Virus record (IMG/VR): IMGVR_UViG_3300010401_000021
Span: 1-41,768 of that record
Length of the DNA stretch: 41,768 nt
Source: a virus
Reading direction: 5' to 3' (one strand)
This document shows positions 1 through 41,768 of this stretch, in pieces. Positions within the stretch are counted from its first letter, which is position 1; each line of letters begins with the position of its first letter. The notes under the pieces were generated by a model. That model was given only the letters and a program-made list of their open reading frames with translations, was not told the origin of the DNA and did no database searches. Both the position numbers and the translations under genes were made by a program.

Positions 1-103
1 AAGTTCTGTTGCACCGCCAACCGCGCCGCATGCTTCAAATTTTGCTTTTTATTGGCGATCGTGGCGAGCACCCCTTCCCCCACGCGCGCATCATCTTCAT
101 GCG
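1..103. repeat. 103-bp terminal direct repeat, left copy
   Basis: The first 103 bases are identical to 41666-41768. The repeat lies inside the portal gene, and joining the two copies restores its reading frame, so the simplest reading is the overlap of a circular or circularly permuted genome. It does not look like a mobile-element repeat. Confidence 0.97.
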
Positions 104-443
104 CGGGGGCTTCCTGGCCCGGCTGCGGGCGAATAAAGAATTTGGGCGCTTGATAGACGAGATTCGGGAGGATGGTCTTCACCGTCGCAAGCGTATGATT
201 GAGCGTGATCTTGCCGCTGCCGACGCTGGCGGCCCCGGTGCCCTTGCCCACATTCGACTGGCGCCCAATAATGAAGTTCTCGCACTTCTCCACCTCATAA
301 TCGCGCTCCCAGTTCTCGCGCACCTTCTTAGCCCGCTCAATGCGCTTCTTCCAGGTGGCAAAGCCCTCGGATTCGGTGCCTTCTGTGCCCAGTCGGCCAG
401 GGGAAGGGGTGTCTTGTGTGTTCGCTTTCTTCTTCTTGGCCAT
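1..443 (-). CDS. Portal protein, N-terminal part (split by the window ends)
   Basis: This is the 5' part of the gene that continues at 41665 and runs down to 40114. Across the junction the frame is exact, giving one protein of about 664 aa. The start ATG at 443 overlaps the terminase stop as TAATG. The N-terminus is lysine-rich (MAKKKKANTQ), followed by a helical region containing WKKRIERAKKVRENWERDY and then FIIGRQSNVGKG and LPNLVYQAPKFFIRP, the usual look of the start of a podovirus portal. Portals form the dodecameric DNA channel at one capsid vertex and dock the terminase, which fits the position directly after the terminase genes. The portal call is firm from context and length; the exact family is inferred. 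Confidence 0.85.
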   Translation of the reverse strand, partial: MAKKKKANTQDTPSPGRLGTEGTESEGFATWKKRIERAKKVRENWERDYEVEKCENFIIGRQSNVGKGTGAASVGSGKITLNHTLATVKTILPNLVYQAPKFFIRPQPGQEAPAHEDDARVGEGVLATIANKKQNLKHAARLAVQQN

Positions 444-1414
444 TAGCCCACCATCTCCCGCTGCATACTGAACGAGGGCGCGGCAGCTTCAGGCGCCTCT
501 TTCGTGGATTCCGCCACCTTCCGCCACCAGGCGAAGCTGTTGGGCTTTTGCTGCGCCAGCTGCTCACGTGGCTTCGGCGGAAAGCGCAGAAAAAAGTATT
601 TCGCGCTGTCCCAGGCGTCATTGTCCTTATCCACCAATTCTTCCGGCTGTGCGGCATCGCGGGACGCCTGCGGCGAGCGGTCCTTATGGCGCTGTAAGCC
701 GATCTCTCGAATCAAATTCGGGCAGGCCAGGGTAATGCGGTACTGTGGATTCAGCGGCTCTTTCCAGTAGTGCCCATGCAGCCATTCCGCCACCATCGTA
801 TCGCCGCCGCGCTCGCCCTTCGTGAAATAGACGCCTTCGTTCATGAAGAGCTTGGCGATGCACTTCATCGTGTTGTCACTCATCACTTGATCTTCCGCCC
901 AAATCGAGGGGTCAGCGATTTTGAACGTCTCTTGCCCGGCATAGGGGTTGCCGGGAAAGCGACGACCATCGGCTAATGTGACGGACTCTCCCTTAATAAT
1001 TTGGGCCAGTTTTGCCACGGGAATGTTGGATCCGTAGGTTTCCCAGAGCGTAACAATTGAACCATCGCCATTAATGCCGTGAACCAAATAGCAGAGCGGA
1101 TGGCGCCAACCGTGATCGTAGGAGCCGAAAAGTTTATAGCCGATGGGATTGAAGAGGGGGACGATAATTTTCCCGTTCGCTTTCCACTGGTCCCATTCCG
1201 GGAAGAGCCGCGTTCCGCCGAGCGCCCCATAATCGACCTCCATCTCCTTCCGCCAGCGTGGGCTCTTCGTGCCGCCGGGATAGCCTTGTGTCGCATCGGC
1301 CAGCCAGGCATCGCCCTCTGGCGTGCCAGGACGCTTTGCGGGATCGGCGCTGTAATGCAAGCGCAGGACAGGAATGCCGCTGGTCGTGAGGCGTTCTGAA
1401 ATGCCGGACTGCAT
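443..1414 (-). CDS. Terminase large subunit, C-terminal nuclease half
   Basis: A 323-aa protein with the second half of a phage terminase large subunit. It begins just before the usual linker sequence (VLRLHYSADPAKRPGTPEG), followed by WRKEMEVDYGALGGTRLFP. It then carries a plausible RNase H-like nuclease triad: D100 in GSYDHG, D168 in KIADPSIW and D266 or D269 in DNDAWD. This half would cut concatemeric DNA during packaging. It contains no ATPase motor; that is encoded separately at 1614-2354. Together the two pieces total 569 aa, the size of an ordinary single-chain terminase, so little appears to be lost. The start ATG overlaps the stop of the preceding 67-aa ORF as TGATG, and its stop overlaps the portal start. 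Confidence 0.85.
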   Translation of the reverse strand: MQSGISERLTTSGIPVLRLHYSADPAKRPGTPEGDAWLADATQGYPGGTKSPRWRKEMEVDYGALGGTRLFPEWDQWKANGKIIVPLFNPIGYKLFGSYDHGWRHPLCYLVHGINGDGSIVTLWETYGSNIPVAKLAQIIKGESVTLADGRRFPGNPYAGQETFKIADPSIWAEDQVMSDNTMKCIAKLFMNEGVYFTKGERGGDTMVAEWLHGHYWKEPLNPQYRITLACPNLIREIGLQRHKDRSPQASRDAAQPEELVDKDNDAWDSAKYFFLRFPPKPREQLAQQKPNSFAWWRKVAESTKEAPEAAAPSFSMQREMVG

Positions 1415-1617
1415 CAGCCCACTTTCCCTTCATCCAGATCCCGCTGGATCACCCGGATGCCCTCTTTCGTGACTTTCAGTTCGTAATCGAATCGCTTGTC
1501 GTGCGGCATGGTCAGCACCGCATGCCCCAGCAGCCCCGCCGTCCAGCGGTCGAGCTGCTCCAATTTCAGCGTGACATCCTTTACTTCGGTCTGAAACATC
1601 GTCTGACTCTTGCTCAT
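1414..1617 (-). CDS. 67-aa protein between the two terminase halves
   Basis: Not recognised. A charged 67-aa protein (MSKSQTMFQTEVKDVTLKLE... GIRVIQRDLDEGKVG) coupled on both sides: ATGA with the ATPase half upstream and TGATG with the nuclease half downstream. A GGAGG ribosome-binding site lies 4 nt before its ATG. It shows none of the histidine/cysteine signature of a homing endonuclease and no catalytic motif I can name. Its strict coupling suggests a co-translated partner that might bridge the two terminase chains, but that is inference. Confidence 0.65.
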   Translation of the reverse strand: MSKSQTMFQTEVKDVTLKLEQLDRWTAGLLGHAVLTMPHDKRFDYELKVTKEGIRVIQRDLDEGKVG

Positions 1618-2354
1618 GCCGCCGCCTCCACGAGTTGCGCAAAGCTGCCGGGCTCCGCACTGGAGATGCCGATAAAACTCCCGCCGCCTTTAATCGCCGG
1701 GAGCGCCGCCGTAAACGCCCCGCCGAACTCCGGCTGAAACGCGGCTTCGTCGCTAAAAATCACGCTGGGGGTATTGGAACGAATAATGTCCTGGCCTTCC
1801 GGCACGCCCCAGATATGCGAGCCGTTCGGCACATAGAGATGCGCAAAGGTGCCGCACTTGGGAAACGTCATGGTGCGGAGATGCAGTGGCAAATGGGATT
1901 CCATAAAGCTGATGCGCGCCACAAAGGGGTCCTTGTTAAACACCAAATTGGCCGCATCTTCTTCCCGCTTGCTTTGCACCAAAATCAATTGGAGTGGGAC
2001 ATATTTGGCGCGCCAGAGGAGGTAGGCGCAGCAGAGCCAGGTGGCCATAATTTGTCTCGACTTTTCCACAAGGCATATACCGGAACTCGACAGTGATTGC
2101 AGCCAGAGGTCGGAGTGACCGGCTGCGCGAGCCCATCGTGCGTCTTGAGCATGCAGCAGCCGCCCACAAACGAGTAAACAGTCGAGCAATGCGCGCAAGT
2201 ACGGGTGAGATGGAAAGGGTTTGATGGGGGAGCCGGTGTCATGTTCATCCTTCGTCATCAGGCCGGAGTCAAAGACGAAATACTGCGCATCACGCCGGCA
2301 GCGTTCGGCGTCGAGCTGCTGGCTGGCCGTCTGTTTCAGCCGCGCACTCGGCAT
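1614..2354 (-). CDS. Terminase large subunit, N-terminal ATPase half
   Basis: A 246-aa protein with the packaging ATPase. After IKPFPSHPYLRALLDCLLV comes a lambda-like, non-canonical Walker A segment (VEKSRQIMATW, residues 96-106, with Lys near the start of the loop), then LILVQSKREEDAANLVF, a Walker B SVIFSDEAA (about 197-205) and the coupling motif ISSAEPGSF (230-238). The chain stops right where the linker to the nuclease domain normally begins. The start ATG at 2354 has a GGAGG site 5 nt upstream. The motor would hydrolyse ATP to push DNA through the portal, and must work with the separately encoded nuclease half at 443-1414. Confidence 0.87.
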   Translation of the reverse strand: MPSARLKQTASQQLDAERCRRDAQYFVFDSGLMTKDEHDTGSPIKPFPSHPYLRALLDCLLVCGRLLHAQDARWARAAGHSDLWLQSLSSSGICLVEKSRQIMATWLCCAYLLWRAKYVPLQLILVQSKREEDAANLVFNKDPFVARISFMESHLPLHLRTMTFPKCGTFAHLYVPNGSHIWGVPEGQDIIRSNTPSVIFSDEAAFQPEFGGAFTAALPAIKGGGSFIGISSAEPGSFAQLVEAAA

Positions 2355-2569
2355 TCAGCCTCCGGATTCTTTCGTAACGTGCGCCGACAGGCCCAACAAC
2401 GATGCCGCTCCTTCCAGGGACGCGATCCCCGGCGCCCGCACCGCAGACAGGTGCGCCGAGTCAACGGCTTCGCACGACGGACATACGCGAGTCGCATGCG
2501 GAGCAGACACTTCCGGCATACCGTCTTTCCCTCGACCGCGTCTGTCCCCGTATGCGTGCTGCACGTCAT
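2336..2569 (-). CDS. Small zinc-ribbon protein upstream of the terminase
   Basis: A 77-aa basic protein with three CxxC pairs (CRKC, CLRCG, CWAC) and many arginines, suggesting one or two zinc-binding knuckles and nucleic-acid binding. Its ATG overlaps the stop of the preceding 41-aa membrane ORF as ATGA, and its tail overlaps the terminase start by 19 nt. A competing frame at 2355-2564 is less protein-like. Function unknown; the position suggests a late gene linked to packaging. Confidence 0.5.
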   Translation of the reverse strand: MTCSTHTGTDAVEGKTVCRKCLLRMRLAYVRRAKPLTRRTCLRCGRRGSRPWKERHRCWACRRTLRKNPEAECRVRG

Positions 2570-2691
2570 TTCTCCAACAGCCGATGCTTCGAGTTTTCCG
2601 TCATGAGCTTGATATTCATCCAGACCGTCACGAGATTGAGCCCCAGGAGAAACAGATTGAGCCCCAGAAAAACGAGATGCCCCATGCTCAT
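2566..2691 (-). CDS. 41-aa single-pass membrane protein
   Basis: A very short gene with a hydrophobic stretch at about residues 5-24 (HLVFLGLNLFLLGLNLVTVW) and a short charged tail ending HRLLEK. It is tied to both neighbours by four-base ATGA overlaps, which is the main evidence that it is real. No family recognised. Confidence 0.5.
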   Translation of the reverse strand: MSMGHLVFLGLNLFLLGLNLVTVWMNIKLMTENSKHRLLEK

Positions 2692-3164
2692 GCCTCAGGC
2701 CGCACCCAGCCTTCGTCCGCTTGCAGGATGTCCTGGATCTTCACATCGTCATCCCACTGCGTGATATAGAACTTGTCCTCTGAGCCGGTAATGCAGCCCA
2801 GCAAGAGCGGATCGGGTAACACCGTGATGGTTTCGAGGTCCACCACTTCAAACGTATCGAAGCAGCCCACGTCTTTCGCCTGCATGAGCGCCGCCAACAC
2901 ATGATCGGGCGGAATCTTCGGATAGGATTCCAGGGCCGTAAAGCGCAGCTGCTTGTAGATCCGTGCGCCCTTCTCATCCGTCACCATTTCGGCTTTCAAC
3001 TTGTCCTGAAACTTTTGCACCGCCATCGGGGTCAAGAAGCGGTAATGCTCGTAGGCCACCTTCAACTTCTCAGACAGCTGCGAGGCGTCATGAATCACCG
3101 CTGCCGCAGCGGTCAGGCCTAAGCGTTTGAGTTCTGTGATTTTGCTTTCGGTCATCGTGTCCAT
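2688..3164 (-). CDS. Conserved-looking hypothetical phage protein
   Basis: A 158-aa soluble, acidic protein of unknown function. It has a helical N-terminal half (ITELKRLGLTAAAAVIHDAS) and a more beta-rich C-terminal half with FEVVDLETITVLPDPLLLG and FYITQWDDDVKIQDILQAD. The start ATG at 3164 has a strong GAGGAGG site 5 nt upstream. It ends by ATGA overlap with the 41-aa membrane ORF. Its place in the packaging cluster suggests a late role. Confidence 0.7.
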   Translation of the reverse strand: MDTMTESKITELKRLGLTAAAAVIHDASQLSEKLKVAYEHYRFLTPMAVQKFQDKLKAEMVTDEKGARIYKQLRFTALESYPKIPPDHVLAALMQAKDVGCFDTFEVVDLETITVLPDPLLLGCITGSEDKFYITQWDDDVKIQDILQADEGWVRPEA

Positions 3165-3188
3165 ATCAACCTCCTCGTATAGGGTCGG

Positions 3189-3608
3189 TTAGAAACCTCG
3201 AATAAATGGGCTTGGACTGATCATTGATGTCGCCCATGATTGCATCACCTGCTGGCCCCATCGCTGCTGGGACTGAGCGGGCTGCGGCTTCCGGCTCTCA
3301 ATCAACTTCTCCACACTCTGCGCAATCCGTGCCGGAATGTTGTCGGCATATTCAAAGTCCAGCATGGGGATGAGGTCCTTCGGCAGCAGACCAGGGCCGG
3401 TGTTCACGACGGACTGAGTCGGCGGAGCCATGCCGAACAATTGCCCGACTTGGGCTTGTGACATCCCAGATACTTGTAGCGCGTTCATCTGCCGCTGACG
3501 GTTCTGCTCGGCGCTGAGTTGCTGGGCATACGACTGCATGTCCTGTTGACTCAGACCTTGCCCCATCAAGCCATCGAAGATGTTGTGCGCCAATCTACCG
3601 CCCATCAT
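3189..3608 (-). CDS. Gln-rich hypothetical late protein
   Basis: About 139 aa if it starts at the paired ATGs at 3608/3605, which overlap the upstream gene by about 14 nt. A longer reading from 3638 adds arginine- and tryptophan-rich residues that look out of frame. The N-terminal half is rich in Gln and Met (QQDMQSYAQQLSAEQNRQRQ) and probably helical; the C-terminus ends SPSPFIRGF. Such Gln-rich helical proteins often belong to phage particles, but no family is recognised. Confidence 0.6.
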   Translation of the reverse strand: MMGGRLAHNIFDGLMGQGLSQQDMQSYAQQLSAEQNRQRQMNALQVSGMSQAQVGQLFGMAPPTQSVVNTGPGLLPKDLIPMLDFEYADNIPARIAQSVEKLIESRKPQPAQSQQRWGQQVMQSWATSMISPSPFIRGF

Positions 3609-4023
3609 CCACCGCCCCCGCCATCCAGCCCTGCACAATCGCGAGCTGCTCGTTCGTCAAACTCTGTAACCAATTTGCCCCCACCACCTCCGGCCTCGAA
3701 TCCGGCTTGCCGTTCGTATACTGAATCAACCGCGCCGTCTCATCGATCACCTTCGCCGTGTTCGCCATCGTCTTCGAGAGATCCGCCACCGCCGAGACCT
3801 TCACGGTAAAACTGCATTGGCACTCGGGACAGCTCACCGTCTTGTCCTTGTCGCCCGCATACTCGCTCGCATTTAACGCCTTCGCTTGCTTGCGCAACGC
3901 CTCCAACGTCTCCTGCACCGTTTCACTCGCCGTGTCGAGATTAATGCCGCCGTTCGCCACCGCAATCGCCGCATCGAACTGGTCGGTAAAGGTCGAAGCG
4001 CGATCGTTGGATTTACTCGTCAT
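3595..4023 (-). CDS. Zinc-knuckle late protein in the terminase cluster
   Basis: A 142-aa protein with one clear CxxCxC element (VSCPECQCSF, about residues 65-74) between a helical N-terminus (ASETVQETLEALRKQAKAL) and a helical C-terminus (LQSLTNEQLAIVQGWMAG). It could be a packaging accessory or an alternative candidate for a small terminase subunit. The sequence alone does not decide between this and the Nu1-like protein at 4345-4629. Confidence 0.65.
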   Translation of the reverse strand: MTSKSNDRASTFTDQFDAAIAVANGGINLDTASETVQETLEALRKQAKALNASEYAGDKDKTVSCPECQCSFTVKVSAVADLSKTMANTAKVIDETARLIQYTNGKPDSRPEVVGANWLQSLTNEQLAIVQGWMAGAVDDGR

Positions 4024-4381
4024 GGAAATACCCTAGGAGCACAGCCGCAGTAAAAAACAGATAGATCATCACCGCGAGAAACCAGTGACGACCGGCGAGC
4101 AAGCGGACTGGCTCTATGTAACGGGTTAAGAAATTTTGGAGCCAACTCCTGGGCTTGAGCGGCGATGGAGTCGATGTCGCCCCTCCCCCCCCATGGCTCA
4201 GCGGCACCGCATCACTGCCGAACTGGCCTGATCGATGTCGGTAGGACTCGCTTGCAGGTGACACGCTCAATGATATCAATGACTTATAGCGTGCCTCCCT
4301 CACTCTACCAAGGTGCGGGAGTGGTGCTTGCAAGCCGTGCAGACTCAAGCAGCCACCTTCACTCTCTCTCGGTCCAAGCAA
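4013..4381 (-). CDS. Possible membrane protein, start uncertain
   Basis: An open frame that ends in a convincing transmembrane helix (HWFLAVMIYLFFTAAVLLGY) and overlaps the next gene's start by 11 nt. Its upstream part is low-complexity (glycine run, serine/proline) and has no ATG. The frame opens with TTG at 4381, and in-frame GTG or TTG codons further in are also possible. I trust the C-terminal membrane segment more than the N-terminus. Confidence 0.4.
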   Translation of the reverse strand: MLGPRESEGGCLSLHGLQAPLPHLGRVREARYKSLISLSVSPASESYRHRSGQFGSDAVPLSHGGGGATSTPSPLKPRSWLQNFLTRYIEPVRLLAGRHWFLAVMIYLFFTAAVLLGYFHDE

Positions 4382-4629
4382 CGGTAGCGTCGATCCTTCC
4401 GCTGTTCCACCTGCGCTCGTACATGTTCGTGGGTTTGCTTCGCCTTTGACAGCTCCCAGGCGATGAACATTGCTTCCGAGGCATGATACATCGGCTTGCG
4501 ATGTCCGCTATGCCGCATGAGATAGCAGGGGATGTGATGACGCAGCACGAGATCAGGAAAGACGCGGTACGATTTGGGGCTATACCCAGCACGTTCCAGG
4601 ATTTGTTTGGCACCCCAGTAATGCGTCAT
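4345..4629 (-). CDS. Nu1-like winged-helix DNA-binding protein, candidate small terminase
   Basis: A 94-aa protein starting MTHYWGAKQILERAGYSPKSY, then FPDLVLRHHIPCY, HASEAMFIAWELSKAKQ and a basic tail. The order of helix-turn-helix, wing and ASE..I.AWE helix matches the Nu1/excisionase type of winged helix seen in many small terminase subunits, which recognise the packaging site. It is the first gene of the long minus-strand late operon, with an AGGAG site 10 nt before the ATG. A role as a regulator of that operon is the alternative. Confidence 0.6.
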   Translation of the reverse strand: MTHYWGAKQILERAGYSPKSYRVFPDLVLRHHIPCYLMRHSGHRKPMYHASEAMFIAWELSKAKQTHEHVRAQVEQRKDRRYRCLDRERVKVAA

Positions 4630-4638
4630 GCGTGCTAG

Positions 4639-4668
4639 CTCCTACACGCTTCCTGGGCAAAAGTCAAA
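4639..4668 (-). promoter_or_regulatory. Candidate late promoter (minus strand)
   Basis: On the minus strand a TTGACT in the left operator arm is followed 17 bp later by TAGGAG, a poor -10. It faces the Nu1-like gene and the whole late operon. The poor -10 suggests either a need for an activator or a different exact start. Confidence 0.3.
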
Positions 4669-4689
4669 CAGTGTCACAAATTGTTTGAC
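4663..4689. promoter_or_regulatory. Operator dyad GTCAAACA-N11-TGTTTGAC
   Basis: Perfect 8-bp inverted arms at 4663-4670 and 4682-4689, 19 bp centre to centre (about two helical turns), as expected for a dimeric regulator. Each arm contains a TTGAC core that can serve as the -35 of a promoter reading outward in its own direction. The same half-site recurs at 8031, 8386 and 8432. Confidence 0.7.
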
Positions 4690-4713
4690 ATGTGCTGACT
4701 ACCGTGCTAGTAG
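4685..4713 (+). promoter_or_regulatory. Candidate promoter of the replication operon
   Basis: TTGACA at 4685-4690, a 17-bp spacer, then TAGTAG at 4708-4713 (a weak -10). The -35 overlaps the right operator arm. The predicted transcription start falls at or next to the ATG of the zinc-ribbon gene at 4720, so that transcript may be leaderless. Confidence 0.45.
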
Positions 4714-4719
4714 TAGCAT

Positions 4720-4899
4720 ATGCAACTGGGAACAACCCTAGTCCTTCAATCCCGTCAATGCTTGCGGTGTGGACATATTTGGATGCCACGCATGGAACGT
4801 CGGCCAGTCCAGTGTCCGAAATGCACCTCACGAGTGTGGGATAAGCCGAAAGAGACGAATGATCTATCGCACGATCTGCACCCAACTCTGGACCGATAA
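4720..4899 (+). CDS. Zinc-ribbon protein leading the replication operon
   Basis: A 59-aa protein with a classic zinc ribbon: CLRCGH (Cys14, Cys17), IWMPRMERRP, then CPKC (Cys32, Cys35), followed by RVWDKPKE. The CxxCGHxW...P..CPxC.S..W layout is common in small phage and archaeal-type ribbons that bind nucleic acid or protein partners. The ATG at 4720 is the only start that keeps both cysteine pairs. There is no ribosome-binding site, but the promoter at 4685 would start near this ATG. Its last 41 nt overlap the start of the replication gene in another frame. Confidence 0.65.
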   Translation: MQLGTTLVLQSRQCLRCGHIWMPRMERRPVQCPKCTSRVWDKPKETNDLSHDLHPTLDR

Positions 4900-5677
4900 G
4901 AAGGTCCAGCGGTTGTCAGTGCAAGGCAAGCTCTTATTTGTCTATCTCATTACCAATCCGCACACCCATCTCTCAGGGATCTATTACCTGCCGATTGAAT
5001 TGGTCATGAAAGAAACAGGTCTGTCCAATACCCTATCGCATACCCTATTCGATACCCTATCGGCTCCTGAGAATGATTTGGTCTATTACGATCCGGAGAA
5101 CAGTATTGTCTTTGTCACGAATATGTTCCGGTATCAGGGAAGAGGCGAAAAGAACGAACGGAGCGCAGCTGTGCATAACTCTTCGCTCCATAATTCACCC
5201 TTGGTGGCTATGTTTCTTGAGCGATATCCACGTGTTAAGCAGTTCTGTGACCAGTCATTTCTGGATAGGGTATCGGATACCGTATTAGGTGCTTCCAAAA
5301 GATGCCCTCCTGTTCCTGTTCTCTTAACTTCTTCTCTTAATCCTCTTCTCTTAACTTCTTCTCCGGATCTTAAGAGCAATGGTCATGCTGAAGAGTTTGA
5401 ACAATTTTGGCGCATCTATCCAAAGCGCGTGGGAAAGAAGAAGGCGCAAGCAGCATGGAAGAAAGCGGTCGACAAGCCACCAGTGGTCGACATACTCAAA
5501 GCGATTGAGATTGCAAAGCGAACGGATCAATGGACCAAGGAGAATGGCCAGTTTATCCCTCATCCGTCGACATGGCTCAACGAAGGCCGTTGGGCTGACC
5601 AGCCAATCCAATCCGCACCCACGACCATGCAAGCGTTTCTCTCTCGATCCTCCACACGGAAGGAGATTCCCTCATGA
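4859..5677 (+). CDS. Phage replication initiator / DnaD-type protein
   Basis: About 272 aa from the ATG at 4859. The N-terminus (MIYRTICTQLWTDKKVQRLS, then LLFVYLITNPHTHLSGIYYLP) is the winged-helix start typical of phage replication initiators. The middle (about 150-190) is low-complexity. The C-terminus carries FEQFWRIYPKRVGKKKAQAAW, ending in FIPHPSTWLNEGRW, the replisome-organiser tail found in lambda O- and DnaD-like proteins. It likely binds the phage origin and recruits host helicase. An upstream GTG at 4769 would add 30 residues read out of the zinc-ribbon gene and is less likely. The four TACCCTAT-type repeats near 5028-5060 and 5265-5285 lie inside the gene and could be origin iterons. 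Confidence 0.75.
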   Translation: MIYRTICTQLWTDKKVQRLSVQGKLLFVYLITNPHTHLSGIYYLPIELVMKETGLSNTLSHTLFDTLSAPENDLVYYDPENSIVFVTNMFRYQGRGEKNERSAAVHNSSLHNSPLVAMFLERYPRVKQFCDQSFLDRVSDTVLGASKRCPPVPVLLTSSLNPLLLTSSPDLKSNGHAEEFEQFWRIYPKRVGKKKAQAAWKKAVDKPPVVDILKAIEIAKRTDQWTKENGQFIPHPSTWLNEGRWADQPIQSAPTTMQAFLSRSSTRKEIPS

Positions 5678-6027
5678 CCAAGCCTGAGTTCTTGCGCGGC
5701 TATTTGCTCCTCACCACACAGCCATGGGGGAAAGCCTACCGCACCATGTCAATGGCCTTGGATGGCGAGCCCACGCCAGCTGAATTGCAAGTGGAGTTCT
5801 ATTGGAAGCAGTTTGAGAACTATGAGGCGGCAGGCTGGAAACTCACCTGTGAATCGTTCGCCACTGGCGATCACTGGCCCAGCATCGATCAGCTCAAGCT
5901 GGCGCTCAAACAGTATGTGCCGGTCCAACAGGCCATCGAAGGGCCGAAGCCTGAATATGTCTCGATGAGTGAGGCACTCGCCGAGAATCCTGAAGCCCTC
6001 AAGGCATTGAAACGGATCATGGCATGA
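5674..6027 (+). CDS. Replication partner protein, possible helicase loader
   Basis: A 117-aa protein coupled by ATGA to the replication initiator. It is largely helical and aromatic (FLRGYLLLTTQPWGKAYR, then VEFYWKQFENYEAAGWKL and FATGDHWPSIDQLK). Small proteins in this position commonly load or modulate the replicative helicase, and no helicase is encoded in the genome. That role is inferred from context; no family-specific residue is visible. Confidence 0.55.
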   Translation: MTKPEFLRGYLLLTTQPWGKAYRTMSMALDGEPTPAELQVEFYWKQFENYEAAGWKLTCESFATGDHWPSIDQLKLALKQYVPVQQAIEGPKPEYVSMSEALAENPEALKALKRIMA

Positions 6028-6167
6028 CCGGCGATCTCTTCATCTATCTCCTCATGTCCCTGAACCTCGGCGCGTCCCTCACCTACGGCTGGCAGGGGAA
6101 TTACATCAAGGCGCTGTACTGGCTGGCGGCGCTGCTCTTAAACTTTTGTGTGCTGAGGATGAAATGA
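6024..6167 (+). CDS. 47-aa membrane protein
   Basis: Two hydrophobic segments (DLFIYLLMSLNLGASLTYGW and ALYWLAALLLNFCVL) separated by a short polar turn. The start overlaps the previous stop by ATGA and the stop overlaps the next start by ATGA, which strongly supports expression. Function unknown. Confidence 0.6.
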   Translation: MTGDLFIYLLMSLNLGASLTYGWQGNYIKALYWLAALLLNFCVLRMK

Positions 6168-6808
6168 GCCTCCCTCAACCCTACTACGACGAGGACGGCA
6201 TTACGCTATTCGTAGGGGACTGTCGAGAGATTTTGCCACACTTGCCTGCTATTGGTCTTATCCTCGCTGATCCACCCTATGGCATTGGCTATGATGCAAG
6301 TCATTCTAAATTCCTGAATGGATATGATCGCGGGGCCATTGATTGGGATAGCGAACCATTTGATCCCTCGCCCATGCTGGCCATGAATATTCCGTCAATC
6401 ATTTGGGGAGGGAATTGTTTTGCCTCACGTCTTCCTGATAATGCTGCATGGCTGGCCTGGGTGAAAATTGTCAGACAAGACGCTGACATTCGACAAGCTG
6501 ATTGCGAAATGGCCTGGACCAATTGTTTGGGAAGAAGCCGTGTCTTTCAACATCTCTGGATCGGGGCCTATCGTGATAGTGAATCGGGCATGCGCAATGA
6601 GCACCCAACACAAAAGCCAATTGAGCTGATGAAGTGGTGCATTGAGATTAGCAAGACCAAGGGCATCATTCTCGACCCCTATTGCGGATCAGGCACCACG
6701 TTGAGAGCCGCCAAGGATCTAGGCCGCAAAGCCATTGGCATTGAGATTGAAGAGAAGTATTGCGAGATCGCCGTGCGCCGCTTGGCACAGGAAGTGCTGC
6801 CCCTCTAA
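6164..6808 (+). CDS. DNA methyltransferase, beta-type amino methylase
   Basis: A 214-aa enzyme with motif IV DPPY at residues 36-39 and motif I DPYCGSGTT at 171-179, preceded by HPTQKP. The order (catalytic motif first, SAM motif near the C-terminus) is that of beta-class amino methyltransferases. DPPY favours N6-adenine as target over N4-cytosine. No restriction enzyme lies next to it, so it is a solitary methylase, probably protecting phage DNA or marking it. I use the ATG at 6164, which overlaps the preceding stop; an upstream TTG at 6146 is less likely. Confidence 0.85.
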   Translation: MSLPQPYYDEDGITLFVGDCREILPHLPAIGLILADPPYGIGYDASHSKFLNGYDRGAIDWDSEPFDPSPMLAMNIPSIIWGGNCFASRLPDNAAWLAWVKIVRQDADIRQADCEMAWTNCLGRSRVFQHLWIGAYRDSESGMRNEHPTQKPIELMKWCIEISKTKGIILDPYCGSGTTLRAAKDLGRKAIGIEIEEKYCEIAVRRLAQEVLPL

Positions 6809-6951
6809 TCCTGCCCCGCCTCATCCCGCTCCACAAAGCGCTCCAGCCAGGCCTCGTCATGGATCACGTTGTAGAGGTCTAGCTCAAACTGGTGAATGTG
6901 CGTAATGGGCATGAACAGCTTGTATTTATCGTAGAACTCATAGCGGTTCAT
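6805..6951 (-). CDS. 48-aa acidic protein after the integrase
   Basis: A short gene (MNRYEFYDKYKLFMPITHIH, then an acidic tail ending DEAGQD) with a strong GGAGG site 7 nt before its ATG, located inside the end of the integrase gene. It converges on the methyltransferase, and the two stop codons overlap. The position is where phages often carry an excisionase, but the protein is acidic and shows no helix-turn-helix, so I do not call it one. Confidence 0.55.
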   Translation of the reverse strand: MNRYEFYDKYKLFMPITHIHQFELDLYNVIHDEAWLERFVERDEAGQD

Positions 6952-7843
6952 GGCTGGCCTCCTGTAATCCCATCAACCAGTCCGCATAACGCTGCATGGG
7001 CTTAGTGAGGGAATCAAACGACTTGAAATAGTAATGCCCCAGCGCCGAGCCTTCGTAATGATTGATGATCGCTTTAATCGTGTGCATGTCGTAGCCCAGC
7101 TCATTGCCCATCACGTTGACCAAGGTGCGCCGCAGATCATAATTCCAGAGGCCATAAATCTTGAGAATCAAGCGCGTCTCATGCCAGCGCAATTTGACTG
7201 CATCACACGTCATCGGCTCATCGAGGCGCTGGCCTGGGAATAGATAGAGACTGGTACTCACCGGCCTGATCGCCTTCCATGCGGCCAGCCACGGCATATA
7301 CTGCGCAGGCAAGGGCAGCTCTTGTGTTTGGCCATTCTTGGTCTTGCCCTTCTGCCACGAGCCCATCTGCCCATAGGGCGTGATCGCCTCAAGCTTCGCC
7401 ATACGGGCTTCTCCTGGCCGGCAGCCCGTGAACAGCATCAGTCCATACAATGCTCGATCACGGATCTCGACGGGAGTGATGGCCCCCGCGAAATAGGTGA
7501 GCAAGGCTTTCAATTCTTCCTGCTTCCCCATGCGCATGCGCTTCGGGGTTTTCAGTTTGCGAATGCCCACCGTGGGATCGCCGCCCGTCCAGCGCTCCCG
7601 ATAGATGCCCCACCGACACGCGGCCCGAATCAAGGCGAGTTCGGTATTCGCTTTCGTCGCGCCCTTTTCATAATGGCCCTGGCAAATGCTCTGCTGCCGT
7701 TGCAGCAATTGCGCGCGCGTCGGCGTACTTGCACAGTGCAGCGCCCACTGGGACGCCACAAAGGACATCTTTTTAAACGAGGAGCGGCCCTTGAGATGTT
7801 CTTCGATATATTGCTTGAGCAGATCAGAAAAGGTGTCACACAT
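6938..7843 (-). CDS. int: Tyrosine integrase
   Basis: A 301-aa tyrosine recombinase that would integrate the phage at a host attachment site. Catalytic pattern: R142 (TGCRPGEAR), K167 or K169, then Y235-D-L-R238 where most family members have HxxR, H262 in INH, and the nucleophile Y271 or Y272 (GHYYF). The first 100 residues form the usual helical core-binding domain. I chose the ATG at 7843 because a GGAGG site lies 8 nt upstream; the frame stays open to 8035 but that extension is not protein-like. The 48-aa gene at 6805-6951 is translationally coupled to its end. Confidence 0.9.
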   Translation of the reverse strand: MCDTFSDLLKQYIEEHLKGRSSFKKMSFVASQWALHCASTPTRAQLLQRQQSICQGHYEKGATKANTELALIRAACRWGIYRERWTGGDPTVGIRKLKTPKRMRMGKQEELKALLTYFAGAITPVEIRDRALYGLMLFTGCRPGEARMAKLEAITPYGQMGSWQKGKTKNGQTQELPLPAQYMPWLAAWKAIRPVSTSLYLFPGQRLDEPMTCDAVKLRWHETRLILKIYGLWNYDLRRTLVNVMGNELGYDMHTIKAIINHYEGSALGHYYFKSFDSLTKPMQRYADWLMGLQEASHEPL

Positions 7844-8038
7844 CCTGGGCCTCCGTGGAGAAGTAAGGCCGCGAGTCTGTGCCTGCCCTGTCGGCCTATG
7901 CAATTCGTGTCGGCTACGTAAGCGCTCCACCGTCAGCCCGTTCTCCATGATCGCCCCATCCTTTCTATTTGTATTCGGTACCCTACCTACATACTGAGAG
8001 TCACCGCACCTCGTTCCGATCACCCGCCCCGTCAAACC
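7844..8038. other. Spacer upstream of integrase, no gene supported
   Basis: About 195 bp between the integrase start and the RHH regulator. It holds an open but unconvincing frame and one GTCAAAC half-site at 8031-8037. An attP site is expected near the integrase but I cannot identify it without a host sequence. Confidence 0.4.
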
Positions 8039-8099
8039 GCCTACTCATGCAGCTTCGCCTCTCTTGCGAGACTTCTTGCTGGGGGAGCCATGAGTAGGC
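8039..8099. repeat. 11-bp perfect inverted repeat spanning the RHH gene end
   Basis: GCCTACTCATG at 8039-8049 and CATGAGTAGGC at 8089-8099, with a 39-bp centre. The arms overlap the last 18 codons and the stop codon of the RHH gene. No U-tract follows, so an intrinsic terminator is unlikely. Integrase arm sites, a transcript-stabilising stem or a regulator site are possible. Confidence 0.6.
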
Positions 8100-8308
8100 T
8101 TATTAAAACGTTGGTCCATCTGTCCGGGTTGCGGGATCGACGGTACCACCGCCTTGCCGCGCAGCGCCGCCAGTTCGAGCCTGACTTGCTTCGAGACATC
8201 CCAGCCTGAGCGCTCCGCTGATTCCTTCAGGTCATCATGGAGCCAGCGCGGGAGTCTCAGCGCAATCCGCGCTTCCTCATCCTTCTTCTCTGCTTTCACG
8301 ATCATCAT
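8045..8308 (-). CDS. Arc/CopG-type ribbon-helix-helix regulator
   Basis: An 87-aa protein with an RHH core: RIALRLPRWLHDDLKESAER (beta strand plus helix A), then SGWDVSKQVRLELAALRG (helix B). A basic tail ends KKSRKRGEAA. RHH dimers bind the DNA major groove with the beta strand and usually repress their own operon. It lies upstream of the integrase on the same strand and diverges from a second RHH gene, suggesting a lysogeny switch. The ATG has a GGGAGG site 6 nt upstream; a promoter with TTGACT-N17-TACACT precedes it. Confidence 0.75.
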   Translation of the reverse strand: MMIVKAEKKDEEARIALRLPRWLHDDLKESAERSGWDVSKQVRLELAALRGKAVVPSIPQPGQMDQRFNKPTHGSPSKKSRKRGEAA

Positions 8309-8351
8309 GTGTCACCTCCCTTCATATGGATTACCTAGCATCAATGGCCCT

Positions 8352-8380
8352 AGTGTATGACGGGCGTACAACATAGTCAA
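8352..8380 (-). promoter_or_regulatory. Promoter of the RHH-integrase operon
   Basis: On the minus strand TTGACT (8375-8380) and TACACT (8352-8357) are separated by exactly 17 bp. This is the best sigma-70-like promoter in the window. A TACAAC half-site (8367-8372) lies in the spacer and a GTCAAACA half-site (8386-8393) just upstream. Confidence 0.55.
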
Positions 8381-8385
8381 CACCT

Positions 8386-8456
8386 GTCAAACATTTTTAT
8401 ATAATTCTTTCGTAGGGGTCTTGACAAACGTTGTTTGACGGTATACAACCGTTGTA
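8386..8456. promoter_or_regulatory. Operator region between the two RHH genes
   Basis: Contains GTCAAACA (8386-8393), the dyad CAAAC-GTT-GTTTG (8425-8437), TGTTTGAC (8432-8439) and a perfect 13-bp palindrome TACAACCGTTGTA (8444-8456). The first three share the half-site found at 4663-4689. They cover candidate promoters in both directions. Confidence 0.65.
8421..8449 (+). promoter_or_regulatory. Candidate promoter of the plus-strand accessory operon
   Basis: TTGACA at 8421-8426 and TACAAC at 8444-8449 with a 17-bp spacer; an alternative -10, TATACA, sits at 15 bp. The -35 and -10 both lie within operator repeats, consistent with direct repression. Confidence 0.45.
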
Positions 8457-8485
8457 GTACGAATCACGACAAGGAGCACGAACGA

Positions 8486-8653
8486 ATGATGACGAAGAAA
8501 CTCCATAGAGGAATCAGGCTGGAGCCGGTCTTGAATGCCCGGTGTGAGGCTGCTGCCGCAGATGTCGGCCTGAATTTCAGTGAATGGGTGAGAGAGGTCT
8601 TGCGCCGTGAAGTGGGGCTGAAGCGCCCGAATGGCAAGAAGCGGGCGGCCTGA
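8486..8653 (+). CDS. Second ribbon-helix-helix DNA-binding protein
   Basis: A 55-aa protein (MMTKKLHRGIRLEPVLNARC, then NFSEWVREVLRREVG and a KKRAA tail). Strand, helix and NFSEWVRE helix fit the Arc/CopG fold. The ATG at 8486 has an AAGGAG site. It is the first gene of the plus-strand accessory operon and faces the other RHH gene across the operator region, as Cro faces CI in lambda. Which of the two keeps the prophage silent cannot be told from sequence. Confidence 0.65.
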   Translation: MMTKKLHRGIRLEPVLNARCEAAAADVGLNFSEWVREVLRREVGLKRPNGKKRAA

Positions 8654-8693
8654 CCCGCGCCCAGCTGACACCGACCGCAGAGAGGAGGCAGTT

Positions 8694-8894
8694 ATGACCG
8701 ATCCCCGCACGTCCTTCATGATGCAGCTGTGTCGAGGTGAAGAGAAGGTATTGAAGGAGTTGGCGAGCACGCAGGTCACGCATCCGATGGACCTCTATCA
8801 ACCAGGCAGTGAGCGGTTGGAGAAGTTGTACGCCGCGATGGAGCAAGCGCAGCGGTTTTCATGGCCCAATCAGGGATACGAGGTGAACGTATGA
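8694..8894 (+). CDS. 66-aa hypothetical protein
   Basis: Helical protein (FMMQLCRGEEKVLKELASTQ, then SERLEKLYAAMEQAQRF) with a strong GAGGAGG site before the ATG. It ends by ATGA overlap with the next gene. No family recognised; likely an early accessory protein. Confidence 0.55.
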   Translation: MTDPRTSFMMQLCRGEEKVLKELASTQVTHPMDLYQPGSERLEKLYAAMEQAQRFSWPNQGYEVNV

Positions 8895-9040
8895 AACATG
8901 ATGTCCTCACCGTCGCACTGTATCCAAAACCCAACGTCCACTGGCAGGACGCGCCGCTGTCTGATGTGTGGGCCATCGTCAAGCTCGCCACGCTGGGGGG
9001 CTTGGTGCTGTGGATCTTGGCGGTCTTGGTGATGTTGTGA
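8891..9040 (+). CDS. 49-aa C-terminally anchored membrane protein
   Basis: A short polar N-terminus followed by one membrane helix to the end (AIVKLATLGGLVLWILAVLV). The start overlaps the previous stop by ATGA. Function unknown; the topology suggests an inner-membrane protein with its N-terminal part in the cytoplasm or periplasm. Confidence 0.5.
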   Translation: MKHDVLTVALYPKPNVHWQDAPLSDVWAIVKLATLGGLVLWILAVLVML

Positions 9041-9075
9041 CGCATAACTGCCTTTCAACTGATCATCAGGTAGAC

Positions 9076-9231
9076 ATGGATTATCATTTAGCGTGTCGCC
9101 TTGAGGATGCGTGCCCGTGGGAGACGTGCTCGAAACTGTGGACCCATGCTGGATGGCTGGACCTGATTGAGACGATCAAAACCCTCTCGCCTGAGGCCTA
9201 TGCGGCCCTGAGGAAGGATGTCTTGACATGA
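9076..9231 (+). CDS. 51-aa hypothetical protein
   Basis: Starts MDYHLACRLEDACPWETCSK and ends in a helix ([14 protein letters not shown]). Three cysteines and a histidine could bind metal but no standard spacing is present. ATGA overlap with the next gene supports expression. Confidence 0.45.
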   Translation: MDYHLACRLEDACPWETCSKLWTHAGWLDLIETIKTLSPEAYAALRKDVLT

Positions 9232-9401
9232 TTGACCTAGAACGAGACCTCATCGAAGCCCGCGAGATATTTGAAGGCCGCACGCTGATGATCCCAGAAA
9301 TCCGGCACCTCAAGGCCATGCAAAATCATTTCGACGATAGCCTCATTGTCCTGGCGCTCAAGGCGGCACGGCTGCATGATGACATCATGGCCGCAGATTA
9401 A
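9228..9401 (+). CDS. 57-aa helical hypothetical protein
   Basis: Coupled to the previous gene by ATGA. Almost entirely helix-forming ([20 protein letters not shown], then [20 protein letters not shown]). Not recognised. The HNH gene follows after 10 nt. Confidence 0.45.
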
Positions 9402-9411
9402 GGATAGAACA

Positions 9412-9963
9412 ATGTCCAACCTTTGCGAATGTGGATGCGGACAGCTAGCGCCTATTGCGAAATATAGCAGCAAGTTTCATGGATGGATTAAGGGAAACCC
9501 AAAGCGCTTTATTAGATACCATGCCTCCAAAGTCAATCATGCTAGAGGAGAACAAAGCCATAACTGGCGAGGAGGTCGAACTGAACGAAGCATGGGATAT
9601 ATAGGAGTGTTATGTCATGGACATCCAAGGGCAACGTCGTCAGGCCATGTTCTTGAGCATATACTCATTGCAGAAAAAGCACTCGGTCATATTCTTCCAG
9701 TGAAAGCCAGAGTTCATCATGTCAATGGCCATCGCGGACAAAATACAAATAGCAATTTGGTGATCTGTGAAAATCAGGCCTATCATTTATTGCTTCATCG
9801 GAGGGAGCGAGCCATTCAAGCCGGTGCGCCTCCACATTGGCTCTCTTGTCGATATTGTAAGAACTATGACGCGCCTGAAAATATGTGGGTGGGCATTTCT
9901 CGCCAGCATCATCGGGAATGTCTGAATAATTACCAGAGAACCCAAAGAGAAGTAGGGCGATAA
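9412..9963 (+). CDS. HNH homing-type endonuclease
   Basis: A 183-aa protein. The N-terminus has a CECGCGQ zinc element followed by [14 protein letters not shown]. The nuclease core is [10 protein letters not shown], then [17 protein letters not shown], the catalytic [17 protein letters not shown] and a final [10 protein letters not shown] last CRYC...HHREC pair may bind a second zinc. HNH proteins of this type are usually free-standing homing endonucleases that nick DNA to spread themselves. The codon use is more AT-rich than the neighbours, a sign of separate origin. AAGGA lies 9 nt before the ATG. Confidence 0.8.
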
Positions 9964-10001
9964 ATGATGACCCCCGCCGCCGCGCAGGAGGTGAACGCAT
10001 A

Positions 10002-10187
10002 ATGGATAAGCAATATTTAGGTGATAGCGTCTACGCCGAGTTTGACGGATACCACGTCATCCTCACGACAGAGAATGGATTGCCTGATGATCCAAGCAAT
10101 CGAATTGCCCTAGAGTCACAAGTGATAGCCGCATTAAACAATTATGTTCAATTCATAAAGGAGAAGCATTATGAGAGTGCAGGTTGA
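10002..10187 (+). CDS. 61-aa hypothetical protein
   Basis: MDKQYLGDSVYAEFDGYHVI, then LTTENGLPDDPSNRIALESQ and a terminal helix (VIAALNNYVQFIKEKH). A small single-domain protein often seen among phage early genes; I recognise the type but not a function. Strong AGGAGG site upstream. It overlaps the next start by 17 nt. Confidence 0.6.
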   Translation: MDKQYLGDSVYAEFDGYHVILTTENGLPDDPSNRIALESQVIAALNNYVQFIKEKHYESAG

Positions 10188-10395
10188 GTTGGCATCTACG
10201 CAGGACATTGCAGGACTGAAGGACATTGTTGAGCAATGGGAATCGCAGTTCCCCATGGGGAAATTGGCTGGTGTCAGTGCCTATGGGACATTCCGTATCC
10301 AGCTTGAAATGCCAGAGGCAACAAAGGTGCTTGTTCCACAGATCGTTGACGCACGGAGTAGCGTCGAGCCGCTTCCTGATGCCACTGACCTATAG
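10171..10395 (+). CDS. 74-aa hypothetical protein
   Basis: An alpha/beta mini-protein (MRVQVELASTQDIAGLKDIV, then YGTFRIQLEMPEATKVLVPQ) without a recognisable catalytic motif. It overlaps both neighbours by about 17 nt. Function unknown. Confidence 0.5.
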   Translation: MRVQVELASTQDIAGLKDIVEQWESQFPMGKLAGVSAYGTFRIQLEMPEATKVLVPQIVDARSSVEPLPDATDL

Positions 10396-10564
10396 CGCCG
10401 CGCAGAGGGGCAATGGGGGCCGGCCAACGTGTGTGGATTGCGGCGTACCCTGTGCGTATGACCGGGAGTTCAAAGCTACGAGGCGGTGCCAGAGTTGCTA
10501 TCCGTTTATCCCTTTAACTACTACCGCAAAGGAGTTGATCCATGGAGTCCAGCCAAAGTCCTGA
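10379..10564 (+). CDS. 61-aa zinc-finger protein
   Basis: Carries two CxxC pairs (CVDCG at 18-22 and CQSCY at 37-41) 16 residues apart, typical of a small treble-clef or ribbon domain that binds nucleic acid. The ATG at 10379 gives a compact protein; the same frame is open upstream but that part overlaps the 74-aa gene and is not protein-like. Its tail overlaps the ERF gene start. Confidence 0.5.
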   Translation: MPLTYSAAQRGNGGRPTCVDCGVPCAYDREFKATRRCQSCYPFIPLTTTAKELIHGVQPKS

Positions 10565-11261
10565 AATCGATAAGCTTGCGGGGGCCATTGTTCGGGCACA
10601 GGTCAAGCTGATGCCTGCCAAAAAGGACGCGACCAATCCGTTCTTTCACTCCAAATATGCGGATCTCTCCTCGGTCTGGACAGCCCTGCTCCCATTCCGC
10701 AACGAAGAGATTGCCATTACCCAGAGTCCCATGGAGTCACCGGATGGGCATATCCTGCTGGAAACTCAGCTCACCCATAGCAGCGGCCAGTGGATGCGCA
10801 GCTGTCTTAAGATGCGTGTCGCCAAGGACGATCCTCAAGGGGCAGGGAGTGCGCTGACCTATGCGAGGCGCTATGCGCTGGGCTGCATGACTGGGTTAGT
10901 GACGGAAGAGGATGACGATGGAAATTCAGCATCGATCAAACATTCGGCGCAGATAGATGCAGCAGCTCCCCGCGGAGGGCAAAGGTCTCAGGTCGGGGCG
11001 TTGCTTCCCAGGACGGAGCCAGAGCTGGCGAACCATGTGAAATCCTGCGCCCCTGTTGCGAAGTGGGTTGTGCCCTTTGGGAAAATGAAGGGCCAGCCCA
11101 TTAGCGATGTGTCCGACGATGACGTGGATTATCTCCTGCGGTATTACACCACCAAGCTGCAAGACGCGGCGAATGCGACCTCTCGGTATCGAGACGAGTG
11201 GGAGAACGCCATTATGGAAATTCGTGCAGAGCAACTCTATAGGACGCCGGTCACAGCCTGA
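10542..11261 (+). CDS. erf: ERF-family single-strand annealing protein
   Basis: A 239-aa recombinase of the ERF superfamily: NPFFHSKYADLSSVWTALLP, then QLTHSSGQWMRSCLKM, and the hallmark GSALTYARRYALGCMTGL followed by EEDDDGN. These form oligomeric rings that anneal complementary single strands during phage recombination and replication restart. The C-terminal segment (VPFGKMKGQPISDVSDDDVD, then YLLRYY) is the small DUF3820-like domain often fused to phage recombination and nuclease proteins. Works with the RusA-like resolvase at 11955-12377. Confidence 0.88.
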   Translation: MESSQSPEIDKLAGAIVRAQVKLMPAKKDATNPFFHSKYADLSSVWTALLPFRNEEIAITQSPMESPDGHILLETQLTHSSGQWMRSCLKMRVAKDDPQGAGSALTYARRYALGCMTGLVTEEDDDGNSASIKHSAQIDAAAPRGGQRSQVGALLPRTEPELANHVKSCAPVAKWVVPFGKMKGQPISDVSDDDVDYLLRYYTTKLQDAANATSRYRDEWENAIMEIRAEQLYRTPVTA

Positions 11262-11283
11262 CGCGGCGGGCGGGGGGATTGTA

Positions 11284-11544
11284 ATGGCTAAGGACATTCA
11301 TCAGCATGACTGGACGCGCGTAAAAAGCCCCGTGACTGGCGAGCCATATGAGGTGTGCGCATGTGGTGACATCAATATGGATGTGGTGTCAGATGGCACC
11401 GTTCATGCGATCGTCGAGGAGTTGACAAATATTCTGACCCAGCATCTCAGTGGTCTTAGTCCTGAGGAGCGACAAGCGAGAATTGATGCTGGTAGGAAAA
11501 CCATAGATGCATTTAGGCGTAGGAAGAATGGGTCTGGAACATGA
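11284..11544 (+). CDS. 86-aa hypothetical protein
   Basis: MAKDIHQHDWTRVKSPVTGE with VCACGDINM, then a helical tail (LSPEERQARIDAGRKTIDAF). The histidine/cysteine-rich N-terminus could bind zinc. A G-rich ribosome-binding stretch precedes the ATG. ATGA overlap with the next gene. Confidence 0.5.
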   Translation: MAKDIHQHDWTRVKSPVTGEPYEVCACGDINMDVVSDGTVHAIVEELTNILTQHLSGLSPEERQARIDAGRKTIDAFRRRKNGSGT

Positions 11545-11837
11545 GATGCCAGAAGTGCCAAGGCTGCTTTCATTGGTCCCATAATGAGTGGGGCGAGAAT
11601 CTAGAGCCGATCTGCATCAACTGCGGCAATAGGCCGATGAACATCCCCCTGCCCCCCCGCCCCCCCGACCTGCGCAAGGTGAACGGGGCGCATCTGGTGC
11701 GGGAGGTCAAGAATGAGTGCCCTAGGGGCCATCCGTGGACTCAGGCCAGCACGTACTTTTATAAACTGGCAAGCGGGAGAACGACGAGGCGGTGCAGGAT
11801 TTGTAGTCGTCAAAGATATCATCGGGTGATTGCGTGA
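11541..11837 (+). CDS. Double zinc-finger protein, HNH-like C-terminus
   Basis: A 98-aa protein with CQKCQGC and CINCG in the first half, a proline-rich linker encoded by a C-tract, and ECPRGHPWTQASTYF...CRICSRQRYHR in the second half. The CPRGH...CRxCxRxR block is common in phage HNH-associated zinc domains, but no catalytic HNH core follows, so it may be only the DNA-binding part. Coupled to the previous gene by ATGA. Confidence 0.6.
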   Translation: MRCQKCQGCFHWSHNEWGENLEPICINCGNRPMNIPLPPRPPDLRKVNGAHLVREVKNECPRGHPWTQASTYFYKLASGRTTRRCRICSRQRYHRVIA

Positions 11838-11852
11838 GGAGGTGATGTGTTT

Positions 11853-11939
11853 ATGGGATGCACCTGTACATTTGGCTCAATAAACCCAAACTGCGTATTG
11901 CATCGTAACAGTATGACCGATGGGGGCCGCGCATCCTAG
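11853..11939 (+). CDS. 28-aa Cys-rich micro-ORF
   Basis: MGCTCTFGSINPNCVLHRNS plus eight residues. The CxC...C..H pattern could hold a metal, and a very good GAGGAGG site precedes it, but length alone makes it uncertain. Confidence 0.35.
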   Translation: MGCTCTFGSINPNCVLHRNSMTDGGRAS

Positions 11940-11954
11940 ACACGCGGTAAAACT

Positions 11955-12377
11955 ATGAGGCAAATCATCTCCGCCGAACAATCTGCGCTCTGCCCCTTTC
12001 CGCCGTTCATGGTGTCGGTAACTGGCCAATGTGTGAGCGGCAAGAACCAAGTGCAGCTCTTGTTTCGCAACGGCAAGGTGATGAAGTACCCAAATAAGGT
12101 CTTTAAGGACTGGCGAGATCGAGCCTCTATCGAGATCCGCTCCCAATTCATGCGTGCCCCTGAGATCACCAAGCCGGTGCGCCTGACGTGTAGCTACTGG
12201 CCGGGAGACAAGCGCACACGCGATGTTTCTGGATGTTTGGATGCCCTGTTCCACGTCTTGGTCTACAGCAAAGTGCTGAAGGACGATGGACTCATTTATG
12301 ACGTAATCTGGAAGCGGCACGAGATGAACCGGAAGTTCCCTAAAATCGTGATGGAGATTGAAGCATGGCAGCCATGA
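11955..12377 (+). CDS. rusA: RusA-like Holliday junction resolvase
   Basis: A 140-aa protein with the RusA layout: an N-terminal strand (FMVSVTGQCVSGKNQVQ), a helix (PNKVFKDWRDRASIEIRSQF), strand RLTCSYWPGD and the active-site region KRTRDVSGCLDALFHVLV followed by KVLKDDGLI. RusA cuts Holliday junctions made by phage recombination. In E. coli RusA the active region reads DxDN; here it reads DVSG, so the second acidic residue and the asparagine are not conserved and activity should be tested. The start is the ATG at 11955. Confidence 0.75.
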   Translation: MRQIISAEQSALCPFPPFMVSVTGQCVSGKNQVQLLFRNGKVMKYPNKVFKDWRDRASIEIRSQFMRAPEITKPVRLTCSYWPGDKRTRDVSGCLDALFHVLVYSKVLKDDGLIYDVIWKRHEMNRKFPKIVMEIEAWQP

Positions 12378-12411
12378 CCCGCGCCCTCCTCTTCACGCCA
12401 GAGAGCTATGT

Positions 12412-12753
12412 ATGCCATTTGTAAAAAGTCGGTATCCCAAGGACTGGACGGCTATTTCTAAGCGTATTCGCGCACGGTCTGGTGGGCGCTGTGAATGTGA
12501 GGGAGAGTGTGGGCTGCATCGTACGACACCTGGACCACGGCGATGCGTGGAATTGAACGGCCAGCCGGCGAAGTGGGCCAAGGGGAAGGTGGTCCTAACC
12601 GTGGCGCACCTGAACCATACGGAAATGGATTGCCGAGACGAGAACCTGAAGGCCATGTGTCAACGCTGTCACCTTCGCTATGACCATGATCTGCATCAGG
12701 CGAATGCGAGAACTACGCGCCGGGCTCGCAAGGCAACAGGTGAGTTATTCTAA
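12412..12753 (+). CDS. HNH endonuclease
   Basis: A 113-aa protein with a compact HNH core: zinc ligands CECEGECGLH, then VVLTVAHLNH, DENLKAMCQRCHLRYD. The second HNH histidine is in AHLNH and the CxxCH pair closes the metal site. HNH genes in this position may act in packaging or recombination, or be homing elements. I start at ATG 12412; a TTG at 12358 would add 18 residues overlapping RusA. Confidence 0.75.
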   Translation: MPFVKSRYPKDWTAISKRIRARSGGRCECEGECGLHRTTPGPRRCVELNGQPAKWAKGKVVLTVAHLNHTEMDCRDENLKAMCQRCHLRYDHDLHQANARTTRRARKATGELF

Positions 12754-12782
12754 CCTCTCACGGGCAGGCGGGGGGCCGGTGA

Positions 12783-12923
12783 ATGAAGTGTATATTCAAA
12801 GGCTGTGAGCGCGTTGGTGAACCTGCTGAAGGATTCGATTTCTTTGCCTGTGAGCCGTGCCTAGAAGAACTTGAGCGCGAATGCAACAGGCTAGCAGTCC
12901 AGCGCGTGGCTGAGAATAATTAG
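12783..12923 (+). CDS. 46-aa Cys-rich protein
   Basis: MKCIFKGCERVGEPAEGFDF, then FACEPCLEELERE. Two Cys pairs (CxxxxC and CxxC) in a small zinc-finger arrangement, with a G-rich ribosome-binding stretch upstream. Function unknown. Confidence 0.5.
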   Translation: MKCIFKGCERVGEPAEGFDFFACEPCLEELERECNRLAVQRVAENN

Positions 12924-12949
12924 CCCATCGCGGCTGAACGAGGAGGAGC

Positions 12950-13126
12950 ATGAGACTCATTTGGAATATCCGCATGTCCGTACTGGGTAATGGTCGCTAT
13001 GTTGTGGCGATTCAGAATGAAAACGGTGGCCGGGTACGAGGCGAAGGCCGCACGCCGTATGACGCCTATCGAGCGGCTGAGATTCAGTTGGTGATTAAAC
13101 CAGCGTGCGAATGGATGAAGCCTTGA
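12950..13126 (+). CDS. 58-aa hypothetical protein
   Basis: Beta-beta-alpha mini-protein (MRLIWNIRMSVLGNGRYVVA, then GRTPYDAYRAAEIQLVIK). A strong GAGGAGGAGC site precedes the ATG. Not recognised. Confidence 0.55.
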   Translation: MRLIWNIRMSVLGNGRYVVAIQNENGGRVRGEGRTPYDAYRAAEIQLVIKPACEWMKP

Positions 13127-13157
13127 GCCGCGTGCACGCAGGGCACAGGGGGGAGTG

Positions 13158-13412
13158 ATGAAAAAGTACGTCAAAAACTTTGGTAGTCCATTCCAAGGTG
13201 AAGAGGATTTCAAGCCGTGCTACCTGGCCGCTGACGTGGAGCGGGTGTTGCAAATCTATAAAGATGCCTTGAAGGCTATAGGGTATCGTAAGACGTGCGA
13301 CTGTTCCAAATGTGTGAAAGGTACAAAACTTCTCGCACAACTCAAGCCGGAGGGAGGCCGCGATGGGGATGACGAGGGAGCAGGTAGTTCAAAAAGTAAA
13401 CGATTCTGTTAA
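13158..13412 (+). CDS. 84-aa hypothetical protein with CxCxxC
   Basis: A helical segment (AADVERVLQIYKDALKAIGY) followed by TCDCSKCVKG, a probable metal site, and a disordered GDDEGAGSSKSK tail. The tail is read from the first 50 nt of the next gene in another frame. A GTG three bases upstream is an alternative start. Confidence 0.5.
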   Translation: MKKYVKNFGSPFQGEEDFKPCYLAADVERVLQIYKDALKAIGYRKTCDCSKCVKGTKLLAQLKPEGGRDGDDEGAGSSKSKRFC

Positions 13413-14010
13413 TGAATACTTCGACGCTGGTAGCGGATGGGCAGCGGCAGGAGGATTGCGCCAACGGCTTGACGATATTCTAGACACCGACGCCGCCCTC
13501 CGCACCCAGCTAGAGGCGAGGGAGAAGGAAGCCAAGCAGCGTGTTGAGGTTGTCTACAGGCCAATCATTGAGCAAGGGAAACTGTCATGCACTATTAACG
13601 GCAAGACGCTTGACCTAGCTGACGTGCGGCCTTTCGGTACATTCGATCAGCTCCAGGCCCAGCTCGCCGCCGCGCTCGCGACCATCGAGCGGTTAGACCA
13701 GCTTACGACGATGCAACAGGGTGGGATTACAGACCTCCATGAGCAGTTAAAAGCATACGAGGGCGGGGCCTTGCATGATGAACTGATGGCCCAGTGTCAA
13801 CTCATTGACCGCCTCCAGCAGCGGGTGGGGAAGTTGGAAAAGGGGCTGAATTGGACTGAGGACGGCTGCGCGATGCTGATTGAACATACCAGCAGCACCT
13901 TCTTCAAGAAGGGCGATGAGTGGTTGCAGAAGGTCCTCGATTGGCGAGCACGACAACCCAAGCTCTATGATCTCACGCCACCGGGGGCACACGGGAAGGA
14001 GGGGGCATGA
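13363..14010 (+). CDS. Coiled-coil hypothetical protein
   Basis: A 215-aa protein dominated by coiled coil (LEAREKEAKQRVEVVYRPII, then LQAQLAAALATIERLDQL and LIDRLQQRVGKLEKGL). No catalytic motif. Such proteins in phage accessory regions are usually of unknown function. A GGAGGGAGG stretch precedes the ATG. The end overlaps the next start by ATGA. Confidence 0.65.
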   Translation: MGMTREQVVQKVNDSVNEYFDAGSGWAAAGGLRQRLDDILDTDAALRTQLEAREKEAKQRVEVVYRPIIEQGKLSCTINGKTLDLADVRPFGTFDQLQAQLAAALATIERLDQLTTMQQGGITDLHEQLKAYEGGALHDELMAQCQLIDRLQQRVGKLEKGLNWTEDGCAMLIEHTSSTFFKKGDEWLQKVLDWRARQPKLYDLTPPGAHGKEGA

Positions 14011-14159
14011 AGGATGATGAGTACAAGTTTGCCTGGGTTCCACTGACCACGCATACACTGATAGACAACTCGTGGGTCGTAACAGGCCAGTCATGGCTCA
14101 AGTGGGTTCGTGTCGTGAGAACCATATGGGGTGATGTGATTTACGAGAGGAAACCATGA
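14007..14159 (+). CDS. 50-aa hypothetical protein
   Basis: MKDDEYKFAWVPLTTHTLID, then WLKWVRVVRTIWGDVIYERK. Joined to both neighbours by ATGA overlaps. The W-rich beta pattern suggests a small barrel or sheet. Not recognised. Confidence 0.5.
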   Translation: MKDDEYKFAWVPLTTHTLIDNSWVVTGQSWLKWVRVVRTIWGDVIYERKP

Positions 14160-14338
14160 CCTGGACTCACGAGAAGCCCACCACACCGGGGTGGTACTGG
14201 TGGCGCTATGAGAGCGACACGCCAAGGTTTAATTGGGAAGTTCGATACATCACGAAATATGCGATAGACAAACAAACATTATTGGGCCAATTCGCAGGCC
14301 CCCTGGAACCCCCCGCCACGGACGGGAAGGAGCGGTAG
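14156..14338 (+). CDS. 60-aa hypothetical protein
   Basis: MTWTHEKPTTPGWYWWRYES, then a FAGPLEPPATDGKER end. The 'PTxPGWYWW' opening is frequent in small phage proteins of unknown role. Its last codons contain the boundary sequence that recurs near 14836. Confidence 0.55.
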   Translation: MTWTHEKPTTPGWYWWRYESDTPRFNWEVRYITKYAIDKQTLLGQFAGPLEPPATDGKER

Positions 14339-14339
14339 C

Positions 14340-14834
14340 ATGGGTGAGGTGATGCAGCGAGCCGCGACGATTTCTGAGTGTCAACGGTATCGATACAGCT
14401 TGCGGCGAACATGGGCGGAAGGGAAGGCGGTCGTGTGCTTCATCATGTTGAACCCTAGTACTGCTGATGCCGAGATTGACGATCCTACAATACGGCGCTG
14501 TATTGGCTTCGGGAAAGCCTGGAACTTCGACGCGCTGGAAGTGGTGAACCTGTTTGCGTTGAGGGCGACAAAGCCCATGGCGCTGCTGACTGCTAGTGAT
14601 CCTGTCGGCCCTGAGAATGACGAGGCTATTCTTATGGCAGCAGAAAGGTCACATCTAATCATCTGTGCTTGGGGTGCCGAGCTTCTAGCTGTTGATCGTG
14701 CGAAGCCTATTTTTGCCATGCTGAAACGCCATCCGCTCTACTGTGTTGGAGTTACGAAATCGTGCCGACCAAAACACCCACTCTATATTCGAGGCGATCA
14801 ACAACCTGTGCTGTGGAGAGGAGCTTTGCTATGA
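14340..14834 (+). CDS. DUF1643 family protein
   Basis: A 164-aa protein matching DUF1643 along its whole length: ISECQRYRYSLRRTWAEG, VVCFIMLNPSTADAEIDDPT, then FDALEVVNLFALRATKP, DPVGPENDEAI and HPLYI near the end. The function of the family is not established to my knowledge. It is widespread on phages and mobile elements, which fits its place here among accessory genes. Confidence 0.85.
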   Translation: MGEVMQRAATISECQRYRYSLRRTWAEGKAVVCFIMLNPSTADAEIDDPTIRRCIGFGKAWNFDALEVVNLFALRATKPMALLTASDPVGPENDEAILMAAERSHLIICAWGAELLAVDRAKPIFAMLKRHPLYCVGVTKSCRPKHPLYIRGDQQPVLWRGALL

Positions 14835-14867
14835 AGCCCACCCCCGCGACGGACACGGAGAGGGAGG

Positions 14868-15104
14868 ATGAGTAACCTTATTGGACCAACCACTTCAACA
14901 GAGTGCGTCGTGGATACGACAACCCAACCCCCCGCGAAGGGGCTGGCGGAACAGGTGAAAACTCTCAAGTTGAAATGTCCGTGTTCTGCGCAAAAACAAT
15001 TGTGGAGCAGTGATAAGGCGGCATGGCAAGCGTTTAAAAATAGCCGTCAAGCCTTCTGCCTCTACTGCGACACCTTCACCATTCACACATTGGATAGATC
15101 ATGA
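14868..15104 (+). CDS. 78-aa protein with a CxC...CxxC site
   Basis: A disordered N-terminus (TTSTECVVDTTTQPPAK) followed by LKLKCPCSAQKQLW and FCLYCDTFTIHTL, a likely zinc site. A GGGAGG stretch precedes the ATG. ATGA overlap with the next gene. Function unknown. Confidence 0.5.
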   Translation: MSNLIGPTTSTECVVDTTTQPPAKGLAEQVKTLKLKCPCSAQKQLWSSDKAAWQAFKNSRQAFCLYCDTFTIHTLDRS

Positions 15105-15427
15105 ACGATCCATTGGAACAGGCCATTCGTGAAGCCAGGAAGGCGCTGACGTGTATCTATCTTATTGCTGAAGAAGTCGTAGCTGATGACGTGAAGAATA
15201 AAATGGAGGATGTGTTTACTGCCATCATCCACGCCCTGGCGCAGCGGGAGCGGGAGGTGTGGGAGGAGGCGGCGAAGCTGGTATTGTCATTTGGTTCTCA
15301 TTCATCGAACCCCAACGATCCATCTGCGCCATGGGTGTGCTCACCAATTTATGAACAGTGTAAAGGGTTGGCGAAGGCGCTCCGTCAGCACGCCAAGGGG
15401 GTGGGATGGGGTACGAAAGAGGTATAG
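15101..15427 (+). CDS. 108-aa helical hypothetical protein
   Basis: MNDPLEQAIREARKALTCIY, then MEDVFTAIIHALAQREREVW and SPIYEQCKGLAKALRQHAKG. All-helical, with repeats of small charged heptads. Coupled to the previous gene by ATGA. Not recognised. Confidence 0.55.
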   Translation: MNDPLEQAIREARKALTCIYLIAEEVVADDVKNKMEDVFTAIIHALAQREREVWEEAAKLVLSFGSHSSNPNDPSAPWVCSPIYEQCKGLAKALRQHAKGVGWGTKEV

Positions 15428-15481
15428 ACAGGCTTGGTTGAATGGTTATGTGATAGGTGGGCAATTCACCAAGGAGGCGTT

Positions 15482-15679
15482 ATGCGACAATTATTCTGGT
15501 TTCTGCTCGGGGCCATTCTCGCCACCAGCGGTCTGACCTATGCCCAGTCCTCTTGGCAGCAACAGCAGCAAACGGATGCGCTGAACGGGATCTATAATAA
15601 CTCCCAATATCAGCGCCAGCAGCAGGAGATGAAGGAGCTCGGGACCTATCACAATCCCTATGCGAAGCCGCCGTGCTAG
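15482..15679 (+). CDS. Small secreted protein
   Basis: A 65-aa protein with a signal peptide (LFWFLLGAILATSGLTYA, cleavage after about residue 21) and a Gln/Asn-rich mature part. No lipobox. AAGGAGG lies 5 nt before the ATG. It ends the plus-strand operon, converging on the holin gene with overlapping stop codons. It might act in the periplasm during lysis or superinfection exclusion, but this is inference from location only. Confidence 0.6.
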   Translation: MRQLFWFLLGAILATSGLTYAQSSWQQQQQTDALNGIYNNSQYQRQQQEMKELGTYHNPYAKPPC

Positions 15680-16161
15680 GGCTTGGGCTGTATCGCTGAC
15701 GCGGGCACGGACTCCATGAGCATCTTATCCTTGTTCTGGCTGCTCTGTGTCGTGCCGAACCAGTAGCCCAGGACCGCAGTCAGGGCTGTAGACAGTGACC
15801 CAATGAGCAGCAACACGATCTCTCCGCCAGGCGCAGAAGTGGAGGGCAGACCTTTGAAGAAGATCACCCCAAGGACCCCATAGAAGCCTCCCACGATCAC
15901 GAGCGTCAGTATCCCAGGCCAGGGGCTCTTATTGGCCATCTGCATCTGCCGAGCCGATTGCACGTCGGTTATTTGGGCCTTATACGCATCTAATTGCATC
16001 TGCGCCAAGGCCAGCTTGAACTTCTGCGCATCCTCTGGAGACATATGAAACTGTTCGATCAGTTCATTGACGCCTTCAAAGACTGACGCGACAACCTTTT
16101 GCCCAGTTTCGCTAATCACCCCCGCTGGTGTGGTACCGCTGAGAAAGCTCCAGAACCCCAT
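15676..16161 (-). CDS. Holin, three-helix GTA-type
   Basis: A 161-aa protein with an amphipathic N-terminal half and two clear membrane helices: WPGILTLVIVGGFYGVLGVI and IVLLLIGSLSTALTAVLGYW. The ending WFGTTQSSQNKDKML is characteristic of the three-TM holins of gene-transfer agents and related phages. Holins collapse the inner membrane and let the endolysin reach the wall. It is the last gene of the late operon and lies with a second membrane protein and the endolysin. Confidence 0.85.
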   Translation of the reverse strand: MGFWSFLSGTTPAGVISETGQKVVASVFEGVNELIEQFHMSPEDAQKFKLALAQMQLDAYKAQITDVQSARQMQMANKSPWPGILTLVIVGGFYGVLGVIFFKGLPSTSAPGGEIVLLLIGSLSTALTAVLGYWFGTTQSSQNKDKMLMESVPASAIQPKP

Positions 16162-16169
16162 AGATCCTC

Positions 16170-16412
16170 CTAGTGTGCTTTAATCCACGTCACAAACCCC
16201 TGCCATGCCGCATACCCCGCCCCGATGGCTCCCACAATCCAGGCCATGAAAATCACGAAGTTCTTGAAGGCCGCGAAGAAGGCCGAGACTGGCGTGATGA
16301 ATGCCACGATCTGGATCAGCAGGACATTTTGATCGGCTAAGATTTTATTTTGGAGTTTCAGGACTTCCATGAAATCCTTCTGGTCTTGCCGTCGCTCTCG
16401 TGATTCTTCCAT
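16170..16412 (-). CDS. Second holin-like membrane protein
   Basis: An 80-aa protein with a charged N-terminus, a helix (VLKLQNKILADQNVLLIQIV) and hydrophobic segments FITPVSAFFAAFKNFVIFMA and IVGAIGAGYAAWQGFV. It may be a holin or antiholin partner of the 161-aa holin. Its ATG follows the stop of the zinc-finger gene directly. Confidence 0.6.
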   Translation of the reverse strand: MEESRERRQDQKDFMEVLKLQNKILADQNVLLIQIVAFITPVSAFFAAFKNFVIFMAWIVGAIGAGYAAWQGFVTWIKAH

Positions 16413-16535
16413 TCATCTGTGCGCCTTTCGTGGTGCAGATGGACGAAGCGGACACTGATACTGGACATGCTGAAAGATATCCTTGGGGATATAGGCTCTG
16501 CCGCAATAGGGACATTTCGCGGTGCGCATGCTCAT
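16413..16535 (-). CDS. 40-aa zinc-finger protein in the lysis cassette
   Basis: CPYCGRAYIPKDIFQHVQYQ then CP. The CxxC-x11-H-x4-C spacing is a single zinc finger. Its ATG overlaps the endolysin stop by ATGA and its stop abuts the next start, so it is clearly part of the cassette. Role unknown. Confidence 0.55.
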   Translation of the reverse strand: MSMRTAKCPYCGRAYIPKDIFQHVQYQCPLRPSAPRKAHR

Positions 16536-16978
16536 ACTTCCACATCCATATCCAGGTTGTAGAAGTTCAGCCGGCCAATCTTGCCCACAAAACGCTCAGG
16601 GTGTTCCCTGGCCCACTTCGGCCTGAGATCGCCTTGCAGGGAGTCGTCATAATATGAATCGATGCCTTTAAGCGGCGAGTTATAGACCCCACGCACGACC
16701 ATCTCAGCCAAGCTCAGGCAGTCCTCAAAGACATGATCGTCGGCCTTCGGCCAGGTCGTGAGCTGCTTATCGTTCGGATCAGTCAGCGAACTGTATTGCC
16801 ATTTCTTGGTCAGGACACTGATAATGTCTGTACCCCACCATCCTGGCTTGGCGATACGATTCTTGACCGTATGGGCCACGGCAATCTGCGCCTCGTGCGG
16901 CTCGCCCCTGGCTTCACGATAGATCGTGAGCGCCAGCAAGGTAATTTCATAGAAGTTCCAGGAGACCAGTTCTTTCAT
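16532..16978 (-). CDS. SleB-type cell-wall hydrolase (endolysin)
   Basis: A 148-aa enzyme of the SleB/Hydrolase_2 family, recognisable by LALTIYREARGEPHEAQIAV, AHTVKNRIAKPGWWG and WQYSSL. The glutamate in YREARGE is the likely catalytic acid of this lytic transglycosylase-like fold. It has no signal peptide, so it needs the holins to reach the wall. I start at the ATG at 16978, which shares a base with the preceding stop (TAATG); a GTG three codons earlier also exists. Confidence 0.85.
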   Translation of the reverse strand: MKELVSWNFYEITLLALTIYREARGEPHEAQIAVAHTVKNRIAKPGWWGTDIISVLTKKWQYSSLTDPNDKQLTTWPKADDHVFEDCLSLAEMVVRGVYNSPLKGIDSYYDDSLQGDLRPKWAREHPERFVGKIGRLNFYNLDMDVEV

Positions 16979-17130
16979 TAGCGACACGCCTGCAAGGGGC
17001 CTTCCCGCTGCTCCATTAGCAAGATCGCATTCCTCGTCAGACAGACATTCTCCACATGCTCATGGCCCCAACCCATAAAGCCACCCCACCCAGTGAAGAT
17101 CAGAATTGCAATCAAGATCCAGGCAAACAT
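16978..17130 (-). CDS. 50-aa membrane protein, spanin-like position
   Basis: One N-terminal membrane helix (FAWILIAILIFTGWGGFMGW) and a short soluble tail with two cysteines (VENVCLTRNAILLMEQREGP). It precedes the endolysin by a TAATG overlap. Topology and location resemble a small inner-membrane spanin or lysis regulator, but it is short for a spanin. Confidence 0.5.
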   Translation of the reverse strand: MFAWILIAILIFTGWGGFMGWGHEHVENVCLTRNAILLMEQREGPLQACR

Positions 17131-17131
17131 C

Positions 17132-17875
17132 TTAGGCCGTCGCCATATAGGACATGGTGAAATAAATGCTGGTGCTATTGGCTAATACCGTGGTCAAGCT
17201 AGGACTGGCTGTGGCTGCCGTAATCGCATAGAGGTTGACGCTCGTGCCTCCTCCTCCCGCGTAGGCGATCACATTGTAAAATGTAGATGCGCCAGTATCC
17301 CATCGGACTTGCCCGGTGCTATTGGCCGCCGTAGTAAATGGCAAGCCGGTGATCGTATTGATTGACCCCGTGCCAATGGCATTAATCGTGAGCGTGCACC
17401 CAATCATGACCAGTTTCCCCACTTTGACGTAGGTCCCGCTTTGTAGCGTATAGGTGGCATTGCCACCGATTGAGGGCGTCCAGGTGCCTTCTTCATAGTC
17501 ATCCAGGGTATTCACGCCAGCGCTGGGTGCTTGGGTGGCAGGGAAAGCAATCTGTCCACTCGTGAGTGTGACGGCACCGGATGAGATGGTTGGACTGGTG
17601 ATCGTGGGGGAGGAAATCGTCGGACTGGCAATCGTCGGCGTGCCACCAAGGGTATAGGTCCCTGAGGCTGATCCTGACAGCACGGGGGCGCTAATGGCTG
17701 GCGCGGTCAGTGTGAGTCCCGTCAAGGTCAGCGTTGAAAGCCCCGCGTTAATGATGGCGCCAATATCGATCTGCGAGAGCATGACCACCCGGCCATCGGC
17801 CAGCGTCACTTCAAATGTCCCAGTGCCAAAGCTGCAATCTTCTTTCCCAATTGGACTGAAGCGTATCGTTTCCAT
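17132..17875 (-). CDS. Tail fibre / receptor-binding protein
   Basis: A 247-aa fibre-like protein. The N-terminus (FSPIGKEDCSFGTGTFEVTL) is followed by a beta-rich shaft with tandem SPTI/PTI units (PTIASPTISSPTITSPTISS) and the widespread phage fibre element NTLDDYEEGTWTPSIGG, ending in a Gly/Thr/Ser beta domain. The likely role is host recognition at the tail tip. It is the last virion gene before lysis. Confidence 0.7.
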   Translation of the reverse strand: METIRFSPIGKEDCSFGTGTFEVTLADGRVVMLSQIDIGAIINAGLSTLTLTGLTLTAPAISAPVLSGSASGTYTLGGTPTIASPTISSPTITSPTISSGAVTLTSGQIAFPATQAPSAGVNTLDDYEEGTWTPSIGGNATYTLQSGTYVKVGKLVMIGCTLTINAIGTGSINTITGLPFTTAANSTGQVRWDTGASTFYNVIAYAGGGGTSVNLYAITAATASPSLTTVLANSTSIYFTMSYMATA

Positions 17876-17876
17876 G

Positions 17877-19205
17877 TTAGTGCGTCATCCTCGTGCCGGG
17901 TTGTGCCTGGGTGGCGGTCATAAAGGAACTCAGAATGGACAGCGCCTTATGGGTCAATGTGCCCTGGTTGCTTTCGAGCAGGGCTCGCATGAGGGCTCTC
18001 CCTGGTGTCGTCGTGAGTGCATAGCTGATGACTTGTGGGGCGCCTGCTGCGATGCCTCCGGCAATCGAGGACATCGTCGGATCTCCGGTGGCGTACAAGG
18101 TACCCGCTCCCACCAATCCCGCTCGCCCGACCGCACGCCCTGATCCAAACTGCCCAGGCGGTGGCAGGTTGGGAATCTTGAGCAGCATGGAGGTCGTAGC
18201 CTTGAGATCGTCCTGTTGGTCCTGTGGCAGCCCTCGAATACGCTTATCGTTCTTCAAGTGCTGCATCAGCCCCTTGGCATTCACGTACTCCAAGCCGGTA
18301 TTCTGTTGCGGTTGCACGATCTTTCTCGCAATATGGTCGGCCAATTCATCGCGCGTCATTTCGAGCTTGGAGGCTTGCGTGGCCGCTTTGAGCATATCGG
18401 CAGCGGGGGTGCCTCCACCCTTGACCGCTTCATCGAGATCGCGCTCAAGGGAGGCAAAGAGTTGCTTATTCGCCGCCTGACTGGACTTCGGCTTGGTGGT
18501 ATCAAAGGCACTATCCCGGCCAAAACGAGACTTGAGTGATTGAAAGGCTTCAATAGGGATGCCGTCAGGATTCGTTTCCGCCAGGTGCTTCGCTTCTTCA
18601 GCCAGCTTCAACACTGAGGAATCCCTGGACGATTCAATGGGCACGCGCATTTCGCGTTCCAGAATGTCCTTTGATGTCTGGAGCAAATGTTTCTGTGGAA
18701 TCAAAATCGGCCCCATCCCTTGCTTCGCCCCGTCATCACTCATCTGCTTGAGCATCGTGAACAGTTCTTGCGAGGTGCCAGACGTCTCAATGCTCTTCCC
18801 GGCCATCTGCTTGGCCATGTTGGCGCCGAGGGCTTGTAGCTCCACTGCCGCCCCGGGGATGCGGGCAATCCCAGCCTTCGCGGCACCGATCGCGCCACGA
18901 ATCGCCGGAGGGGCCACTGCCGCCATGCCGATATTCGTCAAGCTCGGTTCGGTGATACCAAGCAATTGGTTCGCGCCTTCCCCTAATGCCCCGCCAATGG
19001 ACTCGCCCGCCATCGCGCCAGGGATCGTCATCCCAAACGGCGTCCCTAGCCCGCCACCAAACGCCCCACCGATGATATTGCCCCCAGTCGGTAGCACCGC
19101 CTCATCCACTGATTGCAACCAGCCAGGCTTGGCCTGCTGCTCTTGCATCACCTCGGTAAAGGCCTGCTGATCGAGCTGCTGTTTCTGCTCAGGGCTGAGC
19201 GGCAT
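17877..19205 (-). CDS. Internal virion / DNA-ejection protein
   Basis: A 442-aa protein. Residues 40-125 are Gly/Ala-rich and amphipathic (GGNIIGGAFGGGLGTPFGM, PGAMAGESIGGALGEGANQL), followed by a helical domain (DILEREMRVPIESSRDSSVL, LKSRFGRDSAFDTTKPKS) and a second Gly-rich hydrophobic end. This resembles the ejection proteins of podoviruses (such as P22 gp16), which cross the envelope with the DNA. The identity is inferred from composition and order, downstream of the tail hub and next to a second ejection-type protein. A GGGGGG stretch precedes the ATG. Confidence 0.6.
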   Translation of the reverse strand: MPLSPEQKQQLDQQAFTEVMQEQQAKPGWLQSVDEAVLPTGGNIIGGAFGGGLGTPFGMTIPGAMAGESIGGALGEGANQLLGITEPSLTNIGMAAVAPPAIRGAIGAAKAGIARIPGAAVELQALGANMAKQMAGKSIETSGTSQELFTMLKQMSDDGAKQGMGPILIPQKHLLQTSKDILEREMRVPIESSRDSSVLKLAEEAKHLAETNPDGIPIEAFQSLKSRFGRDSAFDTTKPKSSQAANKQLFASLERDLDEAVKGGGTPAADMLKAATQASKLEMTRDELADHIARKIVQPQQNTGLEYVNAKGLMQHLKNDKRIRGLPQDQQDDLKATTSMLLKIPNLPPPGQFGSGRAVGRAGLVGAGTLYATGDPTMSSIAGGIAAGAPQVISYALTTTPGRALMRALLESNQGTLTHKALSILSSFMTATQAQPGTRMTH

Positions 19206-20622
19206 GCGCCCCCCCTTTCATGGTCTGTCGTAACTTCTGCTTTTGCTCCTCCAGATAGGCCTTCGCTTCATCGGGTTTGGCCATGGGTTTCTTGATGGCA
19301 GGATGGGCCGTTTTCGAGACCTGGCTAATATCCACCTTCGTTTCCTTGAGAATGTCCTTGAAGAGATCGGCGTGCTGCTCCATGTTCTGCACGGTCGCTT
19401 CATACTTGCCTTCCCAGGTCTGAGGTGGATCATTCTCACTGGGAATTTGCTTCAAAATACGATCCTGCTCATTGGAACTCATCGCCGATCCGGTAATAGC
19501 TTTAATGATCTTGTTACGGAACGCGGCGCCTTCGGCTCTGAATTGCGATTCCTCAGGCGTCAGGGGTTCGACGCCTGCCGTGCCGCCAAAGGCTTGCCGA
19601 AGTTGACCGGCACGCCCACGGACGGGACCGACATATTCAGGTTTATAGAGGTTGCCAAGCCTTGAGAGCGATTGCAGGGAGGAGGCATTCTCGGTCAGCT
19701 TTTCGCGTTCTTGAGGGGTGGGAGGCTTAATAACGTCGGCTTTCCCTTGTGCGGAGATTTGGGCAATCTCTTCCTTGTCTTTTTTGAGCCGGGCGTTCAC
19801 TTTGGTTTGTTCTTGCTGCGATAGGGTCAAATAGTCCTTGCCGTACAATTCATGGGCGAGGCGGTTTTCATCTGAGACGGTGAGCGGACTCTTCGGCGTC
19901 TCTTCCTTGGCTGGTCCAGAGAAAATCTGCTTGCCTGTGGATGGATCAAAGAGCACATCCCCAGGTCCGACCTTAATCGGGTTCGGCTCCTTGGCTTGTC
20001 CTGGCGCAAAGAGTTGCGGGGCTTGCCCTGGCGTATTCGCATAAATCGGTTTGGTGGGATCAAATTGGTTATAGGTCGTCTGTGGTGGATTCATCACCCG
20101 CGCCATAATGGCCGAGACCGTGTTCGGGTCGCCGCTTTGCAGGGCGGCAGAGATGAACGAGCGGGCCTCTGGGGAATAGCCTGATAGGATTGAATCCATA
20201 GGCGATGGCCCCTCTGTCGTCTGTCCTGGAATGACAGATTGGGTTGGCTGGAGACTATTGCTCTGAACAATGGGAATCGAGGGTTGAGATCCTTCTCCGC
20301 CAAAATTAATGTTGGAGGGTGTCATGCCGACAGAGGGACCGCCTTGGAGTTCATTGACATCCCAAGTCCCACTGGGTAGTTCAGCTTGCGTAGCCGGAAA
20401 GGTGCCCCCCGTGCCTGGCACATCAGGCACGGCTTGATCGGGCGTCGTCGTCACTTTCGGCTGCGTCATGGTCTTGAGCAAGGTATGGAACTGCTTCACC
20501 TGATCGGCCTGCGCCTTCATATGATCAGTCTGTGCCTGCAAATGCTCCATCTGCGCTTTATGCAAGCGATTCTCTTGCGCCTGCTGAATCCCACCCGCGA
20601 CCCCTTGCAGAAAGGACCCCAT
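19189..20622 (-). CDS. Second ejection-type structural protein
   Basis: A 477-aa protein starting MGSFLQGVAGGIQQAQENRL, then coiled coil (KAQMEHLQAQTDHMKAQADQ), a long Pro/Gln/Ser-rich middle and a helical C-terminus. No enzyme motif. Together with the 442-aa protein and two short Gly/Gln-rich proteins upstream it makes up an ejection module. The AGGAGG site precedes the ATG, which overlaps the previous stop by TAATG. Confidence 0.55.
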   Translation of the reverse strand: MGSFLQGVAGGIQQAQENRLHKAQMEHLQAQTDHMKAQADQVKQFHTLLKTMTQPKVTTTPDQAVPDVPGTGGTFPATQAELPSGTWDVNELQGGPSVGMTPSNINFGGEGSQPSIPIVQSNSLQPTQSVIPGQTTEGPSPMDSILSGYSPEARSFISAALQSGDPNTVSAIMARVMNPPQTTYNQFDPTKPIYANTPGQAPQLFAPGQAKEPNPIKVGPGDVLFDPSTGKQIFSGPAKEETPKSPLTVSDENRLAHELYGKDYLTLSQQEQTKVNARLKKDKEEIAQISAQGKADVIKPPTPQEREKLTENASSLQSLSRLGNLYKPEYVGPVRGRAGQLRQAFGGTAGVEPLTPEESQFRAEGAAFRNKIIKAITGSAMSSNEQDRILKQIPSENDPPQTWEGKYEATVQNMEQHADLFKDILKETKVDISQVSKTAHPAIKKPMAKPDEAKAYLEEQKQKLRQTMKGGAHAAQP

Positions 20623-20882
20623 TAGAGTCCTCCTAAGAGTCTGGCAATGGGTAAATTGCGTAACCCACTCATCATCATGTTCTGGAGTGAGATCCCGCCC
20701 TGAGGCAGTTGTGGCCCTTGCGTGGGGCCTTCCATGGTGGGCGCGGTCGGCGTCGCGCTCCCGGAACGATTCCCAATCATTTGCTGCATGAGCCCGGTCA
20801 TGAATTGATTATGCTGTTTCTGCTGCTGGAGTTGATTGACCGAATCGACTCCTCCCGCTAATCCTGAGCCAAAGGCTCCCAT
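20622..20882 (-). CDS. 86-aa Gln/Gly-rich structural protein
   Basis: MGAFGSGLAGGVDSVNQLQQ, then MTGLMQQMIGN and a Pro/Thr linker. The opening mirrors that of the 477-aa protein (MGSFLQGVAGGI), suggesting related N-terminal anchors. GGAGG lies before the ATG at 20882. Confidence 0.5.
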   Translation of the reverse strand: MGAFGSGLAGGVDSVNQLQQQKQHNQFMTGLMQQMIGNRSGSATPTAPTMEGPTQGPQLPQGGISLQNMMMSGLRNLPIARLLGGL

Positions 20883-20892
20883 AGGCTCCTCC

Positions 20893-21381
20893 CTAGACAA
20901 AGGCGGCTTTCCCCGCCATGCCCGCTAATTGTCCCAAGCCACCCTGAAAGGCTTGATTCTGCGCGATACGCTGGCCTCCCAAATTCGTGAGATTCCCAGC
21001 GGCATTGCCTAAGCCTCCGAGCCCAACCGACGAGCCGCCCAAGGCTTGCCCAAAGAGTTGGTTCCGGAGATTACTGATCATGTTTTGACGCGCCATTTGA
21101 CCTTGGAGCACATTGTTGGCGAGCAGGCTGTTGAGCTGCCCCCCGCGCGCGCCGGTATCGAGAATGCCTTGATTCGCCGTCGCCTGCTGTCCCGCAAGAT
21201 CCTGGAGTGGTCCAGTCAGGCTGAGTGAGGGCGGTAATTGCCCATTTTTGAGAAAGTCCCCCAATTGCCCATAGGCCGTCGAACCTGTTTTGGCTGGGCC
21301 GGAGGCATATTGGGCCAGGAGGTTCGAGAGGCCGCCCGATTGCCCGCTCTGTTCAGAGCCCTTCCGAAATGTGTTGCCCAT
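20893..21381 (-). CDS. Gly/Gln/Asn-rich ejection-module protein
   Basis: A 162-aa protein (MGNTFRKGSEQSGQSGGLSN, then ARGGQLNSLLANNVLQGQMA and a Gly/Leu-rich end). Its low-complexity amphipathic make-up resembles small podovirus internal proteins. I start at the ATG at 21381, with a GGGGTGA site. An in-frame ATG at 21405 lies in the U-tract of a terminator hairpin and would be a wrong start. Confidence 0.55.
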   Translation of the reverse strand: MGNTFRKGSEQSGQSGGLSNLLAQYASGPAKTGSTAYGQLGDFLKNGQLPPSLSLTGPLQDLAGQQATANQGILDTGARGGQLNSLLANNVLQGQMARQNMISNLRNQLFGQALGGSSVGLGGLGNAAGNLTNLGGQRIAQNQAFQGGLGQLAGMAGKAAFV

Positions 21382-21392
21382 AATCACCCCAT

Positions 21393-21450
21393 AAAAAAAG
21401 GCCATGCGCTCTCCAGGAAGAGCGACAGAGCCTCGGGGTGTCCGGTCGGC
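21393..21450 (-). terminator. Terminator element A (conserved GCCGACCG leader plus hairpin)
   Basis: On the minus strand, 11 nt after the GNAT stop: GCCGACCG (21450-21443), 7 nt, CGAGGC, then an apical stem CGCTCT/AGAGCG, closing GGCCT and seven Ts. This is a good intrinsic terminator. The conserved leader is shared with elements B (36322) and C (32959). Confidence 0.75.
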
Positions 21451-21461
21451 AAAAATGACGG

Positions 21462-22070
21462 TTACGCTAGTGTGTCAAAGTGCTCCTTCATCAGGCGAAA
21501 GATGCGCACATCGTGCGAGACCCCCTGCACCATGGCAAAGCCAGGCAAGACCGCCATGCGCTGAAAGCCCACTTCGGTGATCAGACTCGCCGCCTGTGGC
21601 CACGGCGTCACGCCCCAGATCGACTGCAGGCCCATCTCACGAAATCCATACGTGCAGAACAGGCGCACGGCTTCACTGGCAGCACGCCCTCGATAGGCCG
21701 GGGCCATAAAGACACTGCCAATCCCGCGCACGCCAGGAATCACATCATCCATCCAGAGAAATCCGGCCAGTTCGTCCCGCTGCGTCGATTCCATTATGAA
21801 CAACTGTCGCCCGCTCTCCTCACCAAAATAATGGCAGAAGTGCTCCAGGTCTCCATGCCGTGATTCCGTCTCATGCAGTCCCCAGAAGAGCTGATGGAAG
21901 GCGTCAGCCTTCGCCACCATTAACCAGAGCCGATAGAGGCAGTCCTTTGTATAGGCCCCGCGCAAATAGGGCCAGAGCCGCACATGCCGCCCAATATAGC
22001 GGTCCAGCGGGTTAGCTGGTAAGTCCGCTATCGCCCCAGCAGTGGAGGAGCTGTTGGTTGATATCGACAT
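21462..22070 (-). CDS. GNAT acetyltransferase-like protein
   Basis: A 202-aa protein whose C-terminal half has the GNAT core: GIGSVFMAPAYRGRAASEAV (the V-x-P-x-x-R-G-x-A acetyl-CoA loop), LFCTYGFREMGLQSIWGVT and GFQRMAVLPG. GNATs occur in many phage structural operons; the substrate is unknown and may be a virion or host protein. The N-terminus overlaps the 56-aa gene by 113 nt, and the ribosome-binding site is weak. Confidence 0.75.
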   Translation of the reverse strand: MSISTNSSSTAGAIADLPANPLDRYIGRHVRLWPYLRGAYTKDCLYRLWLMVAKADAFHQLFWGLHETESRHGDLEHFCHYFGEESGRQLFIMESTQRDELAGFLWMDDVIPGVRGIGSVFMAPAYRGRAASEAVRLFCTYGFREMGLQSIWGVTPWPQAASLITEVGFQRMAVLPGFAMVQGVSHDVRIFRLMKEHFDTLA

Positions 22071-22182
22071 ATTTCCAATCCTTCACCTTGCTCAGATCAT
22101 CGCCAATCTTCCGCAGTCGATCATTGAGAATGGGGACCGTATTCTCTCGAATATAGAGTGTGCCTGTAGGAATCGCACTCAT
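22012..22182 (-). CDS. 56-aa hypothetical protein
   Basis: MSAIPTGTLYIRENTVPILN, then DDLSKVKDWKYVDINQQLLH. A short coiled-coil or helical protein coupled to the tail-hub gene by TAATG. It overlaps the GNAT start extensively. Possibly a small tail accessory protein. Confidence 0.5.
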   Translation of the reverse strand: MSAIPTGTLYIRENTVPILNDRLRKIGDDLSKVKDWKYVDINQQLLHCWGDSGLTS

Positions 22183-23975
22183 TAGTGGCTCACCAGTGGC
22201 ATATAGACAGCCGCCGGCGGATAAATGCGAATCCGTTGGTGCCCCGTATAGGTAAATTTGATCCGCCAATGATAGCCAACCGTGCCTCCCGCGACCGTCA
22301 GCAATTTTTCTGTGCGGGTGATGCTACTAAAGGTCTGGGTGGTTTTGAGGACATCATCCACATAGAGGGCGCAGGTCAGCGTATCGCCTCCCGTATTGGC
22401 ATCAATGCGGATGAACTGAAAGAGCTTACGGACATCCTTCGACGCCCCGGCAAAATCCTTGGTTTCACAATCCAAGGCGATGTCCGTCGCATCATCCTGA
22501 CTCCCATCCTCCAGGATGAAGACGGTGGAACTATTGTCGCCGCCCAGCAATTGATTATTGAGTTCTTCATAATAGAGATCGCCAATCCCGCCTGCATGGC
22601 TGTACGCATAGAAATACCATTCCTCCACATCCATGCTGTAGACCATCACCATATCGCAGGTGGTGTTTGTGCCGGAAGGATAGGTGAGGAAATAGCGATT
22701 CTTAAAGAAGGCCGCACGCATGGCCCCGACCGCATTCCAATTGATGGGATCAAGCCCATTGACTGTCTCACCGACAAACAGGGGGAAGATGGCCTGACTC
22801 ATATTGACATCGGGTGAGGAAAAGTCCGTGCGCCAGATCCCGTCTCTCGCCACGAAGATGACTCCAAATTCCGTCGTGACCACCGCTTGATAGGCGGACG
22901 TACCGCGGCGCGACATGGATTCTTCTGGGGCATAACCTGTCACCGCATTGCCCACAATGCGATATTTGGTCTTACGTGAAAAGACCCCCAATAATCCTCC
23001 AAATGGGACGGACGTTTGCAAGGGATCGCTGGCATCGCCAATCGACAGGAAGTTGGCAGGCGGAAAACTTTCAGGATTAAACCGCTTGCCATAATAGAGA
23101 TAGGTCGGATTGAGGAGATCGTGCGTCAGCCAAAAGGTTTCATTCCAGAGCGCGACTTGAGAACAGCGCGGCGGGGGAGAGTTATCGGTGAGCGAGAGTG
23201 CCCCGCCCAATGCGATATCCGCCTGCGTACTTGTCGCCGACGTGCTCCCATTATTCAGATCTTGATCGAAGAGAAACAGCGAGCCATTCGCCACTGTGCG
23301 ATAGAGTCGCACGTGCGTCACTTGTGCATCGGTCGAGGCTAAGATCCCTGTCACACTCAATTGCTGATTAGCAAGCACAGCCGATCCACTGGCAAGACTG
23401 GGGTTCGATTCTGCCACGACGGCGCCAGGACTTTGCAGATTGCCCCCGACCTTCCGGACATAGGTATAGGCCACTTTATAGGTGCCCGTAAGCGTCCCCG
23501 CCGCACCCACGCCGACCGTGGCCGCCGCAGCCGGCTGCGCCATCGTCCAAGGCACCAGGCTCGTGCCATTGTCCTTCTGCATCACTTGATCGTCGGCGAT
23601 GAAGGCCCAGAGCGTGGTATCGACCAGCGGCTGATAGCCCTGGAATGCGGTACTGTAATTGAGCGAGAGGATGCCACTCCCGATACTCACAAAGTCTCGA
23701 TAGAGATTGGTGCCCTCCACTTGATAGCGATAGCCATTAATGAGCGCTTGACGGCGAATGGGCAGCGGAGTCGATCCACTATTAATCCGTCCATTCGAGA
23801 GTTGGACACTGCCTAATCGTATGACGATGGCTCCCGGCGACAGATTCATATCCGCATTCACGGCTTTGGCGAGATCCGTTTGCCCTATCAAGATCCGATC
23901 CTCGCGCAGATTCACTCCCATCATGGGGCCTGCCGGTTCACTGATGGCGGTCGCTTCGCCGGTCGGGCTAGGCAT
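22182..23975 (-). CDS. P22 gp10-like tail hub / stabilisation protein
   Basis: A 597-aa beta-rich protein. It contains repeated blade-like stretches (GGLLGVFSRKTKYRIVG, VVTTEFGVIFVARDGIWR, MVYSMDVEEWYFYAYSH, VFILEDGSQDDATDIALDCE), the pattern of the beta-propeller stabilisation proteins that plug the P22-type neck. It follows the adaptor gene with a TAATG overlap. Together with the lack of a tape measure or tail-tube gene this points to a short-tailed virion. The identity comes from pattern and order. Confidence 0.65.
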   Translation of the reverse strand: MPSPTGEATAISEPAGPMMGVNLREDRILIGQTDLAKAVNADMNLSPGAIVIRLGSVQLSNGRINSGSTPLPIRRQALINGYRYQVEGTNLYRDFVSIGSGILSLNYSTAFQGYQPLVDTTLWAFIADDQVMQKDNGTSLVPWTMAQPAAAATVGVGAAGTLTGTYKVAYTYVRKVGGNLQSPGAVVAESNPSLASGSAVLANQQLSVTGILASTDAQVTHVRLYRTVANGSLFLFDQDLNNGSTSATSTQADIALGGALSLTDNSPPPRCSQVALWNETFWLTHDLLNPTYLYYGKRFNPESFPPANFLSIGDASDPLQTSVPFGGLLGVFSRKTKYRIVGNAVTGYAPEESMSRRGTSAYQAVVTTEFGVIFVARDGIWRTDFSSPDVNMSQAIFPLFVGETVNGLDPINWNAVGAMRAAFFKNRYFLTYPSGTNTTCDMVMVYSMDVEEWYFYAYSHAGGIGDLYYEELNNQLLGGDNSSTVFILEDGSQDDATDIALDCETKDFAGASKDVRKLFQFIRIDANTGGDTLTCALYVDDVLKTTQTFSSITRTEKLLTVAGGTVGYHWRIKFTYTGHQRIRIYPPAAVYMPLVSH

Positions 23976-25657
23976 TACCAAATCCTTTCAAACTGCGGAG
24001 GCAAGGACACGAGCGGCACCCGTCGTACCTCAGTGGCCCCCACTTCTTCGCGCACATAGATATGATCGGTATAGGCCACATCGGAGAGCTTCCGCATGAA
24101 CCGCGCACCGCGCTCAAATCTCGCATACCAATGATCCGCCAAGTCTTGTCGATAGCCTTCACCCTGTCGCCCAAACGCTTGCCAGAGGACATAATAGCGA
24201 AGATATTTGGAGACCTGAGCGGGGAGCAGGTCTGGTGATTCGGTCAGCGTAAGATCCGATTGATTAATGGCGTTATAGGTCACGAAGAAATTGCCATCCG
24301 AGCTCCCCCATTCACGCGGAATCCCCGTCACGGTATAGACCCCTGATCCACGCATGACGGGCACATACTGTCGGTCTGGGCTGCTGACGGCCCGAGGCAT
24401 GCCAATGGCCAACGGCAACGCATCCGCCCCTTCAATGGTATTGCTCCCCACTATGACGGTCAGTTGCGATTCCCATCGATAGGTGCCGATGGTCCCCCCA
24501 GTGCGAAGGATGGACGCCGATGTCACCGTGTCATATTCCCACGGCTGGATACAGAAGTTTTTGGGCGGGGTCGCATGAATATATTCCGCACGTTTGCTGC
24601 CATTATGGGCTGCCGGCGTCGTGCCTTCGGCCCCCCGCACCACATTGATGAAGGTATGAAATGGCGCCGCAGCATAATAATACATAATCTCCGATTCGAC
24701 GCGCACGGCAAACCCGTTCGCCTCTCCGGCTGGGTCCCATCCAGGATCAGAGATGATCGTAATGCTGGTTTGCGAAATCGTATGACTGCCGTTTAATTTG
24801 GCACTCAAGGCGCTGAGATCATCGGTCGGCACGACCGGTGTCGTTTCGTACAAGGTGATCCGTGCGGCCATGCCTGGCGACGATTCCGCGAGTGGTCGCA
24901 CAGTCAAGAGCGCTTGCGCATCCGATGGATTGGTATAGCCCATCGTGTTGAAGGCCGAGACGCCGGTCAGGTCCTGGGTATAGGTGCGACTCCCAGACCA
25001 ATAGCGCGGCATCCCCACCGAGTCGTAGTATTGCGCATAGGTGAGTTGATAGGCCTGCGTGTAGTCCGTTTGAATCCGATAGATTTCGATGGACTGGACA
25101 CGCCCAGTGCCGGCGGTCCACCAATAGGGTTGTCCCACAAAGGACGGCCAGTTCAGATGCACTTGATCGAGTTCCAAGGTACTGATCGGCAGCATGATGG
25201 AGTTATTGAAGCGCACGCGCGAGGGACTGTTGATATTCCTGGGGAAGATCAAATCATAATTCCGGTCCACATCGGTTCCCACAATAAACCGCTCCCATTG
25301 CTGCGTGATCCCGGTCATCTCTGCCGTCGTGGTCACGGCATCGGTCAGCAATTCCCCCACATGCTCCGCCTGCTGCGCCTCCCAGCGAGTGGTACAGCGC
25401 CAGCGCCCCACGCGCGCCCCCAGCATGCACATCCATTGAGGCCCTGACCCATAGGTATCTTCCCACTCATAACAGAAGGTCATACTGTGCCGAGGTGGAA
25501 TATCAAAGGCGACATGATCCTTGACCGAGTCGCTGCCTTGGAGCAAGCGTCGATAGCCATCATTGAAGGCCCTGAGCAGTTCAGCGGATGTCCAGATCGT
25601 CCCGCTGTCATGCAGGAGTTCTTGGACCTTGGTAATCTCGTCTTGGACGGTGCTCAT
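23975..25657 (-). CDS. Large neck/tail structural protein
   Basis: A 560-aa protein. The N-terminus (EITKVQELLHDSGTIWTSAE, LLRAFNDGYRRLL) and C-terminus (KYLRYYVLWQAFGRQGEGYR, HWYARFERGARFMRKL) are helical and resemble head-tail adaptor proteins, while the middle is a long beta-rich insertion. It could be an adaptor carrying an extra domain. It is coupled by ATGA to the 225-aa adaptor-like protein. Confidence 0.55.
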   Translation of the reverse strand: MSTVQDEITKVQELLHDSGTIWTSAELLRAFNDGYRRLLQGSDSVKDHVAFDIPPRHSMTFCYEWEDTYGSGPQWMCMLGARVGRWRCTTRWEAQQAEHVGELLTDAVTTTAEMTGITQQWERFIVGTDVDRNYDLIFPRNINSPSRVRFNNSIMLPISTLELDQVHLNWPSFVGQPYWWTAGTGRVQSIEIYRIQTDYTQAYQLTYAQYYDSVGMPRYWSGSRTYTQDLTGVSAFNTMGYTNPSDAQALLTVRPLAESSPGMAARITLYETTPVVPTDDLSALSAKLNGSHTISQTSITIISDPGWDPAGEANGFAVRVESEIMYYYAAAPFHTFINVVRGAEGTTPAAHNGSKRAEYIHATPPKNFCIQPWEYDTVTSASILRTGGTIGTYRWESQLTVIVGSNTIEGADALPLAIGMPRAVSSPDRQYVPVMRGSGVYTVTGIPREWGSSDGNFFVTYNAINQSDLTLTESPDLLPAQVSKYLRYYVLWQAFGRQGEGYRQDLADHWYARFERGARFMRKLSDVAYTDHIYVREEVGATEVRRVPLVSLPPQFERIW

Positions 25658-26331
25658 CGATAACTCATGTCCAACCCTTGCAGAAACGGCACCCCAGGTT
25701 CAGCCACCGCTTGCCAGGTGCGCCCATCCTCACTATCCATGCCGGTTGAGGAGCGGCTTTTATTCACGCGCCGCATGAACTTTTCAAAGAGGACGGTGGC
25801 GCGTCCCACATCCCAGCGCTTCAATAGCCCCATATAGACCCCATAGATCACGAGCGCATCGGCATCGGAGACCCCGAACTCTGGCGCATCGCCGTCATCC
25901 TGCAAGGTGTGGGGCCATGCGAAATAATCGACCTTGATCACATGCCCACCTTGAATGGGATGGGGAAAGAGCGCAAAGGTTTGCCAATCGATCGGGACCC
26001 ACCAGCGAGGCGTGCCAGTCACCGTCTCCCAGAGGAGGTGATAGGCGTCAAGCTGGATCGGGGAGACCGCCCGCAGGCGAATCCGATCATCCGGCAAGGT
26101 GAGGCGATAGGGCGTCATGCAATCGGCAGCAATGCCACGCATCTGATAGTAACTCGTGCCTGGACGTGCCGTCATCGTCACGCTGCGCTTAATGATCCTC
26201 GACTCTTCCGCCAGGACCTCCTGGGCCTCCTGAATCACGTCATCAATCTGTGACGTGCTCCAGAACTGCGGATTCGTCGTGGATTCATTGAGCTTCTCCA
26301 GGATACGTGTTTGCATATCGAGTCGCGTCAT
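25654..26331 (-). CDS. Head-tail adaptor-like protein
   Basis: A 225-aa protein starting MTRLDMQTRILEKLNES, then TSQIDDVIQEAQEVLAEESR and a beta domain, ending with helices (LVIYGVYMGLLKRWDVGRAT, LFEKFMRRVNKSR). The helix pattern matches connector/adaptor proteins that sit under the portal. The ATG is inside the end of the DUF192 gene, with a strong GGAGG site. Confidence 0.6.
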   Translation of the reverse strand: MTRLDMQTRILEKLNESTTNPQFWSTSQIDDVIQEAQEVLAEESRIIKRSVTMTARPGTSYYQMRGIAADCMTPYRLTLPDDRIRLRAVSPIQLDAYHLLWETVTGTPRWWVPIDWQTFALFPHPIQGGHVIKVDYFAWPHTLQDDGDAPEFGVSDADALVIYGVYMGLLKRWDVGRATVLFEKFMRRVNKSRSSTGMDSEDGRTWQAVAEPGVPFLQGLDMSYR

Positions 26332-26680
26332 GCACGGCCTCCAGGCTGATCACATCCCCAATCGCCCAATGCAACGGCTGCAGCACTTCGATCAAATAGC
26401 GCGCCTTCGTCAACGGGACAAACATCACCGAGCTTTCCTGCTCCATGCGCAATTTCGCCACCACCGTACCCAGATCGTCGAGCCAGTAACCAAAGAGCGG
26501 GACGAGCGTCTGATGGGTCGTGATGGCCCAACATTTCGTCTCGTCGAACTCGAAGAGCATGCCATCGACCTCTTTGAAGTAGGTGGACAGCCAGGTGATG
26601 CCTGAGAGTCCTTGCTGCCATTGTGCCTCCGTCACCGCCACATCGACAGTAATCCCGCATGCGAGCGTCCGCCGTTCCAT
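26285..26680 (-). CDS. DUF192 family protein
   Basis: A 131-aa protein aligning in order with DUF192: VDVAVTEAQWQQGLSGIT, DGMLFEFDETKCWAITTHQT, LVPLFGYWLDDLGTVV, ARYLIEVLQ and GDVISLEA. DUF192 proteins are small beta-barrels with no firmly established enzymatic role; some bacterial members are exported, this one has no signal peptide. Finding it between the sugar cassette and adaptor genes of a virion operon suggests a structural or modifying role. Confidence 0.75.
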   Translation of the reverse strand: MERRTLACGITVDVAVTEAQWQQGLSGITWLSTYFKEVDGMLFEFDETKCWAITTHQTLVPLFGYWLDDLGTVVAKLRMEQESSVMFVPLTKARYLIEVLQPLHWAIGDVISLEAVHDATRYANTYPGEAQ

Positions 26681-26681
26681 C

Positions 26682-26978
26682 TTAGAACGCGCCAATGAAA
26701 TGCAAGGCCCGTTGATCCGTATCGTTCGGCTGTGGTGCCGGGATCGCCCCTGACACCATTTCAATCCGGAACCGGATGTTATTGTCATAGGCTTCCGCCA
26801 ATGGATGATCCCACGGCAAGCTCTGCACAAAGGTGCCGGTGGAATCGGTGTTATCGCTCAGACGTACCGTGGCAAAGCTCGCCATGGTATAGAGAGGCTC
26901 ACCATTTAAGTCTTTGCCGGCTGGGGTGAGATAGAGCGTAAATTCTGCGGCGCCAGCACTTTGATCGGTATAATTCAT
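26682..26978 (-). CDS. 98-aa structural-type protein
   Basis: MNYTDQSAGAAEFTLYLTPA, then FATVRLSDNTDSTGTFVQ and IRFRIEMVSGAIP. Beta-rich, without cysteines; probably a small head or neck protein. The ATG overlaps the GT9 stop by ATGA, with AAGGAG upstream. Not recognised. Confidence 0.55.
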   Translation of the reverse strand: MNYTDQSAGAAEFTLYLTPAGKDLNGEPLYTMASFATVRLSDNTDSTGTFVQSLPWDHPLAEAYDNNIRFRIEMVSGAIPAPQPNDTDQRALHFIGAF

Positions 26979-27847
26979 TGCGGTTCTCCTTCTTGCACAG
27001 GTTGCGGGTGGAGCACGAACTTGACAGCCTCTTCCCACGCCTCTGGTTCGAGCCAGTACGAGGGGGTATCAATGACCTTGCAGCGATAGAGTCCGTCTTG
27101 CCAGGTTTGCAGACACACGGCGGGCGTTTCACTATGGCGTGCCACATGCCAGGGAAAAGAATGGGCACCAATAAAGCCGGTCGCTTCGGCAATGAGACGG
27201 GCCATGGTCGGCACGGTGGTACAGCCTCGCAGATCCACCAATCGATCTGTTTCACGTCCTTGCCAGGCGGTGAGGGCACCCTTGAAATCGACCTGCGTGG
27301 ATTTGCCAACGAGGAGCACAGTCCCTTCTCCAACCAAGCGATCCATGACCTTAATCCAGGTCATGAGACTGGCCGAAGTCAGTGTTTCGACTTCTGGCGC
27401 CACTACAAAGACTTTCGGCATGATCTGCGGCACCCCGGCAATTGTGACCTTGATTTGGGTGTGCCAGCGCCGATGATTGACCAGCGAGGGCAGCGCCACC
27501 GCATCCTCGACGAGCAATTGTTCCACGCCACAGAGCCGCATATAAATATGGGTCCAGGAGGGATCAGCCAACGACTTCATGCCTGGCTGCAAGCTCAAAT
27601 TCAGCCCTTCACCCGGTCCATAGAAATCCCAGCCGCTCATCACGCCATCCACTAATTCATAAGGGCGACTCTCATCCAATTCGACGGCGCCAAAATAGGG
27701 CTGCTCCCAGAGGAGTGGCACGAGCTGCCAGCAGTGCCCACTGGTGGTCAAATGAATCTTCTCCTGCTTGATCCGTGCCAGCGCACGCAGCACCGGCAGC
27801 GCATAGAGCAGATCCCCCATTTTGCCGCCGTGATGAATCTTGAGCAT
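26975..27847 (-). CDS. Glycosyltransferase family 9 (heptosyltransferase-like)
   Basis: A 290-aa protein with the GT9 opening MLKIHHGGKMGDLLYALPVL, a Rossmann-type donor half VFVVAPEVETLTSASL, VLLVGKSTQVDFKG, DLRGCTTVPTMARLIAEATG and the FIGAHSFPWHVA block. In bacteria these enzymes add heptose to lipopolysaccharide core. In a phage it may modify host surface sugars or glycosylate virion proteins. It follows a SAM methyltransferase (TAATG overlap). Confidence 0.8.
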   Translation of the reverse strand: MLKIHHGGKMGDLLYALPVLRALARIKQEKIHLTTSGHCWQLVPLLWEQPYFGAVELDESRPYELVDGVMSGWDFYGPGEGLNLSLQPGMKSLADPSWTHIYMRLCGVEQLLVEDAVALPSLVNHRRWHTQIKVTIAGVPQIMPKVFVVAPEVETLTSASLMTWIKVMDRLVGEGTVLLVGKSTQVDFKGALTAWQGRETDRLVDLRGCTTVPTMARLIAEATGFIGAHSFPWHVARHSETPAVCLQTWQDGLYRCKVIDTPSYWLEPEAWEEAVKFVLHPQPVQEGEPQ

Positions 27848-28581
27848 TAGAGATCCTGTAAGACCACCGTGACACAGCCCCCCGGCATATTGGGTCCGCG
27901 CACATCCCCCCTGAGATCATGTTCATACATCACATACCGAGAGGGCACGCTATAACCAGGATTGCGCGCTTCATAGGCCTTCGCCGCCTCGGCATCCTTA
28001 ATGGCATAGAGATAGCCATGCAGTTCTGTCAGGGCATCCACGAAATGATTGATCCATGGCAGCAGCAGCTTTCGTCCGAGTCTCCAGCGCAGGATCGGCG
28101 CAAACTTGCCATCTACGCGCTGATCGATCGATTGAATCCCAAAGAAGGCATGCCGCGCCAAGTGCTGTGGGTTGCGGATGCTCTCCCCATAGCCAGGTTG
28201 CAGAAAGGCAAAGTTCTCAGGGAACCAGGGACGGAGATGCTCCATATCCCACCAAGCGGCACGATGATGGCCATGGGGAAGCCGGAGCATTAAGCTGCCG
28301 TTCGGATGCAGCACGCGCCACGCTTCATTGAAGAAGGTCGTGGTATTGGACAGATGTTCCAGCATGTGCGAGGCATAGATCTCATGCACGCTGTTATCGG
28401 GAAAGGGCCAGGTCTGCTGCACATCAAACACGCAATCGGCAAACTCCGTGTCGATATAATCGCAGTTCACCCAGCCGTCATGGCGGGTGAGTCCACAGCC
28501 TAAATGCAAGCGAACCGGCGTCCCGTCAACGGGCAGCTGCGGGTTCCTCTTGCCGACCAATGATAAAGCCGGTTTTGGCAA
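27847..28581 (-). CDS. SAM-dependent methyltransferase
   Basis: A 244-aa class I methyltransferase: motif I RLHLGCGLTRHDGWVNCDY, acidic loop FDVQQTWPFPDNSVHEIYAS, HMLEHL and LHPNGSLMLRLPHG. This Methyltransf_11 type, next to glycosyltransferases, usually methylates sugars or glycan-linked substrates. The start is probably the TTG at 28581, with a GAGGA site 8 nt upstream, inside the end of the preceding glycosyltransferase gene. Confidence 0.8.
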   Translation of the reverse strand: MPKPALSLVGKRNPQLPVDGTPVRLHLGCGLTRHDGWVNCDYIDTEFADCVFDVQQTWPFPDNSVHEIYASHMLEHLSNTTTFFNEAWRVLHPNGSLMLRLPHGHHRAAWWDMEHLRPWFPENFAFLQPGYGESIRNPQHLARHAFFGIQSIDQRVDGKFAPILRWRLGRKLLLPWINHFVDALTELHGYLYAIKDAEAAKAYEARNPGYSVPSRYVMYEHDLRGDVRGPNMPGGCVTVVLQDL

Positions 28582-29239
28582 AGTTCACATCCTCAATCAT
28601 GCGTTTGTGATAGTCCTCAGGCCCGACCACCGTATAATCAATTTGCCAGCACATTGTTCTCGGATCGGCCCATGTTTCGACTCCCGCATCCTTGGCATTC
28701 GTATAAAAATACATGTCGCTGCCATAGGTGTATTCCTTGAGATCGAAATAGGGCTGCTTGATCTTCCCAAAGATGTCCCGCTTCATCAGCACACAGCCCA
28801 AACCTGCACAGTCAATGGGAAAGGGCTTGTCCAGAGGAAACAGACTCACTGGGGTATGCGGATAGGGATTGTCTGCCGGGGTCACGGTCTTTTTATACAA
28901 ACAGGATTGTCCGTTGCCGTTTCTGAGGAAATACACGCCGGAGGCAATCGGCTTATCTAATTCCAACAGATTCAAGATGGCTTCTTTCGGCAGAATCATA
29001 TCCATCTCGGTCATGAAGAGATGCGTCGCATCATCAATGGCAATGAAGTCCTTCACGAGCTGGTTTTCTGCCGAATGTGTGTACATCCGATCCGTGACCC
29101 CCGCTCCCGCAATCTGTCCAATCACTTGCAGTTCTAATTGCCGTGAAGTCCAGGCAATCATGGCGAGCCAACTCGATACGGCGGGCGCCCAAATCGGCCC
29201 ATAGGCCGTACAGCCAAAGGCGACTTTGACGGGTGGCAT
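28526..29239 (-). CDS. GT-A type glycosyltransferase
   Basis: A 237-aa protein resembling family-2 glycosyltransferases: VAFGCTAYGPIWAPAVSSWL, AENQLVKDFIAIDDATHLFM, then TEMDMILPKEAILNLLELD (DMD, a DxD-type metal/nucleotide site), ASGVYFL and CAGLGCVLMKRDIF, GSDMYFYTNAKDAG. It probably transfers a nucleotide-activated sugar in the cytoplasm. First enzyme of a three-gene sugar cassette in the virion operon. TAATG overlap with the 54-aa gene. Confidence 0.7.
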   Translation of the reverse strand: MPPVKVAFGCTAYGPIWAPAVSSWLAMIAWTSRQLELQVIGQIAGAGVTDRMYTHSAENQLVKDFIAIDDATHLFMTEMDMILPKEAILNLLELDKPIASGVYFLRNGNGQSCLYKKTVTPADNPYPHTPVSLFPLDKPFPIDCAGLGCVLMKRDIFGKIKQPYFDLKEYTYGSDMYFYTNAKDAGVETWADPRTMCWQIDYTVVGPEDYHKRMIEDVNFAKTGFIIGRQEEPAAAR

Positions 29240-29403
29240 TAGTACGCGCCTTTCTTGCCCGTGTCCTTCCAGACCATCATGGCTTTGAGTTTCTTCCCCG
29301 CGCCGAGCTTGCCGCCGCCTGCCGTCATCTTCCCGCCGGTAATATCATGCGTCCCCGGTCCCTTTTTATCGCCGCCCCATTTGCCTTGTGGAATCTGTCC
29401 CAT
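29239..29403 (-). CDS. 54-aa Gly/Lys-rich protein
   Basis: MGQIPQGKWGGDKKGPGTHD, then GGGKLGAGKKLKAMMVWKDT. Highly basic and probably disordered. An AAGGAGG site precedes the ATG. It might bind DNA or be a substrate of the following enzymes; unproven. Confidence 0.55.
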   Translation of the reverse strand: MGQIPQGKWGGDKKGPGTHDITGGKMTAGGGKLGAGKKLKAMMVWKDTGKKGAY

Positions 29404-29412
29404 GATGCCTCC

Positions 29413-29691
29413 TTAGTTGTACTGCCAGGGTAGGAAGAGCAATTTCACTTTGTCCTTGAACCGCAGCAAGGCCGGACTGACCTTCTTCGAGAGCCCACAG
29501 ACACAGCCGCCTTTCTCAATCGCGTGCTGCGTCACAATATCGTGACAGCCATGACAGCGATAATAGCGGTACTGATGGGGCTCGCCTTGTCCATGCCATT
29601 TATTGAGCCAGCGCTGCGCCCAGAGTTCTAGGTGGTTCGCCGGTCTCGTTTCCTGATTTGTGCCGCCTGCCGTGCCGCGTGCAATCTGCAT
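29413..29691 (-). CDS. 92-aa zinc-binding late protein
   Basis: MQIARGTAGGTNQETRPANH, a WAQRWLNKWHGQ helix, then YYRCHGCHDIVTQHAIEKGG and CVCGLSKK. The CxxCH...CxCG layout is a probable zinc ribbon. GGAGG lies before the ATG at 29691. Function unknown. Confidence 0.55.
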   Translation of the reverse strand: MQIARGTAGGTNQETRPANHLELWAQRWLNKWHGQGEPHQYRYYRCHGCHDIVTQHAIEKGGCVCGLSKKVSPALLRFKDKVKLLFLPWQYN

Positions 29692-29707
29692 AATACCTCC
29701 AATAGGG

Positions 29708-29806
29708 GCCGGGTGTTGAGGCACACCCGGCGGAAGCCATTTAATTATCAGGGAGCATATGGGAGCCACCTATATGCTTCCCCAACGACCCGATAGCTCG
29801 TCGGGC
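29708..29806 (-). promoter_or_regulatory. Cluster of three hairpins after the decoration gene
   Basis: A 9-bp perfect stem GCCGGGTGT/ACACCCGGC (29708-29716 with 29723-29731), a stem AGCATAT/ATATGCT (29754-29760 with 29772-29778) extended by a bulged GGG/CCC pair, and a CCCGA/TCGGG stem near 29788-29806. No U-tract follows. The likely role is to trim or stabilise mRNA 3' of the capsid genes, so that they are expressed above downstream genes. Confidence 0.55.
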
Positions 29807-29816
29807 CGCTTTCACC

Positions 29817-30263
29817 CTACAGGGCGCGAATAAAGATCTTATTCGACACCGTGCTGGAGGCCGCGCTCGAAATCACGGACTGCGCCAGCACCGCATAAAT
29901 CGGTTGTAAGGTGATCGAGGTATTGCTCGCCAAGGTGGTCAAGACGGAGCTGAAATAGCTCTGTCCAGCCACCGGCACCAGGGGAAGCCCGGTGTCCTGC
30001 GAGGTGTTCGTTTGAAACACAATCGAGGTGCTGCGATAGCCATACACCTGCACGAGCCCAAAGGCTCCTGAGGCAATGGCCTTATCCGCCACCCCGACGA
30101 AGGAGAACTCGTTGCCGGTCGCAATGCTGCGGACCTTCACCCCATCGACTGAGGCGCTGTTGAGTTCCCATTGGATACACTGATCCTGAATCAGTGTCCC
30201 GTTGCTCTGCACCACGAGAAACACCTTCTCCGGATCGGATCGATTGACGCGTTGAAAGATCAT
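29817..30263 (-). CDS. Probable capsid decoration / head protein
   Basis: A 148-aa beta-rich protein (MIFQRVNRSDPEKVFLVVQS, then FGLVQVYGYRSTSIVF and a Ser/Thr-rich tail) directly after the major capsid gene. An AAAGGAG site precedes the ATG. Position and composition suggest a head decoration or stabilising protein, without a family match. Confidence 0.5.
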   Translation of the reverse strand: MIFQRVNRSDPEKVFLVVQSNGTLIQDQCIQWELNSASVDGVKVRSIATGNEFSFVGVADKAIASGAFGLVQVYGYRSTSIVFQTNTSQDTGLPLVPVAGQSYFSSVLTTLASNTSITLQPIYAVLAQSVISSAASSTVSNKIFIRAL

Positions 30264-30336
30264 CGCGCTACTCCTTTTTTGTGACTGACAGGCAATGACG
30301 GGTCAGCGTCACGCCCCGTTTTGTGAGTCGTATCCA

Positions 30337-31500
30337 TTACGAGGTAATGGACTGACTGATGTTGAACTGCACGCCGCACTTCCGACGGTTATTAATGCCC
30401 ATCGCGCCCATCCAGAGGATCTGCGCCACCTTCGCATCTTGGTCCTGCGGTCGAACAAAGGGCGTGGTGATGAAATCCGTCTGTGAGTCCGTGACCCATT
30501 CCATTGCATCACTATTGATGAAATAGTTGGTGTCCACGGTGAAGGTGCCGATGGAATCCGGCACGCTGGCTGTGGTCTGCGCATCCGGGACCATTTCATC
30601 CCAGAAGTAGACCGCCCCGCGAAACTTGAGCATGTCCGTGGGGAAAATCCCGGTGCCACCCAAAATATCGATGGTCCGTTTATCGTCCACCACATACCGC
30701 TCTTGATTCCTCAGCCCGTTCCAATAGGTCTCCCAGGCTTTCTGGGAACCCACGAGGAGGTCAGGATAGCCCCCGACCCCTTTGGAGCAGAGGTTGTATA
30801 CATTGGACATTTCACGGAAGTAGCCAGCCCAAGTGGTCGCAGAAGAGGACAAGGCCTGATTCTGCCACCAGGAGTAGGTGTTCCCGTTAATGTTCCCCAC
30901 GGAGACGGACCGTGAGGCGCTCGCATCGATCAGCACCGGCAAGGGCAACGGGCCGGTGGCTCCGCTGTCCATCGTGCCGACACGCGCGAAGAACTGCCCA
31001 ATGGACGAGGACGCCGTAATGCGGCCCGCCACGATGCAGTTATTCAGCAACTCCCGCAAGCTCACTTCCGCTTGCATGGTTTTCGCTTCGAGCAGATTCA
31101 GAATGCGAGACTTCCCGCTATTCTGCCGCTCCTCTTTCCGGCTGATCGCAATGCTCGTGGAGAGCTGTGACCAGGAAAAGAAGGCGGAGGTGATGCCGTC
31201 CTGTGGCGTGGTATTCAGCAGCCCATAGGAGCTGTAAATATCCGCCGTGGTGTTCTGTTGAAACATGAGGGGAACTTGGACCCGTTCCCCGCCGTCCTGC
31301 TTGCGCATCCGGCCTTTACTATCGAGCCAAGCCAGGACCCGATTGCTGCGCGTAATGTTGTCGCGCAACTTCGGTTCCACGGCCCGGAGTGTCGTGGTGA
31401 GTAAGGCGTCAAAGTTGTCCGTCAAACTGGAGGGGATCTGCCCCGCCTGATTGCTGAACAGCCACACGCCCCATGCCCACATGGTTCTCAAGAGATCCAT
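30337..31500 (-). CDS. Major capsid protein
   Basis: A 387-aa protein with the look of a podovirus major capsid: VEPKLRDNITRSNRVLAWLD, GERVQVPLMFQQNTTADIYS, SWSQLSTSIAISRKEERQNS, then EVSLRELLNNCIVAG and a C-terminal part DMLKFRGAVYFWDEMVPD. Expected to adopt the HK97 fold. It lies directly downstream of the scaffold gene with AAGGAG 6 nt before the ATG, the standard scaffold-capsid order. Confidence 0.82.
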   Translation of the reverse strand: MDLLRTMWAWGVWLFSNQAGQIPSSLTDNFDALLTTTLRAVEPKLRDNITRSNRVLAWLDSKGRMRKQDGGERVQVPLMFQQNTTADIYSSYGLLNTTPQDGITSAFFSWSQLSTSIAISRKEERQNSGKSRILNLLEAKTMQAEVSLRELLNNCIVAGRITASSSIGQFFARVGTMDSGATGPLPLPVLIDASASRSVSVGNINGNTYSWWQNQALSSSATTWAGYFREMSNVYNLCSKGVGGYPDLLVGSQKAWETYWNGLRNQERYVVDDKRTIDILGGTGIFPTDMLKFRGAVYFWDEMVPDAQTTASVPDSIGTFTVDTNYFINSDAMEWVTDSQTDFITTPFVRPQDQDAKVAQILWMGAMGINNRRKCGVQFNISQSITS

Positions 31501-31512
31501 GGGTGCTCCTTG

Positions 31513-32409
31513 TTAATCCTCAAACCGTGCGCCCGCCCCTTCGAGCTTATCCATGGCGGCACGGCCCGCAATCTGGACCGCGTCCCGAATGGAACGCGAT
31601 TTCATAATGCGGTCGTTCGTATTCTGCTCGACGCGCTGACCCGCTCCGCCACGTCCCGTCACCCGATTCTTGGAGGCCGCGCCCATCCGCTCAATGGCGT
31701 TGGTCGTGGCTTGCGCCTCTCCCGTGGCCAGTTTGTAGAGCAGCTGGAGCTTGTTCCCCAAGGTTGGATGTCGGAGGTTGGGCGATTCCAGAAAGGCCAG
31801 CACTTCGGCCATTTCATCTTCATGCGCTTCCCATCCCGGCGGCAGTTGCCCCGCCAACTCGTCCCATTCACTGGCCCGAGTGTTCGTGGCTTGCTGCTGC
31901 TGGGCCTGCAAATAGGGTTGCATGGCGATTTGCTGGGCCTGCCAAAAGCTCTTGGCTTGCCCTTCCGCCATCCATTGCAGTTCAGCGGGAAGATTTGCCT
32001 TAAAGGCGTTGACGAACTCCGGCGGCATGGTCGAACCGTTGGTCGATGGCGCTTGCGCGGATGGCGTAGCCGCCTGACTCAGTTCGTTCGCATACTGCTG
32101 GAGAATCTGGCGCCGAGTCGCCGGGTCACTATTGAAACGATCCACCAAGTCGGCCTTCTGTCTCCAGTCAGCCGCTTGCTGCATCTTCTTCGTATAGGAA
32201 CTTTGGAACTTCTTAAAGACATGATCCAATTCTGGATTGGCCTTAATACGTTCCATCACCTCGGCGTCAGAGAAAAATGCTTCCTGCTGCTGTTGCTGCG
32301 AGGGAGCAGCTATTCCCTCTTGGGTCTGTCCGGTTTCCGTGCCAGCCGTAGTCCCAATGGACTCATCCTGAGCAGCTTCAACCGCAGTTCCCGTTAATTC
32401 ATCACCCAT
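31513..32409 (-). CDS. Scaffolding protein
   Basis: A 298-aa acidic, Gln-rich helical protein (SQQQQQEAFFSDAEVMERIK, YTKKMQQAADWRQKADLVDR, a disordered middle, and a C-terminal basic region FEDmotif end) immediately before the major capsid gene. Composition, length and order are those of capsid scaffolds, which drive procapsid assembly and leave before DNA entry. AGGAGG precedes the ATG. Confidence 0.75.
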   Translation of the reverse strand: MGDELTGTAVEAAQDESIGTTAGTETGQTQEGIAAPSQQQQQEAFFSDAEVMERIKANPELDHVFKKFQSSYTKKMQQAADWRQKADLVDRFNSDPATRRQILQQYANELSQAATPSAQAPSTNGSTMPPEFVNAFKANLPAELQWMAEGQAKSFWQAQQIAMQPYLQAQQQQATNTRASEWDELAGQLPPGWEAHEDEMAEVLAFLESPNLRHPTLGNKLQLLYKLATGEAQATTNAIERMGAASKNRVTGRGGAGQRVEQNTNDRIMKSRSIRDAVQIAGRAAMDKLEGAGARFED

Positions 32410-32450
32410 ATATCCTCCTAATTTGCAAGTTGCATTTTATCTATGCTAAA

Positions 32451-32957
32451 ATGGTCAGCATGAAAGAATGCAGTATTTGCAATATTGAACTTACTCCTGA
32501 AAATTGGCCTGCTTATAGGGCCAGAACCAGAAATTACAGATGCAATGAATGTTGGAAAGTGCAACAGAGAAAATATAACGCAATAAGATATAAATGGATG
32601 AAGGATCATCCCAATCAAAGATTGAAATATGAACGTACGGCGAGAGAAAAACTTATCCCAAAAGTTTTCGAAGCATATGGAAATAAATGCGCATGCTGCG
32701 GAGAAACCATTCCTGAATTTCTCACCATTGACCATATTCATGGTGGAGGCCGCGCGCATCGCAAAGAACTTAAGAGTCATTCCAGGGCTCATTTTTTCCG
32801 CCATATCATTAGAGCGGGATATCCCAAAGATCTCTATCGATTGCTTTGCTGGAACTGCAATTGCACTAAGGGATTCCTTGGTTACTGCCCACATGAAAAA
32901 CTCCAAAACAAAAAGGCCATCCCCACTCCCGAAGGAGCAGAGATGGCCTCGTGGTGA
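32451..32957 (+). CDS. HNH endonuclease inserted in the late operon, copy 1
   Basis: A 168-aa protein read against the operon. N-terminal zinc element CSICNIELT...CNECWK, then FEAYGNKCACCGE, the catalytic FLTIDHIHGGGRAHRKEL, and RLLCWNCNCTKGFLGYCPH. It is a clear relative of the HNH at 35313-35786. AT-rich coding against a GC-rich background marks it as foreign. The gene separates terminator element C from the scaffold start, and its stop codon lies inside element C. No ribosome-binding site is visible. Confidence 0.8.
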   Translation: MVSMKECSICNIELTPENWPAYRARTRNYRCNECWKVQQRKYNAIRYKWMKDHPNQRLKYERTAREKLIPKVFEAYGNKCACCGETIPEFLTIDHIHGGGRAHRKELKSHSRAHFFRHIIRAGYPKDLYRLLCWNCNCTKGFLGYCPHEKLQNKKAIPTPEGAEMASW

Positions 32958-32966
32958 ACGGTCGGC
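32914..32966 (-). terminator. Terminator element C (conserved GCCGACCG leader plus UUCG hairpin)
   Basis: Minus strand, 11 nt after the stop of the 53-aa gene: GCCGACCG (32966-32959), 7 nt, CGAGGCCAT, an apical CTCC-TTCG-GGAG hairpin with a UUCG tetraloop, ATGGCCT and TTTTT. An efficient-looking intrinsic terminator sharing its leader with A and B. Confidence 0.75.
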
Positions 32967-32977
32967 CTAACTAAACG

Positions 32978-33139
32978 TTAATGCGTCTTCATAATGCGAT
33001 TGTGTTCCATCGCCTCATAGCTTTCGATGCGCCCACTGTTGAAATTCAACTTGATTTGGCCCGTCAGTCCCGCCTGCTGGTATTTATAAATACGCTCAAT
33101 CACGTTTTTGGGCAAGTCTAAGACAATCGGCTCGTTCAT
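32978..33139 (-). CDS. 53-aa hypothetical protein
   Basis: MNEPIVLDLPKNVIERIYKY, then GLTGQIKLNFNSGRIESYEA. A helix followed by a beta hairpin; no family named. Coupled to the previous zinc-ribbon gene by ATGA; last gene before terminator element C. Confidence 0.55.
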   Translation of the reverse strand: MNEPIVLDLPKNVIERIYKYQQAGLTGQIKLNFNSGRIESYEAMEHNRIMKTH

Positions 33140-33405
33140 GTGCGTGTCCCTGCGGCCTGAACAGGCGTAGGATGCGTGACACCCAATTCCTGCTCCAACT
33201 GATCCAGCTCATTTTTCTTTTGCTTCACCGTCAGCACGGCAATGAGCTTCGCCGTATCGACCTCCTGATTGCACTTCGCACAGCGATAGAGCGCAGGAGT
33301 CGCCACGGTGCCGCTGCCGTTCGTCCAGCGGAGCGAGATCATCTGCACAAACTTCTCACTCCCGCAGGTACAGGCCAGATTGTTCCACGTATTGAGGTTG
33401 TTCAT
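33136..33405 (-). CDS. 89-aa zinc-ribbon protein
   Basis: CTCGSEKFVQMISLRWTNG, then YRCAKCNQEVD: two Cys pairs (CxC and CxxC) about 30 residues apart, followed by a coiled coil (LTVKQKKNELDQLEQELG). Probably a small zinc-ribbon adaptor. Coupled by ATGA to both neighbours. Confidence 0.6.
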   Translation of the reverse strand: MNNLNTWNNLACTCGSEKFVQMISLRWTNGSGTVATPALYRCAKCNQEVDTAKLIAVLTVKQKKNELDQLEQELGVTHPTPVQAAGTRT

Positions 33406-33770
33406 AGGGACTCCACCGCCTTGCGAAAGGCGTCCTTCAGGGAATGGGGGGATTCTCGCCGTGCATCCAAGGCCCGGCGCGTCTTGTTATAGAGCAGATC
33501 GTCAGTCGAAGCGTTGACGACACCATGCTTTTTTTCGAGTTGCCGCAGCTGCGCTTTGCTCGTCACATATTCCGGCTTATCAGAGAGGTTCTGAATCCAG
33601 CGTCCTCGCCCCTCTTCAAACCATAGCGCGGGGGCACTTTGTCCGATAATCCGTTTCATCACCGTGCCGCACAGGCAATGATAGAAGGTCTGCTGCGCCT
33701 TGGCGAAACTATGCAGAAAATGCTCCTCTTCGTGCTGACAGGACCCGCACTGGTATTGGTATATCGGCAT
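33402..33770 (-). CDS. FmdB-like zinc-ribbon protein
   Basis: A 122-aa protein starting MPIYQYQCGSCQHEEEHFLH, with CLCG about 25 residues later; the MPxYxYxCxxC opening is that of FmdB-type regulatory zinc ribbons. The remainder is charged and helical (SKAQLRQLEKKHGVVN), ending SLKDAFRKAVESL. The start ATG at 33770 overlaps the preceding stop as TGATG. Confidence 0.65.
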   Translation of the reverse strand: MPIYQYQCGSCQHEEEHFLHSFAKAQQTFYHCLCGTVMKRIIGQSAPALWFEEGRGRWIQNLSDKPEYVTSKAQLRQLEKKHGVVNASTDDLLYNKTRRALDARRESPHSLKDAFRKAVESL

Positions 33771-34957
33771 CAGCGCCCCGCTCCCATACTCGTCAATCGA
33801 TGGTCTGACTTCTTCGCCTTCGGTGGATCGGTCAAATTGAGCGCCGAATCCAGCCAGCCAAATTGATCGTAATGGATGCCGCGTGCATCCAGCACTTTCC
33901 CCGCCGAGGTGCGATAGCTGTTCGACAATTCCGCAAAGGCCGGTGTCCAGCTTCGCAGGTCGGCATCGATCTGATAGACCTCCCAGCCTGTCGAAGGCAC
34001 GGAAGGGCTGTAGCGGACATCCAGCGCCGCGCTCTCTTTGGTCCTGAAGGACATCGCCTGACTCGTCCAGGCGGGGCTTTGTGCGGGAACAGGTGATTGC
34101 GCACCAGGAGCTGTGAAATCTGCATTCCGATCCCACTCGCTCAAGACCGTCAGCAGACGCTTGGTTTCAAAGGTGCGGTAACTCGCATCAGACCGCTGAC
34201 TGAGGATGCCGACGAAGAGCGCCGGATTGAAGGGAATGCCAAACTTGCGCTCCTTGAGCTGCTGCCAGCGTGGGTCCAAGACGGGCGCCTCTTTGGTGCG
34301 GAATGAGGCCGACTGCGCCCAGGTGGGTGGGCCATATTGGGCCGTAGAAGCCCCGACGTTCGAGTTCAAGAATGATTGGATATAGGCTGAGGCCTGATCG
34401 AATTGTATCGTTCGTGGGTCAAGCTTCGGTCGGTCTGGGGTACGGAATGAACTCATCTGGCTCGTAAAGATGCCTGATCGCACGGGCAACTGCTGCACCG
34501 CGATCGGGGTGATCCAACTCGTATCTTCAAAATTGATCCGTGGCGCAGTGCGGCGGTAGATCCGCAGTCCTTCCCCGCGTGGCCAGGTAAAGGTCGAAGC
34601 GGGATCGACCAGCGCCAGCGTGGCCTTGAGCCACGCCATGGATTCAGGATTGATCTGGCTCGTATTGAGTTTGGCACGGTCAGCCGTGCGGAAGGTGTTA
34701 GCCTGCTGCTGCCAAATTGGGCTCCATTTAGCTAGGGTGGGATCAATCAATCCAGGGATATTAAACTCGCCTGTGGCCGACTTCCAAGGCGCTTGCAAAC
34801 GCACATCCAGGACTTTTCTGTCTGGAGTGCGATAGGAGGCCAGAGAGCGTGACGACCAAATCCCTGCCCGCTGCAAGGCGAGCGTGGCCAACACCTGGAT
34901 GATCCAGTTGGTCTGTTCATGCTGAGAACGCGGCTGTGGCTTCTTATAAACAATCAT
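33770..34957 (-). CDS. Eight-repeat FRT-motif structural protein
   Basis: A 395-aa protein built of degenerate repeats of 37-48 residues, each centred on S-[FY]-R-T followed by xxxxxLDxR. Copies lie at about residues 42, 89, 135 (degenerate, RRTAPRIN), 171, 219, 260, 304 and 348, most preceded by a W or SQ element. The regular array suggests a repeated structural unit, such as a fibre shaft or solenoid. I do not recognise the family. The ATG follows the stop of the 131-aa secreted protein immediately. Confidence 0.65.
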   Translation of the reverse strand: MIVYKKPQPRSQHEQTNWIIQVLATLALQRAGIWSSRSLASYRTPDRKVLDVRLQAPWKSATGEFNIPGLIDPTLAKWSPIWQQQANTFRTADRAKLNTSQINPESMAWLKATLALVDPASTFTWPRGEGLRIYRRTAPRINFEDTSWITPIAVQQLPVRSGIFTSQMSSFRTPDRPKLDPRTIQFDQASAYIQSFLNSNVGASTAQYGPPTWAQSASFRTKEAPVLDPRWQQLKERKFGIPFNPALFVGILSQRSDASYRTFETKRLLTVLSEWDRNADFTAPGAQSPVPAQSPAWTSQAMSFRTKESAALDVRYSPSVPSTGWEVYQIDADLRSWTPAFAELSNSYRTSAGKVLDARGIHYDQFGWLDSALNLTDPPKAKKSDHRLTSMGAGR

Positions 34958-35353
34958 CTACGGCACCAGTAAGGGATAGGGGTCCACCGCAAAGAGCGCA
35001 GGCCCGCCTAGGATTCCCGTATTCCCAATGCTATCGGTACAGGTCACGGAGAAACTCAAGGGCAACGCTTGTGAGGGCACGGGCCCCCACAGCATGGTAA
35101 TGATTGGGGCCTGTGCGCCTCCTCCAGTTGCCGCCGATGCGGCAATATTGGAGGACACTACGGCGGTTTGTGTCCCGGCTTGCGTGGTCACGTTACAATG
35201 ATCCAAATCCGTGATGGCCGATCCATCACTGTTCGTGGTCGGCTCTGTGTAGTTCACCGTGAAATCGCCCCCCGTTGGTCGAACGGTAAACCCACAGAGC
35301 CAGAGCCACAGACTACCGAGACACAGTATGAGGACAATAACCTTGAAAGCCAT
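34958..35353 (-). CDS. Exported Ig-like protein
   Basis: A 131-aa protein with a hydrophobic N-terminal export signal (VIVLILCLGSLWLWLCGF) and a beta-sandwich with FTVNYTEPTTNSDGSAITDL and LSFSVTCTDSIGNTG. The same pattern (YxEPT...DGSALTDL...FxVxDxxGN) occurs in the 115-aa protein at 39338-39685, so the two are paralogues. No ribosome-binding site precedes the ATG, which sits in the 3' end of an HNH gene that may have displaced it. Confidence 0.6.
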   Translation of the reverse strand: MAFKVIVLILCLGSLWLWLCGFTVRPTGGDFTVNYTEPTTNSDGSAITDLDHCNVTTQAGTQTAVVSSNIAASAATGGGAQAPIITMLWGPVPSQALPLSFSVTCTDSIGNTGILGGPALFAVDPYPLLVP

Positions 35354-35786
35354 ACGCGCAATTGCAATTCATGCACAGGACACGATACCCCTCGGGATAT
35401 CCGTTTCGCTTGAGCCAGGCAAAGAGATTGCCGCCGTCAGGTTTGCCAAACACTTCTTTACGATGTGCTCGCCCACCGCCAGCAATATGGTCGATGCTGA
35501 GAAATTCCACATGCTGTTCTCCGCAACACTGACATTTAAGACCACCATAGGCTTCAAAGACTTCGAGTTTGAGCTTCTGATGGGCGATTTTGTGCTCAGC
35601 TCGCCGCTTTTCTCCATGAACATTTTTATATGATTCGGCACGACCGGCTCTACATTCATCGCACATTTTGAATGTAGAGCCATTTCGTTCTCCTCCACAA
35701 CGCTCACACAGGCCTTCATCAATCCTTTGCTGACGGAGTTCTCGCTGATATTCTCTCTGATATTCTTTTTGCGAGTCAGTCAGCAT
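35313..35786 (-). CDS. HNH endonuclease in the late operon, copy 2
   Basis: A 157-aa relative of the HNH at 32451-32957, on the opposite strand. CERCGG...CDECRAG zinc element, FEAYGGLKCQCCGE, then FLSIDHIAGGGRAHRKEV and RVLCMNCNCAYGFQGYCPH. A homing-type nuclease, AT-rich relative to its neighbours, without a ribosome-binding site. It lies between two structural genes and overlaps the start of the next by 41 nt. Confidence 0.8.
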   Translation of the reverse strand: MLTDSQKEYQREYQRELRQQRIDEGLCERCGGERNGSTFKMCDECRAGRAESYKNVHGEKRRAEHKIAHQKLKLEVFEAYGGLKCQCCGEQHVEFLSIDHIAGGGRAHRKEVFGKPDGGNLFAWLKRNGYPEGYRVLCMNCNCAYGFQGYCPHTVSR

Positions 35787-35809
35787 ATCTCAATGATATC
35801 AACTAGTTA

Positions 35810-36277
35810 TCAAGGCTCCCACCACATCGTTTGCCCGTCCACCGAACCCGCCGTGCTCGACAAAATGAGCGTGGCGAAGGACAGTCCGGTCTGTCCACCA
35901 TCCGTCTTGAACCCTTCCATTTGCGGCACGCTCCAGCGCATTCCACCCCGTTGATTGAAGGAGAACAGGGTAAAGACGTTGGTATTGTAGGTCGTCGGCT
36001 CTGCCGAATAGGCTGTGCCGGCGGTGAGCAAGCTGGCATTGCTCGCCTGATCCATTTTCTCAGGGGTGGGTGAACTGCCTGGCGTCCCAGCCCCTGCATT
36101 GCTGAGAAAGGCCGCTTTCGCCTGGTGCTGCACGTCCGCCGGGGAGACTGTACCCGCCCCAGACGCTTCGTGCTCGACCATTTCAAAGCGCTTGGCGCTG
36201 GCGCCAATGATCTTTGAACTGGTTTTATTGCTGGTGGTGGTTCCAAATGCGGAAAATCCTATGAAAAACTTTGCCAT
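35810..36277 (-). CDS. 155-aa structural-type protein
   Basis: MAKFFIGFSAFGTTTSNKTS, then KIIGASAKRFEMVEHEASGA and a Gly/Ser/Thr-rich beta domain ending GQTMWWEP. No enzyme motif; probably a virion or fibre-associated protein. Its AAGGAGG site (36282-36288) is folded into the stem of element B, so translation may be controlled. Confidence 0.55.
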   Translation of the reverse strand: MAKFFIGFSAFGTTTSNKTSSKIIGASAKRFEMVEHEASGAGTVSPADVQHQAKAAFLSNAGAGTPGSSPTPEKMDQASNASLLTAGTAYSAEPTTYNTNVFTLFSFNQRGGMRWSVPQMEGFKTDGGQTGLSFATLILSSTAGSVDGQTMWWEP

Positions 36278-36329
36278 GAGGCCTCCTTGCCCATCTCGGG
36301 CGATAGAGGCCTCGTTGCTTACGGTCGGC
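36278..36329 (-). promoter_or_regulatory. RNA element B (hairpin covering a ribosome-binding site)
   Basis: Minus strand, 8 nt after the upstream stop: GCCGACCG (36329-36322), 7 nt, CGAGGCCTC (right arm 36306-36313), inner GCCC/GGGC stem and GAGGCCTC left arm (36278-36285) ending at the ATG. Unlike A and C there is no U-tract right after; instead the Shine-Dalgarno GAGG is paired. Confidence 0.65.
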
Positions 36330-36337
36330 CCGAAAAA

Positions 36338-36499
36338 TTATGCTACAGCGTCAGGAATAATCGGTGCGACTTCAAACTCTGATTCTGGATGCTGCTCCGC
36401 TAAGCGCTTCCGCTGATAGGGCGCTTCCGCATCATCATAGGGACCGGCCACGACGGCGGTTTTGCCGTCCGCTGTTTTCTTCACCACGTTATACTGCAT
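36338..36499 (-). CDS. 53-aa product from an internal in-frame start
   Basis: ATG at 36499 preceded by AAGGAGGAG at 36503-36511, in frame with the 129-aa gene. The product MQYNVVKKTADGKTAVVAGP... ends at the same stop. Either two co-terminal proteins are made, or the longer gene is a fusion of two. Confidence 0.5.
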   Translation of the reverse strand: MQYNVVKKTADGKTAVVAGPYDDAEAPYQRKRLAEQHPESEFEVAPIIPDAVA

Positions 36500-36727
36500 A
36501 GACTCCTCCTTGGTTCCATTCAATGCTCTCGCCAACACGTCACACGATTCTTTGTGCCAATGTGTTTGCCGCCGCTTCTCGATCACCACCACGGCGCCCG
36601 TCTCATCATGGACACCCCAATCATCCACAATGGTTTCTTCCTTCGTCTCCCAGGCCCCTGGAATGGTGGGATGCGGCACCTGATGATAGGCCACATGCGT
36701 CCTGACCGGCTTCACGTCATAGGTCAT
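36338..36727 (-). CDS. 129-aa protein with an internal start
   Basis: MTYDVKPVRTHVAYHQVPHP, a beta-rich first half ending LARALNGTKEES, then a second half starting MQYNVVKKTADGKTAVVAGP. The second half has its own strong ribosome-binding site (AAGGAGGAG) in frame, so a 53-aa C-terminal protein is likely made too. Not recognised. Confidence 0.6.
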   Translation of the reverse strand: MTYDVKPVRTHVAYHQVPHPTIPGAWETKEETIVDDWGVHDETGAVVVIEKRRQTHWHKESCDVLARALNGTKEESMQYNVVKKTADGKTAVVAGPYDDAEAPYQRKRLAEQHPESEFEVAPIIPDAVA

Positions 36728-37023
36728 GATCGATCCTGCCCAGGTTGCGCCACCCACTGATAGGCGGCATTGAGTTTGGTCGTCAGCCCTTCCAGCATCG
36801 TCGCGTTATAGACCCCCCAATTGATCGTCTGCCCACAGCGGCAACACTGACGGCGATAGGCATAGGTCCCGCCCTCATGATGCGCTTCCGTGTCCACGTC
36901 CACATCCTGCTTGCAGAAGAGGCAATAATCTCGCCCAATCGAATCAAACGGATTACGCCCAGAGCGCGGGTGCCCCATCATGTACCATGGTCGGTTTCGT
37001 GATGGAGACACAAGGTTAGACAT
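36724..37023 (-). CDS. 99-aa zinc-binding protein
   Basis: MSNLVSPSRNRPWYMMGHPR, then YCLFCKQDVDVDTEAHHEGG and QCCRCGQ: CxxC...HH...CCxxC, a probable zinc ribbon. The C-terminus is helical (MLEGLTTKLNAAYQWVAQ). Overlaps the end of the preceding gene by 8 nt. Function unknown. Confidence 0.55.
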   Translation of the reverse strand: MSNLVSPSRNRPWYMMGHPRSGRNPFDSIGRDYCLFCKQDVDVDTEAHHEGGTYAYRRQCCRCGQTINWGVYNATMLEGLTTKLNAAYQWVAQPGQDRS

Positions 37024-37735
37024 AGCTGACCCCATAGCCACCGCCGGTTTGGGTAAAGGCCGGAATGAGCTGAGCAGGCGTGGGACCGCCGCCGCCTGTT
37101 GATTGGATCAGATTCACGCCCAGAAAGGCGTAACTCGTGGCCCCGCCCGCATCCGTCCATCCGTGCGTGACATCCGCTACCGTGCGCGCCCCATCGCTCA
37201 CCCCTACCCCTGCCTGAAATTGCAAGTTCGAATGGTAGCGGCTGGTTTGAAGGGGGAGGGAAAAATCGCGTCCTGCGTCGCCAGCAAGGACCGCCACCGT
37301 CATATCCCCATTGGTTCCACCGACCACGGCTAAGACCGGCGTGGCGCTCCCTGCTCCCGTATCGGCCAAGCTTGAGAGCGGAGAGATCACCGAAGACGTT
37401 TGCTTGACTCCATCATAGACGGACACCACTAAAGCGGCATAGGTGTTATTGGTCCAAGCCGCACTGCAAGCCAGATTGCCACTTAATGCAGCAATGGGGA
37501 TGCCGTACATCCTCACTTGCACCGTCGAGGCATTGAGCGGAGAGCCGGTCAACTCTGTCGCAGAACTGCCACCAATCGTCACGGTAATCCCGGTCGGAAC
37601 TTGTGTGGCGAAAATCAAACTAGCCAGCGCGTAGCCATTGCTGGTCGTACCAGCCAAGGCCACATTGAAGCTGGCAATGGAATTGGCTGAGCCTACCGAT
37701 TCTGCTGCATTAGTACTGTTGAATATCGCACTCAT
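37016..37735 (-). CDS. Fibre-type beta-rich protein
   Basis: A 239-aa Ser/Thr/Gly/Ala-rich protein: MSAIFNSTNAAESVGSANSI, ALVVSVYDGVKQTSSVISPL, VLAVVGGTNGDMTVAVLAGD, ending GGGGPTPAQLIPAF. This composition and the repeated short strands are typical of phage fibre or particle-surface proteins. ATGA overlap with the beta-helix gene. Confidence 0.6.
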   Translation of the reverse strand: MSAIFNSTNAAESVGSANSIASFNVALAGTTSNGYALASLIFATQVPTGITVTIGGSSATELTGSPLNASTVQVRMYGIPIAALSGNLACSAAWTNNTYAALVVSVYDGVKQTSSVISPLSSLADTGAGSATPVLAVVGGTNGDMTVAVLAGDAGRDFSLPLQTSRYHSNLQFQAGVGVSDGARTVADVTHGWTDAGGATSYAFLGVNLIQSTGGGGPTPAQLIPAFTQTGGGYGVSYV

Positions 37736-39300
37736 GGATAGAATCCCGTCACACGTAAATTCGTCGGGGCCGAGGGTGGGGTCGTATCGCTCCCACTGGC
37801 TCCTTGTAATGGGTGCGGATAGGTATATGGTGTGTAATACACAGACCAGTTATTCGTACTTGTACACTTATACAATACCCCCGACCCACGCCCATCTCCG
37901 CTCGTATTCCATGACCCTTGATCTGTGGCCCAGTACGCGACACCAGTTGTACAGAACCCTGGACGCGAGAGTAATGAGCCACTTCCTGTCCCAGTGGTTC
38001 CATTAAACCCTGAAACTTCCATGAAGAAGTCACGATTGTTAATCAGGTGAAACGTCTGCGCCCGCACATCACTCGTCGGCCCCCCTCGAATATCCACATT
38101 ACTAATAGTCGGAATAGCTCCTTTATAGGTGTTGGCGAAGGAATAGGCGGGAAAGGCAGCTTCAGAAAAGGTGATGCTACTGGTGAGACGAGGCCAATCG
38201 GTGGTGGGGGCCGTCTCAGGCCCTCGCCCAATTTGATCGCGGCAGATGTAGCCCTGCTGCCCTGACGTATTTTGATCGCGGAAATTCGCGCCGTTGCAAA
38301 TGCCCCAACTCGCGCAATCCGTACACCCGTCGTCGCTGCGATAGCTTTGGTAGGCAAAGAAGATGTTGAAACTCCCCGCGGAGGCACTAATGGTGTTCTC
38401 GAAAATGAAATGCGTCCCGCCCCGACTATTGGCCCAGGTATAAATGGCCGAGTCAGTGTTTGAGGCGGTGTTGCGATAGAGTTCATGAAGGAGACTCGAA
38501 CGCAACCCCCCACTATCGAGGCCATGGCTCCCAGACGAGGTGCGTTTGACCGTGTTATAGCGAAAGACTAGCCGCGCCCCTGCGTAAGAATCCCAGGCTC
38601 CATCCACTCCCACACTGCTCGAACTATAATCAAAGTGGTTGTCCTCGATATAGGTCGCATTCGCACTGCCAGGCACTAACGTGGATTCCCAGCTAAAATC
38701 TCCCGGGAACTGGAAGTCACTCGGATGTGTCCCGTCCACATCGACGCCACCACCAAGATCCTTGAAATAGTTATGATCAATGAGTTGCGTGGAAGTGGGT
38801 TTACTGTAAACATAGACACCGTGTTTATCGAGTGTGGTCGGCGTCACGGGAAATGAATTATGATCAAACCGACAATTTGCGCAGTTCATCGTGATTGGCT
38901 CTTTGGCATCACCAATACCACGCGGGTCTTTCCAGGTAATGCCCGTCACCCGCGCATTCGTGCCGGTGATTTTGAGCAGGCCCTCGTCAAAGCCTGCGTT
39001 GGTGCCGTCGTTGATGATGGTCCCATCGACGCAGGTGACAGGAGAGCCAGAGCAAACCGTTGTGCCCTGTAAGGTCACGCCTTTGTTCAACGTGACCGAG
39101 GGCGTCACCGAACTGGTCGTCGTCCAGGTCTGCGTGCCAGGAGGGAGGCAGATGACGTAACTGTCCATCGCCCCGCCGGTCGCCGCCGTGATGGCGTTCT
39201 GCACCGTCGTTTGCTGGAGATTGGCGGTCGTGGTGGTACAAACGGCCTGCGCCACAGTCACCCAGAAGAGTCCGATCAGACAACCGAGCAATATCCGCAT
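37732..39300 (-). CDS. Exported right-handed beta-helix protein
   Basis: A 522-aa protein with a signal peptide (MRILLGCLIGLFWVTVAQA, cleavage near residue 19) and a parallel beta-helix core: GVTLQGTT, ARVTGITWKD, CRFDHNSFP, TQLIDHNYFKDLGG, TYIEDNHFDY, LVFRYNTVKR, HFIFENTIS. The C-terminal part has cysteine pairs (CTDCASWGICNGANFRDQ, GYICRDQIGRG). The fold is that of pectate lyases and tailspike depolymerases, but the export signal is unlike a virion spike. I use ATG 39300, with a GGAG site; another ATG lies two codons upstream. Confidence 0.75.
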   Translation of the reverse strand: MRILLGCLIGLFWVTVAQAVCTTTTANLQQTTVQNAITAATGGAMDSYVICLPPGTQTWTTTSSVTPSVTLNKGVTLQGTTVCSGSPVTCVDGTIINDGTNAGFDEGLLKITGTNARVTGITWKDPRGIGDAKEPITMNCANCRFDHNSFPVTPTTLDKHGVYVYSKPTSTQLIDHNYFKDLGGGVDVDGTHPSDFQFPGDFSWESTLVPGSANATYIEDNHFDYSSSSVGVDGAWDSYAGARLVFRYNTVKRTSSGSHGLDSGGLRSSLLHELYRNTASNTDSAIYTWANSRGGTHFIFENTISASAGSFNIFFAYQSYRSDDGCTDCASWGICNGANFRDQNTSGQQGYICRDQIGRGPETAPTTDWPRLTSSITFSEAAFPAYSFANTYKGAIPTISNVDIRGGPTSDVRAQTFHLINNRDFFMEVSGFNGTTGTGSGSLLSRPGFCTTGVAYWATDQGSWNTSGDGRGSGVLYKCTSTNNWSVYYTPYTYPHPLQGASGSDTTPPSAPTNLRVTGFYP

Positions 39301-39337
39301 TATCATCTCCGGCTAACCCAATGTCGCCACCGTCGGA

Positions 39338-39685
39338 TCAGCCAATCGTAAAATTTATGGGCGCATCCGGTCCCACCCGATCCACCACGCTCGACACGCT
39401 GGATGACACTTTGCCCTTATTCCCCGTGAGATCCACCGCGAACACATCAAACAGGAAGGTCGTCTTGCTCCCAGCTGGCGCCGGCACAATGACCGTGGTC
39501 GTGATATGGCCTCCCCCTGATGGCTTACTCGCCGGAATATGCGGCCCGAGGACGGCGGGTGCACCGCCGATGGTATATTCCACGAGCGTATAGGCGAGAT
39601 CGGTTAAGGCTGAACCATCCTGCGAGACGGTCGGTTCATCATAGGTTGCTTGCAGCGAGACGCTGTTATTGTCCACGATAATCAT
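39338..39685 (-). CDS. Ig/FnIII-like beta-sandwich protein
   Basis: A 115-aa protein (MIIVDNNSVSLQATYDEPTV, SQDGSALTDLAYTLVEYTIG, FLFDVFAVDLTGNKG, then DAPINFTIG). It resembles the exported protein at 34958-35353 but lacks a signal peptide. Ig-like domains on phage particles commonly bind cell-surface sugars. GGAGG precedes the ATG. Confidence 0.6.
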   Translation of the reverse strand: MIIVDNNSVSLQATYDEPTVSQDGSALTDLAYTLVEYTIGGAPAVLGPHIPASKPSGGGHITTTVIVPAPAGSKTTFLFDVFAVDLTGNKGKVSSSVSSVVDRVGPDAPINFTIG

Positions 39686-39864
39686 TGCCGATCCTCCAAC
39701 GTAAAGGTACGCGGGTCACGGTGCGGGATCTTATGCCGCAGGACCTCGGGATATTCACTGAAATGGCTATCCACTTGCTGCTTCACTTCCGCTTTCCATT
39801 CCGCTTCAATACAGCGCATCAACCACCTGGCCAGCTTAATTCTCACGGAGGTAGACATAGACAT
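39682..39864 (-). CDS. 60-aa hypothetical protein
   Basis: MSMSTSVRIKLARWLMRCIE, then KAEVKQQVDSHFSEYPEVLR. A basic helical protein with no clear family. Start ATG 39864 (or 39858) lies within the previous gene; no strong ribosome-binding site. ATGA overlap with the next gene. Confidence 0.45.
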   Translation of the reverse strand: MSMSTSVRIKLARWLMRCIEAEWKAEVKQQVDSHFSEYPEVLRHKIPHRDPRTFTLEDRQ

Positions 39865-40114
39865 CGCCGCTCGAAATTTGCTTAAGGTAAAACCCGTTCG
39901 GCGCATGCACGCCCTCAAATCCGGCGTTCAAACCCACATAGTTCTGGACATCGTTCGCCCGTCCGCGCCAGAGCCGCGCCCCACTCACCGGATCGGCAAT
40001 TTCCGCCGTATCGCCCGCCGTACTCGGGCCTTCCCAGACAAAGGCCAAAATGCGTGCCCCTTGGAGGTATCGATCGCCTGCCACTTGCATCCGAATGGGT
40101 CCAATGTTGGGCAT
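39836..40114 (-). CDS. 92-aa structural-type protein after the portal
   Basis: MPNIGPIRMQVAGDRYLQGA, then RILAFVWEGPSTAGDTAEI and SSGDVYVYLREN. A compact beta protein, coupled to the portal by TAATG. Such a gene beside the portal may encode a head-neck accessory. Confidence 0.55.
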   Translation of the reverse strand: MPNIGPIRMQVAGDRYLQGARILAFVWEGPSTAGDTAEIADPVSGARLWRGRANDVQNYVGLNAGFEGVHAPNGFYLKQISSGDVYVYLREN

Positions 40115-41768
40115 TACATCCCTCCCGAGACACCAGACAAGGCGGCATCGCTGGTCATCGCACCCGGCTGCTCCCCGCCGCCGTTTGCACTGCCACCTTG
40201 ATTGCGTCCCGCTTGATTCGCATTCACTTGCACCATCTTTTGCGAGAGCGCCACGAGTTCATCGACGAGGCGGGTATTCGTAATTTCAAACATCTCGGCA
40301 ATCTGCGTCATGAGCTGCTTGCTCATCGCCAGTTGCGGGGCTTGCCCCAAGAGTTGCAGGAAGGACATGAACGATCGGCGCTCCACATCCAAATTCTTCG
40401 GGCGTGAACTGCCAGGGACCACGGTCACATCCGCGTCAAAATCTAACTCTTCGCGTGTAATGGGCTTCCACGTTTCTTGCCCAAAATGGCTCATCAGTAA
40501 TTCTTTGGCACCAGGGATTTGCTTCAGGATGCTGGGATCAACCTGATATTCCTCCATGACATATTTATCGAACTCCTCATCCGAAAATCCGCGCAACTTC
40601 ACCCAAATCTTGAGCGTGAGCGTGTCGCGCACGAGTTGATACATCTTCGTGCCGGCCACGGTCAGCCAATCATTCACGGCGTCTTGCAAATCGGCATCAC
40701 GCAAGTTCGCCGCGCGCTCGACAAAGGTCGCTTCCGTCGCCGTATCGGCGTCCGGACCCGCTAAGCGTGCGCCGGTCTGCCCGGTGATGATGCGCCAGTC
40801 ATTCATGATCAGCGGGATGTCTTTATAGATGGCCGCATTGATATCGGGCGTCTGCAAAATGAGAGGCGGTCGGCTGATGTCGTTCAGTTTGGCCCCCACC
40901 ATGTCTTGAGGGTTCTGCAACAGCTTCGCCGCCTCGTCTTGGTTCGGAAAGGTATTGTCGTCGTAGACAAATTTGCGGGCGGAACGTTTCGCGCCCTCCA
41001 TAATCTGCTGCCGACGAATGTTGTATTCATCCTGCGGCCCCAGCCAGTCCTTGACGTAGGGATAGGGCCAGGGGAGGGGGTCAGGACCGAGAATGGGGGT
41101 GAAGCCGCCCAAAATGGCATAGGGATGCTCGCTAATGCCCTTGGGCAACGGACGATTCACCAAGTATTCTGAAAATTCCTGCCCATCGGCCCACATGAGC
41201 TGACGGGCTTTCTTGATATCGTAGACTTCATAGTATTTAAAGAGCGGGTCGGGTTCCTCCACCACCTTGGCCCTCGATTGCCGTGAGGCACTGCTGGAGA
41301 CTTCGGTGATATTCGCATTAAACTGCTCGCGCAAGTCCTTCGGAAACCGATCATCCTCTTTCGCCTCCGCCAAGGGCACGACAATTTCCTCGCCGACCCA
41401 CGTCCATTTGCTGGGATCAGGCCCTTCATCGGGCAACAGCATGAACCGTGCATCCACCCACTCCCAGCGGTACAGATCCTCACGCAAAATCTTCTCCGGC
41501 TCGACCAAGGGCGAACCATCGAGCGGGTTTTTCATTTGAATCGTCTGGCCAAAGTCGTCATGCAAGGCATTCCCGTTCGCATCCTTCGCCATAATCGGCT
41601 CGCCGGCATCCGGATTCGGCACCATGTCGGGGTCATAGCAGACTTTGAGCACGCCGATGCGGGAGAAGTTCTGTTGCACCGCCAACCGCGCCGCATGCTT
41701 CAAATTTTGCTTTTTATTGGCGATCGTGGCGAGCACCCCTTCCCCCACGCGCGCATCATCTTCATGCG
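40114..41768 (-). CDS. Portal protein, C-terminal part (runs off the window end)
   Basis: The rest of the portal gene that begins at 443. It contains RWEWVDARFMLLPDEGPDPS, KYYEVYDIKKARQLMWADGQ, PWPYPYVKDWLGPQDEYNIR, the wing/stem region ARLAGPDADTATEATFVERA and RDTLTLKIWVKLRGFSDEEF, with a Gln/Asn/Gly-rich tail. The length of the joined protein (about 664 aa) is in the range of podovirus portals. In the window it has no start; the true start is at 443 across the junction. Confidence 0.85.
   Translation of the reverse strand, partial: HEDDARVGEGVLATIANKKQNLKHAARLAVQQNFSRIGVLKVCYDPDMVPNPDAGEPIMAKDANGNALHDDFGQTIQMKNPLDGSPLVEPEKILREDLYRWEWVDARFMLLPDEGPDPSKWTWVGEEIVVPLAEAKEDDRFPKDLREQFNANITEVSSSASRQSRAKVVEEPDPLFKYYEVYDIKKARQLMWADGQEFSEYLVNRPLPKGISEHPYAILGGFTPILGPDPLPWPYPYVKDWLGPQDEYNIRRQQIMEGAKRSARKFVYDDNTFPNQDEAAKLLQNPQDMVGAKLNDISRPPLILQTPDINAAIYKDIPLIMNDWRIITGQTGARLAGPDADTATEATFVERAANLRDADLQDAVNDWLTVAGTKMYQLVRDTLTLKIWVKLRGFSDEEFDKYVMEEYQVDPSILKQIPGAKELLMSHFGQETWKPITREELDFDADVTVVPGSSRPKNLDVERRSFMSFLQLLGQAPQLAMSKQLMTQIAEMFEITNTRLVDELVALSQKMVQVNANQAGRNQGGSANGGGEQPGAMTSDAALSGVSGGM
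41666..41768. repeat. 103-bp terminal direct repeat, right copy
   Basis: Exact copy of 1-103. Removing one copy gives a 41,665-bp circle. A short exact overlap of this kind is typical of an assembler reporting a circular molecule. True packaged terminal repeats are also possible but would not be expected to fall in the middle of the portal gene. Confidence 0.97.

Follow-up and report, generated by a model that had tools for sequence, protein, structure and literature searches.

In tailed phages, the large terminase (TerL) is regarded as a motor made of a single chain and, as such, as a universal marker. The window analyzed here, the full 41,768 bp of a phage genome, carries the motor's ATPase and nuclease activities in separate ORFs with a 67-aa ORF between them. 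The locus raises the question of whether a packaging motor can be built from two chains, or whether these ORFs are the pieces of a single chain that is interrupted, rejoined, or broken. From the conservation of both halves, the position of the cut, and the gene order in relatives, we conclude that the phage very probably encodes a natural two-chain large terminase, whose chains would join noncovalently and act as one ring subunit, the split being inherited in a large clade.

The terminase locus of a complete phage genome

Because the window has 103-bp direct terminal repeats and its portal gene crosses the ends, the genome is complete. The terminase region lies on the minus strand in the order ATPase ORF (chain 1), 67-aa ORF, lid-plus-nuclease ORF (chain 2), and portal gene (Table 1). 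A first-pass annotation, made from the letters alone, had described three coupled ORFs here, and its coordinates, strand, and lengths (246, 67, and 323 aa) are correct. Chain 1 overlaps the 67-aa ORF by 4 nt (ATGA, 1614-1617), which in turn overlaps chain 2 by 1 nt (TGATG, around 1414). The same genome encodes a portal and a major head protein. The phage is probably temperate, since it also carries a tyrosine integrase gene (6938-8035, minus strand; PF00589, E = 1e-10). Upstream of the ATPase gene, in the usual small-terminase position, lies a conserved ORF without a family match (3595-4023, minus strand). A membrane-like ORF of ∼41 aa with a single span (...NIKxLTENxKHxLLxK) is found just before the ATPase gene in the window (2566-2691, minus strand) and in relatives L003 (1538-1702) and L011 (7852-7998); in L019 (3618-3743), it follows the ATPase gene, within the terminase junction.

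Table 1. Features of the terminase region in the window
Feature	Position	Strand	Evidence or remarks
TerL chain 1, putative ASCE ATPase core, 246 aa	1614..2354	-	PHROG_2, T4 gp17, and Foldseek 2o0h matches; dN/dS
Deviant Walker A/P-loop arginine, K98-S-R-Q-I-M-A-T-W106 (KSRQIMATW)	2037..2063	-	K98, S99, R100 invariant in 36 sequences
Walker B/catalytic carboxylate, D202-E203	1746..1751	-	Invariant in 36 sequences; aligned to gp17 D255-E256
Coupling motif III, S231-S232-A233	1656..1664	-	S/T, S/T, A in 36 sequences; aligns beside gp17 TTTPNG 285-290
67-aa ORF in junction	1414..1617	-	Homologs at terminase junction of L002, L003, L004; dN/dS
TerL chain 2, putative lid (subdomain II), hinge, and RNase H-fold nuclease, 323 aa	443..1414	-	Foldseek D6E and P22 4dkw; dN/dS
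Chain 2 N-terminal segment, residues 1-70, aligned to gp17 303-364; putative lid and preceding part	1205..1414	-	Profile-profile alignment
Nuclease catalytic D100	1115..1117	-	Invariant in 36 sequences
Nuclease catalytic D168	911..913	-	Invariant in 36 sequences
Nuclease catalytic D269	608..610	-	Invariant in 36 sequences
Portal gene start, running over the contig ends into 41748-40114	1..442	-	Reading continuous across ends
Remainder of portal gene (P22-like), following chain 2 on the circular map	40114..41748	-	PF16510, E = 3e-7; PHROG_156, E = 6e-12

Each chain carries one half of a large terminase

The ATPase half matches the PHROG_2 terminase family (E = 5e-8) and, by PDB profile, T4 gp17 (E = 3e-11). 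Its AlphaFold model (pLDDT of 92) fits the gp17 ATPase domain (Foldseek, 2o0h, E = 2e-10). The nuclease half alone matched no Pfam or PHROG family in HMM searches and gave no significant hhalign match to T4 gp17, so that the profile search of both halves proposed in the first-pass annotation identifies the ATPase half. In Foldseek, however, the predicted fold of the nuclease half resembles terminase nucleases (D6E TerL, E = 1e-8; P22 4dkw, E = 2e-7; also G20c). Walker A, the DE pair, and the coupling motif of an ASCE ATPase all lie in chain 1 and the three acidic residues of an RNase H-fold nuclease in chain 2, as that annotation had it, except that the Walker A motif is deviant (KSRQ). No substitution was seen across 36 diverse members of the family, including those with reversed gene order described below, at K98, S99, R100, D202, or E203 in chain 1 or at D100, D168, or D269 in chain 2.

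The two domains are encoded not in one polypeptide but in separate ORFs with separate starts, and the protein pair is a TerL homologue in both halves, in two-chain form. Anti-Shine-Dalgarno pairing is stronger at chain 2 starts than at internal ATG/GTG codons (p = 4e-5), most so in the class with overlapping ORFs. PHROG_2 finds one ATPase place per record in 12 records and no second terminase place in the window genome; in L064 and L082, it matches each half separately, ∼2.4 kb apart. A phi29-type packaging ATPase would be expected in a genome without a terminase nuclease, but the window and 10 of 10 reversed-order records tested do carry a TerL nuclease gene, each of these ten records having one nuclease place.

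The cut falls inside the ATPase domain

A large terminase consists of an ATPase domain, itself built from an ASCE core and a lid, followed by a linker and a nuclease domain (PMC5727402). The first-pass annotation had placed the split exactly at the boundary between the ATPase and nuclease domains, but PDB profile, Foldseek, and hhalign comparisons put it elsewhere. When the halves were joined in silico and aligned by profile with nine T4-like TerLs (hhalign, E = 4e-25), the cut mapped to residue ∼302 of gp17, with the first 70 residues of chain 2 aligned to gp17 303-364. On this alignment, the cut separates the ASCE core from the lid, hinge, and nuclease; it lies inside the ATPase domain, just after coupling motif III, and chain 1 ends ∼10 residues past that motif. 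We take the gp17 lid to span about residues 314-360; judged from the joined-halves profile, the first ∼70 residues of chain 2 would thus be the lid and the segment preceding it. AlphaFold predicts residues 1 to 70 of chain 2 with modest confidence, which fits a missing partner but is no proof of one. In the close clade, chain 1 ends in ...SSAEPGxFxxLVEA and chain 2 starts with ...G(L/I)xxRxTxxGIPVLRxHYSADP; in distant members, the cut is within some residues of the same site.

The split is shared by a large clade

IMG/VR protein and profile scans, plus one GTDB genome scan, yielded more than 100 loci, and six-frame translations of all of them were searched with separate profiles for the two halves; loci known to share a contig were merged before counting. 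The ATPase peptide patterns sit inside the ATPase half, so the search should not favor split over fused genes. Both halves were found, in counts of metagenomic contigs that depend on the peptide patterns used, as separate ORFs in the order ATPase-nuclease in 53 contigs (including L122, scored as split but ambiguous, its contig beginning inside the gene), in the order nuclease-ATPase in 37, and fused in 3 (L013, L112, and L123). Outside this tally stand 12 ATPase-only and 10 nuclease-only loci, several of them cut by contig ends or belonging to single-chain phage records. At 97% identity, 61 contigs remain (39 ATPase-nuclease, 19 reversed, and 3 fused), 58 of them split.

All members are uncultured contigs or MAGs; the three loci found on MAG contigs carry the labels Betaproteobacteria, Latescibacterota, and Acidobacteria. 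When 50,697 phage records were searched by tblastn with the two halves from the window, the ATPase matched nothing and the nuclease gave a single weak match. Terminases are single-chain in the nearest annotated phage records that were inspected, and none of the cultured phages examined has the two-protein arrangement.

In a tree of the concatenated halves (IQ-TREE), window-type and reversed members form one clade of 58 (UFBoot, 98), within which the reversed members are monophyletic (UFBoot, 100; range, 98 to 100). The first-pass annotation had weighed whether the 67-aa ORF might be a decayed insert in a gene that relatives keep fused. That pattern was not found: the sole close fused relative, L013 (2834-4564), an intact frame whose join is lengthened by a linker of ∼10 additional residues, falls within the split members as sister to L088 (support, 88) and for that reason is most simply a refusion. 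Fused L112 is also nested, with unstable placement, and fused L123 is a distant outgroup. Readthrough was considered for L064 and rejected, stops occurring throughout the frame between its halves, which are therefore split. The L064 interval (8675-11043) holds two large paralogous ORFs (65% identical, starting MGWRK) and further genes.

The halves of the 37 reversed contigs are on the same strand, 1.2 to 2.1 kb apart. Frameshifting, readthrough, and cis-splicing are all unable to join halves in this order, and because of the reversal the halves must, on the evidence of gene order, work in trans. In the reversed members, the nuclease and ATPase genes are separated by two others (L010, 4771-5340 and 5337-5999), one for a ∼190-aa protein without known function and one for a small terminase that matches PHROG_51 (E = 1e-13).

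In comparisons of the window with the three relatives nearest to it, dN/dS was 0.04 to 0.13 for the ATPase half, 0.054 to 0.062 for the nuclease half, and 0.13 to 0.23 for the 67-aa ORF, values that indicate purifying selection on both terminase halves. Given these low values and the recurrence of the same site in dozens of contigs, the split is, as far as sequence comparison can tell, more than chance.

The junction accepts unrelated genes

The gap between the halves ranges from −15 nt (short overlaps) to 2,368 nt, and in about a dozen relatives, among them L088, the two ORFs overlap directly. The 67-aa ORF of the window recurs only in L002, L003, and L004 (the same contig as L011), where it has homologs of 73 to 79% at the junction. 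This ORF has no significant Pfam or PHROG match, and an IMG/VR search found its family nowhere beyond the terminase junction. The L003 junction additionally holds 72-aa and 104-aa ORFs and that of L004 a 61-aa ORF; the remaining junction ORFs are mostly unrelated to one another. HNH_3 endonuclease ORFs occupy the junction in L023 and L085, and a GIY-YIG-like ORF, just under the Pfam threshold, occupies it in L019. The window junction contains the 67-aa ORF only, so that the first-pass statement that no HNH insertion is seen holds for the window but not for its relatives. Its companion statement, that there is no intron, agrees with an Rfam search, which matched nothing in the window or 16 relatives. 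Insertion of a homing endonuclease is, by analogy with Aeh1 nrdA, a plausible origin of the split; the endonucleases may instead be latecomers to a preexisting split.

Other readings of the locus

We considered whether the mature product might still be one chain. The junction could be an intron, like the group I introns of Jug phages, or an intein, like those of Mic1; both kinds of element are known to target terL (PMC12363816; PMC7156551; ICP1, PMC9040626), and the endonuclease ORFs in some junctions point the same way. However, no group I or II intron was found at the junction, the short overlaps of many relatives leave no intron space, neither chain has an intein-sized extension, and the order is reversed in 37 contigs, which together make this reading extremely unlikely. 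A fused, active chain could also arise if some ribosomes shifted frame, for which the direct overlaps in about a dozen relatives and the intact fused frame of L013 can be cited. Such shifting would require two events over the 201-nt ORF in the window, would have to accommodate a variable gap, is impossible in the reversed order, and sits poorly with the start and ribosome-binding signal of chain 2 itself; we regard it as very unlikely.

The first-pass annotation had proposed that the 67-aa protein bridges the chains, making it a third motor subunit. Its position, translational coupling, and conservation in four contigs favor this role, but its homologs are confined to that small group, and the junctions of the other split members hold unrelated ORFs or none. 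Because the junction accepts unrelated genes, it looks like a gene boundary rather than the place of a bridging subunit; the 67-aa ORF appears to be junction cargo, and a bridging role is improbable. That the arrangement reflects an assembly error or a decaying, nonfunctional terminase is suggested solely by its oddity and is hardly credible: the same junction recurs in independent metagenomes, the genome is complete with its end repeats, both halves are under purifying selection, and the genome has no second PHROG_2 terminase place.

Evidence against a two-chain motor comes from T4, in which gp17 cut at the hinge kept both activities but lost translocation (PMC3012670, PMC9958956). By analogy, this result counts against the present reading, although the natural cut lies elsewhere; it may be tolerated since the lid, hinge, and nuclease stay continuous. 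The two-chain terminase, proposed in the first-pass annotation as a working motor, is nevertheless strongly supported by comparative evidence: the constant site, purifying selection, invariant catalytic residues, and the reversed-order clade.

A model for a two-chain packaging motor

In the two-chain terminase that we propose, chain 1 would be the ATP-hydrolyzing ASCE core, and chain 2 would contribute the lid ("transmission"), hinge, and nuclease. The chains would meet after translation, noncovalently, the N-terminal ∼70 residues of chain 2 capping the ATP cleft of chain 1, and each pair would form one subunit of the packaging ring. R100, the P-loop arginine, would sense the lid on the other chain; its D6E counterpart contacts the lid (PMC5727402). 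Physical association, a 1:1 ring stoichiometry, lid capping in trans, and normal packaging are what we infer from this comparison. The split would go back to one event or a few, close to the root of a large clade of small podovirus-like phages, and would have been inherited since. The site that it opened now holds small genes or homing endonucleases, or is empty, and the two terminase genes would have swapped order in one clade.

A natural core/lid cut kept across a large clade offers a direct test of motor models. It suggests that the link between core and lid need not be covalent, in contrast to the artificial T4 hinge split, and it is surprising, since the well-studied T4 motor no longer worked once it had been cut in two. 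It is doubtful, though conceivable, that this is a lineage-wide motor in which force passes across a noncovalent interface and loading, exchange, or release of the cutting subunit does not depend on the pumping ring; such a chain could, for example, join only at initiation and termination or be present in fewer than five copies. Annotation is affected too: searches that expect a single chain detect just one half of such terminases, and the nuclease half of the window went unmatched in Pfam and PHROGs.

Comparison with known systems

With T4 gp17 (3CPE, 2O0H) and T4-like TerLs, the window pair shares the core fold, DE pair, motif III, lid, RNase H nuclease, and linear order, but gp17 is one chain of 610 aa and the pair is cut at the equivalent of residues ∼302/303. 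The uncultured podoviruses MW202803 and MW202795 have genomes of ∼42 kb and weak similarity (26 to 31%) to the halves of marine members, but their TerLs are single ORFs (560 and 504 aa). Looking for descriptions of a two-gene terminase motor in the open-access literature, we found intron or intein cases only. Intron-split terL genes (Jug phages; ICP1 Gp129-128) likewise occupy two or more ORFs. There, splicing restores a single chain, as shown by RNA reads in Jug phages and as the authors expect for an ICP1-type relative (PMC12363816, PMC9040626); here, no intron was found, and the reversed order rules out cis-splicing. Genes in pieces (Aeh1 nrdA/mobE, T4 gene 60/mobA, and phage 25 gene 43) also divide an essential phage enzyme between two chains; nrdA retains activity in its split form, and the halves of phage 25 gene 43 copurify (PMC2988022). 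The endonuclease-like ORFs at the junction of three relatives add to the likeness, but the enzyme is another one, and the terminase split marks a deep clade in which most members lack an endonuclease and one subclade is reversed. The closest precedents are genes in pieces, exemplified by Aeh1 nrdA, and the intron-split terL of Jug phages and ICP1.
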